Shown here piece by piece: positions 1-64,000 of a DNA stretch of 64,000 nt. Numbering within the stretch: the stretch's first letter is position 1; each line of letters begins with the position of its first letter. Position numbers and translations under genes: made by a program. The DNA is from Burkholderiales bacterium (GTDB lineage Bacteria > Pseudomonadota > Gammaproteobacteria > Burkholderiales > SG8-41), in contig JAIEPF010000021.1 in the NCBI GenBank assembly GCA_019749945.1, positions 62,001 to 126,000 of the forward strand, read 5' to 3'. Under the pieces are notes generated by a model. It did not search any database, was not told the DNA's origin, and worked only from the letters and a program-made list of their open reading frames with translations.

Positions 1-1
1 C

Positions 2-181
2 GAAGTCATGGGCAGCCGTTATGCGACCAAGCAGGAAGTCATGGAGTCGCTGGAGCTGGTGGCGCGCGGCGACCTGTGGCCGCTGGTGACTGAAACAGCG
101 CCGCTGGCTGACGCCGAGGTCGTGCACCGGCGGCTGGAAAACGGATTGATTGCCGGCAGGGCTGCCTTGTTGATTCCGTAA
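2..181 (+). CDS. zinc-type alcohol dehydrogenase, C-terminal fragment
   Basis: The window opens inside a reading frame whose last 59 codons are visible before a TAA. The residues GSRYATKQEVMESLELVARG followed by a Pro-Leu-Val and a final Gly-(Arg)-Ala-Leu-Leu-Ile-Pro match the closing helix and strand of medium-chain zinc-dependent alcohol dehydrogenases, where 'GS...R.E..E.L.L...G' precedes the last NAD-domain strand. No catalytic or zinc ligand lies in the visible part, so the substrate is unknown. The 5' end lies outside the window. Confidence 0.65.
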   Translation, partial: EVMGSRYATKQEVMESLELVARGDLWPLVTETAPLADAEVVHRRLENGLIAGRAALLIP

Positions 182-268
182 GCCCGGTTTTTGCCGACGC
201 GCTGCCGATGGACTGCGGGCTGGCGCCCACGATATGCACTGCGCGCACTTCGCCGCAGACGTCAGGGC

Positions 269-274
269 TATAAT
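269..274 (+). promoter_or_regulatory. possible -10 hexamer ahead of the first Bug gene
   Basis: A TATAAT hexamer stands in the 226-nt gap between the dehydrogenase tail and the binding-protein gene starting at 408. No good -35 hexamer is visible 17 nt upstream, so this is a weak call made only from the perfect -10 match. Confidence 0.25.
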
Positions 275-407
275 TTCGCGGCGAAAAAGCGGTGCTTTGC
301 ACTGTTCCATGCCTTCCAGCCCTGGGTTGCCCTGGCGGTTTCCCCCGGCGGATTCCGTCAATCCGCTGACCGGCTGTGATTCATCCGCATACGAAAAAGG
401 CTTTGCC

Positions 408-1370
408 ATGAATACATCCCGAATCCTCCCGTCCGCGCTGTTTGCTGTCGTACTGTCCGTCACTGCGCAGGCGCAGGGTTATCCCGACAAGGCCGTACGC
501 GTCATCGTGCCCTTCCCGCCGGGCGGCGCCGCCGACATCGTGGCGCGGCACTTCACCACACGGCTGTCCGCCGTGATCGGTCAGCAGATCATCGTCGACA
601 ACCGTGGCGGCGCCGGCGGCATCATCGGCGGTGAGATTGCCTCGCGCCTGCCGGCTGACGGTTACGGCCTGCTGTTTGCGTCGTCGAGCGTGCTGTCGAT
701 CAACCCGCATCTGGGGGCCAAGGCGCCGTACGACGTGCTGAAAAGCTTCACACCCATCGTCAAGATCGGTGATGCACCGAACGTGCTGACGGTGCATCCC
801 TCGGTGCCGGCGAAAACGGTCAAGGAACTGATCGTCATTGCCAAGGCCAAGCCCGGCGCACTGGCCTACGCCTCCAACGGCAGCGGCACGCTGAGCCATC
901 TCACCGGCGAACTGTTTTCGCAGCAGGCCGGCGTCAAAATGCTGCACGTCCCATATAAAGGCGCGGCGCCCGCCACCATCGATACCGTCGCCGGCAATGT
1001 GTCAGTGCTGTTCGCCGCATACCCCAGCGTGTCCGCGCAGGTGCGCGCCGGACGCCTGAAGGCACTGGCGGTGACCAGCGCCAAACGCATCGCGATTGCG
1101 CCCGAACTGCCGGCCGTGGCCGAGACCATCAAGGGTTTTGAATCCAGCCAGTGGTGGGGCCTCTACGGCCCGGCCGGTTTGCCGGCGCCCATCGTCGACA
1201 GACTCAATGCCGCGGGCAACAAGGTGCTGGCCAGCGACGACATCAAAAAAGCTCTCGCGCTTGACGGCGCCGAACCTTCCGGCGGCACACCGGCGGCACT
1301 GGCCGCCTACCACAAGGCGGATTACGAAAAGTGGGGCAAGGTCATTGCCAAGGCCAACATCAGGGAATGA
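408..1370 (+). CDS. Bug/TctC-family periplasmic solute-binding protein
   Basis: A 320-residue extracytoplasmic binding protein. The ATG at 408 is chosen over in-frame codons back to 234 because it starts a signal peptide (charged MNTSR, hydrophobic core, cleavage near AQA-QG at residue 22). Mature hallmarks follow: YPDKAVRVIVPFPPGGAADI, where the PPGGAAD loop forms one lip of the ligand pocket, and DNRGGAGGIIGG for the second lobe. Bug proteins capture carboxylates in the periplasm, usually for a TctAB permease, but none is encoded here. Thirty-seven nt downstream begins an MmgE/PrpD gene, which suggests a shared operon for uptake and catabolism of an organic acid. Confidence 0.93.
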   Translation: MNTSRILPSALFAVVLSVTAQAQGYPDKAVRVIVPFPPGGAADIVARHFTTRLSAVIGQQIIVDNRGGAGGIIGGEIASRLPADGYGLLFASSSVLSINPHLGAKAPYDVLKSFTPIVKIGDAPNVLTVHPSVPAKTVKELIVIAKAKPGALAYASNGSGTLSHLTGELFSQQAGVKMLHVPYKGAAPATIDTVAGNVSVLFAAYPSVSAQVRAGRLKALAVTSAKRIAIAPELPAVAETIKGFESSQWWGLYGPAGLPAPIVDRLNAAGNKVLASDDIKKALALDGAEPSGGTPAALAAYHKADYEKWGKVIAKANIRE

Positions 1371-1407
1371 TCGCTGCGGGCGATTAAAAGAAATTTTGGA
1401 GAATCGA

Positions 1408-2820
1408 ATGTCCGAGGAAACCGCGCCGGCCCCGGCGACACTGCGTTTTGCCGAATTTGCCGCCGGCCTGAATTACGCCGCGCTGCCCGCAAACGTCAAG
1501 GAACACCTGACCATTTTTCTGCTCGATTACCTGCGCGTGGCCTCGCTCGGACAGCGCATGGCCTGGAGCGCGTGGGCGACCAACCTGGCCCGCGAGCTGG
1601 GCGGGCAGGGCCACTCGACCGTATTGTTTTCGACCGACCGCACCGATCCCGAACGCGCCACATTCGTCAACACCACCTACTCGGGCAGCATCGACGCCGA
1701 CGACGTGCATGTCGGCTCCATGCTGCATCCCGGCTGCATCGTGATTTCGGCGGCGCTGGCCATCGGCGAAGCACGTCATCTCCGGGGCGACAAAATCCTC
1801 GCCGCCATCGCCGCCGGTTACGAGAACATGATCCGCATCGGGCTGTCGATCCAGCCTTCGCATTTCAGGCGCGGCTTCCAGAGCACCGCCACCTGCGGCG
1901 GTTTCGGCGCAGCCACGGCTGCAGCCAGCCTACTGTTCACTGGCCGCGACCGCACTGCGCGCATCGCCGAAACCATCGGCCTGGTCGCGTCCTTCAGCGG
2001 CGGACTGACGCAGTTTTATCACTCAGGCTCGACGGTCAAGCGCATCCATGCCGCACATGCCGCCGGCGAGGGTGTGCACGCCGCTTTGCTGGCGGAAGCC
2101 GGGTTCTCCGGCCCGACCGACATCCTCGAGGGCCGCGACGGTTTTGCCCGCGCCTATGCCGACGGCCATGATTTTGAAAAAGGCACGGCCGGTTTCGGCA
2201 GCAGCTGGCGGCTGCTCGAAACCGCGATCAAACCCCATGCCATCAGCGCCCGGGTGTTGTCCGCCGTCGAGGCCACCGGCGAGCTGTGCCGGGAGCATCA
2301 GCTCGAAGCCGCAGACATCAAGGCGATCCGTGTCGGCATCCCGAAAATCATCCAGGGCCGGCTAACCGTCAACGAACCCAGGGATGTGCAAGCCGGGCAG
2401 ATGAGCCTGCCGTACTGCATGGCGATGGTGGTCAGGCAGGGCAGGAAGGTTCCGCCGGGATTCACCATCAACATCGATGATTTCGAAGGCGCGCTGGCCG
2501 ATCCGGCGGTGATGGCGATTTCGAAAAGCATCGATTGCGCGCTGGATCCGGATGCCGAACGGGTCAGCACCGAGCAGTCGGTGGGCGCGAAAGTGACGTT
2601 CACGCTGCAATCCGGCAAGACGGTGGAGAAATTCATCGAAGCGCCCAAGGGCAGCGCATCCCGCCCGTTCACGCTGGACGACCACGTGGCCCGCTTCAAG
2701 GCGGAAATGCTCAAACGTTTTGCCCCGGCGCAGGTCGATGCATTGCTGAATGAGGTGCGTAATTTTGCGCAGGCGCCGAACCCCGACCGGCTGATGCGGC
2801 TGCTGGCGGCAAAAAAATAA
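1408..2820 (+). CDS. MmgE/PrpD family protein
   Basis: A 470-residue member of the 2-methylcitrate dehydratase-like family. The ATG at 1408 follows a GGAG-type ribosome site (TTTTGGAGAATCGA). Family features are the 'LDYLRVA' helix near residue 36, 'DADDVHVGSMLHPG' around 100 with an Asp-Asp/His pair in the active-site region, and a 'GGFGAATAAASLL' helix. Family members dehydrate or isomerise hydroxy-tricarboxylates (PrpD, cis-aconitate decarboxylase), and many in Burkholderiales sit beside Bug proteins with unknown substrates. It lies between the Bug gene and an alpha/beta hydrolase-like gene 15 nt downstream, so the three are probably co-transcribed. Confidence 0.88.
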   Translation: MSEETAPAPATLRFAEFAAGLNYAALPANVKEHLTIFLLDYLRVASLGQRMAWSAWATNLARELGGQGHSTVLFSTDRTDPERATFVNTTYSGSIDADDVHVGSMLHPGCIVISAALAIGEARHLRGDKILAAIAAGYENMIRIGLSIQPSHFRRGFQSTATCGGFGAATAAASLLFTGRDRTARIAETIGLVASFSGGLTQFYHSGSTVKRIHAAHAAGEGVHAALLAEAGFSGPTDILEGRDGFARAYADGHDFEKGTAGFGSSWRLLETAIKPHAISARVLSAVEATGELCREHQLEAADIKAIRVGIPKIIQGRLTVNEPRDVQAGQMSLPYCMAMVVRQGRKVPPGFTINIDDFEGALADPAVMAISKSIDCALDPDAERVSTEQSVGAKVTFTLQSGKTVEKFIEAPKGSASRPFTLDDHVARFKAEMLKRFAPAQVDALLNEVRNFAQAPNPDRLMRLLAAKK

Positions 2821-2835
2821 GCGCAGCCCACGACC

Positions 2836-3645
2836 ATGCCGACGCTGCAGCTGCCCGACTGTGAGATGTTTTACCGGGTCGATGATTTCACCGACCCGTG
2901 GACCCAACCTGAAACCGTGCTGATGCTGCACGGCAATGCCGAGAGCAGCCTGTCCTGGTACGCCTGGGTGCCGGTGCTGGCGCGGCGTTGCCGGGTGGTG
3001 CGCCCGGACATGCGCGGCTACGGCCAGTCGACGCCGATGCCGCGTGAATACGAATGGACCTTCGACCAGCTGATCGACGACTACTGCCGGTTGATGGACA
3101 GCCTTCAGATTCAGCGTTTTCATCTGGTCGCGGCAAAAATCGGCGGCACCATCGCGCGTGTGTTTGCAGCACGTCGTCCGGAGCGCGTGCTGTCACTGAC
3201 CGTTGTCGGCACGCCGCAGGCGAAACGCCCCGGCGCCGAACAGATTCCGGCGCTGATCGAGGAATACGAAACCCACGGCGCCGAGCACTGGGCACGGCGC
3301 ACCATGGATGGCCGGCTGGGGGAACATTTTCCGGCGGAGGGAGTCGAGTGGTGGACCCGGTTCATGGGCCGCGCGCCTGTGTCCTCGCTGATCGGATTCA
3401 ACCGCGGCATCAATTACGCCGACATCAGCGCCGAGCTGCCCAACATCCAATGCCCGACGCTGGTGGTGACCACCGAGGAAAGCAGCCTGGGCACGGTGGA
3501 GCGCACGCGCGAGTGGCAGCGGCAGATTGCCGGTTCGCGCTTGCTGGTGCTGCCCGGCAAGTCGTACCACGTCGCGGCGAGTGACGCCGAGGCCTGCGCC
3601 GGCGCCACGCTGGACTTCATCAAACAAGCTTCCCGCAAAGCCTGA
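2836..3645 (+). CDS. alpha/beta-hydrolase fold protein lacking the nucleophile serine
   Basis: A 269-residue alpha/beta-hydrolase fold protein. The oxyanion region 'LMLHGNAESSLSW' (residues 29-41), the 'VVRPDMRGYGQS' strand-loop and a late 'GKSYHVAASD' with His245 all fit the fold. The nucleophile elbow, normally Gly-His-Ser-Met-Gly-Gly, reads AAKIGG (99-104), so Lys101 replaces the catalytic serine. It may be a non-hydrolytic member such as a decarboxylase, lyase or binding protein, or a hydrolase with rewired chemistry. It closes the operon that starts with the Bug gene at 408. About 200 nt of non-coding sequence follow. Confidence 0.8.
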   Translation: MPTLQLPDCEMFYRVDDFTDPWTQPETVLMLHGNAESSLSWYAWVPVLARRCRVVRPDMRGYGQSTPMPREYEWTFDQLIDDYCRLMDSLQIQRFHLVAAKIGGTIARVFAARRPERVLSLTVVGTPQAKRPGAEQIPALIEEYETHGAEHWARRTMDGRLGEHFPAEGVEWWTRFMGRAPVSSLIGFNRGINYADISAELPNIQCPTLVVTTEESSLGTVERTREWQRQIAGSRLLVLPGKSYHVAASDAEACAGATLDFIKQASRKA

Positions 3646-3709
3646 GCCGGAAACATTCGGCAGCAAAGCCGTTCTGCTGCTGGTCTTAGTAGACCGTAAA
3701 ATTATGTTT

Positions 3710-3738
3710 GTATAACTCAATAGTCTTGTGGGTTATAC
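3710..3738. promoter_or_regulatory. inverted repeat, candidate regulator site ahead of the SDR operon
   Basis: GTATAAC at 3710-3716 is matched by its reverse complement GTTATAC at 3732-3738, a 7-bp dyad with a 15-nt spacer. It lies in the AT-richer 200-nt gap upstream of the SDR-TauD-Bug-enolase operon. The spacing is compatible with a LysR-type dimer site, and the LysR gene at 7955-8887 converges on the far end of that operon. The link is an inference. Confidence 0.35.
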
Positions 3739-3847
3739 CGGGTTTCTTTACATTCAAAGGCTGTCCGGGCTACTGTGCCGCAGTCTGCGGGCTTGAAGCC
3801 GGACCTTGTTTGAGCAGTGGTGCGTTATTGTGGAAGGCACAAAAACC

Positions 3848-4648
3848 GTGGGCAGACTCGAAGGCAAGGTGATTTTTCTGACCGGCGCCGGTGCCGGCAT
3901 CGCCAAGGCGACGGCGCTATCCTGCGTTCGCGAAGGTGCGAAGGTCGCGCTGTTCGAACTCAATGAAGAAGCCGGTGCAGGCGCTGAAAAGCAGATCCGG
4001 GCCGCCGGCGGCAGCGCATTGTTTGTCCACACCGACGTCACCGATGACGACAGCGTGCGCGAGGCGGTTGCGAAGACCGTCCAGCATTTCGGCCGGCTTG
4101 ACGTCATTTTCAACTGCGCCGGCGGCTCCTCGCAGGAAGACCATCCGGTGCACGAGATGGATCTCGAGGTCTGGCACAAGACCATCGCACTCAATTTGCT
4201 GCATCCCTTCCTCACCTGCCGCCACGGCATACCGCATCTGATCAAGGCGGGCGGCGGTTCGATCATCAACGTCACCTCGCACCTCGGTCTGGTCGGCTCG
4301 ATCAAACCGGCCTATGCCGCGACCAAGGGCGGCATCATCTCCTTCACCAAAACCCTGGCGGCGCAGTACGTGCAGTACGGCATCCGCGCCAATGCCATTG
4401 CGCCGGGTTCGATCCGCACCGAGCGCCAGATCAGCCGTTACGAAAGCAAGGATTACATCGAGAAGCCCAGCACCGCGGCGCGCGAGCGCGCCATGTTCCA
4501 GAAGCTGTATCCGTTTTCCAAGGGCGAACCCGATGACATCGCGTCCATCGCCGTGTTCCTCGCGTCCGATGAATCGCGCATGCTGACCGGCACCACCATC
4601 GCCGCCGACGGCGGGCGCTCCAGTTATCTGAAGGTTTATTCCGAATAG
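3848..4648 (+). CDS. short-chain dehydrogenase/reductase
   Basis: An NAD(P)-dependent oxidoreductase of about 266 residues. I place the start at GTG 3848 because GGAAGG lies about 11 nt upstream and the product then starts with the usual GRLEGKV; a GTG at 3830 is also possible. The cofactor motif is TGAGAGIA, a departure from TGxxxGIG with Ala as the last residue. NCAGG follows, then the catalytic Ser in 'NVTSHLG' and the Tyr-Lys pair of 'YAATK'. The 'APGSIRTE' and 'AADGG' stretches near the end are typical of classical SDRs. It heads a cluster with a TauD-type dioxygenase, a Bug protein and an enolase-superfamily enzyme, so it probably oxidises or reduces a pathway hydroxy-acid. Confidence 0.88.
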   Translation: MGRLEGKVIFLTGAGAGIAKATALSCVREGAKVALFELNEEAGAGAEKQIRAAGGSALFVHTDVTDDDSVREAVAKTVQHFGRLDVIFNCAGGSSQEDHPVHEMDLEVWHKTIALNLLHPFLTCRHGIPHLIKAGGGSIINVTSHLGLVGSIKPAYAATKGGIISFTKTLAAQYVQYGIRANAIAPGSIRTERQISRYESKDYIEKPSTAARERAMFQKLYPFSKGEPDDIASIAVFLASDESRMLTGTTIAADGGRSSYLKVYSE

Positions 4649-4711
4649 GCGTGCGACTGTCCCGCCTGCCGTCATTTATGCAGCCCATGTCTTCAGGAGG
4701 CACTGACCATC

Positions 4712-5668
4712 ATGACCACCGCCACAGCCAGCGCACAAACACCAAGCCTGATCAAGGTTATCCCGGCACAAGCCGCCCTTGGCGCCGAAGTTGAAGGCGT
4801 TGATCTCACCACAATCGACGACGCCACGTTCCAAAAATTACACGGTATCTGGCTCGACCATCTGCTGCTGGTATTCCGCAAGCAGAAATTCGCGGCGCAG
4901 GATCTGGTCAGGCTGGTCAAACGTTTCGGCACGCCGGTCACCTCGTCCAACCTGCACAAGCGCGGGCTTGAGGAGCGCACCGCGAACAAGGTGTTCAATC
5001 TGCCGCCCGAAGTCACGGTGGTGACCAATGTCCGCGAAAACGGCAAACCCGTCGGCATCCTCGGTGACGGCGAAGTGGTGTGGCACTCGGATTTTTCGTT
5101 CAAGGAGGAGCCGACGGCGGCGCGCATGCTGCTGGCCGTGGAAATCCCCCCGGCAGGCGGACACACCTATTTTTCCAACTGCTATGCCGCGTACGACGCC
5201 TTGTCGCCGGCGATGAAAAAGCGCATCGTCGGCAAAACCATCAAGCAGGCCAACATCGTCGATACCGCGATGCAGATCCGGCCCGGCGCATCGCTGGACA
5301 TGGATATCCGTGACATCCCCGGCCCCAGCCACCCGATCATTTCCACGCATCCGGAAACCGGCCGCAACATGATTTTCCTCGGCCGCCGCCACAGCGCCTA
5401 TGTCAATGGCTGCACGCTCGAAGAATCCGAAGCCCTGCTCAATGAACTGTGGGCGCATGCCACCGACCCGCGTTTTGTCTACGAGCACCACTGGGCGGTG
5501 GGGGATGTGGTGGTATGGGACAACCGCGCCACGCTGCATCGCCGCGACGCCTTCAACTCGGACAGCCGCCGCGTGCTCTATGCCGCGCAGGTCGAAGGCC
5601 ATCGCCCGTTTGAGGCGCCCGATGCGCTGAGCCTGCCGCCGCATACGCGTTATGCTGTCGCGGCCTGA
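4712..5668 (+). CDS. TauD/TfdA family Fe(II)/2-oxoglutarate dioxygenase
   Basis: A 318-residue alpha-ketoglutarate-dependent dioxygenase, preceded by a CAGGAGG ribosome site. Iron ligands are visible as WHSDFSF (His125, Asp127) and the distal His276 in 'ATLHRRDAF', followed by the SRRVLY arginines that hold the 2-oxoglutarate carboxylate. The N-terminal 'LGAEVEGVDL' strand is characteristic of the TauD/TfdA branch. Such enzymes hydroxylate sulfonates, phenoxyacetates or other small acids. One of three paralogues in this window; the others start at 36279 and 56487. It sits 63 nt after the SDR gene in the same direction. Confidence 0.92.
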   Translation: MTTATASAQTPSLIKVIPAQAALGAEVEGVDLTTIDDATFQKLHGIWLDHLLLVFRKQKFAAQDLVRLVKRFGTPVTSSNLHKRGLEERTANKVFNLPPEVTVVTNVRENGKPVGILGDGEVVWHSDFSFKEEPTAARMLLAVEIPPAGGHTYFSNCYAAYDALSPAMKKRIVGKTIKQANIVDTAMQIRPGASLDMDIRDIPGPSHPIISTHPETGRNMIFLGRRHSAYVNGCTLEESEALLNELWAHATDPRFVYEHHWAVGDVVVWDNRATLHRRDAFNSDSRRVLYAAQVEGHRPFEAPDALSLPPHTRYAVAA

Positions 5669-5707
5669 GCGGTAATAATCCGCGCCACCACATCGGTGCG
5701 CGCCGGC

Positions 5708-5726
5708 GGGCGGCTTCAGGCCGCCC
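5708..5726. terminator. GC-rich hairpin without a U tract
   Basis: GGGCGGC and GCCGCCC form a 7-bp stem around a TTCAG loop between the dioxygenase gene and the next Bug gene. There is no T run after it, so it may attenuate transcription or stabilise an mRNA end rather than terminate. Confidence 0.3.
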
Positions 5727-5754
5727 GTGCCAAAACAATAACGGAGGACGTTTC

Positions 5755-6732
5755 ATGAATCGCAGTTTGTATTGTGCGTGCACCGTGTTCGCTGCCGCAC
5801 TGGTCGCATGGGCCATGCCATCCGGCATCGCCGCCGCGCAGAAATTTCCCTCCAAACCGGTGCGCATCGTGGTTGGTTTCGGTCCCGGCGGCGGCACGGA
5901 CCTGGCGGCGCGCGCGATCGGCCAGAAACTGACCGAAGCCTACGGCTCCTCGTTCATCGTCGACAACCGGCCGGGCGCCTCCGGCAACCTCGCCGGTGAC
6001 ATCGTGGCCAAGGCCAATCCCGATGGCCATACCATGCTGATGGCCAACTCGACCATCGCCATCCCCAGCCTGTCGATCAAGCTGCCCTTCGACATCCGCA
6101 GGGATTTCATTCCGCTGAGCCTGGTTGCGCTGGGGCCGTCGGTGCTGGTGGTGCATCCGGGCCTTCCCGCGACGGACGTGAAGGGCTTTGTTGCGCTGGC
6201 CAGGTCCAAACCCAAAAGCATGTCCTTCGGTTCGGGCGGCGTCGGCAACGTGACCCACCTCGCGATGGAACTGTTCATGGCCACCGCCGGCATCGAAATG
6301 CTGCACATCCCGTACAAGGGCGGCGCGCCCTCGGTGGTCGCGGTGATCAGCGGTGAAGTGCAGTCGGTGTTCACCTCGATTCCCGCCGCATTGCCGCAGG
6401 TCAATGCCGGCAAGATGCGCGCCCTGGGCGTGTCGATTTCGAAGCGCAGTTCGGCGCTGCCCAATGTGCCGACCATCGCCGAAAGCATGACCGGTTATTA
6501 CGCCGCATCCTGGTATGGGCTGCTGCTGCCGGCCGGTGTGCCGAAAGCGATCGTCGACTCGCTGTCGAAGGAAATCGTCGCCGCGATGGAAGTGCCGGCG
6601 ATCCGTGACGGCATGCTGAAGCAGGGTTTCGAGCCGGTCGGCAACAAACCCGATGAATTCAGGAAATTCATCGGCGAGGAAATCCCGCGCTGGGAAAAAG
6701 TCGTCAAGAACGCAGGCATCAAACCCGAATAA
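5755..6732 (+). CDS. Bug/TctC-family periplasmic solute-binding protein
   Basis: A 325-residue secreted binding protein, started by ATG after an ACGGAGGACG ribosome site. The signal peptide runs to about Ala27 (PSGIAAAQ). The first pocket loop is GPGGGTDL, followed by DNRPGASGNLAG. The second-domain 'LHIPYKGGAPSVVAV' is the usual hinge-side motif. It lies between the dioxygenase and enolase-superfamily genes, which suggests that it captures the substrate those enzymes process. No permease gene is nearby. Confidence 0.93.
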   Translation: MNRSLYCACTVFAAALVAWAMPSGIAAAQKFPSKPVRIVVGFGPGGGTDLAARAIGQKLTEAYGSSFIVDNRPGASGNLAGDIVAKANPDGHTMLMANSTIAIPSLSIKLPFDIRRDFIPLSLVALGPSVLVVHPGLPATDVKGFVALARSKPKSMSFGSGGVGNVTHLAMELFMATAGIEMLHIPYKGGAPSVVAVISGEVQSVFTSIPAALPQVNAGKMRALGVSISKRSSALPNVPTIAESMTGYYAASWYGLLLPAGVPKAIVDSLSKEIVAAMEVPAIRDGMLKQGFEPVGNKPDEFRKFIGEEIPRWEKVVKNAGIKPE

Positions 6733-6764
6733 CAGAACGTCGCGAAAACCACCGGGGCTTAGCC

Positions 6765-7940
6765 ATGATTGACCGCATCGAAATCTACGTCACCAGCCTG
6801 TCGACGCGCCTGAAGCGCATATTCTCCAGCGGCGTCTACGACACCGGGCCCAACGACAGCATCAACAGCAAGCCGGTGCTGGTGAAGGTCCACGCCGACG
6901 GCGTGGTCGGCACCGGGCAGATCCGGCCGATCAGCCCCGGCCATTTTGTCGCCGACACCACGCAAAGCATGGTCGCCGCGATCAGGGAAATCTACGGCCC
7001 GGCACTGCTCGGCAAGTCGATCTTCGACATCGAAGCCATCAATGAAATGTTCGACAACCGCCTCGCCAACAATCCGGCGGCGCGCGCCGTGCTCGACATT
7101 GCCGTGCGCGACGCGATGGGCAAGGCGCTGAAAACGCCCCTCTACAACCTGATCGGCGGCTGCTGCCAGCCGCGCATACCGCTGGAATGGTCGGTGAGCA
7201 TGGCGGATGACGTGCAGACCATGATCGAAGAAAGCAAGCGCGCAGTCGATGAATTCGGCATCAAGGTGCTGTGCCTGAAAATGGCCGACCGTCGCGGCTG
7301 GAAACACGATGTGGCGAACTTCGCCGCCGTGCGCAAGGCCGTCGGCGACGACATCATGATCGGCATCGACCCCAATGCCGGCTGGACGGTGGCCGATTCG
7401 CTGCGTGCCATCGCCGAAATCATCCCCATGGACCTCGGTTATATCGAACAGCCGATCGAACGCCGCGACCTCAAAGGCATGGCGGAAATCCGCCGTGCCG
7501 CGGGTGGCGTGCCGATGATGGCCGACGAGGGGGTGTTCACGCTGCAGGATGCCTTTGCGCTGGCCGAGGCCCGCGCGGTCGACGCCTATTGCATCAAGCT
7601 CTACAAGATCGGCGGCATCACGCCGGCCAAAAAAATCGCCGCAATGGCGGAAGCTGCAAACATCCAGCTCAACTGCGGCGGACTTGCCGTGCAGTCACAG
7701 CTCGAAGCCGCGGCCGGCGCGCATTTTTATGCCAGCGTGCCCAAGGCGCGCATGATGGGTGCCGCCGAATTCGTGATGGGCCTCAACGCCACGGCGAAGG
7801 ATCCGATCTGCCCGGAAAGCGATTTCAAGATCGTCGACGGCCATGTCCATGTGCCGACCGGCCCCGGCCTCGGCATCACCATCGACGAAAAACTGCTGAA
7901 GGCCAACACCCTGCTGCACGAGACGGTCAGTAAAAGTTAA
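6765..7940 (+). CDS. mandelate racemase/muconate lactonizing enzyme family protein
   Basis: A 391-residue enolase-superfamily enzyme that would abstract a proton alpha to a carboxylate. The metal ligands are recognisable as Asp202 ('IGIDPNAGW'), Glu228 ('YIEQPI') and Glu255 ('MADEGV'), with Lys278 on the opposite face ('CIKLYKIGG'). The KxK motif of the muconate-lactonizing subgroup is altered: 'LCLKMADR' gives Cys170-Leu-Lys172, so only the second lysine remains. The substrate is not predictable. It is the last gene of the SDR/TauD/Bug cluster and converges on a LysR gene 14 nt away. Confidence 0.87.
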   Translation: MIDRIEIYVTSLSTRLKRIFSSGVYDTGPNDSINSKPVLVKVHADGVVGTGQIRPISPGHFVADTTQSMVAAIREIYGPALLGKSIFDIEAINEMFDNRLANNPAARAVLDIAVRDAMGKALKTPLYNLIGGCCQPRIPLEWSVSMADDVQTMIEESKRAVDEFGIKVLCLKMADRRGWKHDVANFAAVRKAVGDDIMIGIDPNAGWTVADSLRAIAEIIPMDLGYIEQPIERRDLKGMAEIRRAAGGVPMMADEGVFTLQDAFALAEARAVDAYCIKLYKIGGITPAKKIAAMAEAANIQLNCGGLAVQSQLEAAAGAHFYASVPKARMMGAAEFVMGLNATAKDPICPESDFKIVDGHVHVPTGPGLGITIDEKLLKANTLLHETVSKS

Positions 7941-7954
7941 GGGCGCAGGCTGGT

Positions 7955-8887
7955 TCAGCGCGGCTTGCCGCCGGCCAGCGCCGACTGGATGGCCGTTTCA
8001 TCCAGCTGCGGCGCCAGCATGCGGATGAAATCGATGACGAACTTGCGTACATGCGATTTCGCGCGCAGCCGGGCGTAGGTCGTCGTCGGTTCAAACAGGT
8101 GGCTCGCGTCGCGTGCGCGCAAACCGCTGTCCTGCGCCTTGTTGTAGGTGATGGTGGTCAGGATCGCGATGCCCAGCCCCAGTTCGACATAAGTCTTGCT
8201 GACATCGGCATCGACCGCGCCGAACACGATGTTCGGCTCGATCCCCGCCTTGCGGAAGGCATTCATCACTTTCCAGCGCCCGCTGTACGCCGGGTCGTAG
8301 GTGATGATCGGGTGTTTGGCGATTTCCTTCAGCGTCAGGGTTTTGGCTTTCAGCACCGGATGCCCGACCGGCGCCACCACGCTGCGCGCCAGCGGAAAGC
8401 AGGCGATCGACGTCAGTGTCGGGAATTCGCGCACGGTATCCGGTCCGATGCTGATGTCGACGTCGCCGGCATCCAGCAATTCGCAGATCTGCTCCGGATT
8501 GCCCTGGCGCAGCCCGAGGCGGATGCCGGGATATTTTTTGATGAACTTCTCGATGATTTTCGGCAGCACATAACGCGCCATGGTGTGCGTGGTGCCGATG
8601 GTCAGCTGCCCCGTCGCTTCCGCGCTGAAATCCTGGCCGAGGTTTTTCAGGTTCTCGATTTCATTCCACACCCGCTTGATTGCGGCAATGGCCTGCTGCC
8701 CGGGTTCGGTCAGCCCGTTGATGCGGTTCCTTTTGCGCACAAAGATGTCGAAGCCCAGTTCCGCTTCGAGCAATTGAATCTGTTTGCTGATGCCCGGTTG
8801 TGAGGTATGCAGCGCATCGGCCGCCGCCGAAATGTGATTGCCCTGGCGGAAGACTTCGAGGATGTACTGCAGTTGTCTGAGCGTCAT
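7955..8887 (-). CDS. LysR-family transcriptional regulator, CysB-like
   Basis: A 310-residue regulator starting at the ATG of MTLRQLQYI. The N-terminal winged helix (residues 1-60) contains 'NHISAAADALHTSQPGISKQIQLLE'-like recognition sequence of the CysB/Cbl branch, in which the motif SQPGISKQI is diagnostic. The remainder is a LysR effector domain with 'LTIGTTHTMARYVLP' and 'GLGIAIL'. It converges on the preceding enolase-superfamily gene, so it may control the SDR-TauD-Bug-enolase operon through a site upstream of 3848, such as the dyad at 3710. Confidence 0.9.
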   Translation of the reverse strand: MTLRQLQYILEVFRQGNHISAAADALHTSQPGISKQIQLLEAELGFDIFVRKRNRINGLTEPGQQAIAAIKRVWNEIENLKNLGQDFSAEATGQLTIGTTHTMARYVLPKIIEKFIKKYPGIRLGLRQGNPEQICELLDAGDVDISIGPDTVREFPTLTSIACFPLARSVVAPVGHPVLKAKTLTLKEIAKHPIITYDPAYSGRWKVMNAFRKAGIEPNIVFGAVDADVSKTYVELGLGIAILTTITYNKAQDSGLRARDASHLFEPTTTYARLRAKSHVRKFVIDFIRMLAPQLDETAIQSALAGGKPR

Positions 8888-8950
8888 GCTGCGACCCCGG
8901 CGGATATAAAATATCAATAAAACAATAGGTTGCGATGTTGGTGTCCGTGT

Positions 8951-9895
8951 TCACTCTGCGCCGGCGCGGGTCTGCCCCAGGGGCGCCGAGCGTTCCTTGA
9001 CCCACTGCAGAAAGGTGCGCACTTCCGGCCGTTCGCGTGCCGCCGGTGTCGCCATCAACCAGTAGGCGCGATCCTGGGTGGATGCGCTGTAGCGGGTATC
9101 GACCAGCGGCGCGACCAGTGAACCGTCCTCCAGAGCCGCGGAAATCAGCGGCAGCCGGCCCAGCGCGATGCCCTGGCCATTGATCGCCGCGCGCAAAAGC
9201 ATGTCGTAATGGCTGAAGCGCAACATGCTTTTTGTTGCGGGCATGGGCGTCCGCATTACCTCGAACCACACCGCCCAGGTCAGCCATGGCGTGAGTTGCT
9301 GCGGATCCTCGAAATTGAGCAATACAAAATTCTTCAGGTCGGCCGGTGTGCGCAGTTTTTTGCCGGCGACCAGTGCCGGACTGCACACCGGCAGCACGCG
9401 TTCACCGAACAGCCTCACGGCGCCCGCGCCGGCGTGTTGGCGCGTCGAATAACGGATCGCCACATCCATGCGCTCGCGTTCGAGATCCAGCACCGTGTTG
9501 TCGGCGGCGACATGCACCGCGATGTCCGGATGCTGCCGCTGGAAATCCGCGAGCTGCGGCACCAGCCACAGGGACGCAAAGGTCATTGCCGTGGTCACGG
9601 TGACCACGCGGTCGCCGCGCGTCGCGGAGAGGCTGGCGCCGGCCTCGCGCAACTGGTGCAGCGCCTGGCTGACGTCGCGGTAATAACGCTGTCCTGCTTC
9701 GGTCAGCAGCAGCGCGCGCGTGCGGCGGATGAACAGCGGCAGTCCGAGCTGGGTTTCCAGCTGCTGAATCTGCCGGCTGACCGCCGACTGCGACAGGAAC
9801 AACTCGGCGCCAGCGCGCGTGAACGACAGATGCCGCGCCGCCGCCTCGAAGGCTTTCAGCAGGTCGAGCGCCGGCAGTTCGCGGGGTTTATACAT
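8951..9895 (-). CDS. LysR-family transcriptional regulator, GcvA-like
   Basis: A 314-residue LysR protein. The start is set at ATG 9895 (MYKPRELPALDLLKAFEAAA), where similarity to the GcvA branch begins; longer frames add only unrelated residues. The helix-turn-helix reads 'LSFTRAGAELFLSQSAVSRQI' split over two helices, and the effector domain ends with 'YWLMATPAARERPEVRTFL', typical of GcvA. It is transcribed away from the DUF2917 gene at 10017, a pairing common in Burkholderiales, which suggests control of that divergent gene. Confidence 0.9.
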   Translation of the reverse strand: MYKPRELPALDLLKAFEAAARHLSFTRAGAELFLSQSAVSRQIQQLETQLGLPLFIRRTRALLLTEAGQRYYRDVSQALHQLREAGASLSATRGDRVVTVTTAMTFASLWLVPQLADFQRQHPDIAVHVAADNTVLDLERERMDVAIRYSTRQHAGAGAVRLFGERVLPVCSPALVAGKKLRTPADLKNFVLLNFEDPQQLTPWLTWAVWFEVMRTPMPATKSMLRFSHYDMLLRAAINGQGIALGRLPLISAALEDGSLVAPLVDTRYSASTQDRAYWLMATPAARERPEVRTFLQWVKERSAPLGQTRAGAE

Positions 9896-10016
9896 GCGTT
9901 TTATGCATTCATAGCTTGCAAAAAGATCGTTTGTCCGGCGGTTTTGTTTGCCGGATATTGCCTTCAGGCGCCGGCACAAGCCGGCAGTAACCAATCATGC
10001 AGGAAACGCATCCATT

Positions 10017-10487
10017 ATGAACACCCCGATCCGGCACGACAAGCAGGACCCGCAGCTGCGCGATCTCGCGGCGGGCGCTGCACTTTCAATCGCCGGTCGC
10101 CGCGGCAGCGTGGTACGCGTGCTGCGGGGCCGGGCATGGATTACCCAGGAAGGCGACGCGCACGACTATGTCGTGCCCGCCGGCACGCGTTTTTGCGCGG
10201 CGCGTGACGGCCATCTGGTGGTCAGCGCAGTGGCGGATGACACGCGCATCGCGATATATCGCGTGCGCCCGCTGCCGTCCGGCGACTGGTCGCGCAACCG
10301 GGTGCGCCTTGACCCGGATTTCACCGACAAGGTGCGTCATGAAGCGCACCGGGCGCAGGCCTTGTATATCGCGCAACTGTTGTGCGGGTTGTGGCGCCGC
10401 GTCCGGAACCTGTGGACGCAGCGCGCGCCATCCCGCCGTCACGACGCAGTGTCGCCGGCACAGATGCGCAGATACCATTGCGGATGA
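10017..10487 (+). CDS. DUF2917 family protein
   Basis: A 156-residue protein with no signal peptide. The ATG at 10017 lies close after AGGAAACG. The 'LSIAGRRGSVVRVLRGRAWIT' and 'DYVVPAGTRFCA' segments form the short beta-rich, cupin-like DUF2917 domain (about residues 15-80). The C-terminal half is basic and variable. The function of the family is unknown, but it is repeatedly found divergent from GcvA-like LysR genes, as here. Confidence 0.75.
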   Translation: MNTPIRHDKQDPQLRDLAAGAALSIAGRRGSVVRVLRGRAWITQEGDAHDYVVPAGTRFCAARDGHLVVSAVADDTRIAIYRVRPLPSGDWSRNRVRLDPDFTDKVRHEAHRAQALYIAQLLCGLWRRVRNLWTQRAPSRRHDAVSPAQMRRYHCG

Positions 10488-10522
10488 CGGGCATGCTGCC
10501 CCTGCCACAGCGGAGACCTTCC

Positions 10523-11005
10523 ATGAGCCGGATGAGCCATTCGATCGCGATTTATGCCGCCGAGGCGCCGCCGAAGGCGAAACAAACCAATTATCCCGAG
10601 CCGTTCGCTTCACGCGTCGCGGGCCGGCGCAAACATCCGCTGGGCGATCTGTTCGGCCTGAAAAATTTCGGCGTCAACCTGACGCACCTTGCGCCGGGCG
10701 CGGTTTCGGCGCTGCGCCATGCGCACACCGCGCAGGATGAATTCATCTACATCCTGCAGGGGGCGCCGCTCTTGATCACCGATGCCGGCGAAACCCCGCT
10801 CGAGCCGGGCATGTGCGCCGGCTTCAGGGCGGGCAGCGGCAACGCCCACCACCTGGTGAATCGGGGCGATGCAGCGGTGGTCTATCTCGAAATCGGCGAC
10901 CGCAGCGCCGGCGACCGCGCGACCTATCCCGATGATGACCTGCAGGCGCAGATGGATGCCGCGGGGCAGTGGGTGTTCACCCATAAAGACGGCAGTCGTT
11001 ACTGA
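10523..11005 (+). CDS. cupin-domain protein
   Basis: A 160-residue single-domain cupin. I chose ATG 10523 (MSRMSHSIAIYAAEAPP), preceded by CGGAGACC; the frame is open further upstream but without a start supported by a ribosome site. The metal-binding motif 'LRHAHTAQDEFIYILQG' (two His and Glu) and the second motif 'GNAHHLVNRGD' are intact, so it could bind a divalent metal. Related proteins act as small dioxygenases, isomerases or sensors. It is followed 14 nt later by an enoyl-CoA hydratase gene. Confidence 0.82.
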   Translation: MSRMSHSIAIYAAEAPPKAKQTNYPEPFASRVAGRRKHPLGDLFGLKNFGVNLTHLAPGAVSALRHAHTAQDEFIYILQGAPLLITDAGETPLEPGMCAGFRAGSGNAHHLVNRGDAAVVYLEIGDRSAGDRATYPDDDLQAQMDAAGQWVFTHKDGSRY

Positions 11006-11019
11006 AAGGCTTCGCAACC

Positions 11020-11811
11020 ATGACCACACTGGCACCCTATGACATCGCCGGCGGCATTGCCACGGTGACACTCAACCGCCCGGAGAAGCTGAACGCGATC
11101 AATTACGCGATGGCCGACCAGTTGATGGCCGTGCTCGATGCCATCGAATCCAATGCCGCCGTGCGCGCGGTGATCCTCACCGGCGCCGGGGACCGCGCAT
11201 TCTGCGCCGGCGGCGACATCCACGAGTTTTCGCAGAGCGTGCGTAAGGGCACGACGGTTGCGATGCGTGAATTCGTGCGCCGCGGCCAGACCCTGACTTC
11301 GCGCATCGAGGCTTACACCAAACCCGTCATCGTCGCCGTCAACGGACTGGCCTATGGCGGCGGCTGCGAGATCACCGAAGCCGCGCACCTCGCGGTGGCC
11401 GCAGACCATGCCGAATTCGCCAAACCCGAAATCAATCTCGGCATGCCGCCGACCTTCGGCGGCACCCAGCGCCTGCCGCGGCTGGCCGGGCGCAAACGCG
11501 CGCTGGAACTGCTGCTCACCGGCGATACGTTTTCCGCGGCCCGCGCGCTGGAGCTGGGTCTGGTCAACCGCGTGGTGCCGGCGCCGGAACTGATGCCGGC
11601 GGCGCGCGCACTGGCGCAGCGCATCCTGCGCCATTCACCGCTCGCCGCCGCCGGCATTCTCAGCGCCGTCACCCGCGGCATCAACGCCAGCATCGGTGAA
11701 GGCCTGCTGATGGAAAGCGAACAGTTCGCCCGCCTGGTGACTAGTCACGACCTCACTGAAGGACTGGAGGCGTGGAAGGCACGCCGCGCCCCGGTGTATG
11801 CCGGACGCTGA
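11020..11811 (+). CDS. enoyl-CoA hydratase/isomerase family protein
   Basis: A 263-residue crotonase-fold enzyme. The oxyanion-hole segments are visible as 'FCAGGDIHEF' (61-70) and 'AYGGGCEITEA' (111-121), and the two acid/base glutamates of hydratases fit Glu117 and Glu137 ('FAKPEINLGMPP'). It probably adds water to a 2-enoyl-CoA, although crotonase-fold members also isomerise or hydrolyse CoA esters. AAAGG precedes the ATG by about 10 nt. It sits in a same-strand run with the cupin and DinB-fold genes. Confidence 0.9.
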   Translation: MTTLAPYDIAGGIATVTLNRPEKLNAINYAMADQLMAVLDAIESNAAVRAVILTGAGDRAFCAGGDIHEFSQSVRKGTTVAMREFVRRGQTLTSRIEAYTKPVIVAVNGLAYGGGCEITEAAHLAVAADHAEFAKPEINLGMPPTFGGTQRLPRLAGRKRALELLLTGDTFSAARALELGLVNRVVPAPELMPAARALAQRILRHSPLAAAGILSAVTRGINASIGEGLLMESEQFARLVTSHDLTEGLEAWKARRAPVYAGR

Positions 11812-11857
11812 GAACCGGCGTCTGATGACTTGCGCCCTCTGACAGGAATCTGAAGCG

Positions 11858-12367
11858 ATGCTGCCGACCGATCACTACGCACTGATGGCCCGCTACAACC
11901 ACTGGATGAACCAAAAGCTCTACGCGATCTGCGCCGGGATGCCCGACGCCGAACGCAAAAAGGACCGCGGCGCGTTTTTCAAGTCGATCCACGGCACGCT
12001 GAATCACCTGCTGTTCGGCGATACGGTGTGGATGGGGCGGTTCCAGGGACGCGACATCCCGACGACGATCATCGCCGAGATGCATGCGGACTTCGGCGAA
12101 CTGCGCGCCGCGCGCGAGGCCATGGATGCGCGCATCATGGAGTGGACAGCAACGCTGACACCGCAGTGGCTGGCGGCGCCATTCCGCTTCACCAGCAACG
12201 TCGACCGCCGGACGCGCACGCTGCCGGCCTGGGCGCTGGTGGCGCAGCTGTTCAATCACCAGACCCATCACCGCGGCCAGCTCACCACGCTGCTGTTCCA
12301 GCACGGCATCGATCCGGGGGTGACCGATATTCCCTTTTTGCCGGAGTTTGCCGGCTGTATCGAGTGA
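11858..12367 (+). CDS. DinB-family (DNA-damage-inducible-type) protein
   Basis: A 169-residue four-helix-bundle protein. His residues in 'SIHGTLNHLLFGD' and 'LFNHQTHHRGQLTTLL' supply the three-histidine metal site of the DinB/YfiT-like superfamily, and the tail motif HQTHHRGQ is diagnostic. Members include thiol-dependent transferases and hydrolases; most are uncharacterised. It ends 8 nt before the convergent stop of a Bug gene. This family is unrelated to DNA polymerase IV, which is also called DinB. Confidence 0.88.
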   Translation: MLPTDHYALMARYNHWMNQKLYAICAGMPDAERKKDRGAFFKSIHGTLNHLLFGDTVWMGRFQGRDIPTTIIAEMHADFGELRAAREAMDARIMEWTATLTPQWLAAPFRFTSNVDRRTRTLPAWALVAQLFNHQTHHRGQLTTLLFQHGIDPGVTDIPFLPEFAGCIE

Positions 12368-12374
12368 GCCGCGG

Positions 12375-13367
12375 TCAATCCGCCTGCGCACCCGAGGCCT
12401 TGATCACCTTCGCGTACTTCTCGATCTCGCGCAGCAGGTAGGCGCTCATTTCTTCCGGTGAGCTGGCCAGCGGCACGGCGCCCTGGTTTTCCATCAGCTT
12501 TTTCACATCCGGATCGGTCAGCACCTTGGTCATTTCGGCGTGGAAGCGCGTGATGATGGCGGGCGGTGTCTTGGCCGGGAAAAACATGCCGTACCAGTTG
12601 TCGCTCTCGAAGCCCTTCAGCGTTTCATCCACCGTCGGCACATTGGGCATCGACGGTGCGCGTTTCAGCGTGGTCACCGCCAGCGCGCGCATGCGGCCGG
12701 AATCGATGTGCGGCAATGCCGCGATGATGGTGGTGAACAGCATGTCGATTTCGCCGCTGGCCAGCGCAATCACCGCCTGGCCGGCGCCCTTGTAGGGGAT
12801 GTGGGTCATCGTCGTGCCGGTCATGGTCTTCAGCAGTTCTGCGGCGAGGTGGCTGGTGGTGCCGGTGCTGTTGGAGCCGAAATTGAATACGCCGGGTCTG
12901 GCTTTGGCCAGGCCGACCAGTTCCCTGACGTTTTTCGCCGGCACCGAAGGATGGGTGACCAATATCAACGGCGTCGACGACACCAGCATCACCGGCGCGA
13001 AATCGCGCGTCGCGTTGTAATTCAACTTGCGGTAGAGGGAGGCGTTGACCGCGAGTGACGCCGACTGGAACAGCACCGTGTAACCGTCCGCCGGCGATTT
13101 CGCCACCAGCTCAGCGCCGATGTTGCCGCCGGCCCCCGTGCGGTTGTCGACGATGACCTGCTGGCCGAGCGCGGGCTGCAGTTTGAGCGAGAACAAGCGC
13201 GCCTGGATATCCGTGCCGCCGCCGACGGCGAAAGGCACGATCATGCGCACCGGGCGCGTCGGCCAGTTCTGCGCCAGCGCGGATGTGGCGCCGCACAGCA
13301 GGCCGCCGGCCAGCACCAGGGCGGTGATGAATGCAGAACGGCAGTGTTGCGGGTTGCGGGTGTGCAT
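12375..13367 (-). CDS. Bug/TctC-family periplasmic solute-binding protein
   Basis: A 330-residue binding protein with GGAGAC shortly before ATG 13367. The frame is open to 13535, but only this start gives a signal peptide (basic MHTRNPQHCR, hydrophobic run, SALAQ cleavage near 33). The pocket loop is AVGGGTDI and the second lobe has DNRTGAGGNIGA. Here the gene is isolated: its neighbours are a convergent DinB-fold gene and a methyltransferase gene in the same direction, so no pathway can be assigned. Confidence 0.92.
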   Translation of the reverse strand: MHTRNPQHCRSAFITALVLAGGLLCGATSALAQNWPTRPVRMIVPFAVGGGTDIQARLFSLKLQPALGQQVIVDNRTGAGGNIGAELVAKSPADGYTVLFQSASLAVNASLYRKLNYNATRDFAPVMLVSSTPLILVTHPSVPAKNVRELVGLAKARPGVFNFGSNSTGTTSHLAAELLKTMTGTTMTHIPYKGAGQAVIALASGEIDMLFTTIIAALPHIDSGRMRALAVTTLKRAPSMPNVPTVDETLKGFESDNWYGMFFPAKTPPAIITRFHAEMTKVLTDPDVKKLMENQGAVPLASSPEEMSAYLLREIEKYAKVIKASGAQAD

Positions 13368-13503
13368 GGTGTGGGTCTCCTCGCGGGTGGTGATGGCCGG
13401 CTGCGCGATGTTCGCCTGTGGCGATGTTTTTTTTGCGCGGCGCAGCGCGGGAATGCGGCAGAGACTATGCCCGCTCTCCGGCCCAGTCAAGCCGGTCGCC
13501 GTG

Positions 13504-14316
13504 TTACTGCCGCACCGCCAGCAGGCCGTCGCCATTCACCGTCACCACGAACCCGGCGCGCCGCAGGCGGCTCGCTGCTTCATCGGGCAGATCGCGGCCG
13601 CTGCTCAGCTTGTTGGGTGAACCGGTGTAATGGAACATGCGCCCGCGGCGTTTGATCACGCGTGCGAGCTGATCGTAAAACTGCTGTGAATAAAGTTCGC
13701 CGGCGATGCCGAAACGCGGCGGGTCGTGCAGGATGGCATCGACCGAGGCGGCGGGAATGCGGGCAATCTCCCGCGTGATGTCGCCCGGTGTCAGTGTCAG
13801 CGCCGGGCCGGCCTCAGGCGACCACGGATTCAAGCTGCGCAGCCAGATCACATCGGGATTTTTTTCGAAGGACTGCACCTGCTGCGCTCCGCCCTGCAGG
13901 CACCACGCCGCGAAATAACCGAGGCCGCCGCAGGTGTCGAGGATCAGCTTGCCGCGCGGCGCAATCAATCCCACCTTGCGCTCGGCATCGGCATACGGCG
14001 ACACCAGCGCCGTGGGCAGCATCTTGATGCCGTCGATCTCAAAGGTCGGCGCGCCCCAGGTGGTGGGCACCAGCTTGATCAGCGAGTTGGTGAACCGCGA
14101 TACCGGTGCAAAACCTTCCGCCGTCCAGTGATAGATCGTGCGCTCGCGGCAGGCGTCGAACCAGGGATACTCGCGGCCCCGCCAGGACCAGCCCGCTTCA
14201 CGGATGGCAACGGTGGTCTGCGTGCGCTCGAGATCCAGCGAACACGCGGCCGTGGCGGCGCCGGCGCGCCGGGCGGCGCGTAGGGCCTTGTGGACGTGCA
14301 GGGTGAGGAGTGGAAT
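13504..14316 (-). CDS. predicted class I methyltransferase with an unclear start codon
   Basis: A SAM-dependent methyltransferase-like protein. The Rossmann motif I is 'LILDTCGGLGYFAAW', motif II has 'QSFEKNPDV', and the catalytic-type 'ILHDPPRFG' recalls the DPPY/NPPY motif of HemK-like and RNA methyltransferases. The first ATG/GTG in frame is GTG 14070, but the frame stays open to 14388 and upstream residues look like genuine protein ('AACSLDLERTQTTVAIREAG'). I therefore place the start near ATT 14316, which would give MPLLTLHVHK and 270 residues. A sequencing error or an unusual start would explain the lack of ATG. The target is unknown. Confidence 0.65.
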   Translation of the reverse strand: MPLLTLHVHKALRAARRAGAATAACSLDLERTQTTVAIREAGWSWRGREYPWFDACRERTIYHWTAEGFAPVSRFTNSLIKLVPTTWGAPTFEIDGIKMLPTALVSPYADAERKVGLIAPRGKLILDTCGGLGYFAAWCLQGGAQQVQSFEKNPDVIWLRSLNPWSPEAGPALTLTPGDITREIARIPAASVDAILHDPPRFGIAGELYSQQFYDQLARVIKRRGRMFHYTGSPNKLSSGRDLPDEAASRLRRAGFVVTVNGDGLLAVRQ

Positions 14317-14567
14317 CGGCGGCTCGCGGCAGAGGATGGCAGGGCGGGATGGTCGGCGGCGACCCCGATGCGCGGCACAAGTTTTTGTTTACATTGGATA
14401 TTTAATCCGGACATGACATCACCCGGCGATCTTGTGCTGGGCGCAGCTTACACCGCGGCTTGCCGTGCCGGCGCCTTTTTTGCCCGGTCTTGCCCGCCGT
14501 GATTGCCCTTTTTCCCAATCAAAGTTAGCTTAGCCGGCCCAGCACAATGTCATAGCCCCGGAGCGCC

Positions 14568-15857
14568 ATGAAACAACGGTTGCGGCTGCTGATTGTTGAA
14601 AGCTCGAACGCCGACCTGGCAGCGCTGCTGCACGCGCTCGACAGCCAGGGCTTTGACAGCAGCTACACCGTGGTCGCCACGCCGGCGGACATGCGCGCGG
14701 CACTCGAGACGCAGGCGTGTGACCTGATCCTCTGCGGCCAGCCCATCCCCGGTTTCCCCGCCCCGGCAGCGCTGGCGATGGCAAAAGAAGTGTGTCCGCT
14801 GCTGCCGTTCATCATCGTGTCCTGTGAAAACGACCTCAACCTCGCGGTGGCGCTGATCAAGCTCGGCGCGCAGGACTATGTGCAAAAAAGCGAACTGATG
14901 CGCCTCGGGCCGATCATCGATCGCGAGCTGCGCAGTGCCGAATGGCGGCGCCGGCAGAAAGTCACCGAAGACCGGCTCTACGAAACCCAGGAACTGTTCC
15001 GCGCCATCGTCGAAAACGTCGGCGACCTCGTCGCCGTGCTCGACACCGAAGGCCGCCGCGTCTACAACAGCCCCTCGTACCGGCCGCTGTTCCGCGAGAA
15101 GGACATCCGCCAGGGCAGCAGCTCCTTCATGGAAATCCATCCCGACGACCGCGAGCGGATCAAGGAAGTCTTTCGCAAGACGGTCGAGACGGGCATCGGC
15201 GAGTGTTCCGAATTCCGCTTTGTGCTGCGCGACGGCAGCATCCGCTACATGGAGTCCGACGGCCGCGCCATCCGCGATGCCGACGGCAGGGTGTGCAAGG
15301 TGGTGGTGGTGTCGCGCGACATCACCGAACAAAAACGCCTCGAAGCCGACCTGCGCGAAATGGCCGCCACCGACATGCTGACGGGGCTGCCGAACCGGCG
15401 CCACTTTCTCGCCCAGCTCGAGCAGGAAAAAGCCCGCGTCAGCCGCGCCGAGGAAAAAAGCGCCGCGGTGCTGATGATCGACATCGACCATTTCAAGGTG
15501 GTCAACGATACCTTCGGCCATGCCACCGGCGACCAGGTGTTGCGCCATTTGGCCGACCTGATGCGCGAAGACCTGCGCAAGATCGACACTCTGGGGCGGC
15601 TCGGCGGCGAGGAATTCGCGGTGATCCTGCCCGGTGCCGATTCGGCAGCAGCCGAAGTTTTTGCCGAACGCCTGCGCCGGCAGGTCGCGGACACACCGGC
15701 CAAACACGAAAGCTGGACCATTCCGCTGACCATCAGCATCGGCGTCAGCGAAATCAAACCGGGCGACGCCAGCGCTGACGATGCGCTGACGCGTGCGGAT
15801 CGGGCGCTTTATCGCGCCAAGGAATGCGGGCGGAACCGGGTGACGGTTGAGGTCTGA
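14568..15857 (+). CDS. receiver-like/PAS/GGDEF diguanylate cyclase
   Basis: A 429-residue signalling protein. Residues 1-120 form a receiver-like domain, but the phosphoacceptor position reads DLILCGQP with Gly57 instead of Asp, so it cannot be phosphorylated there; the conserved Lys107 remains. A PAS domain (about 145-255) ends in the usual 'VVSRDITEQKRLEADL' linker. The GGDEF domain has an intact GGEEF active site (346-350) and an I-site RKID (337-340) for feedback inhibition. It would make cyclic di-GMP in the cytoplasm; no membrane segment is present. GGAG lies just upstream of ATG. Confidence 0.92.
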   Translation: MKQRLRLLIVESSNADLAALLHALDSQGFDSSYTVVATPADMRAALETQACDLILCGQPIPGFPAPAALAMAKEVCPLLPFIIVSCENDLNLAVALIKLGAQDYVQKSELMRLGPIIDRELRSAEWRRRQKVTEDRLYETQELFRAIVENVGDLVAVLDTEGRRVYNSPSYRPLFREKDIRQGSSSFMEIHPDDRERIKEVFRKTVETGIGECSEFRFVLRDGSIRYMESDGRAIRDADGRVCKVVVVSRDITEQKRLEADLREMAATDMLTGLPNRRHFLAQLEQEKARVSRAEEKSAAVLMIDIDHFKVVNDTFGHATGDQVLRHLADLMREDLRKIDTLGRLGGEEFAVILPGADSAAAEVFAERLRRQVADTPAKHESWTIPLTISIGVSEIKPGDASADDALTRADRALYRAKECGRNRVTVEV

Positions 15858-15924
15858 GTAGCCGGCAACGCGGGATTTCCTGAATCGCTGTGCCCACGCC
15901 TTGAAGCCGTTGTTGCGACGAATT

Positions 15925-15952
15925 CAAAAACAATAATAAAAACATATAGTTA
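15925..15952. repeat. AT-rich intergenic motif sharing AAACATATAGTTA with 44817-44844
   Basis: An AT-rich 28-nt stretch shortly after the diguanylate cyclase gene shares the core AACATATAGTTA with a stretch just after the rhodanese gene (44817-44844). Looser relatives, with CAATAAAA plus A/T runs, lie at 8905-8930 and, inverted, at 20689-20720, 51550-51570 and 60970-60992. A dispersed element or a preferred transcript-end sequence is possible. Confidence 0.3.
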
Positions 15953-16005
15953 CGGGCCATTCACGGGTGGGATTGCAGCAGTGGCTACGTTCCGGCTTGA
16001 TGAGC

Positions 16006-16021
16006 ATACGAATATTCGTAT
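16006..16021. promoter_or_regulatory. 16-bp perfect palindrome overlapping a -10 box
   Basis: ATACGAATATTCGTAT is a perfect 8+8 inverted repeat. It overlaps the TATAAT hexamer at 16019-16024, which sits 7 nt before the ATG of the truncated toxin at 16031. The position is what is expected for an operator bound by a HigA-like antitoxin that represses its own promoter. Confidence 0.6.
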
Positions 16022-16030
16022 AATCTTTCC

Positions 16031-16129
16031 ATGAAGCGCATACGGTTCATCGGAACGTCCAGGGACGATCTTTCTGCATTCCCGTCATCTGCACGAAACC
16101 GCCTTACCGTGATGCACAAGCGCTTGTAA
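16031..16129 (+). pseudogene. truncated HigB/gp49-like toxin remnant
   Basis: An ATG-started frame of 32 codons, MKRIRFIGTSRDDLSAFPSS onward, matches the N-terminus of phage-derived gp49/HigB-type toxins, which begin with a K-(x)-(x)-F-(V/I)-G-(S/T)-S-x-x-D-L-x-x-F-P pattern and run to about 110 residues. A TAA at 16127 ends it about 80 residues early, and the rest of the toxin, including its catalytic end, is missing. The promoter, operator and the downstream antitoxin are retained. Confidence 0.6.
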
Positions 16130-16141
16130 AAGGAACCCAGC

Positions 16142-16426
16142 GTGGCCGCAAAAATGACTGAATTCAGCGGGAACATTTTCCGCGATCTCGGCTTTCCGCC
16201 GCATGAGGCGGAAGTGATGCTGTTGCGCGCGCAGCTCGCGGAAGCCCTGCGCGTCTGGATGGAGCGCGAAGCATTGACCCAGGCGCAAACCGCAAAACGT
16301 CTCGGCGTGACCCAGCCGCGCGTCTCGGAAATCGTCCGCGGCAAGGTCGAGTTGCTGTCGCTGGATTACCTCGTTGGGCTGTGCGCGAAGGCGGGGATTT
16401 CGGTGGGTGTACGTGTGGCGGCGTAA
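16142..16426 (+). CDS. XRE-family HTH antitoxin (HigA-like)
   Basis: A 94-residue DNA-binding protein started at GTG 16142, 7 nt after AAAGGAA; an ATG at 16154 is an alternative. The helix-turn-helix is 'LTQAQTAKRLGVTQPRVSEI', and the family usually partners gp49/HigB toxins by binding the toxin and the operon operator. Here the toxin at 16031 is broken, so this would be an orphan antitoxin that may still bind the palindrome at 16006 or neutralise toxins encoded elsewhere. Confidence 0.8.
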   Translation: MAAKMTEFSGNIFRDLGFPPHEAEVMLLRAQLAEALRVWMEREALTQAQTAKRLGVTQPRVSEIVRGKVELLSLDYLVGLCAKAGISVGVRVAA

Positions 16427-16474
16427 GCCGTCGTGTCACCTCACTGAAAGCGGGCGAACTGATGAAGATCAAAT

Positions 16475-16783
16475 ATGGCCAATAAACGATTGCGTGAAGA
16501 GATGTTTGAAACCGCAAGCGGGCTCCATGACCTTGGCGTGATGGGTGCTCAGACCCTGCGTAAGCTTGATGCTGCGCGTCTGCCGCCACTGAAGCCCTAT
16601 GCCGCGGTCGAGATCAAGCGCCTGCGCCTGAAAACCAAAGCCAGCCAGGCCGTGTTCGCCGCCTACCTCAATACCAGCGTATCCACCGTGCAGAAGTGGG
16701 AGGTCGGGGACAAGAAGCCGAGCGGGCCGGCGCTGAAGCTGCTGAATATTGTGGAACGCAAGGGCTTGAAGGCGCTGGCTTAG
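16475..16783 (+). CDS. HTH transcriptional regulator, NadS/HigA-type orphan antitoxin
   Basis: A 102-residue protein with a helix-turn-helix in its C-terminal half: 'KASQAVFAAYLNTSVSTVQK' followed by WEVGDKKPSGPALKLL, the signature of antitoxins paired with RelE-like toxins (NadS, HigA2, YgiT-tail type). The N-terminal half carries the toxin-facing helix. No RelE-like gene lies beside it, the upstream gap is only 48 nt, and the next gene downstream is an ATPase. It is probably an orphan or a remnant of a second toxin-antitoxin locus. Confidence 0.78.
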   Translation: MANKRLREEMFETASGLHDLGVMGAQTLRKLDAARLPPLKPYAAVEIKRLRLKTKASQAVFAAYLNTSVSTVQKWEVGDKKPSGPALKLLNIVERKGLKALA

Positions 16784-16954
16784 CCGGGATATTGCTTATG
16801 ACCAGGAAGGTCTACAAGCCTGCAAGGTGTTCCGCAAAGAAACCGCTGCCACCGAGCGTGTCGTATGAGCGGTGGCTGGTCGGGCGGCGGGTGGTGTAGT
16901 AAAAATCATATAAAAATTATGAGCCTAGCCCTTTAAACACATAACGAGGATTTG

Positions 16955-18550
16955 ATGGGCGACATTGAGGTAACGCTAAGTAACTATAGATGCTTTAAGG
17001 ATGAAGCTCCGGCCACGTTTCGCATAGGTTCTGGATTTACTGCATTTGTGGGGCAAAACAATGCGGGAAAATCCTCGGCACTAAAATTTTTCTACGAGTT
17101 GCGAGACATTTTCACGTTCATTGGCCCAAATGGAAATTTTATAAACCTATTGCGTGGTAAACCGGAGATAGTAAATGCGCGAGGGGTATTTGAGCATACG
17201 GATATATTTTGTGATCTGAATTCGAGTCAGCAGATATTACAATTGCAATTGCAGCCTCAATACACGACGCAAAATAAAGGTTCTCCAGAGCTATCCCGCC
17301 TTACGCTGAAAATTGATCGGACTAAGGCGAATCAGTTTTGTGCAGATATATTTAGAGGGCCACGATACTTGCGGCCATCTTTAGATGAATTTAATAGTTG
17401 TGCAGTCAAAGGAGCGCGAATAATAAATGATGCGACGCTACTACTGGAGTGCTCACAGGTATTTGATTTTGCAAAGGCGATAAGAAATAGTATTTATATT
17501 GGGCCTTTTCGAAATGCGATCAACAGTGGCGCTACCGATTACTACGATATTCAGGTTGGTGATGTATTCGCTCAGCATTGGGATCAATGGAAGTCAGGGA
17601 ATTCGAAGGAACAAAACCGCGCGATTCGTCGGGTTACGGAAGATATCAAACGTATTTTCGGAATCAAGACGCTTGAGATAAGCGCTACGCCGGATAAAAA
17701 AACTTTACACCTGACCGTAGATGGTCGCCCCTTTAAACTGAATGAACTCGGCGCAGGCGTAACGCAGTTTATTCTTGTGCTTGGCAATGCGCTTATCCGA
17801 TCGCCAGACTATATTTTCATTGACGAACCGGAACTGAGCCTTCACCCGTCTCTCCAAATCGATTTTCTTACAACGCTGGCTAGCTACGCTAAGCAGGGCG
17901 TTGTTTTTGCGACTCATTCTCTCGGGTTAGCTAGATCGCTAGCCCCGCGAATTTTTACATTCCAAAGAGGAGAAAATGGATCCATCGTTAAACCATTTGA
18001 GCAAACGCCAAATTACGCCGAGTTCCTCGGGGAGATGAGCTATTCTGGATATAAAGAACTTGGCTATGACCGCATACTGCTTGTTGAAGGGGTGCATGAT
18101 GTTTCCGTGGCACATCAATTCCTTCGTATGTTGGGGAAAGATCACAAAATTGTCGTTATTCCTCTCGGTGGTGATCAACTAGCAAAGGGTGGGGTCGAGA
18201 TAGAACTCGGAGAACTTAAACGCTTATCGAGCAATATCGCGGCTCTAGTAGATAGCGAAAAAACATCTGAAACTGATCCCCCAAAAGGCGAACGTCTTGA
18301 ATTTAAGAAAACATGCGAGAAGTTAGGATTTAAAGTTTTGCTTACAGAGCGAAGGGCAATTGAAAACTACTTTACGGATGCCGCGGTAAAAGTAGTTAAA
18401 TCAGATAAGTATTCCGCGCTTCAGCCATTTCAGCGACTTAAGGATGCACCCCAACCCTGGGGGAAAGATGAAAATTGGCGTATCGCTAGAGAAATGACTT
18501 TTGCCGATATAAAAGATACAGATTTAGGGTGCTTTTTAAGCGAAATTTGA
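16955..18550 (+). CDS. OLD-type AAA ATPase with TOPRIM nuclease domain
   Basis: A 531-residue protein started at ATG 16955 after AACGAGGA. The ABC-like ATPase (1-330) has Walker A GQNNAGKSS (33-41), the signature-like NELGAGVTQF (263-272) and Walker B IFIDEPELSLHP (287-298), then the switch His in 'FATHSLG'. The C-terminal TOPRIM domain has 'ILLVEGVHDV' (Glu378), 'LVDSEKT' (Asp433, Glu435) and 'ERRAIENYF', which suggests a metal-dependent nuclease as in OLD and GajA proteins used against phages. No UvrD-like GajB partner follows. The gene is clearly more AT-rich than its neighbours, a sign of recent transfer, and lies in a pocket of toxin-antitoxin genes. Confidence 0.87.
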   Translation: MGDIEVTLSNYRCFKDEAPATFRIGSGFTAFVGQNNAGKSSALKFFYELRDIFTFIGPNGNFINLLRGKPEIVNARGVFEHTDIFCDLNSSQQILQLQLQPQYTTQNKGSPELSRLTLKIDRTKANQFCADIFRGPRYLRPSLDEFNSCAVKGARIINDATLLLECSQVFDFAKAIRNSIYIGPFRNAINSGATDYYDIQVGDVFAQHWDQWKSGNSKEQNRAIRRVTEDIKRIFGIKTLEISATPDKKTLHLTVDGRPFKLNELGAGVTQFILVLGNALIRSPDYIFIDEPELSLHPSLQIDFLTTLASYAKQGVVFATHSLGLARSLAPRIFTFQRGENGSIVKPFEQTPNYAEFLGEMSYSGYKELGYDRILLVEGVHDVSVAHQFLRMLGKDHKIVVIPLGGDQLAKGGVEIELGELKRLSSNIAALVDSEKTSETDPPKGERLEFKKTCEKLGFKVLLTERRAIENYFTDAAVKVVKSDKYSALQPFQRLKDAPQPWGKDENWRIAREMTFADIKDTDLGCFLSEI

Positions 18551-18633
18551 TCTTGATTTGTATGTTTAGCACCTTCTTCAATGATCATTTCCTTACCATT
18601 TTTAATTCAATAAATTTTATGCAATGAACCAAC

Positions 18634-18870
18634 TTGAAATTCGGCCGTTTCCAACACCAATCCCGTACCTTCTTTGGCCTCGTCGAAGGCGACCAGGTCA
18701 TCGAGCTCGACGGTTCGCCGTTCACCAGCTACAAGGCCACCAGCAAGCAGCACGCGCTGTCTGCCCTCAAAACCCTGATCCCCTGCGAGCCGCGCAATTT
18801 CTACTGCGCCGCGCTGATCTATGCCGCGCCTATCGAGTGGGGCGCCAAAAGCAAGGGCATCGCGCGCCGC
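18634..18870 (+). pseudogene. duplicated 5' fragment of the FAH-family gene
   Basis: The 79 codons from 18634 repeat, at roughly 90% identity by eye, the first codons of the FAH-family gene starting at 19900 (for example YKATSKQHALSALKTLIPCE is identical in both). The start codon is TTG here instead of ATG, there is no ribosome site, and similarity ends at about 18870 where unrelated sequence begins. Upstream sequence is unlike that before 19900, so the duplication begins exactly at the start codon. Confidence 0.85.
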
Positions 18871-19007
18871 TGACCGAAGACGCCATCGCCGCGCGCTTCC
18901 AGGGCCGCGGCCCGTGGAAAAAACGCCTGCCGCAGATCATCGATACCCTGATCGCCGTCGGCCGGGTGCGTCCGGTTGAGGGTGGCAAGGGTTACGTGCT
19001 GCAGTAG
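18867..19007 (+). pseudogene. C-terminal remnant of an unidentified gene
   Basis: A 46-codon open end, reading 'PLTEDAIAARFQGRGPWKKR' then a Leu/Ile-rich helix and a final Gly-Lys-Gly-Tyr-Val before TAG. It joins the FAH fragment out of frame (+1). The sequence resembles the closing helix-and-strand of certain bacterial DNA methyltransferases, but the match is from memory and weak. It marks a rearrangement junction. Confidence 0.4.
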
Positions 19008-19041
19008 CCCTTCCGGCGCGCCAGCCCTGCCGGGCGTGCGC

Positions 19042-19452
19042 TCAGACAAAAACTGCCGTGGACACCCCAAAACGCGCCGCGAGTTTTATCGCCAGTTGTT
19101 TGCTGATGGCGCGTTTGCCGGCGAGCACGGCGCTGATCGTGCTCTGCGGCGCCAAGTTGGTGAGATCGGCTTGTTTGAGTCCGTGCTGCTCCATCAGGAA
19201 AGCCAGCGCTTCATTGGGTGTTGATGCCGGCAGCTTGTGCGCCCGCGCTTCATAGCTTTCGATGACTTCGCCCAAGGCTTCGACCAGGCCGGCCAGCGGG
19301 TGGCGTTCGTCGGCGCCGCCGGCGTCGAGCAGGGCTTCGAGCGCTGCCACCGCCTTGCGGTAGTCGTTTTCGCGGGTGATGGCCTTGAGCGGCACCAACT
19401 TCGCAAGGGCCTGGTAATGACTGGTCACAGCGTCGATATCAAGGGCGCCCAT
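19042..19452 (-). CDS. higA: HigA-type antitoxin
   Basis: A 136-residue antitoxin. The N-terminal half (1-70) is the helical region seen in HigA relatives ('YRKAVAALEALLD', 'HPLAGLVEALGEVIESYE'), and the C-terminal half is an HTH, 'LMEQHGLKQADLTNLAPQST' plus 'ISAVLAGKRAISKQLAIKLA'. Its ATG overlaps the stop of the upstream toxin by one base (TGATG), so the two are translationally coupled. It would bind the toxin and repress the operon. Confidence 0.88.
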   Translation of the reverse strand: MGALDIDAVTSHYQALAKLVPLKAITRENDYRKAVAALEALLDAGGADERHPLAGLVEALGEVIESYEARAHKLPASTPNEALAFLMEQHGLKQADLTNLAPQSTISAVLAGKRAISKQLAIKLAARFGVSTAVFV

Positions 19453-19733
19453 CAGGGCCTCCAGTGGTTGTAGTCGGCGTGGGTCATGACCGCGCGGACG
19501 TAAAGAATCTGCGTGTTGAAATGAACGGCTGAGATCAGCCGGTAGCGGTTGCCTGCGATGTTGAAAACAAAATAATCCCCGGCCTTGTCGACCGCGTTGA
19601 ATGCCTTCTTCAGTTCGGCGAAATTGCGGAACCGGCCCTGCTCGATGATGCGTCGCCAGCCCTGCAGCGGCCCGTGCGCGGCGGGGTGCTTTTGGGCAAA
19701 GTCGCGCAAGGCTTTGCTGCTGATCAGGCGCAT
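19452..19733 (-). CDS. higB: HigB-type mRNA interferase toxin
   Basis: A 93-residue toxin if started at ATG 19733 (MRLISSKALRDFAQKHP), the usual HigB N-terminus; an upstream ATG at 19751 adds six residues. The motifs 'FNIAGNRYRLISAVHF' and 'LYVRAVMTHADYN' are those of the HigB/RelE-fold family that cleaves mRNA on the ribosome. It precedes its antitoxin, the reverse of most toxin-antitoxin operons but normal for HigBA. The pair lies between two copies of the FAH gene 5' end. Confidence 0.88.
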   Translation of the reverse strand: MRLISSKALRDFAQKHPAAHGPLQGWRRIIEQGRFRNFAELKKAFNAVDKAGDYFVFNIAGNRYRLISAVHFNTQILYVRAVMTHADYNHWRP

Positions 19734-19899
19734 TGCCGGAGAATATAGCATTTTGCGATATTTGGCGATGGCCCAGCGCTTCGCAGCCCCTGCTGCACAT
19801 GGATCGTCCCGGGCGTGTCCTGTGTCGAACGCGTTTTGGGTTATCGTCGGGGATGCCCGGCTTGTTTCCGGACAAAAGTCAGTCGAGAAAGGATTCCGT

Positions 19900-20688
19900 A
19901 TGAAATTCGGCCGTTTCCAGCACCAATCCCGCAGCTTCTTCGGCCTCGTCGAAGGCGATCAGGTCACCGAACTCGAGGGCTCACCGTTCAGCAGCTACAA
20001 GGCCACCAGCAAGCAGCACGCGTTGTCCGCCCTCAAAACCCTGATTCCCTGCGAGCCGCGCAATTTCTACTGCGCCGGCCTGAACTATGCCGCGCATATC
20101 GAATGGGGTGCGAAGCGCAAGGGTGTGGCGCCCAAGTATCCGGAAAAGGCCGACGTCGGTTACCGCTCGTTCAACGCCTTGTGCGCCACCGAAGAAGCCA
20201 TCGTGATTCCCGCCGATGCCTCGGACATGGTGCAGTTCGAAGGCGAGCTGGTGGCGGTGGTCGGCAAAACCGCGAAGAACCTGACCGAAGACAACGCGCT
20301 GTCCTGCATCCTCGGTTACACGCTGGGCAATGACGTCAGCGAACGCAACTGGCAGAAATCCGACCGCACGCTGTGGCGCGCGAAAAACTGCGACACCTGG
20401 AAACCGATGGGCCCCTTCATCGCGACCGGCCTTGATCCGATGAACCTCGACATCGAGATCCGCATGAACGGCCGGCGCGTCGCCGGTTACAACACCGGCA
20501 AGATGCTGTTCTCGGCGCAGCGTTACATCGCCGAGATCACGCGCTACATGACCCTGCATCCGGGTGACGTGATCTGGCTCGGCACGGATGATGCGACGGA
20601 GCCCAATCTGAAACACGGCGACGTCTGCGAAATCGTGCAAAAAGACATCGGCATCCTGCGCAGTCCGGTGCTGCGCGCAGCGGTTTAA
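19900..20688 (+). CDS. fumarylacetoacetate hydrolase (FAH) family protein
   Basis: A 262-residue enzyme of the FAH/HpcE family. Start ATG 19900 follows GAAAGGATT. The metal site is visible as 'VQFEGELVAVVG' with the Glu-x-Glu pair, then 'GNDVSERNWQKSDRT' and 'ITRYMTLHPGDVIWLGT', all family hallmarks. Members hydrolyse, decarboxylate or hydrate beta-diketo acids in aromatic-compound degradation. It lies 98 nt from the convergent end of a Bug gene. Its first 237 bases are duplicated at 18634-18870. Confidence 0.9.
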   Translation: MKFGRFQHQSRSFFGLVEGDQVTELEGSPFSSYKATSKQHALSALKTLIPCEPRNFYCAGLNYAAHIEWGAKRKGVAPKYPEKADVGYRSFNALCATEEAIVIPADASDMVQFEGELVAVVGKTAKNLTEDNALSCILGYTLGNDVSERNWQKSDRTLWRAKNCDTWKPMGPFIATGLDPMNLDIEIRMNGRRVAGYNTGKMLFSAQRYIAEITRYMTLHPGDVIWLGTDDATEPNLKHGDVCEIVQKDIGILRSPVLRAAV

Positions 20689-20786
20689 TACATAAGTTAT
20701 TGTTTTTATTGATGTTTTTTGTAATACCGGGCGCGGGCGTGATCCGCTGGCCGCCCGGCCCGCAGGCCCTCAATACACGCGTCCGC

Positions 20787-21752
20787 CTATTCCAGCTTGA
20801 TGCCGGCGGTCTTGACGACCTTGGCCCATTTCTCGATTTCGGATTGGACGAAACGGCCCCATTCTTCAGGCGTGCTGGTCTGGATTTCGACGCCGGCGGT
20901 GGCGAGTTTTTCGATGACGTCGGGCAGCGCCAGTGCGCGTTTGATTTCGGCGTTCAGTTTGTTGACCACCGGCGCCGGTGTTTTGGCCGTGGTGAACATG
21001 CCCTGCCAGTCGAGCACCGAGAAACCCGGGATGCCCGCTTCGGACACCGTCGGTACTTCGGGCGCGGCGGGGGAGCGTTTGGGCGCGGTGACGGCCAGCG
21101 CGCGCAGTTTGCCGTTGCGCACGAAGGGGATCGACGACGGCATGCTGGCGAAGCTGCCGGAAATCTGTCCGCCCACCAGGTCCGCCATCGCCGGGCCGCC
21201 GCCCTTGTAGGGCACATGCACGACTTCGACCTTGGCGAGAATCTTGAACAGCTCGACCGCCATGTGCGGCGCGCCGCCGGCGCCGCTGGAGCCGAAGGTC
21301 AGTTTGCCGGGCTGGGCTTTGGCCAGCGCGATCAGTTCCCTGACATTGGCGGCGGCCACGCTGGGGTGCACCACCAGCAGGTTGGTCACATTGCCGGTGT
21401 AGGTGACCGGCGCAAAATCCTTGACGATGTCGTAGGGCATTTTGTAGAGGCTGGCATTGATCGCCATCGGGCCGATGCTCGACAGCAGCAGTGTGTGGCC
21501 GTCGGGCGTCGCTTTTGCCACCAGGTCGGCGCCGATCATGCCGTTGGCGCCGGGGCGGTTGTCGACAACCACCTGCTGGTTCCACGCGGCCGCCATTTTC
21601 TGCGCCAGTACCCGCGCCACCAGATCGGTGCTGCCGCCGGGCGCGAAGCCGAGGATCATGCGCAGCGGCCGCGCCGGATAATCCTGCGCCGCCGCAAACG
21701 CGCAGCTGCACAGCAGGCTGCCCAACATCACCAGATTTACAATGTGCTTCAT
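20787..21752 (-). CDS. Bug/TctC-family periplasmic solute-binding protein
   Basis: A 321-residue binding protein, ATG 21752 preceded by GGAGCAGACC. The leader has LGSLLCSCAFAAAQ: it can be cut as an ordinary signal peptide after FAAA, although LLC could also serve as a lipobox. Pocket loop APGGSTDL, second lobe DNRPGANGMIGA and 'VHVPYKGGGPAMADLVGG'. It is divergent from the amidase gene at 21904, with about 150 nt for promoters of both. Confidence 0.92.
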   Translation of the reverse strand: MKHIVNLVMLGSLLCSCAFAAAQDYPARPLRMILGFAPGGSTDLVARVLAQKMAAAWNQQVVVDNRPGANGMIGADLVAKATPDGHTLLLSSIGPMAINASLYKMPYDIVKDFAPVTYTGNVTNLLVVHPSVAAANVRELIALAKAQPGKLTFGSSGAGGAPHMAVELFKILAKVEVVHVPYKGGGPAMADLVGGQISGSFASMPSSIPFVRNGKLRALAVTAPKRSPAAPEVPTVSEAGIPGFSVLDWQGMFTTAKTPAPVVNKLNAEIKRALALPDVIEKLATAGVEIQTSTPEEWGRFVQSEIEKWAKVVKTAGIKLE

Positions 21753-21903
21753 TGGTCTGCTCCCGCTGTGATCCAATAGAATGGAATGGTTGAGGCGTTT
21801 CGCTGTTCCAGTGCGCACGCTAGGGCACCGGTCCTGACGCTGTCAATACAAATTCATTCAGTGATTACCGCAGCTTTATTATCCTGTCCCGGAGCCGCAA
21901 CCG

Positions 21904-23265
21904 ATGAAAGCATGGCGCAATCCAAACGTGGTTTCGTTCGCACAGGCGGTCCGCGGCTTTGTCGCCGGCAAGGACACGCCGCGTGATTTTCTCGAGCGTT
22001 GCATCGCCGGGGTCGGCAAGTCGGAGGCCGGCGTCAAGGCGTTTGTCACGCTGGACCTCGAGGCCGCGCGCAAGGCCGCCGACGCATCGGGCAAACGGTA
22101 CAAGGCCGGGCGGCCGCTGTCGATGGTCGATGGCTGCCCGGTGGGCATCAAGGACATCATGGCCACCAGCGACCTGCCGACGCAGATGGGCAGCCCGGTA
22201 TTCAAGGGCTGGAATTCCGGCCAGGACTGCGCGGCGGTGTACGCCTTGCGCCGCGGCGGCGCGGTCATTTTCGGCAAGACGGTGACCACCGAATTTGCGG
22301 TGGGTTATTCCGGGCCGACCACCAATCCCTTTGATGCGACGCGCACACCCGGCGGCTCTTCCAGCGGCACGGCCGCCGGCGTTGGCGCGGGCATGATCCC
22401 GGTGGGTCTGGGCACCCAGACCCAGGGCTCCACGCTGCGTCCGGCTTCGTATTGCGGCGCGGTCGGTTTCAAGCCGACGCTGGGCGCGCTCAACATGGCC
22501 GGTGTGCATCCGCTGTCGGCGACCAATGATCACCTCGGCGTGATCGGCGCCACGCTGGAGGATGTGTGGCGCGTTGCGTCGCAGATTTCGCTCGGGGTCG
22601 GCAGCCCCGGTTACGGTTTTCTCGACGGCGCCGGCGCGACCCTGCCGGCGGCGGTCAGGCCGCGCAAACTGATCCGGCTCCATACCCGGGGCTGGAACGA
22701 AACCGACGCGGCAACCAGGGCGGCTTTCGAGGACGCGCTGCAGTCACTGGTTGCCGCCGGGGTTGAAGTGCTCGGCCAGTCCGACGATCCGCGGATTGCC
22801 GCTTTTGAAACGGCGATGGAACGCGACATCGACAGCGCGCTCGATATCGTCGCCTATGAAATGCAGTGGCCGTTTCAGGATTACGTCGCGCGTCACGGCG
22901 ATGCGATCGGCGAACGCATCCGCGGCCTGATGGCGCGCGCGAACCGGATCACGCCGGCGGATTATGTGGCGATGCTCGAAAAGCGCCGCGCCATCCGCGC
23001 GCAGTGCATGGAACTGGCGCGGGTGATCGGCGCCGATGCCTATGTCACGCTGGCCGCCTCGGGCCCCGCGCCCAAAGGCCTTGCGCACAGCGGCAGCCGC
23101 AGTTTCATCGTGCCGGGATCGTGGCTGGGATTTCCGGCGTTTGCGCTGCCGCTGATGCAGGTTGACGGCCTGCCGCTGGGCCTGCAACTGCTGGGGCTCG
23201 ACCGGCAGGACGGCGCGCTGTGCGGCTACGCGCACTGGGTGATGCGCGAATTTTTGGGCGACTGA
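21904..23265 (+). CDS. amidase signature family protein
   Basis: A 453-residue amidase. The Ser-cisSer-Lys triad is recognisable: Lys83 in 'GCPVGIKDI', the 'TPGGSSSGTAAG' loop (residues 149-158) and nucleophile Ser176 in 'GTQTQGSTLRPAS'. It would hydrolyse an amide, carbamate or ester. GGAG precedes the ATG. It may share a transcript with the Bug gene at 23378, which ends in a clear terminator, so the pair could import and open an amide-bearing substrate. Confidence 0.91.
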   Translation: MKAWRNPNVVSFAQAVRGFVAGKDTPRDFLERCIAGVGKSEAGVKAFVTLDLEAARKAADASGKRYKAGRPLSMVDGCPVGIKDIMATSDLPTQMGSPVFKGWNSGQDCAAVYALRRGGAVIFGKTVTTEFAVGYSGPTTNPFDATRTPGGSSSGTAAGVGAGMIPVGLGTQTQGSTLRPASYCGAVGFKPTLGALNMAGVHPLSATNDHLGVIGATLEDVWRVASQISLGVGSPGYGFLDGAGATLPAAVRPRKLIRLHTRGWNETDAATRAAFEDALQSLVAAGVEVLGQSDDPRIAAFETAMERDIDSALDIVAYEMQWPFQDYVARHGDAIGERIRGLMARANRITPADYVAMLEKRRAIRAQCMELARVIGADAYVTLAASGPAPKGLAHSGSRSFIVPGSWLGFPAFALPLMQVDGLPLGLQLLGLDRQDGALCGYAHWVMREFLGD

Positions 23266-23377
23266 GAGGCGCAATCCCGGTGTGCGCCGGCGGTCCTGAA
23301 CTTGTGCCATGGCAGGCTGCTTGCAGCTTGTATACTGCTTTGGCAGTCCACCAAAACAACAAGCGACGGAGGAGACC

Positions 23378-24361
23378 ATGAAAGGATTTTCTGCAATAAC
23401 CCGCAGGGCCTTGCTGATCCTGCTTGCGGGCAGTGTTGCGGCGGGTGCGGTGCAGGCGCAAACCCCCGCTTATCCGAGCAAGGCGATCCGCATGGTCATC
23501 GCGCTGGCGCCGGGCGGCGGCGTGGATACCACCGGCCGTTTCATCGCGCAGAAGCTGAGCGAGGCCTGGGGCCAGTCCGTCGTGTCCGACAACCGGCCCG
23601 GCGCCGGCGGAACGATTGCCGCAGAAATCGTCGCGCTGGCGCCGCCCGACGGCCACACCCTGCTGATGACCTCGGCCGGCATCACCATCACGCCGAGCCT
23701 GATGAAACTCTCCTATGATCCGCGCCGCGATCTGCTGCCGGTGACACTCGCCGTGGTGTCACCCGGCGTGATGGTGGTGCATCCGTCGATCCCGGTGAAA
23801 AACATCAAGGAGCTGATTGCGTTCGCCAAGGCGCGGCCGAACCAGCTGTTTTTTTCGTCTTCGGGCCTCGGCTCGGCGCAGCATCTGACCACCGAACTGT
23901 TTGCGCAGATGACGGGGCTCAAGATGACCCATGTGCCGTACAAGGGCACGGCGCCGAGCATCACTGATGTGGTCGCCGGGCGCATCGCACTCACCGTCGC
24001 CAGCGTGATCTCGACGCGGCCGTTTTTCACCACCGGCAAACTGCGCGCGCTGGCCGTGGTCGGCCCCAGGCGCACGCCCGCGCTGCCCGAGTATCCGACC
24101 ATCGCCGAATCAGGCGTGCCCGGTTTCGGCGTGGATAACTGGTACGCGTTGTTTTTGCCCGGCAAAACCGACAAGGCCATCGCGGTGAAGATCCAGGAAG
24201 CGGTCACCCGCATCGTCAACGATCCGGCGACCGAGAAGCTGCTGCGCGGCCAGGGCCTCGATGCCGTCGGCAACACGCAGGCGGAGTTTGAAAAACTCTA
24301 TGCCGCCGAAATCAACACCTGGGCGAAAGTGGTGAAAACCATCGGCATGCAGCCGAACTGA
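23378..24361 (+). CDS. Bug/TctC-family periplasmic solute-binding protein
   Basis: A 327-residue secreted binding protein. ATG 23378 follows GGAGGAGACC. The leader begins MKGFSAITRRALL, with paired arginines, and is cut near AVQAQ (28). Its first pocket loop, APGGGVDT, differs from the other nine in the window by Val at the third variable position, which may reflect ligand choice. Second lobe: DNRPGAGGTIAA. A strong terminator 30 nt downstream ends this transcript. Confidence 0.93.
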   Translation: MKGFSAITRRALLILLAGSVAAGAVQAQTPAYPSKAIRMVIALAPGGGVDTTGRFIAQKLSEAWGQSVVSDNRPGAGGTIAAEIVALAPPDGHTLLMTSAGITITPSLMKLSYDPRRDLLPVTLAVVSPGVMVVHPSIPVKNIKELIAFAKARPNQLFFSSSGLGSAQHLTTELFAQMTGLKMTHVPYKGTAPSITDVVAGRIALTVASVISTRPFFTTGKLRALAVVGPRRTPALPEYPTIAESGVPGFGVDNWYALFLPGKTDKAIAVKIQEAVTRIVNDPATEKLLRGQGLDAVGNTQAEFEKLYAAEINTWAKVVKTIGMQPN

Positions 24362-24391
24362 CCCGGCGGTCATCGCCGCGCGCTGCCGTTG

Positions 24392-24425
24392 GCATCAGCC
24401 TCCGAGGGGAGGCTGATGCATTTTT
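24392..24425 (+). terminator. rho-independent terminator
   Basis: GCATCAGCCTCC and GGAGGCTGATGC form a perfect 12-bp stem around a GAGG loop, followed by ATTTTT. It separates the amidase-Bug transcript from the operon that begins with the beta-propeller-like gene. Confidence 0.85.
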
Positions 24426-24448
24426 GTGTGCGGTAAACAGGAGGGCAT

Positions 24449-25339
24449 ATGAAAAATAATCCAATACGGTCTGCCGCATGCGCGTTGCGCGGTGTCACCG
24501 GCATCCCGGTGTTTATCCTGACCGCAGTGCTGGGACTGGGCGTGGCCACGCCCGCCGCTGCGCGGCCGGTGCTGGAGCAACTGGCGGAATTCGCTGTGCC
24601 TGACGCCAACCAGGGCGTGGGTGTGGATCGCGATCACTTCTATGCCGTCAACAACCGGACCATCGGCAAATACGACAAGCAGACGGGCAGGCTGGTGAAA
24701 AAATGGCAGGGCGAGAAGGATGGCCCGATCAAGCACCTCGACAGCGCGATGGTGATGAACGGCAGGATCTATGCCGCGCATTCCAATTATCCGGAATGGC
24801 CGATGACCAGCTCGGTGGAGATTTTTGATGCGGAAACCATGGAGCACACGGGCTCGCACAGCTTTGGCATCCAGTGGGGTTCGCTGACCTGGATGGACTG
24901 GCATGACGGCCATTGGTGGATGACCTTCGCCAATTACGACCGGCTGCTCGGGCCGGGCAAGACGCCGTACGGCCACAAGGCCAATACGGTGATGGTGAAG
25001 TTCACGCGTGATTACCGGCCGTTGCAGTCATGGACGCTGCCCAAGTCGGTACTCGACCGCTTCGAGGACATGAGCAACTCCGGCGGGTCTTGGGGCCCCG
25101 ACGGATTCCTCTACCTGACCGGCCACGATCCGGCCGAGCTCTACCGGATGCGCCTGCCCAGGGCGGGCTCGGTACTGGAACTGGTCGAGGCCATCCCGAT
25201 GAACATCCGCGGCCAGGGCATCGCCTGGGATCGTTCCCGGCCGGGCGTCATCTACGGCATCATCCGCGCCACCGCGAAAGAGCGGGAAGCGGGGAGCAGC
25301 CACAAGGTGACGGTGTTCAAGCTGGAAGAAAAACCTTAA
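24449..25339 (+). CDS. secreted beta-propeller-like protein
   Basis: A 296-residue exported protein, ATG 24449 after AGGAGGGCAT. The signal peptide is long (MKNNPIRSAACALRG, hydrophobic stretch, cut near AAA-RP at 38). The mature part has repeated strand patterns with Asp, Tyr and Trp-rich turns ('DHFYAVNNRTIGKYDKQTGR', 'SVEIFDAETME', 'WDRSRPGVIYGI') like six-bladed lactonase or cycloisomerase propellers. No catalytic residues can be named. It is the first gene of the UGSC selenoprotein operon, 50 nt upstream of it, so it may act in the periplasm on the same pathway. Confidence 0.7.
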   Translation: MKNNPIRSAACALRGVTGIPVFILTAVLGLGVATPAAARPVLEQLAEFAVPDANQGVGVDRDHFYAVNNRTIGKYDKQTGRLVKKWQGEKDGPIKHLDSAMVMNGRIYAAHSNYPEWPMTSSVEIFDAETMEHTGSHSFGIQWGSLTWMDWHDGHWWMTFANYDRLLGPGKTPYGHKANTVMVKFTRDYRPLQSWTLPKSVLDRFEDMSNSGGSWGPDGFLYLTGHDPAELYRMRLPRAGSVLELVEAIPMNIRGQGIAWDRSRPGVIYGIIRATAKEREAGSSHKVTVFKLEEKP

Positions 25340-25389
25340 CCTGTGCCGATGAACCTCGGCCGGCATTCGCAAGACCTCAAGGAACACGC

Positions 25390-27111
25390 ATGAGCAATCA
25401 AACAGGGCAATACGCCGCGCTGTGGCCGCGCGGCCCGCGCCAGGCCAAAGTCAAACCGCTGGCGAAACGCCTCGACACGCTGGACGGCAAAACCGTGGCC
25501 TGGGTCTGGGACTATGTGTTCCGCGGCAACGAGGTGTTCGAGCAGCTGGAGCAAAGCCTGCGCGCGAAATATCCCGGCGTGAAATTCCTGCACTGGGATC
25601 TGTTCGGCAACACCCACGGCAGTGACGAGCGCAACGTGGTCGCCAAGCTGCCGCAGAAGCTGCGCGAACTCGGCGCCGATGCCGTCGTCTCCGGGATGGG
25701 GTGTTGAGGGAGCTGCACGCCCGCCGTGTTGCGGGCCAGTGTAGCGGCAGAGTCGGTGGGTATCCCGTCGGCGACGCTGGTCTGCGAGAGTTTCATGACC
25801 CTGGCCAAGACGGCTTCTCAAGGGCTGGGGTATCCGAACATCGCGGTGGCCCCGGTGCGCGGCCACCCGGGGCTGCAGAGCAAGGAAGTGCTGCAGCAGA
25901 ATGTACGTGAACTGACGCTGGATGGTGTGCTGAATGCACTGTTCAAAACACCGGCGCTGGCGACGGTCGGCGGCGAGCCGGGTGCGCGCGACATCATCTG
26001 CAGCGGCAGCTTTGAGGATGTGAATGAATATTTCCTCCGGCACGAACTCTCCGACGGCCTGCCCATCGTGCCGCCGACGGTGGACAAGGTCGAAGCCTTT
26101 CTCCAATACACCGACCGCCAGGCCGATGAAGTGCTGGGTGTGCTGCTGCCCGACAACCGCGCGGCGACGGTGTGGAGTGTTGCGGTGAACGGCGTGATGG
26201 CGGGTTGCCGGCCGGAATACATGCCGGTGCTGGTGGCGGCGGTGGAGGCGATGGCCGACCCGGATTATGGTGTTGAACACAGCGGCAACACACCGGGCGG
26301 CGACAACCTGATCGTGTTGAACGGCCCGATCATCAAGGAGCTCGGTTTTAATTACACCCAGGGCGTGATGCGCGACGGTTTTCAGGCCAACACCAGTGTC
26401 GGCCGGTTCTGGAGATTGTACTTACGCAATGTCGCCGGGTTCCTGCCGCACAAGAATGACAAGGCCACCTTCGGCAACACCTGGCGCGTGGTGGTGGCGG
26501 AGAATGAAGATGTTGTCGCAAAAATCGGCTGGCCGCCGAATTGTGCGGACTATGGATACGCTGCCGGGACCAATGCGCTGTCGGTCGGCCGTTACACCGG
26601 CGGCAATCACATCTCGTCGGTGTCCGGCGCGACACCGGAAGAACTGCTGCCCTATATCGCCGACGCCGTGCTGCGCCAGTACTCGTGGCAGATCATGTTC
26701 AGCGTGGGCCAGGGTTACGACACGCTGCGGCCCTTGTTGCTGCTGTCGCCAATCATCGCCGAGACCATTGCCGCCGGCGGCTGGTCGAAACAGAAATTCC
26801 GTGAAGAACTGTTCAGGCGGGCGCGCATGCCGGCGCAGGAGTTCGAACGCATCCTGCGCGACTGGACGCAAAAGCCGACCTGGAACCTGACGGAAGAACA
26901 CAAGGCCGGGTGCATACCGGAAATTTTCCATGAGTCCGATGATCCAGAGCGTCTGGTGCCGATCGTGTGGCGGCCGGAGGATTTCCAGGTGGTGGTGACC
27001 GGTGACCTCGGCCGCAACAGCATTTATGTGTTTGCGCACAACGGCGTGCTCGGATTTCCGGTGGGCAAGGAAATCCATTTACCGAAAAACTGGAAAACCT
27101 TGCGTGGATAG
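25390..27111 (+). CDS. UGSC-family selenoprotein fused to an SDGLP/VMAGC domain
   Basis: A 573-residue protein if the TGA at 25705-25707 is read as selenocysteine. Frame 25390 runs without another stop to TAG 27111, and the TGA is the first codon of Sec106-Gly-Ser-Cys109, the motif that names the UGSC (seleno)protein family; a cysteine (Cys105) precedes it. Residues 1-185 are the UGSC domain ('KTVAWVWDYVFRGNEVFEQL', later 'ESVGIPSAT'). Residues 207-573 are a second domain with 'ELSDGLPIVPPT' and 'VMAGCRPEYMPV' (Cys273), homologous to the free-standing proteins at 52186 and 53251. A SECIS-like hairpin follows the TGA. Function unknown; a redox or reductase-like role at Sec/Cys is an inference. 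Confidence 0.88.
25705..25736 (+). promoter_or_regulatory. selenocysteine TGA and bacterial SECIS-like hairpin
   Basis: TGA 25705-25707 is followed by GCCCGC (25719-25724), a six-base loop CGTGTT and GCGGGC (25731-25736). The stem is perfect and can extend by a CAC/GTG pair across a small bulge. The loop begins 18 nt after the TGA and has G as its second base, matching the usual bacterial SECIS requirements (loop 16-37 nt from UGA, G among the first loop bases). All of this lies within coding sequence. Confidence 0.8.
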
Positions 27112-27601
27112 CCTGAATCAATTGCTGCCGCATGCCGTGCGCGTCACCCGGCTGCTGATCGCGCGCAAGCAGACCATCACCATCGCCGAATCGGCCGCGG
27201 GCGGCTTGATCAATGCCGCGCTGCTCGCCGTGCCCGGCGCCTCCGCCTGCTGCCGCGGCGGGCTGGTGGTCTACACCTACGAAATCCGCCGCGCATTGCT
27301 CGGCATCAGCGATGCCGATATGCAGGGCCTCACGCCGGCGACCGAAGCCTATGCCTTGCTCGCCGCGCGCCGCACCCGCGAGCGAGTGGGATCCGACTGG
27401 GCGCTCGCCGAGACCGGCGCGGCGGGCCCGACCGGCAGCCGTTATGGTTATGCCGCGGGTCACGCCTGCTTTGCGGTGGCGGGACTGGCGGAAGCTTCGC
27501 GCACGCTGGAAACCGGCAGCGCGGACCGTGTCGCCAACATGCATGCCTTCGCGGCGGCGGCGCTGGACCTGCTGGCGGAGGTGGTGGCGGCTACGGGCTG
27601 A
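27104..27601 (+). CDS. CinA C-terminal domain (nicotinamide-nucleotide amidohydrolase-like) protein
   Basis: A 165-residue stand-alone CinA C-terminal domain. The start GTG 27104 lies inside the end of the selenoprotein gene (8-base overlap), implying coupled translation. Family motifs are 'TITIAESAAGGLINAALLAV' (the usual is T(V/I)ATAESCTGG, here with Ala-Ala for Cys-Thr), 'YTYEIRRALLGI' and 'LAETGAAGPTG'. PncC-type enzymes deamidate NMN; the altered ESAAGG loop, which normally holds a catalytic Ser/Cys-Thr pair, leaves activity uncertain. Confidence 0.82.
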   Translation: MDSLNQLLPHAVRVTRLLIARKQTITIAESAAGGLINAALLAVPGASACCRGGLVVYTYEIRRALLGISDADMQGLTPATEAYALLAARRTRERVGSDWALAETGAAGPTGSRYGYAAGHACFAVAGLAEASRTLETGSADRVANMHAFAAAALDLLAEVVAATG

Positions 27602-27605
27602 GCCA

Positions 27606-28448
27606 TTGGAATGGTCGGTAATCCTTGCCTTGCTGGGCGCGGCGCTGCTGCATGCGTCCTGGCATGCGCTGATCAAAAACAGCGGCGACCCGCTGATCGG
27701 TCTGGCCGGCATGAACATGTTCAGCACCAGCGTTGCGCTGGTTGTGCTGCCCTTCGTCACTGTTCCGGAGGGCGGGGTGTGGATGATCCTGGCGCTTTCC
27801 GTGTTGCTCCACAACGGTTACAAGCTCGGGCTGGCCCGGCTTTATCGCCATGCGGAACTGAGCCAGGCTTATCCGCTGGCACGCGGCTTCTGCCCCATCC
27901 TCGCCACCGTGATCGCTTTTTTTGCGCTGGGGGAATCACCGACCGCGTACCAGCTGTTCGGCATTGTGCTGATATCCGGCGGAATTCTCGCCATGCGGCT
28001 GGACGAGGCGGATGCCAGGCCCGGCATGTCGCTGCTGTTCATCGTCTTTGTGACCGGATTGATGGTGGCCGCTTATACCGTGCTCGATGCCTATGGTGCG
28101 CGCCTCAGCGGCGACTGGCTGTCGTTTCTGGTCTGGCTGATGTTTCTGGATGGCCTGGCCTTCGTCGGACTGATATCGCTGCTGCGCGGCGGGACGCTGT
28201 GGACGACGGTTTGCCGGGAATGGCGGCTCACGCTGATTTCAGGTTTTCTCGGTGTGACGGCGTTTTCGGTTTTTCTGTGGGCGCTGAGCCGCGGGCTGAC
28301 CGGCGGTGTGTCGGCGCTGAGGGAAACCAGCGTACTGTTTGCCAGCCTGATCGGAATATTGATCTACAAGGAGCGCTACTCGCTCCGCAAGCTGGCCGGG
28401 ATTGTATGCATTACCGCGGGAATCATCACGTTTGCCCTTCGAGTCTGA
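27606..28448 (+). CDS. EamA/DMT-family transporter
   Basis: A 280-residue inner-membrane protein with about ten hydrophobic segments in two EamA repeats. The start is TTG 27606, 4 nt after the previous stop; no ATG in this frame gives the first helix (LEWSVILALLGAALLHASWH). Conserved family features are 'YPLARGFCPILATVIAFFAL' with 'GESPTAYQLFGIVLISGGIL' in repeat 1 and 'LRETSVLFASLIGILIYKER' in repeat 2. DMT permeases export or import small metabolites. Co-transcribed with the UGSC selenoprotein, it could move its substrate or product. Confidence 0.86.
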   Translation: MEWSVILALLGAALLHASWHALIKNSGDPLIGLAGMNMFSTSVALVVLPFVTVPEGGVWMILALSVLLHNGYKLGLARLYRHAELSQAYPLARGFCPILATVIAFFALGESPTAYQLFGIVLISGGILAMRLDEADARPGMSLLFIVFVTGLMVAAYTVLDAYGARLSGDWLSFLVWLMFLDGLAFVGLISLLRGGTLWTTVCREWRLTLISGFLGVTAFSVFLWALSRGLTGGVSALRETSVLFASLIGILIYKERYSLRKLAGIVCITAGIITFALRV

Positions 28449-28926
28449 GTATCTGATGCCTGATTCATCCGCGCGCTTGCCGCCCCTCCATCCGGAGGCC
28501 CCTTATGCCTTCCCGGTTGAATTCATTGCCGGGCGGTCCTGCATGCACGGCAGGCCGGCATATTTCCGGGCGAATGAAATTGCCGGGCCGCGAACCGCCC
28601 TTGTTGCAATTTGCAGCCGGTTTTTTCCGCCTGCACCGCGGCCAGTAGCGGCGCGGTTGCTCCTACGATTTTATCGCGAGGGGTGGCCCGAAGCGGCCCC
28701 GGAACGCGTTGATCATGGATTAAAAACGGCTTGACGATCGCGCGCGGCCATAAGCCAAGGAAAGTATAAAAAGCAGGAAAACTTACATGCACGAACCGCA
28801 TGGAGGCGAGATGCAGAGCGGGCACAGCCGATTATGTTTCGCGGGTTGTGGACTATCCATTGGTCACAGGCATCCCTTCCCCTAAAATCAAGCGCACATT
28901 TTTCAAAGCCATTTGAGGGGAGTTTG
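28449..28926. other. intergenic region without a supported gene
   Basis: 478 nt between the transporter and amidohydrolase genes. An open frame of 110 codons overlaps the transporter end but lacks protein-like composition and a ribosome site. The stretch around 28650-28700 holds GC-rich complementary blocks (GGTTGCTCCTACGA, GGGGTGGCCCGAAGCGG) reminiscent of REP-type repeats. An AT-rich segment near 28760 could hold a promoter for the next gene. Confidence 0.4.
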
Positions 28927-29841
28927 ATGAGCGATACTGCGAAGGCTGTAGACCGGGACGGCATTCCGGTTTGTGATGGTCCGGATACCGCGCCGCGAAA
29001 ACCAAAACTCAAAGCACCGCCGGGAGCCATTGATTGCCACGCGCATATTTTCGGGCCGGTCGCCCAATACCCGTTTTCGCCGAAGCGCCTGTTTACACCG
29101 CCTGATGTGACTTTGGCGCAGTATCGTGCGCTGCTCGCCCTGTTGGGGATTGAAAAAGCCGTACTGGTCACCCCCAGTGTGTACGGTATGGATAACGAGC
29201 GCCAGCTCGATACGCTGAACGAGATGAAAGGCGCCTGGCGCGGGGTTGCGGTTGTGCCCACGGATGTCGCGGACAGGGAGCTTGAGCGTTTGCACAAAGG
29301 CGGCTTTCGTGGTGTGCGCGTGAACCTGTTCGCGAAAAGCGGGCTGATGCTCGACGATCTTGAAGCGATTGCCGCGCGTATTTCCGGGCTGAAATGGCAT
29401 GTTCAGCTGCATGCAGATGCACGCACCCTGGACGAGATCGCGCCGCGGTTGCGCAGGCTTCCGGTGGATGTGGTGTTCGATCATATGGGGCATGTGCCGG
29501 CGTCCGCCGGTGTCGGCAACAAGGGTTTCCAGGCGATGCTGGCGTTGATGAAGGAGGGGAAATTCTGGGCCAAGCTGTCGGCACCGTATCGGTTGTCGGA
29601 ACTGCCGTATCCCTGGCACGACGTGACGCCGTTTGCACAGGCCCTGATTGCGGCAGCGCCGGACCGGCTGGTATGGGGCAGCGACTGGCCGCATCCCGCC
29701 GTCCCCGGGCATATGCCGGCGAATTTTGTGATGCCCAATGACGGTGATTTGCTCGATATCCTGTCGCTGTGGACCGCCGACGCGGCAGTGCAGAAAAAAA
29801 TCCTGACCGACAATCCGCGGCGTCTCTACGATTTTGGTTGA
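28927..29841 (+). CDS. amidohydrolase 2 family protein (pyrone-dicarboxylate hydrolase-like)
   Basis: A 304-residue TIM-barrel hydrolase; ATG 28927 after GAGGGGAG. The first-strand motif is 'AIDCHAHIFGPVAQYPF' with His38-x-His40, later 'VFDHMGHVP' and 'VWGSDWPHP' with the catalytic-type Asp. The order and lengths match LigI, which opens 2-pyrone-4,6-dicarboxylate. With the Bug, RraA-family and aldehyde dehydrogenase genes downstream it resembles the end of a protocatechuate or gallate 4,5-cleavage route, but no LigJ hydratase is present, so another lactone is possible. Confidence 0.85.
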   Translation: MSDTAKAVDRDGIPVCDGPDTAPRKPKLKAPPGAIDCHAHIFGPVAQYPFSPKRLFTPPDVTLAQYRALLALLGIEKAVLVTPSVYGMDNERQLDTLNEMKGAWRGVAVVPTDVADRELERLHKGGFRGVRVNLFAKSGLMLDDLEAIAARISGLKWHVQLHADARTLDEIAPRLRRLPVDVVFDHMGHVPASAGVGNKGFQAMLALMKEGKFWAKLSAPYRLSELPYPWHDVTPFAQALIAAAPDRLVWGSDWPHPAVPGHMPANFVMPNDGDLLDILSLWTADAAVQKKILTDNPRRLYDFG

Positions 29842-29908
29842 GTTTTAATCTGCGCGAAGGCTGGTTTGGCTGGTATATGCGTCAGGATAAAAACAGGAGG
29901 AGGCAGGG

Positions 29909-30874
29909 ATGAGAAATTCTTTAGGTGGACGCCTGATTGCATCGTTGGCGCTGACCTTCGCGTTGAATGCGATGGCCCAGGATTACCCGAACCGCCCGAT
30001 CCGGATGATCGTGCCGCTCGCCCAGGGCGGTTCGGCGGACATCCTGGCGCGGGTGGTCGGCAACGACCTGGCGGAGCGCCTCGGCAAACCGGTTCTGGTC
30101 GAGAACCGCACCGGCGGTGGCGGGCATATCGGCTCGGAGTTTGTTGCCAAGGCGGCGGCTGACGGTTACACGCTGTTATCGGCGGGCATTCCGCAGGCCA
30201 TCGGCATGAGCCTGTACAAGAACCTGTCGTACGACATGGGCAGGGATCTGATCGCCATTACGCAGGGCGCGACGTTTCCCAGCGTGATCGTCGTGCATCC
30301 GTCGCTGCCGGTGAAAACCATGAAGGAGTTGATCGCGCTGGCCAAAGCACGTCCCGGAAAACTGAACTATGGCGCCAACACTGGCTCGCCCAACCATCTG
30401 GCCATTGAGCTGCTGAACGTGGGCAGCAATGTCAAGATGGTGCACATACCGTACAAAGGTGCGGGGCCGGTGGTGACCGATGTGATGGCGGGACATATCG
30501 AACTTGCTTCGCTGGGCCTGCCGCCGGCGTTGCCGATGGTGCAGGCCGGACGGCTGCGCGCAATTGCTGTTACCGGTGACAAAAGGTCTGCGCAATTGCC
30601 CGACGTGCCGACGGTCATCGAGTCCGGCATTCCGGGATACAACGTCACTTCGTGGTACGGTTTTTTTGCGCCCGCCCGTACACCAGCGGCAATCATTAAC
30701 CGGTTGAATACGGAAATCGTTGGTGTACTGAAAATGCCGGAAGTAAACAGAAAACTGGCGGCTCTGGGCGCGGATGTCACGCCGACCGGTGTCGATGAAT
30801 TTGGCAAGTTCGTGCGCGATGAAATCCAGAAGTGGGCCAAGGTCGTCAAGGCCTCCGGCGCAACCGCGGAATAA
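29909..30874 (+). CDS. Bug/TctC-family periplasmic solute-binding protein
   Basis: A 321-residue binding protein with AGGAGGCAGGG before ATG. The leader (MRNSLGGRLIASLALTFALN) is cut at AMAQ. The pocket loop AQGGSADI carries Gln instead of the usual Pro or Ala before the two glycines. Second lobe: ENRTGGGGHIGS. It lies between the amidohydrolase and RraA genes in one direction, which makes a lactone or tricarboxylate ligand plausible. Confidence 0.93.
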   Translation: MRNSLGGRLIASLALTFALNAMAQDYPNRPIRMIVPLAQGGSADILARVVGNDLAERLGKPVLVENRTGGGGHIGSEFVAKAAADGYTLLSAGIPQAIGMSLYKNLSYDMGRDLIAITQGATFPSVIVVHPSLPVKTMKELIALAKARPGKLNYGANTGSPNHLAIELLNVGSNVKMVHIPYKGAGPVVTDVMAGHIELASLGLPPALPMVQAGRLRAIAVTGDKRSAQLPDVPTVIESGIPGYNVTSWYGFFAPARTPAAIINRLNTEIVGVLKMPEVNRKLAALGADVTPTGVDEFGKFVRDEIQKWAKVVKASGATAE

Positions 30875-30890
30875 AGGATCGGGGGGCCCA

Positions 30891-31637
30891 ATGTCCGAAA
30901 TCAAACTCACCGGCAAGATCGCCCGCGAACGCATCGTGATGCTGGATATCCCGCGTCCGGGCAGGGAAATCATTGATGCCTTCCTCGCGCTGACCGACCT
31001 CGCCGGCACGGTGTCGGATGCGATGGACGAGCTCGGCATCCACGGCGCGATTCCGGCGGCGACGCTGCAGCCGATGCTGCCGGGGGCGCGCATGGTCGGC
31101 CCGGTGCTGACGGTGCGCAACATCATGCAGTCGGTGCCGCCGACGCTGGGCGCGATGGCGCGCCAGTCGAAACAGGCCGATATTGAAGCGCATAATCTGG
31201 CCAGGCCCGGCGATGTTTTGGTCATCGAAGGTGTCGCGGGCATTTCCAGCCTGGGCGGCAATTCGGCGAATGTCGGCAAACGTCAGGGTGAGGCTGGCGC
31301 GATCGTCGACGGCGCGACCCGCGATGTGGCCACCGCGCGCGGCATCGCTTATCCGATCTGGGCGCGCGGCGTGAGCCTGATCACCGGCAAGTGGCGTGTC
31401 GAAACCGTGGCCATCAACGGCCCGGTGCAGATCTGCGGCGTGCCGGTCAACGCCGGCGACCTCGCGGTGGCCGACGACAATGGCGTGTGTTTTATTCCAT
31501 GTGGGCGGATCAATGAGGTGCTGGCGCGCGCGCAGGCGCTGTCGGCGGGCGAGGAAGAGCGCAACCGTGACGTCGCCGCCGGCATGAGTGTGGTCGAGGT
31601 GGCGAACAAGGCCTACTTCAGGAAAATCGGCGGCTGA
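30891..31637 (+). CDS. RraA-like aldolase/regulator family protein
   Basis: A 248-residue protein of the RraA/HMG-CHA aldolase family. The signature 'EAGAIVDGATRDVATARG' supplies Gly, Arg and the Asp that binds the metal; 'VSDAMDELGIHG' marks the first helix. Class II aldolases of this fold (4-hydroxy-4-methyl-2-oxoglutarate/4-carboxy-4-hydroxy-2-oxoadipate aldolase) split tricarboxylates to pyruvate and oxaloacetate. Lying 16 nt after the Bug gene and downstream of a LigI-like hydrolase favours an aldolase role over RNase E inhibition. Confidence 0.88.
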   Translation: MSEIKLTGKIARERIVMLDIPRPGREIIDAFLALTDLAGTVSDAMDELGIHGAIPAATLQPMLPGARMVGPVLTVRNIMQSVPPTLGAMARQSKQADIEAHNLARPGDVLVIEGVAGISSLGGNSANVGKRQGEAGAIVDGATRDVATARGIAYPIWARGVSLITGKWRVETVAINGPVQICGVPVNAGDLAVADDNGVCFIPCGRINEVLARAQALSAGEEERNRDVAAGMSVVEVANKAYFRKIGG

Positions 31638-31775
31638 GCGAGCCGGCACAGTCTGGATTGCGGCAGGCGGATGTTCGGTGTGCGGGCCGCGACCTGCGCC
31701 GCGCTGAGCGCCAAAACCGTTTATCCTTCCGCTTCCCGCTCGTTTATTCATTTCATCACGCACAAGGGTTTTGCC

Positions 31776-33212
31776 ATGTCGTATCCGAATACGCTGCTCT
31801 ACATCAATGGCCAGTGGTGCCCCGCGGCTTCGGGCCGCACGCTGCCGGTGGTCAATCCCGCCAACCACCAGCAGATCGGCACCGTGGCCTACGCCGAAAA
31901 AGCCGACCTCGACCGCGCGCTGGAAGCCGCGGAACAGGGCTTCAAGTTGTGGCGCAAGGTGTCGGCGTTCGAGCGCAGCAAGGTGATGCGCAAGGCCGCG
32001 GAAATATTCCGCGAGCGCGCCGATGCCGTGGCAACGATGATGACCATGGAGCAGGGCAAACCGGTGGGCGAAGCGAAGCTCGAAGTTCTGGCCGGTGCCG
32101 ACCTGATCGACTGGTTCGCCGAAGAAGGCCGCCGCGCCTACGGGCGGGTGATCCCGGCGCGCGCCGAGGGCATTTACCAGCTGGTGGTGAAGGAGCCGGT
32201 GGGCCCGGTGGCCGCCTTTACGCCGTGGAATTTCCCGATCAACCAGGCCGTGCGCAAACTGTCGGCGGCGCTGTCGACCGGCTGTTCGATCATCATCAAG
32301 GCGCCGGAAGAAACCCCGGCCTCGCCGGCGGAACTGATCCGCGCCTTTGCCGATGCCGGTGTGCCGGCGGGGGTGATCAACCTGGTCTACGGCAGCCCGG
32401 CGGAGATTTCGAGTTACCTGATTCCGCATCCGGTGATTCGCAAGATCACCTTCACCGGCTCGACACCGGTGGGCAAACAGCTGGCGGCGATGGCGGGCCA
32501 GCACATGAAACGCGCGACCATGGAGCTGGGCGGGCATGCCCCGGTGATCATTTTTGATGATGCCGACATCGACATCGCGGCGAAAACCATGACCTTCATG
32601 AAATACCGCAACGCAGGCCAGGTCTGCGTGTCACCGACACGTTTCCTGGTGCAGGAAGGTGTCTACAAAAAATTCGTCGAGAAATTCGTCGAGGGCACCA
32701 AGGCGATCAAGGTCGGCGACGGTTTCGACAAGGACACAAAAATGGCGACGCTGGCCAATCCGCGCCGGCAGAGCGCGATGGTGGCCAATGTCGAGGACGC
32801 GAAAAAACGCGGCGGCAAGGTGCTGACCGGCGGTTATCCGATCGGCGAAAAAGGCAATTTTTTCGAGCCGACGGTGGTCACCGAACTGTCGACCGATGCG
32901 ATGGCGATGAACACCGAGCCCTTCGGCCCGATGGCGATCATCAATCCGTTCAAGACCTTCGATGATGCGGTGCTTGAAGCCAACCGCCTGCCGTACGGTC
33001 TCGCGGCTTACGCCTGGACCAAGTCGGCCAAAACCGCGAATGCGATCGCGGCACAGGTCGAAACCGGCATGATGACCATCAACCACCTCGGCTTCGCGCT
33101 GCCCGAAGTGCCCTTCGGCGGCGTCAAGGATTCGGGATATGGCTCGGAAGGCGGCAGCGAAGCCATCGAGCCCTATCTGATTTCGAAGTTCATCACGCAG
33201 GCGGGGTTGTAA
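31776..33212 (+). CDS. NAD(P)-dependent aldehyde dehydrogenase (succinate-semialdehyde type)
   Basis: A 478-residue aldehyde dehydrogenase. Catalytic Asn152 ('TPWNFPINQ'), Glu250 ('TMELGGHAP') and Cys284 ('[11 protein letters not shown]') are in place, as is the 'FTGSTPVGK' cofactor loop. The sequence pattern, including '[15 protein letters not shown]' at the end, is of the GabD-like branch. It would oxidise a semialdehyde to the acid, feeding the central pathway. It follows the RraA-like gene by about 140 nt. Confidence 0.92.
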
Positions 33213-33249
33213 CGCCCTTTGGTGGAAGACGGCGGCAGGGCGGCCTGGC

Positions 33250-34218
33250 TTATTGCGCCACGATGCCTGCTTTGCGCAGAACGGTGGCGAAGGTGGCGGT
33301 GTCCGCCAGGATCAGCCGCGAAAATTCTTCCGCCGTGCCGCCCAAAACGTCGAATCCCTGGCTGGTTAGTTTTTGCCGCGTGTCTCCGGTATCCAGGGCT
33401 TTGTTGACATCGGCATTGATTTTCTGGATCACCGGCTTCGGCGTGCCGGCCGGCACTACGAAGCCGAACCAGTTCTTGAATTCATAGCCGGGAACACTTT
33501 CCGCAAGAGCGGGAATCTGGTCAGCCACGGCAGACCGCCTGGCGGAAGTGATGCCGAGGATGCGGATGCGGCCGCTGCGGTGCAGCGGCAGAAGATTGGG
33601 CAGTCCGGTCATCACGAGCGGGATCTGGTTTGAAACGACGTCCATCATCGCGACGTTACCCCCCTTGTAGCTGACGTGGGTAATGTCGATGCCGGCCATC
33701 GCTTTGAATATTTCGCCCGCCAGATGCCCGCCGCTGCCGATGCCGGCCGTGCCGTAAGCCAAAGATCCCGGCCGGGCCTTTGCAATATCGAGCAGTTCCC
33801 TGACAGTATTTGCCCTGAAACCGGGGTTCGTGCCCAGCGCCATCGGCTGTTCGGCAATCAGGACGGTTGCGGCGAAGTCACGCGTTGCGTCATAAGGCAG
33901 CTTCTTGTGCAGGGCGGGGTTGGCGGCGAGCGCGTTTGGGGACAGATAAATGGTGTATCCGTTGGGGCTGGCCTTGGCGGCGGTTTCCGTGGCGATGATC
34001 GTGGCGCCGCCCGGCCGGTTATCCACCACGACCTGCTGCCCCCACAGTTCGGTCAGCCGTTGTGACACCACCCGGGCCACCAGGTCGAATGTTCCGCCGG
34101 CAGCGAAGGGCACGATTACCCTGACCGGTCTTGCCGGATAGGTTTCAGCCGCCGCGGCTGCCGTGTGGCAACCGAGAAGCAGCAGGACAAAGACGGTTTT
34201 CCAAAACGTGTGTTTCAT
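33250..34218 (-). CDS. Bug/TctC-family periplasmic solute-binding protein
   Basis: A 322-residue binding protein; ATG 34218 after GGAGGAGGCC. The leader has LLLLGCHTAAAAAE, so an LGC lipobox is possible as well as a plain cleavage after AAAA. The pocket loop AAGGTFDL is unusual in having Phe before Asp. Second lobe: DNRPGGATIIAT. It is divergent from the enolase-superfamily gene at 34330, and the shared promoter region holds a 15-bp palindrome, so both are probably controlled by the GntR protein encoded at 35412. Confidence 0.92.
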   Translation of the reverse strand: MKHTFWKTVFVLLLLGCHTAAAAAETYPARPVRVIVPFAAGGTFDLVARVVSQRLTELWGQQVVVDNRPGGATIIATETAAKASPNGYTIYLSPNALAANPALHKKLPYDATRDFAATVLIAEQPMALGTNPGFRANTVRELLDIAKARPGSLAYGTAGIGSGGHLAGEIFKAMAGIDITHVSYKGGNVAMMDVVSNQIPLVMTGLPNLLPLHRSGRIRILGITSARRSAVADQIPALAESVPGYEFKNWFGFVVPAGTPKPVIQKINADVNKALDTGDTRQKLTSQGFDVLGGTAEEFSRLILADTATFATVLRKAGIVAQ

Positions 34219-34275
34219 GCGGCCTCCTCCAAGGATTGAGGTCGAGGACAAATTGTTGTAAGGTCCTTCAACTCA

Positions 34276-34290
34276 TACGTATGATACGTA
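34276..34290. promoter_or_regulatory. GntR-type operator palindrome, copy 1
   Basis: TACGTATGATACGTA is a perfect 7-1-7 inverted repeat in the 111-nt gap between the divergent Bug and enolase-superfamily genes. A near-identical site lies at 36233-36247 in front of the GntR gene and the TauD gene. The only plausible local regulator is the GntR protein at 35412-36173. Confidence 0.75.
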
Positions 34291-34329
34291 AGTTCCCGGC
34301 CGCTTGCCAACACAAGGTGAAACCCCATC

Positions 34330-35415
34330 ATGGTTATTCGCGATATCGTTGTCCGTCAGTTGAAATTGCCGCTGCTCAAGCCCTACCGGGTTTCATTCCG
34401 CACCTACACCGAATTCGAGCCGGTGGTTATCGAGATGGTTGCCGGGGACGGCTCCCTCGGTTGGGGGGAGGCTTATGTTCCGGCGGGATCCACCCTGGAA
34501 ACGACAGAAACCGCATGGCAGTTCTGTTGCGGGCAGGCCGCCCGGCTCGTGGGCAAATCGGCGCAGGACATTCATGCCATCATTGACCGTGAGGTGCCGC
34601 AGGCGCCGTTTGCATCGTGCGCGATGCTGTCTGCCCTGGCCATGGTCACACGGCATCCTGCGCTGGTGGTACGCGAAGAGGCGCATATTCCTCTGCTGGT
34701 GCCGGTTTCAGCAACGGCCAGATCGGCAATCGCATCCGAGGTCGAAGAGCGCCTGGTGCAGGGGTATCGCACTTTCAAGGTCAAGGTGGGCTGGGAAGTC
34801 GATGCCGACCTCCAGCGCGTACGCTGGGTGCAGGAGGCTTTGCATGGTCGCGCGGTGCTGACCATGGACGCCAACCGCGGCTATAACCTGGAGCAAGGCA
34901 TGCGCTTTGCCTCCAGTCTTGAGCCGGAAGGCATCGTGCTGTTCGAGCAACCGTGCGAGGCCGACGAGTGGGATGCCAACGCACAGGTCGCCAGGGTATC
35001 GAAGGTGCCGTTGATGCTCGACGAATCCATCCGCAATGAGCGGGACATCGATCGTGCCGCCACCGTGGAGGGCGTCGAGTTCGTGAAGCTCAAGCTGAAG
35101 CGGGTGGGGGGTGTGGATCGGGCCCTGGCTGCGATGCGGCGCGCGAGAGAACTGGGCCTGGGCGTTTGTCTGGGCGACGGCGTGGCCACCGAGATCATGT
35201 GCTGGACGGAAGCCTGCGTGTCTCGCGGTTTCCTGTCGGGGGCCGGTGATATGAACGGATTTCTTAAACCGGCAGCGAGGCTGTTTGCGAATCCCCTGCC
35301 CTTTGAGAAGGGGGGCATCGTACTCAAATCGGGCTATTGGCCGGAAATCGACCGTGGCGTGATCGGCCGCCACCTGACGCGTGAAGCGCGTTATTCGGCG
35401 GCGGTCACGGCCTAA
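34330..35415 (+). CDS. muconate lactonizing enzyme-subgroup enolase superfamily protein
   Basis: A 361-residue enzyme. The subgroup KxK motif is intact (TFKVKVGW, Lys150 and Lys152), as are the metal ligands Asp180 ('TMDANRGY'), Glu206 ('LFEQPCE') and the 'LDESI' pair near 231, plus Lys255 on the facing strand ('VKLKLKRVGG'). It may cycloisomerise, epimerise or dehydrate an acid. Its 3' end overlaps the convergent GntR gene by 4 nt. Unlike the paralogue at 6765 it keeps both lysines, which implies a conventional active site. Confidence 0.9.
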   Translation: MVIRDIVVRQLKLPLLKPYRVSFRTYTEFEPVVIEMVAGDGSLGWGEAYVPAGSTLETTETAWQFCCGQAARLVGKSAQDIHAIIDREVPQAPFASCAMLSALAMVTRHPALVVREEAHIPLLVPVSATARSAIASEVEERLVQGYRTFKVKVGWEVDADLQRVRWVQEALHGRAVLTMDANRGYNLEQGMRFASSLEPEGIVLFEQPCEADEWDANAQVARVSKVPLMLDESIRNERDIDRAATVEGVEFVKLKLKRVGGVDRALAAMRRARELGLGVCLGDGVATEIMCWTEACVSRGFLSGAGDMNGFLKPAARLFANPLPFEKGGIVLKSGYWPEIDRGVIGRHLTREARYSAAVTA

Positions 35416-36173
35416 ATGCTGCCTTCCACCGTCCGGTAGTGATATTTTGTGGCGTCGAAAACGCGGGTGCGGTACTCCACAGGCAGATTGCGGTAAGTAT
35501 AGGCGGTGCGCTCTACGCGCAGCACCGGATTGCCGGCGCGTATTTTCAGCGCACGCGCTTCCTCCGTCGTGGCAAGGGCGGCATGGATGTGCTCCTCGAT
35601 GCGGATTACGTTGACGCCGCATTCGTCCTGATACGCCGCATAAAGATTTTCCTGGGCGTTTCGGATTGCATTTGCCGTCAAGCCGCTGAACATTTTTGCC
35701 GGCAGAACAATATCCAGGGTTGCCACGGCCCTTCCGTCATCGACGCTGAGCATTTTCAGGCGGTAGACCGCAGGTTTGCCGTCGCGTTGCAGGGCAAGAG
35801 TTGCAATCTCGTCTTCGGTGGCGGGCGCTTTGCTGAAAGAAACCAGTTCGCGGCCGGGCAGGATCTGCCGGCCCCCGGCGTCGTGAATGTGCGAAAACTG
35901 GTAGCGTTGACGCAGTCGCGAATGGCGGGCGACGAACGTGCCCTTGCCCTGCTTGCGCACCAGTATATTGGCTGTCGCCAGTTCGCTGATGCCGGCGCGG
36001 ATGGTGAACACGGCAACACCGAAACGCTCGGCGAGCTGGCTTTCGGTGGGCAACTGTTCGCCGGGTTTCCACTCGCCGTCAGCCAGGCATTGCAGGATGC
36101 GCTCTTCGACCTGCTTGTACAGTGGCTCGGGGCCGCTGACATCAAGGCCCGTGGTGTATGGTTTGCGGGGCAT
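35412..36173 (-). CDS. GntR-family regulator, HutC/UTRA subfamily
   Basis: A 253-residue repressor-type protein. The winged helix (residues 15-80) has 'GEQLPTESQLAERFGVAVFT' and 'KQGKGTFVA', and the UTRA effector domain covers the rest ('PAVYRLKMLSVDDG', 'VLRVERTAYTYRNLPVEY'). It is divergent from the TauD gene at 36279. Operator-like palindromes at 36233 and 34276 suggest that it represses its own gene, that dioxygenase, and the Bug/enolase pair, released by a pathway acid. Confidence 0.9.
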   Translation of the reverse strand: MPRKPYTTGLDVSGPEPLYKQVEERILQCLADGEWKPGEQLPTESQLAERFGVAVFTIRAGISELATANILVRKQGKGTFVARHSRLRQRYQFSHIHDAGGRQILPGRELVSFSKAPATEDEIATLALQRDGKPAVYRLKMLSVDDGRAVATLDIVLPAKMFSGLTANAIRNAQENLYAAYQDECGVNVIRIEEHIHAALATTEEARALKIRAGNPVLRVERTAYTYRNLPVEYRTRVFDATKYHYRTVEGSI

Positions 36174-36232
36174 GGCCCTATCCTGTTGAATTGGAAGTAA
36201 TTATAGCCCGATATTGCGGATCATTCAAAAGA

Positions 36233-36247
36233 TACGTATGATACGCA
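36233..36247. promoter_or_regulatory. GntR-type operator palindrome, copy 2
   Basis: TACGTATGATACGCA repeats the site at 34276 with one base changed in the right arm. It lies between the divergent GntR and TauD genes, 60 nt before the GntR start codon and 32 nt before the TauD start codon. Confidence 0.72.
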
Positions 36248-36278
36248 TGTATCAGCAAAAACATTCAAGGAGACCGAT

Positions 36279-37166
36279 ATGCAGGCCATGCAGACTATTG
36301 CCCCGCTGCGTTCCGTGGCGACCCCGCGGATCATCCCAAGCGGAAAAGGTTGCGGTGCAGAAGTAACAGGTGTGGATCTTGCCGCGCTTGACCCCGTCAC
36401 CGTCGCGACACTGCAGCAAGCCGTGCTTGAGCATCTGGTGATTGTGGTTCGTGACCAGCCGATCTCAGATCCACAACTGCTTGCACTGGGCAGAACCTTC
36501 GGCGAACTGGAGCCGCCGGGCATGAGCATAATCGGCAAGCCGTATATCGACGAGTATCCGGACATACTGGTGATTTCCAACCTCATGGCCAATGGCCAGC
36601 CGATGGGTAACCTTGGCGCCGGAGAGGCGATCTGGCACACCGATATGTCGTACCGCCCGAATCCCTGCACGATTGCCATCCTGCATGCACTCGAAGTGCC
36701 TCCGGCCGGCGGCAACACCTATTTTGCAAACCAGTATCTGGCGTATGAAACCTTGCCGGCTGGCCTGAAAGCAAAACTCGACGGCCTCGAACTGATCCAT
36801 GACGAGACTTACAACAGTGGCGGCCAATTGCGCAAAGGGTTCAAGGAAATCACTGATCCGAGACAGGCGCCGGGCGCACATCACAAGATATTCCGCACCC
36901 ATCCTGTGACCGGCCGCAAGGCGCTGTATCTGGGCCGCCGCCGCAATGCCTACATCCTCGGCTTGCCTCTGGAAGAGAGCGAGCAGTTGCTGGATCAATT
37001 GTGGGCACACGCTTCACGGCCGGAATTTGTGTGGGGCCACGAGTGGCGGGTGGGCGATACGCTGATCTGGGACAACCGGAGCCTGATCCATCGCCGCGAC
37101 CCGTTTGATGCCAGCGAGCGGCGCATGATGCACCGTGTGCAGATCCGCGGTGAAGCCACGCGGTAA
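36279..37166 (+). CDS. TauD/TfdA family Fe(II)/2-oxoglutarate dioxygenase
   Basis: A 295-residue dioxygenase with AAGGAGACCG before ATG. Ligands His120 and Asp122 (IWHTDMSY) and His271 ('SLIHRRDPF') are present, and the terminal Arg-Arg ('SERRMMHRVQI') can hold 2-oxoglutarate. Of the three paralogues here it is closest in layout to the one at 4712. It lies downstream of a GntR operator and ends at a strong terminator, so it forms a single-gene transcript in the GntR group. Confidence 0.92.
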   Translation: MQAMQTIAPLRSVATPRIIPSGKGCGAEVTGVDLAALDPVTVATLQQAVLEHLVIVVRDQPISDPQLLALGRTFGELEPPGMSIIGKPYIDEYPDILVISNLMANGQPMGNLGAGEAIWHTDMSYRPNPCTIAILHALEVPPAGGNTYFANQYLAYETLPAGLKAKLDGLELIHDETYNSGGQLRKGFKEITDPRQAPGAHHKIFRTHPVTGRKALYLGRRRNAYILGLPLEESEQLLDQLWAHASRPEFVWGHEWRVGDTLIWDNRSLIHRRDPFDASERRMMHRVQIRGEATR

Positions 37167-37194
37167 TCACGCGACGCGGCCTTTGCCTCACCGG

Positions 37195-37220
37195 GCCCGC
37201 GGCATGCCGCGGGCTTTTTT
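37195..37220 (+). terminator. rho-independent terminator
   Basis: GCCCGCGGCATGCCGCGGGC is a perfect 20-nt palindrome that can fold into a stem with a tight loop, followed by six T. It ends the dioxygenase transcript. Confidence 0.85.
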
Positions 37221-37283
37221 GTTGGTTGCCGGTACCTTGCCGTGGCATCATGCCGCAACAAAAAGTCGAGCAAGGAGGAGGCC

Positions 37284-38231
37284 ATGCGACCGTGGCAACA
37301 GTTTCTTTTGATATGTGCGGGCGCTGCAGGTCTGAACGGCACATTGCCCGCGCAACCCTATCCGGCAAAACCGGTGCGCATCGTCACCGTGGCGCCGGGC
37401 AGCGCGAACGACATCGTCGCGCGGCTGATTGCGCAGGAACTGCGCCCGGTGCTCGGGCAAGCCGTGGTCGTGGATAACCGCGGCACCATTGCCGCCGAGA
37501 TCGTGGCGCGTGCGCCCGCCGACGGCTACACGCTGCTGCTCTACGGCAGCGCCGTGTGGCTGTCACCGTTCATCCGCAGCAACACGCCTTATGATCCGGT
37601 CAAGGATTTTGCGCCGGTCACGCTGGTGGCGAGTTCGCCGAACATCATCGTCGTGCATCCGTCACTGCCGGTGAAGTCGGTGCGCGAACTGATCGCGCTG
37701 GCGAAGGCGCGGCCTGGCGATCTCAATTACGCAGCGGGCTCGCTGGGCGCGGCGCCGCATCTCGCCGCCGAGCTGTTCAAGTCGATGGCGCAGCTCAACA
37801 TCGTGCGCGTGGCCTACAAGGGCACCGGCGGTTCGCTGATCGGCATTCTCAGCGGCGAGGTGGAAATGATGTTTCCGACGGCGGGTTCGGTGACGCCGCA
37901 CATCAAATCCGGAAAACTGCGCGCGCTGGCGGTGACCAGCCTGCAGCCGACGGCGCTGGCGCCGGGACTGCCGGTGCTTGCAGCGTCCCTGCCCGGTTAT
38001 GAGTCGGTGTCGCTGAATGGCATGTTCGCGCCGGCGAAGACACCGGATCCCATCATCCGCCAGCTCAACCAGGAAATCACGCGCATCATGACCCGGCCCG
38101 ATGTGAAGGAAAAACTCGTCGCCGCCGGCACCGATGCCATGGCCACGACGCCCGAGGAATTTGCCGCGACGATCAAATCCGAAATGGCGAAGTGGGGCAC
38201 ACTGATCCAGAACGTCGGTATTCGCGAATAA
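37284..38231 (+). CDS. Bug/TctC-family periplasmic solute-binding protein
   Basis: A 315-residue binding protein; ATG 37284 after AAGGAGGAGGCC. The leader MRPWQQFLLICAGAAGLNG is cut near LPAQ. The first pocket loop reads APGSANDI: the second Gly is Ser, the most divergent of the ten in the window. The second loop is also shortened, DNRGTIAAE instead of DNRxGxGGxxG, so the ligand site is probably altered. It follows a terminator and stands alone, convergent with a methyltransferase gene. Confidence 0.9.
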   Translation: MRPWQQFLLICAGAAGLNGTLPAQPYPAKPVRIVTVAPGSANDIVARLIAQELRPVLGQAVVVDNRGTIAAEIVARAPADGYTLLLYGSAVWLSPFIRSNTPYDPVKDFAPVTLVASSPNIIVVHPSLPVKSVRELIALAKARPGDLNYAAGSLGAAPHLAAELFKSMAQLNIVRVAYKGTGGSLIGILSGEVEMMFPTAGSVTPHIKSGKLRALAVTSLQPTALAPGLPVLAASLPGYESVSLNGMFAPAKTPDPIIRQLNQEITRIMTRPDVKEKLVAAGTDAMATTPEEFAATIKSEMAKWGTLIQNVGIRE

Positions 38232-38240
38232 GCGTATTAC

Positions 38241-38831
38241 TCAGGCTCGTTGCGCGAGCCACACCGTGTGTTTGCCGCAGTCCGGATCCTCGATCCGGTG
38301 CAGCAGTACCTTGAAGCCATGTGTTGCGAGCAGTTGTTCGTATTCCGCGGCATCCAGGCTGGCGTGATACAGCGCCCGGCCGTAAATCTCGCCCATCGCA
38401 ACACCAGCCTGCGGTCCTGAGGTAAACAGCAGCGGCGCGCCGGGCGCGGCGTGTTGCGCGAATACCGGGAACATCGCGCGCTGGTCATCGGCCGGCAGGT
38501 GAAAAAAACTGTCCCAGGCGATCACGGCATCGAAGCGGCGCCCGAGATCAAGCCTGCGCATGTCGCCCTCAATCCAGGTCTGATCCGGGTGGCGTTCACG
38601 GCATAACGCGATCATTGCGGTCGCGACATCGACACCGGTGACACGGCAGCCGTTGTTGATAAAAAACTTTGCAATGGGTTCAGCACTGCCGCAGCCGAGA
38701 TCCAGAACCGAAGAACCATCGACCAGGTGCGCCAGCACCCGGTCGAGGTAAAACTTTTCCATCAGGGACTTGCTGCGGTCCCGGTCAAACTCGTGCGCGG
38801 CGGCTTCGTAGACTGCGCGGACATCCGTCAT
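38241..38831 (-). CDS. class I SAM-dependent methyltransferase
   Basis: A 196-residue methyltransferase. Motif I is 'SVLDLGCGSAEPIAKFF', motif II 'VTGVDVATAMI', and motif III-like 'FDAVIAWDSFFHL'. The target is not predictable. Its start codon overlaps the stop of the upstream binding-protein gene by one base (TGATG), so the two are translated together. Confidence 0.85.
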   Translation of the reverse strand: MTDVRAVYEAAAHEFDRDRSKSLMEKFYLDRVLAHLVDGSSVLDLGCGSAEPIAKFFINNGCRVTGVDVATAMIALCRERHPDQTWIEGDMRRLDLGRRFDAVIAWDSFFHLPADDQRAMFPVFAQHAAPGAPLLFTSGPQAGVAMGEIYGRALYHASLDAAEYEQLLATHGFKVLLHRIEDPDCGKHTVWLAQRA

Positions 38832-39574
38832 CAGGCCTGGGCCGCCTTTTTGGCGATGGTCAGGCCGACCACGTTGTTGTCCCTGATCGCTTTCGCCACC
38901 AGCCCCGAGGCTTTGACGTCTTCGATGAACGCGCTGAGGTATTTTGCCGCGGCGTTACGCCCCTTGGGCACGCCGGCAGCCTGCTGCACGGCGGTGAATG
39001 ATCCTTCAAGGATGCGCGAGCCGGGCAGCTTGGCCTGGTCGCTGATCAGGCGCGGGCGCAGGCCGGCCAGGGCGTCGAACTTTTCCGCGACAAAACGTTT
39101 GAAGGCATTGTCGCCGCCCGGTTCCTTGACCAGTTCGGCATTCTTGATGGTGCGCGACAGGTACAGCTCATACGCCGCCTTGTCCGGCACGATGATGCGG
39201 ATGCCCTTGCGATCGACTTCTGCGATGGCGTTTAGTGCGGAGCCTGGCGGCACCAGGTAGGTGGAGTCGATTTCGACATAGGCCGCGGTGAAGTCGATTT
39301 CATTGGCACGCAGCGGTTCGGCGCCGAGGAAACCGACATCCCACACGCCCTTGTTCGCGGCATCGGCCAGCGCGCCGGGATTCGGGTACGGGCAAAGCTC
39401 CACGGCGAGTCCGAGGCGGCGGCCCAGCTCCTGGGCAAGGTCATGCGCCACGCCGCGCGGCTGGCCGGTGGCGGCATCGGTGCGGGTGAGCAGGAAGTTG
39501 CTCATGTTCAGGCCCACGCGCAGTTTGCCGGTCGGCGCGAATTCGGAGCGGAGTGCAGCGGTCACTTCGGTCAT
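38831..39574 (-). CDS. family 3 solute-binding-fold protein without a signal peptide
   Basis: A 247-residue protein with the fold of amino-acid ABC-transporter binding proteins ('GKLRVGLNMSNFLLT', 'GVAHDLAQELGRRLGLAVEL', 'DVGFLGAEPLRANEIDFTAAY'). It starts MTEVTAALRSEF with no signal peptide, and no upstream start in frame supplies one, so it probably stays in the cytoplasm or is exported unusually. The domain also occurs in regulators and enzymes. Coupled to a methyltransferase gene, it is divergent from DNA polymerase IV. Confidence 0.78.
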   Translation of the reverse strand: MTEVTAALRSEFAPTGKLRVGLNMSNFLLTRTDAATGQPRGVAHDLAQELGRRLGLAVELCPYPNPGALADAANKGVWDVGFLGAEPLRANEIDFTAAYVEIDSTYLVPPGSALNAIAEVDRKGIRIIVPDKAAYELYLSRTIKNAELVKEPGGDNAFKRFVAEKFDALAGLRPRLISDQAKLPGSRILEGSFTAVQQAAGVPKGRNAAAKYLSAFIEDVKASGLVAKAIRDNNVVGLTIAKKAAQA

Positions 39575-39669
39575 GGGGTGATCCTGTCGATAACGGGTTG
39601 CAGAACGCAGGATTAGACACTGAACGGTGTGCGCTTGTCACCCGCGGTCAGTATCATTCCGACTGCAAT

Positions 39670-40857
39670 ATGGAATCCGCCGCTCAAGCCCATCCGCCGC
39701 GTTACATCGCCCATCTCGACATGGATGCGTTTTACGCGTCGGTCGAACTGCTGCGTTATCCGCAGCTGCGCGGCCGGCCGGTGGTGGTGGGTGGACGCCG
39801 TCGCGCGGCGCAGGATGATCCGGCGGATACGGCATTCACCACATTGCGTGGTTACACCGGGCGTGGCGTCGTCACCACGTCGACGTACGAGGCGCGGGCG
39901 CTGGGCGTGTTTTCGGCGATGGGGCTGATGAAGGCGGCGAAGCTGGCGCCGGACGCCGTGCTGTTGCCGGCGGATTTCGATGCTTACCGGCATTATTCGC
40001 GGCTGTTCAAGGAAACGGTGCGCGCCATCGCACCGCAGATCGAGGATCGCGGCATCGACGAGATTTATATCGACATCACTGAACAGGTGGCGGCCAGTGC
40101 CGCGGACGGCGCCCCCGACCCCTGGGCGCGTGCGCGGGCGATTGCCACCGACATCCAGCGCGCGGTGCGCGAGGCGACCCGGCTGTCGTGCTCGATCGGC
40201 ATCACGCCGAACAAGCTGCTGGCGAAAATCGCTTCGGAACTGAATAAACCCGCCGGCGTCAGCGTGATCCGTCCCGACGACATCCGCAGCGTGGTGTGGC
40301 CGCTGGCTGTGCGCAAGATCAACGGCATCGGGCCCAAGGCCAATATCAAACTGGAGCAACTGGACATCCGCAGCATCGGCGAGCTGGCGCAGGCTGATCC
40401 CGCGCTGCTGGTGGAGCACTTCGGCCACAGTTACGGCGCATGGATGCACGATGCCGCGCACGGGCGCGACGAACGGCCGGTGGTGACCTACAGCGAACCG
40501 AAATCGATCAGCCGCGAGACCACCTTCGAAAACGACCTGCATGCGGTGCGCGACAAGGAGCGTTTGAGCAAAATATTCACCGACCTCTGCGTGCGCGTTG
40601 CCGGTGACCTTGAACGAAAAGGTTATCTCGGCAAAACCATCGGGCTGAAAATCCGTTACGACAATTTTAAGACCGTGACGCGGGATATGACGCTGGATGC
40701 GCCGACACGGGATGCCAAAACCATCCGCCGTGCCGCGGGTGAATGCCTGAAGCGGGTGCCGCTGGACCGGCGCATCCGCCTGCTCGGTGTGCGGGTAGGT
40801 GCGCTTTCGAAGCCGGGCAGTACCAGCGAAGTCCACGACCTGTCACTGTTCGACTGA
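39670..40857 (+). CDS. dinB: DNA polymerase IV (Y family)
   Basis: A 395-residue translesion polymerase. The catalytic palm has 'AHLDMDAFYASVEL' (Asp17) and 'RGIDEIYIDITEQ' (Asp-Glu pair), then 'CSIGITPNKLLAKIASELNK' typical of DinB, helix-hairpin-helix 'VRKINGIGPKANIKL' and the little-finger domain. Length is that of the longer betaproteobacterial form. It is missing the usual C-terminal beta-clamp motif QL[SD]LF, but ends 'SEVHDLSLFD', which may serve this role. I placed the start at ATG 39670; the frame is open upstream to 39553. Confidence 0.92.
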   Translation: MESAAQAHPPRYIAHLDMDAFYASVELLRYPQLRGRPVVVGGRRRAAQDDPADTAFTTLRGYTGRGVVTTSTYEARALGVFSAMGLMKAAKLAPDAVLLPADFDAYRHYSRLFKETVRAIAPQIEDRGIDEIYIDITEQVAASAADGAPDPWARARAIATDIQRAVREATRLSCSIGITPNKLLAKIASELNKPAGVSVIRPDDIRSVVWPLAVRKINGIGPKANIKLEQLDIRSIGELAQADPALLVEHFGHSYGAWMHDAAHGRDERPVVTYSEPKSISRETTFENDLHAVRDKERLSKIFTDLCVRVAGDLERKGYLGKTIGLKIRYDNFKTVTRDMTLDAPTRDAKTIRRAAGECLKRVPLDRRIRLLGVRVGALSKPGSTSEVHDLSLFD

Positions 40858-40891
40858 TTTCGCGACAAACGCGCCATAATCGCGCGCATCC

Positions 40892-42259
40892 ATGAGCCAA
40901 TCCGCGGAACAAAAAATGGGTCTCACAGCACAACTCGCCGGAATTATCCGGAACACCAGCTTTGAATCTCTGGGCGCAGAAGATGTTTTCACAGCCAAAC
41001 GCCTGATCGCCGATGGCATTGCCGTCGCGGTGGCGGGCAGTCAGGAACAAGCGCCGCGGATGTTTGCAGAGCACGTGCGCGAACAGGGCGGCAGCGAGCT
41101 GTGTCCGGTCTGGGGTTTCGGCTTCAAAACCTCACCGGTGGCCGCTGCTTACGCGAACGCGGTATCGATGCACGTGCTCGATTTCGAGCCGATGTCGCGC
41201 CCCTCCACCCACGCCGTGTCGCCGACGGTGCCGGTGGCGTTTGCGCTGGCGCTGCGTGACGGCCTCGACGGCCGCGAACTGCTGACCGCCTGCGCCAAGG
41301 GTTTCGAAATGCAGGGGCGGCTGCTGGCGGCGGTGGATCACCGGCGCGAGAGCTCCAGGTTTCATGCACCGGGTGTGGTCGGGCCCATTGGTGCGGCGGT
41401 GGTTGCAGCGCATTTGCTCGGGCTTGATGAGGAGCGGCTCAATTACGCGCTGGCCATTGCCGCATCACGCAGCGGCGCATTGCGCGCCAACATCGGCCAT
41501 GGCGTGAAGTGCACGCACTGCGGCAACGCAGCCGCGGCGGGGCTGGAGGCTGCACTGCTGGCCAAACGCGGCCTGACCGCGAATACCGACATCCTTGCGC
41601 ACCCGGACGGATTTGTCGCCGCATTTTTTCCGAAGGGCATCGACCGCGACATGCTGCTCGGTTACGGCAAACCCTTCCGTTTCAGTGATCCGGGCATGGC
41701 GATCAAGTTTTATCCGTCGAAATATCCGACGCATTTCGCCATCAGCGCCGCGCTGGAGGCGCGCAAGACGATTGCCGACCCCGCGCTGATCAATGCGGTG
41801 AATCTGGTGACGCCGGCTATGCCGGACGTCGACCGGCCGGCACCGGTGTCGGGGCTGGAAGGCAAGTTCAGCTTCCAGTACGCCGCGGCCTGCGCATTGC
41901 TCGACGGCAAGGTGGGCATTGCGTCCTTCCATGACCAGCGCCGCTTCCGCGGCGACATGAAATCCATGCTGCGGCGGATGAAGGTCAGCGTTGATCCGTC
42001 GCTGCCGACGACTTTCCATCAGATGCAGGTGTCGATTGAAGTGACCCTGCATGACGGCACCGTCCATCGCGCAAGCTGTAAACGCCCGCCGGGATTCTGG
42101 GGCGCGCCGCTGGATATCGTGCAGCATCGCGAGAAGGTGCACGACTGCCTGACGACGCGGCTCGATGCGGTGCGCGTGGGGCGGGTTACCGAATTGCTGG
42201 AGTCGCTGGAGACACTGCCGGCGGCCGGCGTGCGTGAGCTGAGCCTGTTGCTCGGATAG
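40892..42259 (+). CDS. MmgE/PrpD family protein
   Basis: A 455-residue relative of 2-methylcitrate dehydratase. It shows the family's 'MHVLDFEPMSRPSTHAVSPT' region with Asp, 'CTHCGNAAAAGLEAALLA' and 'EGKFSFQYAAACALLDGKVG'. Three such proteins occur in the window. This one has no Bug gene beside it and is convergent, with only 2 nt between, with a secreted-protein gene. The start ATG 40892 has no clear ribosome site; 40916 is an alternative. Confidence 0.87.
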   Translation: MSQSAEQKMGLTAQLAGIIRNTSFESLGAEDVFTAKRLIADGIAVAVAGSQEQAPRMFAEHVREQGGSELCPVWGFGFKTSPVAAAYANAVSMHVLDFEPMSRPSTHAVSPTVPVAFALALRDGLDGRELLTACAKGFEMQGRLLAAVDHRRESSRFHAPGVVGPIGAAVVAAHLLGLDEERLNYALAIAASRSGALRANIGHGVKCTHCGNAAAAGLEAALLAKRGLTANTDILAHPDGFVAAFFPKGIDRDMLLGYGKPFRFSDPGMAIKFYPSKYPTHFAISAALEARKTIADPALINAVNLVTPAMPDVDRPAPVSGLEGKFSFQYAAACALLDGKVGIASFHDQRRFRGDMKSMLRRMKVSVDPSLPTTFHQMQVSIEVTLHDGTVHRASCKRPPGFWGAPLDIVQHREKVHDCLTTRLDAVRVGRVTELLESLETLPAAGVRELSLLLG

Positions 42260-42261
42260 GC

Positions 42262-43059
42262 CTACAGCCTGCGGCGCGGACTTTGCTGTGCAGCGCGTTT
42301 CTGGGGCGTCGGCGCCAGCTCATACACGCCCATCCTGTACACCTGTTCTTCGAGATCCAGGCGCAAGTCCGGCGGCAATGCCAGCCGGTTGATGCGTTGC
42401 AGGCGGGCATTGCGATCCGGCAGATCGAGCATTCCGGTCAGGTACAGCAGCAGATCATTGGGCGTGTAGCGCGAAGCCATGCCGGCGCGCCAGAAATCCC
42501 GCGGCAGCGCAGGATAATCGTCGACCCGCCCCGGGAATAACGCACGCAGCACCAGACCGAGACAGCTCATGCAGTTGGCGCGCGGCGCATCATCCAGGCA
42601 ATACGGGATGCCGGCTTTTACCCAGCGATCAATGCGTGCAGGCAGCTCTTTTTGCAGCCGGATCATGGCGGTGGCGTCGGCATGGGGCCGGATGCCGTAG
42701 AGATGCCATACGCCATAACTGCCGTCACCGGCCTGTACGGTTCCACCGTTGATGAACGGCGAAATGACAACGCCGAGATCGGGAAACGACCATGCGATGC
42801 GCTGGTCGGCGAGTTCAATGCCGAGCTGGATTTCCAGTGTCTCATCGGGCATGCGCAGCAGGAAATAATGGATGTAACCCGCTTGTCCTGGGGCAACACC
42901 GTTTGCGGTTTGCACGGGTTTGTTGCCGCGCCCGCCCGCCGGTGACTGCACTGCCGGTATTTTGCCGGCGATGGTGAGCGGCGCGTTGGCGTATGCGGCA
43001 TTGCCGATGGTGACGAGCATGGCTGCGGTTACCATGTAACGCATCAGATGTGGACTCAT
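42262..43059 (-). CDS. secreted protein of unknown function
   Basis: A 265-residue exported protein. The signal peptide (MSPHLMRYMVTAAMLVTIGN, cut near AYA-NAP at 25) is clear. The mature part has no known motif I can name: it includes 'GYIHYFLLRMPDETLEIQLG' , 'DGSYGVWHLYGIRPHADA' and a cysteine cluster ('YCLDDAPRANCMSC') that could form disulfides or bind metal. A start at residue 6 is possible. It is divergent from the rhodanese gene. Confidence 0.7.
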   Translation of the reverse strand: MSPHLMRYMVTAAMLVTIGNAAYANAPLTIAGKIPAVQSPAGGRGNKPVQTANGVAPGQAGYIHYFLLRMPDETLEIQLGIELADQRIAWSFPDLGVVISPFINGGTVQAGDGSYGVWHLYGIRPHADATAMIRLQKELPARIDRWVKAGIPYCLDDAPRANCMSCLGLVLRALFPGRVDDYPALPRDFWRAGMASRYTPNDLLLYLTGMLDLPDRNARLQRINRLALPPDLRLDLEEQVYRMGVYELAPTPQKRAAQQSPRRRL

Positions 43060-43225
43060 GCATGAATTGTATGGCGGTGTGCGGTACCGTTGCGGATGTC
43101 AATTTAATGGGATTAATGCGGCCGCAAGCAGGACAGGCTCATCAAGGCGCGCGCCCAGAAAATTCTTTCCCGTCATTAACAACCCCGCGCTGCCGGATCG
43201 GCGCTGGACTTTTTCGGAAGCCCTG

Positions 43226-44818
43226 ATGATCAAGACTGTTTCTGCCCGGCAATTGCGGCAAATGTTCGACGATGGTGGCGAAATCGCCGTGCTCGATGTG
43301 CGCGAGGAAGGGGTCTATTCGCAGGATGGCCACCTGTTGCGGGTGTCCAACGTACCGCTCAGCATGCTCGAGCTGCGCGTGCCGGCGCTGCTGCCGCGCG
43401 AGGCGGTGCGCATCATCGTCTGCGACGGCGGTGAGGGACTGGCCGCGCTGGCGGCTGAGCGGATGATCAGCGGCGGTTACAGCGATGTCGCGGTGCTGGC
43501 CGGTGGCACCCCCGCCTGGGCTGCCGCCGGGTTCCGGCTGTATACGGGGGTGTATGTGCCGAGCAAGGCTTTTGGCGAATACATCCAGCATGAAGACGCA
43601 CCGCCTGAAGTCACCGCTGCAGAGCTCAATGACTGGATCAAGGCGGGCAAGGATATGGTGGTGGTCGACAGCCGGCCGCTGGCGGAATTCAGGCGCAACA
43701 GCATACCCGGCGCCTACGACTGCCCGAGTGCGGAACTGCCGTACCGCATGCCGGCCTTTGTGCGATCACCGGAGACCACGGTGATCGTCAACTGCGGCGG
43801 GCGCACGCGCAGCATCATCGGCGCGCAGGTGCTGATCAATGCCGGATTTCCCAATCCGGTCTATGCGTTGAAGGACGGCACGCAGGGCTGGAAGCTCGCC
43901 GGTTTTCAGCTCAATCATGGCCGGACTGAAGCGGTGCCAGTGCCGTCAGAGAACGGACTGACATGGCCGCAACAGGCGGCACAACGGGTTGCCCGGCGTT
44001 TTGGCATCCGCTGCATCGATGCTGCACGGTTGCAGCAGTTGCGCGCCGATGCGACACGCACGCTGTACCTGTTCGATGTACGCAATCCGGAGGAATTCGA
44101 ACAGGGGCATGTGCCGGGTGCGCAGTCCGCGCCCGGCGGGCAACTGGTGCAGGCGACGGACACTTTCATCGCGGTGCGTCCGTCGGTGGTCGTACTGACT
44201 GACAACGACGGCATCCGTGCAACCATGACGGCGGCCTGGCTGGTACAGATGGGGCATGACGAAGTTTATGTTCATGCCGCCACGCAGGGCGCCGAGCGCG
44301 GGGCCTTGCCGCTGCATCTGCTCGCGGGTGCCAGGCCCTGCGCCGCATCGGTCAGCGTGGCGGAACTGAAAGCGCTGCTGGCCGGGGGAAGGGCGCAGGT
44401 GGTCGATTTCGCCACCAGCCTGCAGTACCGCGAAGGCCATATTCCGGGTGCCTGGCATGTCGTGCGTTCGCGGCTGGCGGCGCAATTGCCGAAAATTCCG
44501 GCGACGCCGCTACTGGTGTTCACTGCAGCCGAAGAAGCGCTGGCGCAGCTGGCCGCGACAGATGCGGCTGCGCTGACCGCGACCCCGGTCAAGGTCCTTG
44601 CGGGCGGCAATGCGGCATGGATTGCTGCGGGCGGCACCATGGAGACTGGTGATGCGCGCATGACGGGCGAAGCGGATGACCTGAGCTACCGCGCGCTGGA
44701 TCGCAAAGACAATGTCGAGAAGGCGATGCTCGAGTACCTGAGCTGGGAGGTCGATCTGCTCAATGCGGTGACCAGCGATCCTGATTTCGATTTTCGGCGC
44801 TTCCCCACGCCCACTTAA
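43226..44818 (+). CDS. four-module rhodanese-like protein
   Basis: A 530-residue protein of four rhodanese modules (about 1-105, 125-230, 255-365, 375-470). Modules 1 and 2 keep an active-site cysteine (Cys66 in IIVCDGGEG, Cys190 in VIVNCGGRTRS). In modules 3 and 4 that position is Thr325 ('VVVLTDNDG') and Thr433 ('LLVFTAAEE'), so they are probably structural or bind partners. No signal peptide. Sulfur-carrier roles with persulfide transfer are typical. Start ATG 43226 chosen because the longer frame lacks protein character. Confidence 0.88.
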   Translation: MIKTVSARQLRQMFDDGGEIAVLDVREEGVYSQDGHLLRVSNVPLSMLELRVPALLPREAVRIIVCDGGEGLAALAAERMISGGYSDVAVLAGGTPAWAAAGFRLYTGVYVPSKAFGEYIQHEDAPPEVTAAELNDWIKAGKDMVVVDSRPLAEFRRNSIPGAYDCPSAELPYRMPAFVRSPETTVIVNCGGRTRSIIGAQVLINAGFPNPVYALKDGTQGWKLAGFQLNHGRTEAVPVPSENGLTWPQQAAQRVARRFGIRCIDAARLQQLRADATRTLYLFDVRNPEEFEQGHVPGAQSAPGGQLVQATDTFIAVRPSVVVLTDNDGIRATMTAAWLVQMGHDEVYVHAATQGAERGALPLHLLAGARPCAASVSVAELKALLAGGRAQVVDFATSLQYREGHIPGAWHVVRSRLAAQLPKIPATPLLVFTAAEEALAQLAATDAAALTATPVKVLAGGNAAWIAAGGTMETGDARMTGEADDLSYRALDRKDNVEKAMLEYLSWEVDLLNAVTSDPDFDFRRFPTPT

Positions 44819-44844
44819 AATAATCAATATAAACATATAGTTAA
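44817..44844. repeat. AT-rich intergenic motif, second copy of AACATATAGTTA
   Basis: Directly after the rhodanese stop, an AT-rich 28-nt segment contains AAACATATAGTTA, shared with 15939-15952. See that entry for weaker relatives. Both lie just downstream of a gene end. Confidence 0.3.
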
Positions 44845-44900
44845 ATATTATTCTCGGAAAACGTGGCAACACGGGTTGACCATGACCTGGCCCGCAGGTA

Positions 44901-44936
44901 TTCTGTTTAACAGAACATAGTTCTGTCAGACAGAAC
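44901..44936. promoter_or_regulatory. tandem inverted repeats, candidate IclR operator
   Basis: TTCTGTTTAACAGAA (44901-44915, arms of 6 with a 3-nt centre) and GTTCTGTCAGACAGAAC (44920-44936, perfect 8-1-8) share the TTCTGT/ACAGAA half-sites and are centred 20 bp apart, two helix turns. They lie 31 nt before the Bug gene at 44967, which is followed 8 nt later by an IclR-family regulator gene. A cooperatively bound operator is the simplest reading. Confidence 0.72.
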
Positions 44937-44966
44937 ATCAGTCAATCCAGCCAAGGAGGAGTTTCC

Positions 44967-45941
44967 ATGAGTGCGAAGCAAATGCGCGGCCTTGTCGCCG
45001 CGGCAACGTGTTTGGTGTTTTGCGGGAGCGTATGGGCGCAGGGCGCTTATCCGACGAAAACGGTGACCCTGGTCGTGCCGTATTCGGCGGGGGGCAGCAC
45101 CGATCTGATCACGCGCCTGATCGCACGCGAACTGACCCTGCAGATGGGCCGCCAGGTGGTGGTCGATAATCGCGTCGGCGGCAGCGGCGTGATCGGCTGG
45201 AGCAGCGTGGCGCGTGCGCCCGCCGACGGTTATACGCTGCTCGCGACGGAACTCTCCTTCACTATTGCGCCTGGCCTGTTGACGAACCTGCCGTTTGATG
45301 CGCGCAAGGGTTTCCAGCAGATCGCCACGGCGACTTCGGTGCCGCATGTGCAGGTGGTGACGCCTTCGTTGCCGGTGAAAAACGTCAAGGAACTGATCGC
45401 ACTCGCCAAGGCACGTCCCGGTGAACTGAATTTCGGTTCGGGCGGCACCGGCACCAACACCCATCTCGGCTCTGAGCTGTTCAAGAGTGTGACCGGAACC
45501 AATTTGACACACATCCCGTACAAGGGCGCCGGTGCGGTGCTGACCGAACTGATGGCCGGCCAGGTGCAGGTGCTGATCTCGGCGGCGCCGACGGTGCTGC
45601 CGTATATCGCCTCGAAACGGCTGCGGCCACTGATGGTGACCGACGACAAGCGCGCCGCCGTGCTGCCCGATGTGCCGACCGCGGTCGAACTGAACCTGCC
45701 TAAAATGGTGATGAAATTCTGGGTGGGCTATTCGGCGCCGGCGGGAACGCCGCAGCCGGTGGTCGACCGGCTGAACAAGGAAATTGTCACCGCGGTGAAT
45801 GCGCCTGAGGCAAAGAAGCGTTTCACCGAAATGGGCACCGATGCCATTGGCAACAGCAGTTCCGACGCGACGAAACTGGTCAGCGACGAAATCGACCGCT
45901 GGACGGCGGTGATCAAGGCTGCGGGTATCAAGGCGCAATAG
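44967..45941 (+). CDS. Bug/TctC-family periplasmic solute-binding protein
   Basis: A 324-residue binding protein with AAGGAGGAG before ATG. The leader is cut near VWAQ (24). Pocket loop SAGGSTDL; second lobe DNRVGGSGVIGW; 'LTHIPYKGAGAVLTELMAGQ'. It heads the operon with the IclR regulator, an HMG-CoA-lyase-like enzyme and probably a class III CoA-transferase, which suggests uptake of a dicarboxylate that is then activated as a CoA ester. Confidence 0.93.
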   Translation: MSAKQMRGLVAAATCLVFCGSVWAQGAYPTKTVTLVVPYSAGGSTDLITRLIARELTLQMGRQVVVDNRVGGSGVIGWSSVARAPADGYTLLATELSFTIAPGLLTNLPFDARKGFQQIATATSVPHVQVVTPSLPVKNVKELIALAKARPGELNFGSGGTGTNTHLGSELFKSVTGTNLTHIPYKGAGAVLTELMAGQVQVLISAAPTVLPYIASKRLRPLMVTDDKRAAVLPDVPTAVELNLPKMVMKFWVGYSAPAGTPQPVVDRLNKEIVTAVNAPEAKKRFTEMGTDAIGNSSSDATKLVSDEIDRWTAVIKAAGIKAQ

Positions 45942-45949
45942 AGACGAAG

Positions 45950-46699
45950 ATGCAAAAGCAGAAACCGGATGCAGAACCTGCTGGTGGCGTGGCCGCTGTC
46001 GAACGCGCGCTGACAATCCTTGATACGTTCACCGAAAGGGACCACACGCTGACACTGGCTCAGGTCGCGACGCGTACCGGTTTCTACAAAAGCACGATTC
46101 TGCGGCTGGCGGTTTCGCTGGAGAAACGCGGTTACCTGATTCGCCTCGCCGACGGCGGCTGGCGGCTGGGCGCGGCCGCGTCGCGGCTGGGTGCCGTGTA
46201 TCAGTCGGCCTTTGATCTGGGCGACATTGTCGAGCCGGTGCTGCAGCAGGTAATGGCGCAGACCGGCGAGACCGTGGCGTTTCATGTACGCGAAGGCAAG
46301 GTACGCGTCAGCCTCTACCGTGTCGAATCGCTGCAGCGCATTCGCGACCATGTGCGTCAGGGTGAGCATCTGCCGCTGGATCGCGGCGCCGGCGGCAAGG
46401 TGCTGCTGGCGTTTTCCGGTGTCAAAGGCGCCGAGGCCGAAGGTATTCGCCGCGACATGGTGTTCATCTCCCTGGGCAACCGCATTGCCGATCTTGGCGG
46501 CATTGCCTCGCCGGTCTTCGGCGCGGGCCAGAAGCTGATCGGTGCGCTGACCGTCAGCGTACCGCTGTCGCGGCTGGACGAGGCGGCCGTATCCCGGTTC
46601 CGGCAGGTGGTGCTGGCGCATGCCGCGGCGCTGACACGGTCTCTCGGTGGCGACTCCTCCGTGTTTCCATCGGCCAAACTGGCGCGCAACCGCACCTGA
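45950..46699 (+). CDS. IclR-family transcriptional regulator
   Basis: A 249-residue regulator. The winged helix (18-75) has 'VERALTILDTFTER' and 'GFYKSTILRLAVSLEKRGYL'; the effector domain has 'GAGGKVLLAFSG' and 'IASPVFGAGQKLIGALTVSVP'. It is the second gene of the operon and would control it through the two inverted repeats at 44901 and 44920. Confidence 0.92.
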   Translation: MQKQKPDAEPAGGVAAVERALTILDTFTERDHTLTLAQVATRTGFYKSTILRLAVSLEKRGYLIRLADGGWRLGAAASRLGAVYQSAFDLGDIVEPVLQQVMAQTGETVAFHVREGKVRVSLYRVESLQRIRDHVRQGEHLPLDRGAGGKVLLAFSGVKGAEAEGIRRDMVFISLGNRIADLGGIASPVFGAGQKLIGALTVSVPLSRLDEAAVSRFRQVVLAHAAALTRSLGGDSSVFPSAKLARNRT

Positions 46700-46722
46700 A
46701 CACTCATTTAAAGAGAATTTTA

Positions 46723-47664
46723 ATGAATGACGATATCGACATCCTGATCAGCGAAGTGGGGCCGCGCGACGGCCTGCAGAACACCAAGCAGTTCATGACC
46801 ACCGAGTACAAGAAAAAATGGATCAGCGCCGCTGCCGCTGCCGGCATCCGCGAAATCGAGGTGTGTTCCTTCGTGCCGCCGAAGCTGATTCCGCAGATGG
46901 CGGATGCCGCCGAGGTGGTTGCGCACAGCCTGACCACCCCGGGATTGAATGTCGCGGCGCTGGCGCCCAACTTCAGAGGCGCGCAGGGCGCGATGGAAGC
47001 GGGGGTGCACAAGCTGACACTGACGATTTCGGTATCCAAGGCGCACAGCCTGGCCAATGTGCGCATGACGCCGGACGAAGCCATCGCCAGCGCGAAAAAA
47101 ATCTGTGATTTCCGCGACAGCCTGCCCAAAGAGCGGCGTCCGATCATCGAGTCCGGCCTGTCGACGGTGTTCGGCTGCACGCTGGAGGGCGCGGTCAGCG
47201 AAGATGAGGTCGTGCGTATGGCCGTGGCCTCGGTGGAAGCCGGCTGCGATGAAGTCGGTCTGGCCGATACCACCGGTTACGCCAATCCGGAACAGATCCG
47301 CCGCGTGTTCAAAAAAGTCCGTGCCGCCATTGGCGACAAACTGTCCGGCGCGCATCTGCACAACACGCGCGGGCTGGGACTCGCCAATGTCGTCGCGGCG
47401 CTGGATGTCGGTGTCACCACCTTCGACAGTTCACTCGGCGGCCTTGGTGGCTGCCCGTTTGCGCCGGGCGCCTCCGGCAACATCGTCACCGAAGACCTGG
47501 TATTCATGCTCGAAGCCATGGGCCTGCGCACGGGTATCGATCTCGAAAAACTGCTGGCCCTGCGCAAAATCCTTGAAGAAGGCATCCCCGATGAACCGCT
47601 GTACGGCTATGTGCCGCTGGCCGGGATTACCAAGGGTTTTGTGCCGGCGACACGTTCGCATTGA
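46723..47664 (+). CDS. HMG-CoA lyase-like enzyme
   Basis: A 313-residue TIM-barrel lyase. Active-site signatures are 'SEVGPRDGLQN' (Arg15, Asp16), 'GAHLHNTRGLGLAN' with the metal-binding histidines, and the 'GLGGCPFAPGASGN' loop with the catalytic cysteine. Relatives cleave 3-hydroxy-3-methylglutaryl-CoA or citramalyl-CoA-like substrates. With the adjacent class III CoA-transferase it can form an activate-and-cleave pair for a branched hydroxydicarboxylate. ATG 46723 follows AAAGAG. Confidence 0.9.
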   Translation: MNDDIDILISEVGPRDGLQNTKQFMTTEYKKKWISAAAAAGIREIEVCSFVPPKLIPQMADAAEVVAHSLTTPGLNVAALAPNFRGAQGAMEAGVHKLTLTISVSKAHSLANVRMTPDEAIASAKKICDFRDSLPKERRPIIESGLSTVFGCTLEGAVSEDEVVRMAVASVEAGCDEVGLADTTGYANPEQIRRVFKKVRAAIGDKLSGAHLHNTRGLGLANVVAALDVGVTTFDSSLGGLGGCPFAPGASGNIVTEDLVFMLEAMGLRTGIDLEKLLALRKILEEGIPDEPLYGYVPLAGITKGFVPATRSH

Positions 47665-47689
47665 AACGATTGTCGTGATATCTCCGATC

Positions 47690-47719
47690 CCCTCTCCCCA
47701 TCGCTTGATGGGGAGAGGG
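47690..47719. repeat. CCCTCTCCCC inverted repeat (dispersed intergenic element type)
   Basis: CCCTCTCCCCAT and ATGGGGAGAGGG form a perfect 12-bp stem around CGCTTG and are followed by TTAGGGTGAGGGG. This sequence pattern is widespread between genes in proteobacteria. No T run follows, so it is more a repeat than a terminator. It lies between the lyase and CoA-transferase genes. Confidence 0.75.
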
Positions 47720-47775
47720 TTAGGGTGAGGGGCAACGATCACGTTATTTATTTTCCAGAAAAAATGGAATCAATC

Positions 47776-48960
47776 ATGACCAAAAAACTTCCCCTCTCAG
47801 GCATCCGCGTCATCGAGTTCTGCCACGTCGTCATGGGCCCGACCTGCGGGCTGGTGCTCGCCGACCTCGGCGCCGAAGTGATCAAGGTCGAGCCGCTCGA
47901 TGGCGACCACACGCGCAAGCTGACCGCATCAGGTGCGGGGTTCTTCCCGACCTATAACCGCAACAAAAAAAGCATCGCGGTCGATCTGAAGTCGGAGCAG
48001 GGCCGTGAACTGGTGCTGAAGCTGATCGCCAGCGCCGATGTGGTCACCGAAAACTTCCGCAGCGGCGCAATGGACAAGCTGGGCTTCGGCTACGACGCGC
48101 TGAAAAAGCTGAAACCGGAAATCATCTACTGCTCGCTGAAGGGTTTCCTGCCCGGACCGTACGAACACCGCACCGGGCTTGATGAAGTGGTGCAGATGAT
48201 GGGCGGCCTGGCCTATATGACGGGTGGGCGTTTCGGACCGCTGCGTGCCGGCGCGTCGGTGAATGACGTGATGGGCGGGGTGTTCGGCGCGGTGGCGATC
48301 CTGGCCGCGCTGAACCAGCGCCATGCCACGGGAGAGGGGCAGTACGTGCAAAGCGCGCTGTTCGAGAACAATGCCTTCCTGATGGCGCAGCACATGCTGG
48401 AGGGCTTTGCCACCGGCCAGCCGGTGAAGCCGATGCCCGACCGCATCCGCGCCTGGGCGCTGTACGACAATTTCAAGACCCGCGAAGGCGAGCTGGTGTT
48501 CGTCGGCGTGGTCACCGACACGCAGTGGAAGGTGTTCTGCGAATCCTTTGGCTTAACGGAGCTTTACAACGATCCGGCGCTGAAAACCAATCCGCAGCGC
48601 GTCGAGGCGCGGCCGCGCATTCTGCCCATCGTCTCGGAAATTTTCAGCAAGATGGCCAAGCAGGAACTGATGGACCGCTGCGAAAAGCTCGGCCTGCCCT
48701 TCGCGCCGATCGCCAAGCCCGAAGACCTGTTCGAAGATCCGCATCTCAACGCCTCGAACGGACTGACGCCCGTGACCTTGAACAACGGCATCAAGACCAA
48801 GGTGCCGGTGCTGCCGATCGAAATGGACGGCCGGCGCTTCGGCATGCGCATCGACATTCCACACATCGGTGAGCACACGCGGGAGGTGCTGAAGTCGGTT
48901 GGTTACAGCGAGGCTGAGGTTGACAGCATGGTCAGCGGCAAAGTCGTTACTGCACGCTGA
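47776..48960 (+). CDS. CaiB/BaiF family (class III) CoA-transferase
   Basis: A 394-residue CoA-transferase. I start it at ATG 47776 (MTKKLPLSGIRVIEF), with 47764 as alternative. The N-terminal 'LADLGAEVIKVEPLDGD' and 'NRNKKSIAVDLKSEQGRE' are family-defining, and the catalytic Asp136 lies in 'GLDEVVQMMGG'. It moves CoA between carboxylates. Located after the HMG-CoA-lyase-like gene, it likely activates the substrate for that lyase. Confidence 0.92.
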   Translation: MTKKLPLSGIRVIEFCHVVMGPTCGLVLADLGAEVIKVEPLDGDHTRKLTASGAGFFPTYNRNKKSIAVDLKSEQGRELVLKLIASADVVTENFRSGAMDKLGFGYDALKKLKPEIIYCSLKGFLPGPYEHRTGLDEVVQMMGGLAYMTGGRFGPLRAGASVNDVMGGVFGAVAILAALNQRHATGEGQYVQSALFENNAFLMAQHMLEGFATGQPVKPMPDRIRAWALYDNFKTREGELVFVGVVTDTQWKVFCESFGLTELYNDPALKTNPQRVEARPRILPIVSEIFSKMAKQELMDRCEKLGLPFAPIAKPEDLFEDPHLNASNGLTPVTLNNGIKTKVPVLPIEMDGRRFGMRIDIPHIGEHTREVLKSVGYSEAEVDSMVSGKVVTAR

Positions 48961-48974
48961 GTCTCGACGGCCCG

Positions 48975-49721
48975 TCAGCAGCTCGCCATCACCTTCCCCC
49001 ATTTCGGGTCGGGTTTCTGCTGCAGGGGTTTCGGCGCCGCGTTCAGCGCCGCCCAGGTGGTCGAGGTGATGTTGAGCAACACCGGTTTGCCGAACTGCGC
49101 TTCGAGAATCGGCACGGCGTGGATCGCGTACCACAGTCCGCCGGGCAGCAGCAGCGCCTGGGCCTGCGGGGCGTCCTGCAGGGCCTGTGCGCCGAGTTCC
49201 AGCGCCAGTTCATGGTCGGCCAGCGGGCTCGACACCTTGTTCTGGTCCAGTGAGCGGCCGCGGGCGCGCAAGGCCACCACTTCGATGCCTGCTTCCTTCA
49301 GATAAGCCGTCAGTGCGGTGTTGACGTTTTCCGGCCAGCGCGTGGCCAGTGCCAGTTTGGTCACGCCGAAATGCTGCAGCGTCGCGATATGCGCTTCAAG
49401 GTCGGTGTCGCAGGGGATGCCGGTGCGCTGGGCGCCTTCGTCGAGGATTTCGCGCATTTTTTTGCGGCCCAGCACCGAAGCCACCGGCACGCCGCTCAGC
49501 GCAATGCGATCGACATTTTTCTTTTTCAGCAGATCAAATGCTTTCCACAGTGCCGGCAATTCGGTTTCAACCGCTGCGAGGCTGTATTCCTTCAGGTTCA
49601 GTCCGGTGGTGACCAGCATCATGCCGTCCGGCGCGACGCGGTAGAACTGGTAGGCGTCCATGTCGGTGTAGAGGTGCGGGATGACGTAACCGAGGTGCAG
49701 CCACGGACTGACGATGCTCAT
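48975..49721 (-). CDS. Asp/Glu racemase-superfamily (arylmalonate decarboxylase/maleate isomerase-like) protein lacking both cysteines
   Basis: A 248-residue protein whose layout fits the maleate isomerase/arylmalonate decarboxylase branch ('VARDG...'-like start, 'HFGVTKLALATRWPENVN', 'LLLPGGLWYAIHAVPILEAQFGKPV'). The two positions that normally carry catalytic cysteines read 'IALSGVPVAS' and 'LLLPGGLWYA', so neither Cys is present; Cys only occurs elsewhere (IPCDTD and the last residue). It may be a non-racemase with another chemistry. It converges on the CoA-transferase gene, 14 nt apart. Confidence 0.7.
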   Translation of the reverse strand: MSIVSPWLHLGYVIPHLYTDMDAYQFYRVAPDGMMLVTTGLNLKEYSLAAVETELPALWKAFDLLKKKNVDRIALSGVPVASVLGRKKMREILDEGAQRTGIPCDTDLEAHIATLQHFGVTKLALATRWPENVNTALTAYLKEAGIEVVALRARGRSLDQNKVSSPLADHELALELGAQALQDAPQAQALLLPGGLWYAIHAVPILEAQFGKPVLLNITSTTWAALNAAPKPLQQKPDPKWGKVMASC

Positions 49722-49873
49722 TGCAGGACTCCCTGGGGGTGGGGTGGTAATGGATGTGCTGCGGCGTATTTCCGGCCTGCATTATCCACGAATGCGCCGA
49801 GACTCTCCCATGTTGGCCGGTTTCGGCTATCCTCGCGGTTCCGCTTTTTTAACCTTTTTCAGAAATCCGCAAC

Positions 49874-51538
49874 ATGGCCCAGTACGTATTTACGATGAAC
49901 CGGGTGAGCCGCGTCGTGCCGCCCAAGCGTGTCATTCTCAAGGACATTTCACTGTCGTTTTTCCCCGGCGCCAAGATCGGCGTGCTCGGCATGAACGGCT
50001 CGGGCAAGTCCAGCCTGCTCAAAATCATGGCCGGCGTCGACAAGGAGTTCGACGGCGAAGCGACACCGATGCCGAATCTGAACATCGGTTTTCTGCCGCA
50101 GGAGCCGCAGCTGAATGCGGAACAGACGGTGCGCGAGGCGGTGGAAGAGGGTCTGGGCGAAGTCTTCGACGCGCAGAAAAAACTCGATGAAATCTATGCG
50201 GCGTACGCCGAGCCCGATGCCGATTTCGACAAACTCGCCGCCGAGCAGGCGAAATACGAAGCGCTGCTGGCCAACGCCGGTTCGGACACCGGGCACCAGC
50301 TTGAAATCGCCGCCGATGCGCTGCGCCTGCCGCCCTGGGATGCCAGGATCGGCACCCTGTCGGGCGGTGAAAAACGCCGCGTTGCCTTGTGCCGGCTGCT
50401 GCTGTCCAAGCCAGACATGCTGCTGCTCGATGAGCCGACCAACCACCTCGATGCCGAAAGCGTCGACTGGCTGGAGCAGTTCCTGCACCGCTTTCCGGGC
50501 ACCGTGGTTGCGGTGACCCATGACCGCTATTTCCTCGACAACGCCGCCGAGTGGATCCTCGAGCTCGACCGCGGCCATGGCATTCCGTGGAAAGGCAATT
50601 ACAGTTCCTGGCTGGAGCAGAAGGAAGACCGGCTGCAGAAGGAAGAAGCGACCGAGTCGGCGCGGCAGAAGGCGCTGAAAAAGGAACTCGAATGGGTGCG
50701 GCAGAATCCGAAGGGCCGCCAGGCCAAATCCAAGGCGCGGATTGCGCGCTTCGAGGAACTGTCGTCCTTCGATTACCAGAAACGTGCCGAGACGCAGGAG
50801 ATTTTCATTCCCGTTGCCGACCGCCTCGGTGACAGCGTGATCGAATTCAAGGAGGTGTCCAAGGGTTACGGCGACCGGTTGCTGATCGACAAATTGTCGT
50901 TTGCGATTCCGCCGGGCGCCATTGTCGGCATCATCGGCCCCAACGGCGCTGGCAAGTCGACCATCTTCCGCATGATTGCCGGCAAGGAAAAACCGGATTC
51001 CGGCGAGATCGTCATCGGCTCGACAGTGAAGCTGGCGATGGTCGACCAGTCGCGCGAATCACTGCCCGATGACAAGACGGCTTGGGAGGCGATTTCCGGC
51101 GGGCTCGACATCATCAATGTCGGCAAGTTCGAAATGCCGTCGCGGGCCTATCTCGGCCGTTTCAATTTCAAGGGCCAGGACCAGCAGAAAAAAGTCGGCA
51201 CCCTGTCCGGCGGTGAACGCGGCCGCTTGCATCTGGCGCATACGCTGCTGACGGGCGCCAATGTATTGCTGCTCGACGAACCGTCCAATGACATCGACGT
51301 CGAAACCCTGCGCGCGCTGGAAGATGCCCTGCTTGAATTCGCCGGTTGCGTGCTGGTGATCTCGCACGACCGCTGGTTCCTCGATCGCATCGCCACGCAC
51401 ATCCTCGCCTTCGAAGGCGATTCGCAGGCGGTGTTTTTCTCCGGCAACTACCAGGAATACGAAGCCGACAAACGCAAGCGCCTGGGTGAAGAGGGCGCCA
51501 AGCCGAAGCGCCTGCGGTTCAAGCCTCTGAAGGGCTAG
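49874..51538 (+). CDS. ettA: energy-dependent translational throttle protein EttA (ABC-F)
   Basis: A 554-residue soluble ABC-F protein that binds the ribosomal E site and senses ADP/ATP. Both ATPase domains are complete: GMNGSGKSS and LSGGEKRRVALC with LDEPTNHLD in the first, GPNGAGKST, LSGGERGRLHLAH and LDEPSNDID in the second. The linker between them is present ('KEELEWVRQNPKGRQAKSKA'-like, residues about 270-300). Its 3' end (about 51317 to 51538) is repeated at 58838-59035 and 60738-60960. Confidence 0.95.
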   Translation: MAQYVFTMNRVSRVVPPKRVILKDISLSFFPGAKIGVLGMNGSGKSSLLKIMAGVDKEFDGEATPMPNLNIGFLPQEPQLNAEQTVREAVEEGLGEVFDAQKKLDEIYAAYAEPDADFDKLAAEQAKYEALLANAGSDTGHQLEIAADALRLPPWDARIGTLSGGEKRRVALCRLLLSKPDMLLLDEPTNHLDAESVDWLEQFLHRFPGTVVAVTHDRYFLDNAAEWILELDRGHGIPWKGNYSSWLEQKEDRLQKEEATESARQKALKKELEWVRQNPKGRQAKSKARIARFEELSSFDYQKRAETQEIFIPVADRLGDSVIEFKEVSKGYGDRLLIDKLSFAIPPGAIVGIIGPNGAGKSTIFRMIAGKEKPDSGEIVIGSTVKLAMVDQSRESLPDDKTAWEAISGGLDIINVGKFEMPSRAYLGRFNFKGQDQQKKVGTLSGGERGRLHLAHTLLTGANVLLLDEPSNDIDVETLRALEDALLEFAGCVLVISHDRWFLDRIATHILAFEGDSQAVFFSGNYQEYEADKRKRLGEEGAKPKRLRFKPLKG

Positions 51539-51570
51539 ATATCCAATAAGTATTTGATTTTATTGATTAT
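51317..51570. repeat. ettA 3'-end repeat, copy 1 (intact gene)
   Basis: The last about 220 bases of ettA plus about 30 bases of the AT-rich flank (CAATAAGTATTTGATT) recur at 60738-60992, and the coding part also at 58838-59035. The copies bracket a 9-kb segment with the second selenoprotein operon. Confidence 0.85.
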
Positions 51571-51573
51571 TTT

Positions 51574-51602
51574 GAAAGCTGCGCCGCAATGACGCAGCTT
51601 TC
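51574..51602. terminator. hairpin between convergent ettA and the UGSC gene
   Basis: GAAAGCTGCG and CGCAGCTTTC form a perfect 10-bp stem around a 9-base loop between two converging genes. There is no long T run on either side, though both flanks are A/T-rich; a bidirectional terminator is possible. Confidence 0.45.
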
Positions 51603-51623
51603 ACACCGTCTTCAGGCGTGGTG

Positions 51624-52154
51624 TCAGGCGGTGATCTGTTTGACCGCCTGGTCAACAAAACGCAGGGTGAGTTCTTTCATTTCATCCGGTTTCAGGTTGC
51701 TGATCGGATGCGGCAGTTCTATATAGGGATGGCCATCCATGCCCTTGCCCTTGAATTGGAATACCGCCGCGTTCCTGAATGCCTGCGTGATGATGACGGT
51801 GGCCGGGATACCGCGTTTTTCGAACTCTATGGTGTCGTGCACACTGCACAACGTGCATGACCCTCATCCGCCAACGGCGGCAATCGCCACCTGCACCTCT
51901 TTCGCCATGTCATCAATCAGCGCATCGGTTGCCGGCTTGGAGTAGTGTTCCTTGCTGCGAAGGACCACGCGCGCCACGCCGTAACGCTCGCGCAGCGCGG
52001 CACCCAGGGTTTCAAGAATCAGCGTGCCTTGTTCCTTGGTATTGTCGAGCAGGCCGACGACTTTGCCGGCAAGGTCCATCGGGCGGGGGGCGAGCGCGAT
52101 CCGGCTCTTGCCGCCACCTGCGGTGGGGTCGATGAATCCGAGTGCGTCAGTCAT
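51624..52154 (-). CDS. UGSC-family selenoprotein, single domain
   Basis: A 176-residue protein if TGA 51864-51866 (minus strand) is read as selenocysteine. Residues 1-96 end VAIAAVGG, then Sec97-Gly-Ser-Cys100, then TLC with Cys103, and the frame continues to the stop at 51624. It aligns with the first 185 residues of the fused selenoprotein at 25390: 'VGLLDNTKEQGTLILETLGA', the UGSC motif, 'RGIPAT', and 'ELTLRFVDQAV'. ATG 52154 follows CAGGAGAATGG. Last gene of the operon Bug, two SDGLP/VMAGC-domain genes, UGSC. The enzyme activity is unknown; a Sec-Cys redox pair is inferred. Confidence 0.87.
51834..51866 (-). promoter_or_regulatory. selenocysteine TGA and bacterial SECIS-like hairpin
   Basis: Read on the minus strand, TGA (51866-51864) is followed by GTTGTGCA (51852-51845), the loop GTG (51844-51842) and TGCACGAC (51841-51834): eight pairs, one of them a G-T wobble. 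The loop starts 20 nt after the TGA and its first base is G, consistent with bacterial SECIS rules. The hairpin is entirely inside the coding sequence. Confidence 0.78.
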
Positions 52155-52185
52155 TCCATTCTCCTGGTTGTTTTGTAAAGAGGTG

Positions 52186-53211
52186 TCAGGTTTCGTGCGT
52201 GCTGTGCACGGCGCGGCTGCCGCCGCTCCAGCCATGGCAGACGGCAGTGCAGGGCCCCCATCCGCCAGCCACAATCAGCTGCAGATCCTTGGGATCCTTG
52301 ATCGCCGGGATGAAAAAATCATCGTCGTCCGGGTCGACCCGGATCGGGAAACCCAGTGCACGCTCGCGGCGCCAGTTGCCGCCGTTTTTCAGGTCGCGCA
52401 CCCGGCGCCCCGCCAGTTCGCAGAGCCTGGCGTGGACATCAGCGCGGCTCATGCCGGCCTGCGTGCAAATCGTTGCGTGCTGTGGTCCCATCGCCACTAC
52501 CATGTCCGACTGCGCATGCATGTTCCAGGAGCCCATGGCCACCATGGAATCGGCGATGCCGTTGAGCAGGCGTTGAGGTTCCTGGCTGACGTCATCGAAG
52601 CACAGCCGCGGGCTTTCCACCATCGCACAGGTGATCACGTTGTCGGTGACGGCATATCCCTTGGAGCAGGCCAGCGTTTCCCATGGGCTGCGTTCGGTAT
52701 TTTCGGTGATGCAGGCCGTATAACGCATGGGCGTGGCAAAAATGGTTGCCGATGCGATTCCTGCTATGCCGCCGCCGAGGTTCAGCATCATCAGGCGGAT
52801 GGCGCGACCGATGGTGGCATTGGCGCGAAAACTCGGCCCGAAGCAGCCGTTGCCACCGTGCAGGCCGATTTTCTGTGCGTAGGGCCCGTTGACGATCATC
52901 AGCGGTGCGACGCCGTGCATCGTGCCCTGTACCCCGTTCATGTTGAATTCCTCGCGGAGCATCAGCGAGATGCCGCCAAGCACGACCGGCAGGTATTCGG
53001 GCTTGCAGCCGGCCATTACCGCATGGATGGCGACGGTGCGCACGGTGGCGGGTTCCATCGCCGGTGGAATGATGCCGATCAATTCACCGGGATCGCGGCG
53101 CGTACCGGCCAGCATCTGCTGTACGCGGGCCTCGGTTGGTGTAACCACAGGTAGTCCGTCCGACCACTGTTTGTCCAGGAAAAACTCGAATTCGTCGACG
53201 GGAGCATTCAT
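52186..53211 (-). CDS. free-standing SDGLP/VMAGC-domain partner of the UGSC protein, copy A
   Basis: A 341-residue protein with 'FFLDKQWSDGLPVVTPTEAR' (10-29), 'IIPPAMEPATVRTVAIHAV' , 'MAGCKPEYLPV' with Cys69, and 'LMIVNGPYAQKIGL'. These elements occur in the same order in the C-terminal domain of the fused selenoprotein at 25390, so the two proteins made from one gene there are separate here. It is a likely subunit or co-enzyme of the UGSC protein encoded 31 nt downstream. No known reaction. Confidence 0.78.
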   Translation of the reverse strand: MNAPVDEFEFFLDKQWSDGLPVVTPTEARVQQMLAGTRRDPGELIGIIPPAMEPATVRTVAIHAVMAGCKPEYLPVVLGGISLMLREEFNMNGVQGTMHGVAPLMIVNGPYAQKIGLHGGNGCFGPSFRANATIGRAIRLMMLNLGGGIAGIASATIFATPMRYTACITENTERSPWETLACSKGYAVTDNVITCAMVESPRLCFDDVSQEPQRLLNGIADSMVAMGSWNMHAQSDMVVAMGPQHATICTQAGMSRADVHARLCELAGRRVRDLKNGGNWRRERALGFPIRVDPDDDDFFIPAIKDPKDLQLIVAGGWGPCTAVCHGWSGGSRAVHSTHET

Positions 53212-53250
53212 GCCTGTATTCCGTTTTGCCGTAGTTGCGGGGAGAAGCGT

Positions 53251-54270
53251 TCAGACTGCGTAGCTGCCGTGCACGGCACGGCTGCCACCGCCCCAGCCAT
53301 GACATACCGCGGTCAGGGGACCCCAGCCGCCGGCCACGATGAGATGAAGGTCGCGTTCGTCCTTGATTACGGGGACAAAGCAGTCGTCATCGTCGGGGTT
53401 TATGTTGATCTTTAATGCCCGTTCGCGGCGCCAGTTGCCGCCGTTTTTCAGATCGCCGACCCGGCGGCCTGCCAGCTCACGCAGTCGGGAGTGCACATCG
53501 GCACGGCTCATGCCGGCCTTTGCACAGATCGTTGCCTGCTCCGGACTCATGGCCACGACCATGTCGGAGCGCACATGCATGTTCCATGAACTCATTGCAG
53601 CCATGGAGTCGGCGATGCCGGTGAGAAGGCGTTGCGGTTCCTGGCTCACGTCGTCGTAGCAGAGCCGCGGACTTTCCACCATCGCGCAGGTGATGACATT
53701 GTCGTCCTCGGCATAACCACGGGACCGGGCGATGGTCTCCCAAGGGCTGCGTTCCGTGTTTTCCGCGAGGCAGGCGGTATAACGCAGCGGCGTCGAGAAT
53801 ACCGTGGCAGAGCCGACCCCTGGAATGCCACCGCCAAGGTTGGTGAGCATCAGGCGGATGGCGCGGCCGATGGTGGCATTGGCGCGGAATCCCGGGCCGA
53901 AGCAGCCGTTGCCGCCGTGCAGGCCGATACGCTGTGCATGGGGACCGTTGACCATCATCAACGGCGCCACGCCGTGCATTGTGCCCTGCACCCCGTTCAG
54001 GTTGAACTCCTCGCGCAGCATCATCGAGATGCCGCCGATCACCACGGGGAGGTATTCCGGTCTGCAGCCGGCCATTACTGCATGGATGGCGACGGTACGA
54101 ACCGTCGCCGGCTCCATTGCCGGCGGGATATTGCCGACTGTTTCATCGGGGCTGCGGCGGGTGCCGGTGAGCATGTGCTGCACGCGGGCCTCGGTCGGCG
54201 TGACCACCGGCAGTCCGTCGGACCACTGCTTTTCCAGGAAAAACTCGAACTCGTCGACCGGGGTGTTCAT
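53251..54270 (-). CDS. free-standing SDGLP/VMAGC-domain partner of the UGSC protein, copy B
   Basis: A 339-residue paralogue of the neighbouring gene, with near-identical stretches such as 'QWSDGLPVVTPTEARVQ' and 'VMAGCRPEYLPVV' (Cys69). The start is ATG 54270; an upstream TTG is possible. Tandem duplication kept in one operon suggests a heteromer or two related substrates. It is 40 nt from the copy A gene and 12 nt after the Bug gene. Confidence 0.78.
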   Translation of the reverse strand: MNTPVDEFEFFLEKQWSDGLPVVTPTEARVQHMLTGTRRSPDETVGNIPPAMEPATVRTVAIHAVMAGCRPEYLPVVIGGISMMLREEFNLNGVQGTMHGVAPLMMVNGPHAQRIGLHGGNGCFGPGFRANATIGRAIRLMLTNLGGGIPGVGSATVFSTPLRYTACLAENTERSPWETIARSRGYAEDDNVITCAMVESPRLCYDDVSQEPQRLLTGIADSMAAMSSWNMHVRSDMVVAMSPEQATICAKAGMSRADVHSRLRELAGRRVGDLKNGGNWRRERALKININPDDDDCFVPVIKDERDLHLIVAGGWGPLTAVCHGWGGGSRAVHGSYAV

Positions 54271-54281
54271 GTGTCTTGAGT

Positions 54282-55241
54282 TCAATCGGCCTTGATGCCG
54301 GCTTCCTTGATCACTTTTGCGTATTTCACCTGTTCCGATTTGATGAATGCCGCGAATTCTTCCGACGATGTCGAAACAGGCTGGGTGCCGAGTTTGACGA
54401 ACATGTCGGCGATCTTGGGATTGGCGATTGCGCGCACCATTTCCTTGTTCAGGCGGTCAACAATCTCTTTCGGCACGCCGGCCGGCACGAGAATGCCGTA
54501 CCACTGTGTCACTTCGTAGCCGGGCAGCAGTTCGGTCATCGCCGGCAGTTCCGGAATCGTGCGTTTTTTTCCTGTGGTCGCGATCGCACGCAGCCTGTTG
54601 TTGTTGACGTGCGGGATCACCGAGGGCCCGCTGCCGAACATCATCGTACTTTCGCCGGTCAACAGCGCGATCGCAGCCGGGCCGTTGCCTTTGTAAGGCA
54701 CGTGGAGGATTTTCACGCCTCCCATCAGGTTGATCAGTTCGCCCGCAAGATGCGGTCCGCCAAGATTTCCGCTGGATGCATAGGTCAGCGCGCCGGGCTT
54801 CGTCTTGGCCAGCGCCAGAAGTCCTTTCGGCGTCCGTGCCGGCAGGGAGGGATGTACCGTCAGCACGTAGTCGGACAGCGCCATCAGGCTGATGGGCGTA
54901 AAGCTGTTCACGGCGTCATAGGGCAGCTTGATGCCGGAGCCCGGCAATATCGCCAGTGGTGCAACGTTGCCCAGCACCATGGTATAGCCGTCGGCAGGCG
55001 ATTTCGCCGCAAGCTCGGTGCCGATCCGGCCACTGGCTCCACCGCGGCTGTCGACGATGACCTGCTGTCCCATCTGGTCGCCAAGGGCCTGGGCAATGAT
55101 GCGTGCTGTCGCATCGGTTCCGCCGCCCGGAGGGTAGGGAGAGATCAGTCGAATGGTTTTTGCAGGGTAGGGTTGGGCAATGGCGGTGGCAACGACGACA
55201 CAGAATGCCGCGACGCCGGTCAGCAGCTGGGCGATGGCCAT
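54282..55241 (-). CDS. Bug/TctC-family periplasmic solute-binding protein
   Basis: A 319-residue binding protein and the first gene of the split UGSC operon; GAGGAG precedes ATG. The leader is cut near AIAQ (22). Pocket loop PPGGGTDA, second lobe DSRGGASGRIGT, where the usual Asn of DNR is Ser. As the only transport-type gene in the operon, it suggests that the selenoprotein works on a small imported carboxylate. Confidence 0.92.
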   Translation of the reverse strand: MAIAQLLTGVAAFCVVVATAIAQPYPAKTIRLISPYPPGGGTDATARIIAQALGDQMGQQVIVDSRGGASGRIGTELAAKSPADGYTMVLGNVAPLAILPGSGIKLPYDAVNSFTPISLMALSDYVLTVHPSLPARTPKGLLALAKTKPGALTYASSGNLGGPHLAGELINLMGGVKILHVPYKGNGPAAIALLTGESTMMFGSGPSVIPHVNNNRLRAIATTGKKRTIPELPAMTELLPGYEVTQWYGILVPAGVPKEIVDRLNKEMVRAIANPKIADMFVKLGTQPVSTSSEEFAAFIKSEQVKYAKVIKEAGIKAD

Positions 55242-55412
55242 GTGGATCTCCTCGGTTTTGTGGCATGCCGTGCCGTCATTCGACGCACGGTAAGGTCGGC
55301 AGTCCTGCCGGCTATTGCCTGCTGCCGACTTGTTGGGACACCGATCGGCTCATTGTAAATTGGGGGTGAACCGCCCACATAAGAACTTTTTTTCCGTATA
55401 CCGAACTTTTTG

Positions 55413-56363
55413 TTATGGATGGTCTTTGCGCGAATCGCGCAGATTCCTGCGCAGGGCATTGCGCACCAGGGCCGGGGGCCATTTCTTCGAGAACATCTCG
55501 ATGAAATCAAACATGTAGCGTGTAAGGTATTTGCCGGATCTCAGCATGATGTGCGTGGTGGACGGGGCGATCAGGTGATCGACCGGAACCGCGCGTATTC
55601 CGGTATCCGCCTTGGGGTCGTAGGCCATGCCCTGCAGAATCGCGACGCCCAGTCCTGACGCGACGTAGGCTTTGATTACGTCGGCATCGGTCGCGCTGAG
55701 CACGATTTTCGGGGTCAGCCGCTGCTTTTCAAAAGCCTGGGTAACCGTCCACCCCGAACTGAAGCTGGGGTCGTAGACGATCAGGGGATGGCGGGCAATC
55801 GCGGCGAGGGTAACTCGCCGGGGTTTCAGCAAGGGGTGTCCGGGCGGCGTGATCAGGCAACGGCCGATGCGGTAGGCCGGAAGCATGACCAGCCGGGGGT
55901 CTGCGTCGGCAGGACCCGTGGTGATGCCGATGTCCGCCTGTCCGTCGCTGACGCGGCTGGCGATTTCTGCCGGTGGTCCCTCGAAGAGGCTGAGACTGAC
56001 TTTCGGGTATTTTTTCGAGAATGCGCTAATGACGGGAAGCAGCGGGTAGCGGGCATGCAGGTGGGTCGTGGCTACACGCAGGCGGCCGCTGTCGACAGCC
56101 GAGTATCCCTCGGCGATTTTCTGCAGTTCCCGGGAATCGATCAGCAGGCGTTGTGCGGCGGCCACCAGCTCCCTGCCGGGATCGGTGAGGCCGGCAATGC
56201 GGTTGCCCTGGCGGAGGAGGATTTCCGCGCCGAGTTCGCGCTCAAGCTGGCGGATCTGCTTGCTGACCCCGGGCTGTGAGGTGAACAGTGCCTGGGAGGC
56301 AGCGGTCACGTTGAACCCGTGGTCGACCACCGCGCAGAGGTAGCGGAGCTGCTGGAGTTTCAT
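55413..56363 (-). CDS. LysR-family transcriptional regulator, CysB-like
   Basis: A 316-residue regulator, ATG 56363. The HTH 'FNVTAASQALFTSQPGVSKQ' has the SQPGVSKQI motif of CysB/Cbl, and the effector domain contains 'GRLRVATTHLHARYPLLPV' and 'GLGVAILQGM'. Its protein start overlaps the promoter side of the TauD gene; a 13-bp palindrome lies 13 nt before its start. It probably controls both the leftward UGSC operon and the TauD-MmgE/PrpD pair. Confidence 0.9.
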   Translation of the reverse strand: MKLQQLRYLCAVVDHGFNVTAASQALFTSQPGVSKQIRQLERELGAEILLRQGNRIAGLTDPGRELVAAAQRLLIDSRELQKIAEGYSAVDSGRLRVATTHLHARYPLLPVISAFSKKYPKVSLSLFEGPPAEIASRVSDGQADIGITTGPADADPRLVMLPAYRIGRCLITPPGHPLLKPRRVTLAAIARHPLIVYDPSFSSGWTVTQAFEKQRLTPKIVLSATDADVIKAYVASGLGVAILQGMAYDPKADTGIRAVPVDHLIAPSTTHIMLRSGKYLTRYMFDFIEMFSKKWPPALVRNALRRNLRDSRKDHP

Positions 56364-56376
56364 GCCGGAACCATAA

Positions 56377-56389
56377 CCAGAAGTTCTGG
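56377..56389. promoter_or_regulatory. palindrome, candidate LysR site
   Basis: CCAGAAGTTCTGG is a perfect 6-1-6 inverted repeat in the 123-nt gap between the divergent LysR and TauD genes, close to the LysR start codon. It is suited to autoregulation, and its half-site TTCTGG could also be used for the divergent promoter. Confidence 0.5.
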
Positions 56390-56486
56390 GTAAATCAAAT
56401 AAAAGTCTTTTACAGCATGGTGGCCGGGTTTTTATGATGTGTGCCGGACGGATGTTCCGTCCGCGAACAGGACATGGAGTTGAGCG

Positions 56487-57368
56487 ATGAGTGCAGTTGT
56501 CAGTGAAACGTTGTGCGTGGTTCCGTTGAATGCGCCCATAGGTGCGGAAATCCGGGGGATCGACCTGTCGCAGGATATGGATCCGGAACTGATGCGGCAG
56601 ATCGAGGCGGCATATGACCGTTATTCTGTTCTGGTATTCCGCAATCAGCGGCTGACTCCGGAACAGCAGATCCGTTTTTCCGGTTTCTTCGGCGCCCTGG
56701 AGATACACGTCCTTAAGCCGTATCTGCTCCAGGGGCACCCCGAAATTCTTGTGGTTTCGAACATCCGCGATGATGAAGGACATTTCATCGGTTTGCCCGA
56801 TGCCGGGCAGACCTGGCATACAGACACGTCCTACCGGGTGAAGCCGAGCCGCGGGTCGGTGCTGTACGCGCTGGAGATTCCCCGCGCACCCGACGGCCGC
56901 TCGCTCGGGGATACCCTGTTCGCCGGCACTGCACCGGCTTACGACGACCTGTTGCCGGAGACGAAGTTGCTGCTGGATGGCAAGAAGGCTGTGCACAGCT
57001 ACGGGCAGCGCAAGCGTATCCCGGGAAGCCAGCGTGCCAAGCTGACGCGCGAGCAGCTCGACCAGACTCCGGATGCGGCACATCCGGTGGTGCGCACCCA
57101 TCCCAACACCGGGCGCAAGGCCCTCTACGTGTTCGAGGGCGAATGCATCGGTATCGAGGGCCTGCCGGAGAACCGGGCGCTCGACTTGATTGCCGAACTG
57201 ACCGAACACTGCATCCAGCCGAAGTACATCTACCGGCATGTCTGGCACGAGGGTGATGTGGTGATGTGGGACAATGCGGCCACGCTGCATCTGGCGACCC
57301 CGGATTACGAGTTGCCGCAGCGCAGGCTGCTGTACCGGACCACGATCGAGGGTGGTGTTCCCCGCTGA
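56487..57368 (+). CDS. TauD/TfdA family Fe(II)/2-oxoglutarate dioxygenase
   Basis: A 293-residue dioxygenase with His111 and Asp113 (TWHTDTSY) and distal His268 ('ATLHLATPD'). Unlike the other two paralogues, the residues after the distal His are not HRRD but LAT; Arg in 'QRRLLYRTTI' may do the cofactor binding. It is divergent from the LysR gene and followed 48 nt later by an MmgE/PrpD gene. Confidence 0.9.
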   Translation: MSAVVSETLCVVPLNAPIGAEIRGIDLSQDMDPELMRQIEAAYDRYSVLVFRNQRLTPEQQIRFSGFFGALEIHVLKPYLLQGHPEILVVSNIRDDEGHFIGLPDAGQTWHTDTSYRVKPSRGSVLYALEIPRAPDGRSLGDTLFAGTAPAYDDLLPETKLLLDGKKAVHSYGQRKRIPGSQRAKLTREQLDQTPDAAHPVVRTHPNTGRKALYVFEGECIGIEGLPENRALDLIAELTEHCIQPKYIYRHVWHEGDVVMWDNAATLHLATPDYELPQRRLLYRTTIEGGVPR

Positions 57369-57416
57369 GCGCGCCCGCAAAACTAACGACAGGCCGCGCG
57401 CCGGCCGAGGGAGATT

Positions 57417-58751
57417 ATGCAGGACATTACTAGGACGCTCGCGCGCCGCGTCGTGGAATCCCGATACGGGGATCTGCCGGCTCCTGTGCTGCACGAAGCG
57501 GCGCGGGCCTTGCTGAACTGGTGCGCTTGCGCGGTCGGCGGTTCGCACCATGAAACGGTGGACCGTGCTCTGGCGGCAGTAACGCCGTTTGCGGGACCCG
57601 CGCAAGCAGGCGTGTTCGGCCGCCGCGAACGGATGGATATTCTTAACGCCGCGCTGATCAACGGCATCAGTTCGCATGTGCTGGATTTTGACGATACCCA
57701 GGCCGAGGCCATCCATCCGAGTTCCCCGGTGCTGCCGGCATTACTGGCTCTTGCCGAGTGGCGCGGCTTCAGTGGTGCCGAACTCGCGCATGCCTTTGTG
57801 CTGGGCGTCGAGGTCGAATGCCGCATCGGGCGCTCGGTGTTTCCGCAGCATTATGATGCGGGCTGGCATATTACCGGTACCGCGGGCGTCTTCGGCGCAG
57901 CTGCGGCGTCAGGCAAACTGCTGGGGCTGAACGAGCAGCAGATGGCCTGGGCCCTGGGCATGGCTGCGACCCAGTCCGCGGGGCTGCGTGAGATGTTCGG
58001 TTCGATGTGCAAATGCCTGCACCCCGGACGGGCCGCACAGAACGGGTTGCATGCTGCGTTGCTGGCCCAGGAGGGGTTCACCAGTTCCGAGCAGGGACTG
58101 GAGGCGAAACGCGGATTCGGCCATGTGTTGTCTACCCGTTTCGACCCTTCGGCAATTACCGCGGAATGGGGCCAGCGTTATGAACTGTCGTCCAACATGT
58201 ACAAGCCGTTTGCCTGCGGACTTGTCGTGCATGGTGTTATCGACGGCTGCATCCAGCTGCGCAATGAGTCCCGGATGACGCCCGAGATGATCGAGCGGAT
58301 TGATCTCAGGGTCGCGCCACTGGTGCTGGAACTGACAGGCAAGACTGATCCGCGCACTGGTCTCGAGGGCAAGTTCAGCGTTTTTCATGCGGCGGCTGTG
58401 GCTGTTGTCCACGGCGCTGCCGGTGAAGAGCAGTTCAGCGACACTTGTGTGCAGGCAGCGGATGTTGTTGCTCTGCGGGGCAGGGTACGGGCGGCCATCG
58501 ACAAAACCCTGCTGTGGACACAGGCCCATGTTTCGATACACCTCCGCGACGGCCGTACGGTGGAGCGTTATGTGCCCCATCCTCTGGGCTCGCTGGAGCG
58601 GCCAATGAGCGATTCAGACCTCGAAACCAAGTTCAGGGCACTGACTGAAAGTATTATTGATGCGACGCACAGCAACCGTTTGCTGGAGCTGTGTTGGTCC
58701 CTGACCGAATTGCCGGACGCCGCTGCGATTGCAAGGGCTGCTGTGCCGTGA
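57417..58751 (+). CDS. MmgE/PrpD family protein
   Basis: A 444-residue PrpD-like enzyme with GAGGGAG before ATG. Characteristic parts are 'HVLDFDDTQAEAIHPSSPVL' with the acidic cluster (residues 86-93), 'CKCLHPGRAAQNGLHAALLA' and 'EGKFSVFHAAAVAVVHG'. It forms a pair with the TauD gene and lies inside the island bracketed by ettA repeats. The third paralogue in the window. Confidence 0.88.
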   Translation: MQDITRTLARRVVESRYGDLPAPVLHEAARALLNWCACAVGGSHHETVDRALAAVTPFAGPAQAGVFGRRERMDILNAALINGISSHVLDFDDTQAEAIHPSSPVLPALLALAEWRGFSGAELAHAFVLGVEVECRIGRSVFPQHYDAGWHITGTAGVFGAAAASGKLLGLNEQQMAWALGMAATQSAGLREMFGSMCKCLHPGRAAQNGLHAALLAQEGFTSSEQGLEAKRGFGHVLSTRFDPSAITAEWGQRYELSSNMYKPFACGLVVHGVIDGCIQLRNESRMTPEMIERIDLRVAPLVLELTGKTDPRTGLEGKFSVFHAAAVAVVHGAAGEEQFSDTCVQAADVVALRGRVRAAIDKTLLWTQAHVSIHLRDGRTVERYVPHPLGSLERPMSDSDLETKFRALTESIIDATHSNRLLELCWSLTELPDAAAIARAAVP

Positions 58752-58837
58752 GCCCGACCGGGATATCGTAAACCGGAGAGCGTCAACCGGGGTGCCGCAC
58801 GCGGCGGCGCGAGCCGCTCACGCCCTGCAAACAGTAC

Positions 58838-59035
58838 GGCGGTTGTGTGCTGGTGATCTCGAACGACCGCTGGTTCCTCGATCGCATTGCCACGCACATC
58901 CTCGCCTTCGAAGGCGATTCGCAGGCGGTGTTTTTCTCCGGCAACTATCAGGAATACGAAGCGGACAAACGCAAACGCCTGGGTGAAGAGGGCGCGAAGC
59001 CGAAGCGCCTGCGCTTCAATCCGCTGAAGGGCTAA
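58838..59035 (+). pseudogene. ettA 3'-end fragment, copy 2
   Basis: The last 66 codons of ettA, with the 'FFSGNYQEYEADKRKRLGEE' block and the 'RLRFNPLKG' end, recur here with a few changes, one being Asn for His in the switch region (VISNDRW against VISHDRW). Sequence before 58838 is unrelated. There is no ATPase core and no ribosome site, so it cannot be functional. Confidence 0.85.
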
Positions 59036-59128
59036 GTTATTGCTATTCTCCCGAGGGGTTCTGATCAATCGCCGAGGAGCGGGACACTGATCTTTTCTGC
59101 CCCGTACGCCAGAAACTCGGATTCCACA

Positions 59129-59731
59129 TTAGCGCCGGTCGCTGGTCGAGGCAATGCCGGGGTTTGGGGCTACCTTCACGCACAGTTCTTGCAAATCGAA
59201 GGCCATCTTGTCAAGCAAATTGTTGACCGAGTAGTTCAGCGTGGTCATGTATTCGCTGGTGCTGCCGGCCATGTTCATCTTGTTACCAGAGGCGCGGTAT
59301 TTTCTGTTGATCTTTTCACCGGACGGTAGCGTGTAATTGGTGTTCACGGCGACCATGCCATTGATGCGCATGGGGCCATGATAAACATAGGACCTTATCA
59401 GTTCGGCCGAAATGGCAATCCCGCCTGCAGGCGGGCTCCCGTCTTTTGTTATTGGGTAGCCGTAAGCGCGTAAATTCTCCAGCGCCGCACTGATCCATGG
59501 AATTGGATTGCCGCTGAGCAGGGTGAAATATTCGGTGCCTATCGTTTCTTTGTTGTTGCGCTGGTCGCTTACTGATGCAACTGCTATCGGACATGCGTTG
59601 GCAATTCTTGTGGGTTCCACGTCCCGAGTTTGAGGTTCATAAATCATGGACACAGTGTCCGGTTCGGCTGCGTAGACAATCGAGATAGCCGACAGCAGGA
59701 GCGCTAGGAATATCCGGTGTGTGTGGTTCAT
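59129..59731 (-). CDS. secreted protein of unknown function, island gene A
   Basis: A 200-residue exported protein (leader MNHTHRIFLALLLSAISIVY cut near AAEP). The mature part has 'GYPITKDGSPPAGGIAISAE' and ends in 'YSVNNLLDKMAFDLQELCVK', the architecture of YajG-like periplasmic lipoprotein relatives. Its start overlaps the stop of the upstream lipoprotein gene by 4 nt (ATGA). The two genes are more AT-rich than most of the window and look imported. Confidence 0.6.
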   Translation of the reverse strand: MNHTHRIFLALLLSAISIVYAAEPDTVSMIYEPQTRDVEPTRIANACPIAVASVSDQRNNKETIGTEYFTLLSGNPIPWISAALENLRAYGYPITKDGSPPAGGIAISAELIRSYVYHGPMRINGMVAVNTNYTLPSGEKINRKYRASGNKMNMAGSTSEYMTTLNYSVNNLLDKMAFDLQELCVKVAPNPGIASTSDRR

Positions 59732-60606
59732 TTTGCGGATCCTTTTTCGGGACTATGGGGCAGTGAGTAAAGGCGGCCGTCAGAATGTCTGATCACGATG
59801 CGCCCCGCCTTTTCTGCCAGCAAGGTGCCGGTTATTGTGGACGGAAAGGTTCCCGGGCTTCTCGATATTGAGACGGGCTTTTGCGTTGATGGCAGGTTTT
59901 TGTCGATGCCTTCAGTCACTGGGTACTTCAGGTCCAGATCAAGCATCATGGCTATCTCCTTCGCACCTTCTTCAATAGCCATGCGATATGGTTTTCCCGA
60001 GTCCTGTGCCCAAGCGTTTATCGGGTTGGAAGTGGTTGGATTCGATTCGTAACGGAAAATATTCGAGTACGCCGGTAGTTCCTGCCCTCCAATCCAAAAA
60101 TCTATTGTTGTAACTATCGCAAGTTGTTTGAAGTCCTGCGTTAAGGAATACGTTGTCATTACATGCAGGAACCCGCGACCCTGTGCCAGCTTGGCCAGCC
60201 TTTCGGTTCGCTCACGATGACTGACCACTCTCGGCGTGGGGCGGACCTCGGCTAGTTTTCCGAACGGCGAATTCTTGATTCCCGGGAGCACAGTATTCCA
60301 AAAAATATTCCGGAAATCCACATCGTCGATTGCGGCGTACAGAGGGGCGATTGTGTGCTGAATTTGTTCTTGACGGCCTTTTGAAATGTGCGAATCAATC
60401 AATGCCATCAATAATCCACCGCCCGCAGCCGCGGCCACTCCCGGATCCTGAGCTACGACGATGACTTCATCCTGCGGTATGGAGGCAAATACTTCTATGT
60501 CGCTGACTTTTTCGTTGATCTTCGGATCAAGTGCGATGTATTTCGGAACATAAACGCAGCCGGTCAATTGCAAAATTGTAAACAGCAGCAAAAACGTCCT
60601 GAACAT
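59728..60606 (-). CDS. lipoprotein of unknown function, island gene B
   Basis: A 292-residue protein. Start ATG 60606 gives MFRTFLLLFTILQLTGCVYV, a lipoprotein signal with LTGC, so it should be anchored to the outer or inner membrane. Regions of note: 'AAGGGLLMALIDSHI' (a GxxxG-like hydrophobic stretch) and 'KLAQGRGFLHVMTTYSLTQD'. The function cannot be named. It forms a translationally coupled pair with the downstream secreted protein. Confidence 0.6.
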   Translation of the reverse strand: MFRTFLLLFTILQLTGCVYVPKYIALDPKINEKVSDIEVFASIPQDEVIVVAQDPGVAAAAGGGLLMALIDSHISKGRQEQIQHTIAPLYAAIDDVDFRNIFWNTVLPGIKNSPFGKLAEVRPTPRVVSHRERTERLAKLAQGRGFLHVMTTYSLTQDFKQLAIVTTIDFWIGGQELPAYSNIFRYESNPTTSNPINAWAQDSGKPYRMAIEEGAKEIAMMLDLDLKYPVTEGIDKNLPSTQKPVSISRSPGTFPSTITGTLLAEKAGRIVIRHSDGRLYSLPHSPEKGSAK

Positions 60607-60737
60607 GAATTCCCCTTTTGATGTAGGCGTGAAGCGGTGCAGACACAACCCTGATTTTTAAGGCGAGTTACCTAGTTTTTCTTTTTCGTGTCGCAAAAAA
60701 TCATGCCGTAAAATAAGAATCAAGGCAATTTTTTCAT

Positions 60738-60992
60738 GCTGGAAAATGCCCTGCTCGAATTCGCCGGTTGCGTGCTGGTGATCTCGCACGATCGCTGGTT
60801 CCTCGATCGCATTGCCACGCACATCCTCGCCTTCGAAGGCGATTCGCAGGCGGTGTTTTTCTCCGGCAACTACCAGGAATACGAAGCCGACAAACGCAAG
60901 CGCCTGGGTGAAGAGGGCGCCAAGCCGAAGCGCCTGCGGTTCAAGCCCCTGAAGAGTTGAATGTCAATAAGTATTTGATTATATTGATATTT
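60738..60992 (+). pseudogene. ettA 3'-end fragment, copy 3, with AT-rich flank
   Basis: The final 74 codons of ettA recur from about 60738 to the stop at 60960 (fragment 'ENALLEFAGCVLVISHDRWF' onward, ending PLKS instead of PLKG). Similarity continues for about 30 bases into the flank (CAATAAGTATTTGATT). An ATG at 60736 is incidental. As this copy has the flank of the intact gene, it may be the original ettA end displaced by an insertion. Confidence 0.85.
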
Positions 60993-61035
60993 TAACGGAG
61001 TCTATGGCGGGGCGCCCGCCAAGCCATACCGGTAA

Positions 61036-62484
61036 TCAGGCCGCGCGTACGAGGTTGCGCCCGGCGTTCTTGGCCGCGTACAGCGCCCGGTCGGCGCGCG
61101 CGATCAGCTGATCCTGGGTTTCGTTTTCGCTGTGCAGAGCGATGCCGAGGCTGATGGTCACGGCGATGGTTTCACCCTTGTACTGGTATCCGCCGGAGGC
61201 GACGGCGCTGCGGATTTTTTCGGCCAGCTGGCGGCCTTCGATTTCGGTGATGTTTTTGACCACGACCAGGAATTCCTCACCGCCCCAGCGACAAACGATG
61301 TCCGCCTTGCGCAGCGTTTTTTTGATGGTCTCTGCAACCTGCCGTATCACGCTGTCCCCGGCCAAATGTCCCAGGCGGTCATTGATGGCCTTGAAATTGT
61401 CGATGTCGATCAGGATGGCGAGCAGTCGATTGCGCGACCGTGTCTGCTCACTGATGGCTTGCTGCACGAGCAGGTCGAAGGCCTGGCGGTTTGCAAGGCC
61501 GGTCAGCTTGTCCGTGGTCGCCATTTTTTCCAGCCGGCGCTGATAGCGGTTGATGGTCAGGCTGGTTGCGAAGAGCACGAAAACGGTGATCAGGAAGCAG
61601 ATCGCCAGATTGAGGTAAAGCGAGTTGCGGATGCCTTCGAGGGCACTGTTCTCCGCGCGCTCGACGAACAGATACCAGTCGAGTTCGGGGATGAAGCGTA
61701 CGTTGAGCAGGTAGTCGAGTCCGCCGCTGCGATACTGGAAGTTCCCGGTGCCGGCATCGAGGATGCGCGGTGCGATGGCGCCCAGGCCCTCCATCGTGAG
61801 GATGCTGGTTCCGGGCGCGACCGTGTTGTTGCCGAACAGCGCGAGCCTGCCCTTTTTGTCGACGAAATAGATGTTGCGCTGGTAACGCTTCTGGTAATCG
61901 GCGATCAGTTTGCGCACCGCGTCCACGGTGAGCCCGACCCCCGCCGCGCCGATGTAGTTGCCGGCATAATCGAACACGCGGTAGTTGATGAAAATCGTCA
62001 GCGTGTCCTTGTTGGCCAGATCGGGATCCATGTTGATTTCATAGGGAGCCGCCATCTTGCGCACGCGGAAATACCAGGCATCCCGCGGTTCGTCCTCGCG
62101 CACCTGTTTCAGCACGCCTTCGGTCTGGTAATAGATGCGGGTTTTTTCGGAAATGAAAAAACTGGTGAATGCGCCGTAACGGTCCTTGATTTCGCGCAGG
62201 TAACGGGTCATCTTGGCCACGTCATTCTCGCCGCTGATCACCCAGTCGCGCAGGAAAGTGTCGCTGGCCATCATCGATGAAATGACCGTGGGAAGGATCA
62301 GGTCCTTCTGGATTTCGGTGTAGATGTTGTCCGAGGTCAGCGGCAACTCGCTGGCAACGATGGACTCGCGGATCGCGGCCTTGGACACGTAATAATTGAC
62401 CAGTGTGGTGGTCGCGAAGCCGACACTCAGCAGCAACCACAGCGTGATGATCAGTTTGCGCTTGTCATGAATCATCAATTTCAA
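61036..62484 (-). CDS. Cache-sensor diguanylate cyclase
   Basis: A 482-residue membrane protein. A transmembrane helix at about 10-28, a periplasmic sensor region of about 250 residues of the dCache type ('YRVFDYAGNYIGAAGVGLTV'), a second helix at about 289-310, then a GGDEF domain with GGEEF (401-405) and an I-site RKAD (392-395). It would make cyclic di-GMP in response to a periplasmic ligand, perhaps one of the acids bound by the Bug proteins. It ends just inside the flank of ettA copy 3. Confidence 0.92.
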   Translation of the reverse strand: MKLMIHDKRKLIITLWLLLSVGFATTTLVNYYVSKAAIRESIVASELPLTSDNIYTEIQKDLILPTVISSMMASDTFLRDWVISGENDVAKMTRYLREIKDRYGAFTSFFISEKTRIYYQTEGVLKQVREDEPRDAWYFRVRKMAAPYEINMDPDLANKDTLTIFINYRVFDYAGNYIGAAGVGLTVDAVRKLIADYQKRYQRNIYFVDKKGRLALFGNNTVAPGTSILTMEGLGAIAPRILDAGTGNFQYRSGGLDYLLNVRFIPELDWYLFVERAENSALEGIRNSLYLNLAICFLITVFVLFATSLTINRYQRRLEKMATTDKLTGLANRQAFDLLVQQAISEQTRSRNRLLAILIDIDNFKAINDRLGHLAGDSVIRQVAETIKKTLRKADIVCRWGGEEFLVVVKNITEIEGRQLAEKIRSAVASGGYQYKGETIAVTISLGIALHSENETQDQLIARADRALYAAKNAGRNLVRAA

Positions 62485-62512
62485 GGCGGGCTCTCTGCGG
62501 AAACTTGCTGGA

Positions 62513-63271
62513 TCAGCCCCGGCCGGCGTAGGGCATGTTGGTCGCCATCACCATCAGGTGGTAGATGTTCACCCCCGGCGGCTGGCTGGCCATGAACAGC
62601 ACGGAACGGGCGACATCCCGGACGTCGATCATCGGTTCGGCCTTGACCGTGCCATCGGCCTGCTTGACGCCCTTGGCCATGCGCGCCGCGAGTTCGGTCA
62701 TCGCATTGCCGACGTCGACCTGGCCGCAGGCGATGCCGTACTTGCGGCCGTCGAGGGACATGGTGCGGGTGAGGCCGGAAACGCCGTGTTTGGATGCCGT
62801 GTAGGGGGCAGAGTCCGGACGTGGCGCGTGTGCCGAAATCGATCCGTTGTTGATGATGCGTCCGCCCTGCGGCGTCTGTTCCTTCATCACGCGGAAGGCG
62901 GCCTGAGCGCAGAGGAATGATCCGCTGAGATTGGTATCGACCACCGCTTTCCATTTTTCGTACGGCAGATCCTCGAAAGGCACGCCCGGCGCATTCAGTC
63001 CGGCGTTGTTGAACAGCACGTCGATGCGACCATAACGTTTTTTTACGGCATCGAACAACGCGGCCACTGACTGCGGATCGGATACGTCGGTCGGCACCGC
63101 CATGCCGCGCGCGGCGTCCGGCCCGGCTTCGGCGAGGGCTTCCTCCAGCACATTCTGCCGGCGGCCGACCAGCGCCACATTCCAGCCGTCCTTCAAAAAG
63201 GCCAGTGCGGTGGCTTTGCCGATGCCGCTGCCGGCGCCGGTGATGACTGCGGTTCGGGTATTTGTGCTCAT
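62513..63271 (-). CDS. short-chain dehydrogenase/reductase
   Basis: A 252-residue SDR with complete motifs: TGAGSGIG (11-18), 'NNAG', Ser in '[10 protein letters not shown]', and the Tyr-Lys pair of 'YTASKHG'. The sequence after the active site, '[17 protein letters not shown]', is unusual in having Gln-Val-Asp where most have Asn-Pro-Gly. GGAG precedes ATG. Its role and substrate are unknown; it lies between the diguanylate cyclase and glnS in the same direction. Confidence 0.88.
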
Positions 63272-63296
63272 GCCGGAACTCCTCCGATGAAATTTG

Positions 63297-64000
63297 CTAT
63301 TTGACCCATGAATCGCGCAGCGTCACTGTGCGATTGAATACCGGCGCGCCGGGCCGGCTGTCCCGATGATCGGCGATGAAATAACCGTGGCGCTCGAACT
63401 GGTAGCGTGCATCCGGAGCCGCGCTGCCCAGCGCGGATTCCAGTTGTGCGGTGATGGCGCGGCAGGCGTCTGGATTGAGGTCGAGCAGGAAGTCGCGGTC
63501 GCCGGCGCCGGGATGTGCTGCGCGGAACAGGCGGTCGTAGAGCCGGACTTCGGCGGGGCGGGCATGCGCGGTGCTGATCCAGTGGATGTTGCCTTTGACT
63601 TTCACCGTTTCCGCACCCGGTGTACCCGATTTGGTCTCGGGCAGATATTCGCAATGGACAGCGGTGATGTTGCCCGCGGTGTCCTTGTCACAGCCGGTGC
63701 ATTTGACGACATAACCATATCGGAGGCGCACGCTGTTGCCCGGGAACAGGCGGAAAAATCCCTTGGGCGGGGTCTCGGCGAAATCCTCGCGTTCGATCCA
63801 CAGTTCGCGCGTCAACGGCAGCACACGTTTGCCCAGTTCCGGTTTTTGCGGATGGTTGGGCGCAAAACAGTCTTCCTGTTGCCCTTCGGGGTAATTGTCG
63901 ATGATCAGTTTCACCGGATCGAGTACGGCGATGCGGCGTTCGGCGACTTCATTCAGGTGTTCGCGCATGCAGTTTTCGAGCACCGAATAATCGATCCACG
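63297..64000 (-). CDS. glnS: glutaminyl-tRNA synthetase, C-terminal part
   Basis: The window ends inside this gene; 234 codons are visible. '[19 protein letters not shown]' and '[20 protein letters not shown]' begin the anticodon-binding beta-barrels, and '[20 protein letters not shown]' with '[11 protein letters not shown]' and 'GYFIADH' near the end match proteobacterial GlnRS. The catalytic domain with the HIGH and KMSKS-like motifs lies beyond position 64000. Confidence 0.95.

Follow-up and report, generated by a model that had tools for sequence, protein, structure and literature searches.

The UGSC-fusion gene and its in-frame UGA codon

Translation of the window, by which we mean the whole 64,000-nucleotide stretch of DNA analyzed here, reveals a single frame of 573 residues on the plus strand at positions 25390 to 27111 that ends with TAG and holds one TGA, at 25705 to 25707, corresponding to residue 106. 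Read with the standard code, the region is split into an ORF that ends at 25707 and a GTG-initiated ORF of 461 amino acids spanning 25726 to 27111. A first-pass annotation had taken these two apparent genes to be one frame with a single TGA, followed by Gly-Ser-Cys and then by about 460 intact codons. The translation bears this out, as the residues surrounding the codon are Cys105-Sec106-Gly-Ser-Cys109 and the downstream frame is open to the TAG. The predicted product joins an N-terminal UGSC domain (residues 11–176; 25420 to 25917, plus strand) to a second domain of about 380 residues (residues 196–573; 25975 to 27108, plus strand). Related genes were found at 79 GTDB loci, with identities of 28 to 89%.

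A CinA-like gene with a GTG start (27104 to 27601, plus strand) overlaps the stop of the UGSC fusion by 8 nt, and the same pair occurs in a close relative (locus L026), where the CinA-like gene at 8066 to 8551 also overlaps the end of the fusion. Upstream, also on the plus strand, lie a gene whose 296-aa product has a probable signal peptide (24449 to 25339) and no relative in the other homologous loci compared, and a gene for a TctC-type solute-binding protein (23309 to 24361), recognized by its resemblance to a cluster of TctC proteins from the homologous loci that was verified with Pfam. By resemblance, at least five TctC-like proteins are encoded in the window within less than 18 kb (23309–24361, 29909–30874, and 37284–38228, with 20787–21818 and 33253–34218 on the minus strand), standing among amidase-, amidohydrolase-, RraA-, and aldehyde dehydrogenase-like genes. 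The window also contains a 231-nt direct repeat with 89% identity (18635–18865 and 19901–20131), and part of the fumarylacetoacetate hydrolase-like gene at about 19.6 to 20.7 kb is apparently duplicated 1.3 kb upstream.

The alignment column corresponding to Sec106, whose inspection the first-pass annotation had recommended, is occupied by TGA in 78 rows, by TGC or TGT in 13 rows, and by neither in a single row, where rows outnumber loci because some loci hold several paralogues. The lone exception is GGC in one paralogue of locus L062. A tree built from 49 sequences requires at least three changes between the Sec and Cys forms. A nonsense mutation in a decaying gene, or an error in sequencing, would account for the TGA itself and for nothing further. 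This explanation is already refuted because of the homologue column, in which 78 rows from many phyla carry TGA at the same position, and it is further opposed by the intact remainder of the frame, the sel genes of the host, and the SECIS constraint described below. Thus, we regard it as having a vanishingly small chance of being correct.

Two features of the homologues are recorded here in their own right. The L062 locus, a contig from Lachnospiraceae, holds three paralogues of the UGSC fusion (899–2380, 5226–6890, and one with its TGA at about 10160), which at the aligned column carry one TGA, one TGC, and one codon that is neither. In addition, some UGSC fusions of both the Sec and the Cys form begin with apparent signal peptides (L012, L020, L011, and several of L093–L103), which suggests that these proteins may be exported.

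Directly after the TGA, the transcript is predicted to form a bacterial SECIS-like hairpin (25712 to 25745, plus strand) with a minimum free energy of about −22 to −23 kcal/mol. Its stem pairs GCCCGC (25719–25724) with GCGGGC (25731–25736) below the apical loop CGUGUU (25725–25730), whose first base lies 18 nt past the codon. Relative to other stretches of the same genes, the 45 nt starting at the TGA fold with a mean z of −2.1 among 65 TGA homologues, compared with a mean z of −0.6 among 12 Cys homologues, and an early G is present in the apical loop of 64 of the 65 TGA homologues. Covariation was tried as the principal evidence for the hairpin and set aside, as the counts barely exceeded those from shuffles. 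The clearest stem exchange, from G15-C32 to A15-U32, occurs in five homologues, and the outer stem is only partly conserved. Because the stem is almost invariant, covariation is limited, and we relied instead on the freezing of synonymous sites: Pro111 is encoded by CCC in 92% and Arg115 by CGG in 95%, values that exceed those at all 136 comparable positions in the rest of the gene. The hairpin after the TGA is more than a chance structure. It had been proposed, with its loop 18 nt downstream, from the window alone, and it proves to be both stable and conserved among TGA homologues.

The host genome also encodes the machinery for selenocysteine insertion, as the first-pass annotation had suggested should be checked through selA, selB, selC, and selD. 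It contains a tRNA-Sec (75.9 bits, anticodon tca), SelA (528.9 bits) with adjoining SelB domains, and SelD (420 bits; locus L022, G000:C33:53021-53947), which is itself Sec-containing, with one TGA in GGGUGCK. Among loci picked by the author before the outcome was seen, SelB scored above its cut-off in 17 of the 18 genomes carrying TGA homologues compared with 1 of the 10 carrying Cys homologues (Fisher p 1.4e-5, which is only indicative, as these genomes are interrelated). Locus L062, which holds both TGA and TGC copies and in whose assembly SelB is not above the cut-off, was excluded from this comparison. The sole miss among the TGA genomes is that of L031, where weaker fragments only were found and the assembly may be incomplete. 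The host carries a further apparent selenoprotein, PrdB-like, with a TGA in the context TPV-U-PNC (G000:C37:156441; L104:1393-2625), which matches TIGR04483 at 9.8e-34, under the cut-off.

These data bear on whether UGA might be decoded as another amino acid, or simply be read through by a general mechanism. The exchange partner at the column is Cys, SelB co-occurs with the TGA form, and the hairpin stands at the distance expected for a bacterial SECIS element, and so we consider such decoding highly improbable. From these comparisons, it is nearly certain that the UGA at 25705 is decoded as selenocysteine to give one long selenoprotein. SelB, directed by the hairpin at 25712 to 25745, would bring Sec-tRNA-Sec to this codon. 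The earlier proposals of a fusion, Sec decoding, UGSC family membership, and a SECIS-like hairpin are all supported, and no refuting result turned up. The first-pass annotation put forward no mechanism other than a Sec-based chemistry.

Standard gene callers truncate the UGSC fusion at its UGA codon. Acidovorax sp. T1 has the TGA form; its listed 97-aa hypothetical protein stops exactly there, and the PLSDB gene table, which is incomplete, has nothing over the remainder of the gene.

Domain composition and predicted fold

Residues 11 to 176 match Pfam PF24696 with 94.2 bits (cut-off 25; E 1.3e-26), and all 49 aligned homologues match this family at E ≤ 0.1, which confirms the earlier assignment to the UGSC family. 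With the NF041046 equivalog model, the fusion protein of the window scores 46.4 bits, under the cut-off of 125; the stand-alone UGSC genes of L019 and L013 clear it. In the 2008 Global Ocean Sampling (GOS) survey, UGSC ranked fifth by number among the selenoprotein families, and Fig. S1A of that paper depicts it fused to one extra conserved domain, Unknown_1 (PMC2398784). The family and a fusion to Unknown_1 were thus on record by then. The second domain of the window protein is probably the Unknown_1 of that survey, in which case the fusion is not new. UGSC is an abundant environmental selenoprotein family to which a 2026 review still assigns no function.

The AlphaFold2 model (pLDDT 92.9) presents the UGSC domain as alternating strands and helices, in which Sec106 directly follows the third strand (residues 98–104), ahead of a helix spanning residues 109 to 121. 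The GOS authors supposed a likely thioredoxin-like fold for the family (PMC2398784). However, the order of elements typical of thioredoxin, with CxxC at the first helix, is not seen in the model, and profile searches yielded no thioredoxin family match for the UGSC domain. The model therefore supports a predicted fold that is not thioredoxin-like, contrary to the 2008 supposition.

Weak profile similarities point instead to GrdB and PrdB. For the UGSC gene of L013, the E values are 4.3e-6 with TIGR01917 and 2e-4 with TIGR01918, both sub-threshold, and the UGSC region of the window likewise yields only sub-threshold matches, under the cut-offs of TIGR01917, TIGR01918, and TIGR04483. When aligned by hhalign to GrdB/PrdB-like proteins of the host phylum, the UGSC profile gave an E value of 1.2e-4 with a probability of 55%, placing Sec106 on Sec and Cys109 on Cys; with a smaller alignment, the same region was matched at a probability of 4%. 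A PDB sequence search with profiles of the UGSC domain, the second domain, and GrdB/PrdB-like proteins returned nothing useful and identified no solved GrdB or PrdB structure. Similarly, Foldseek with the full model found only weak flavodoxin-like hits (E 9e-4, TM 0.2), with a convincing match in the PDB for neither domain. Although the statistics are weak, the UGSC domain is likely to be distant kin of the Sec region of GrdB and PrdB.

The second domain matches no family in profile searches of Pfam, NCBIfam, or PHROGs, and similarity to GrdE or PrdA was not detectable. Apart from UGSC fusions, it is found as a stand-alone gene and joined to a thioredoxin-like domain. The host carries two further copies, one in a fused TGA gene (L017) and one in a split pair (L019) whose UGSC gene likewise contains a TGA and overlaps the second-domain gene. 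Related genomes have the same split pairs, at loci L013 and L015. In L018, a UGSC gene follows a second domain fused to a thioredoxin-like one, and fusions of the second domain with a thioredoxin-like CPTC domain are present in L018 and L040.

The second domain also exists as a separate gene and has invariant Asn, Arg, and Glu residues that belong to it alone, which is consistent with a reading in which this domain is the enzyme, such as an organic-acid lyase, hydratase, or isomerase, and UGSC is a redox switch or a carrier of the substrate thiol and not the reductant. A Foldseek search with this domain, in which class I fumarate hydratase was weakly matched (E 1e-4), points in the same direction. 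Although fumarase hits recurred, the match is not interpretable because its TM is ≤0.23 and its rmsd about 17 Å. Moreover, in the four split loci inspected manually (L013, L015, L018, and L019), the second-domain gene adjoins a UGSC gene, and we judge it improbable that the second domain is the catalyst in this sense. A pyruvoyl cofactor in the second domain was considered as well. In some fusions, however, Ala or Gly takes the place of the near-invariant Cys273, the candidate residue, which is thus not universal. Together with the lack of detectable similarity to GrdE or PrdA, this leaves a pyruvoyl mechanism unsupported.

Neighboring genes and a candidate electron donor

Genes for TctC solute-binding proteins accompany the fusion in 21 of the 79 loci, TrxR-like CxxC flavoproteins in 12, selA in 8, and selB in 5; these counts are approximate because neighboring genes were called by the author's simple frame-composition rule, without a formal background rate. 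Often, the TrxR-like gene immediately follows the fusion or an additional second-domain gene (L028, L041, L043, L046, and L047). No TrxR gene adjoins the UGSC gene in the window, and the TrxR-like gene of the host (L021:11164-12072) follows selA-selB in the sel operon. Against the thioredoxin reductase equivalog TIGR01292, which has a cut-off of 343 bits, the flavoproteins of the host sel operon and of L047 score 232 to 234 bits and that of Variovorax boronicumulans scores 160 bits, and these proteins therefore look like a divergent group. The flavoprotein of Variovorax sp. SRS16, at 380 bits, is an orthodox TrxB. Both Variovorax examples are annotated plasmids with the Cys form, arranged as FAD oxidoreductase-TctC-fusion in V. 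boronicumulans and as trxB-TctC-SDR-second domain-UGSC in strain SRS16. In glycine reductase operons, trxB and trxA accompany the enzyme. The gene order around the UGSC fusions supports the TrxR-like flavoprotein as a partner and makes it the putative electron donor.

In a rival reading, UGSC would be a generic thiol-disulfide oxidoreductase or a peroxidase that protects or activates the second domain within the same Sec-containing fusion. General redox work of this kind fits both the TrxR-like neighbors and the thioredoxin-like fusions, the Sec-x-x-Cys spacing resembles the CxxC of thioredoxin, and the likely thioredoxin-like fold given in the GOS paper (PMC2398784) would agree with it. Nevertheless, the order of elements in the high-confidence model and the lack of a thioredoxin family match to the domain speak against such a role, the weak profile matches favor GrdB and PrdB, and the genes nearby are catabolic and transport genes, not stress genes. 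We therefore consider a generic redox function less likely, though with an appreciable chance.

A proposed reductase and its relation to known systems

The reading we prefer is that the UGSC fusion is a GrdB/PrdB-like, NAD(P)H-driven reductase component, and we give this model as a whole about an even chance. The fusion would act as the terminal component of the reductase. In its N-terminal UGSC domain, Sec106 would end the central strand and could be resolved by Cys109, three residues on, and the C-terminal domain would probably bind the substrate. Electrons from NAD(P)H would pass to the TrxR-like flavoprotein and then, either directly or through a thioredoxin domain, to the Sec106/Cys109 pair. 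We infer that the Sec selenolate might then attack an imported organic acid, cleaving or reducing it as in the glycine and proline reductases; both substrate and reaction are assigned in this tentative sense.

Kinship to GrdB and PrdB, together with a TrxR-like partner and neighboring TctC genes, would turn an "unknown redox protein" into a testable reductase with a named partner. The interest of the locus is this testable function for a long-unassigned selenoprotein family, not the fusion itself. More broadly, UGSC proteins could supply the catalytic subunit in a widespread branch of GrdB/PrdB-type reductases that is fed by a dedicated TrxR-like flavoprotein and acts on carboxylic acids imported through TctC by means of a domain without a known relative, a generalization to which we assign slightly less than an even chance.

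Compared with the UGSC family as defined by PF24696 and NF041046, the window protein shares the Sec-Gly-Ser-Cys motif and the whole UGSC domain, and differs in its fused second domain and in its divergence, as reflected by the NF041046 score below the cut-off. In contrast to the GrdB and PrdB complexes, UGSC has no recognized GrdE or PrdA partner, and the second domain matches none of their families. The UGSC domain also falls below all GrdB and PrdB family cut-offs and lacks the upstream GrdB region. What it appears to share with GrdB, GrdF, GrdH, and PrdB is the local arrangement around Sec, wherein Sec follows a strand, Cys lies three residues on, and a helix comes next.
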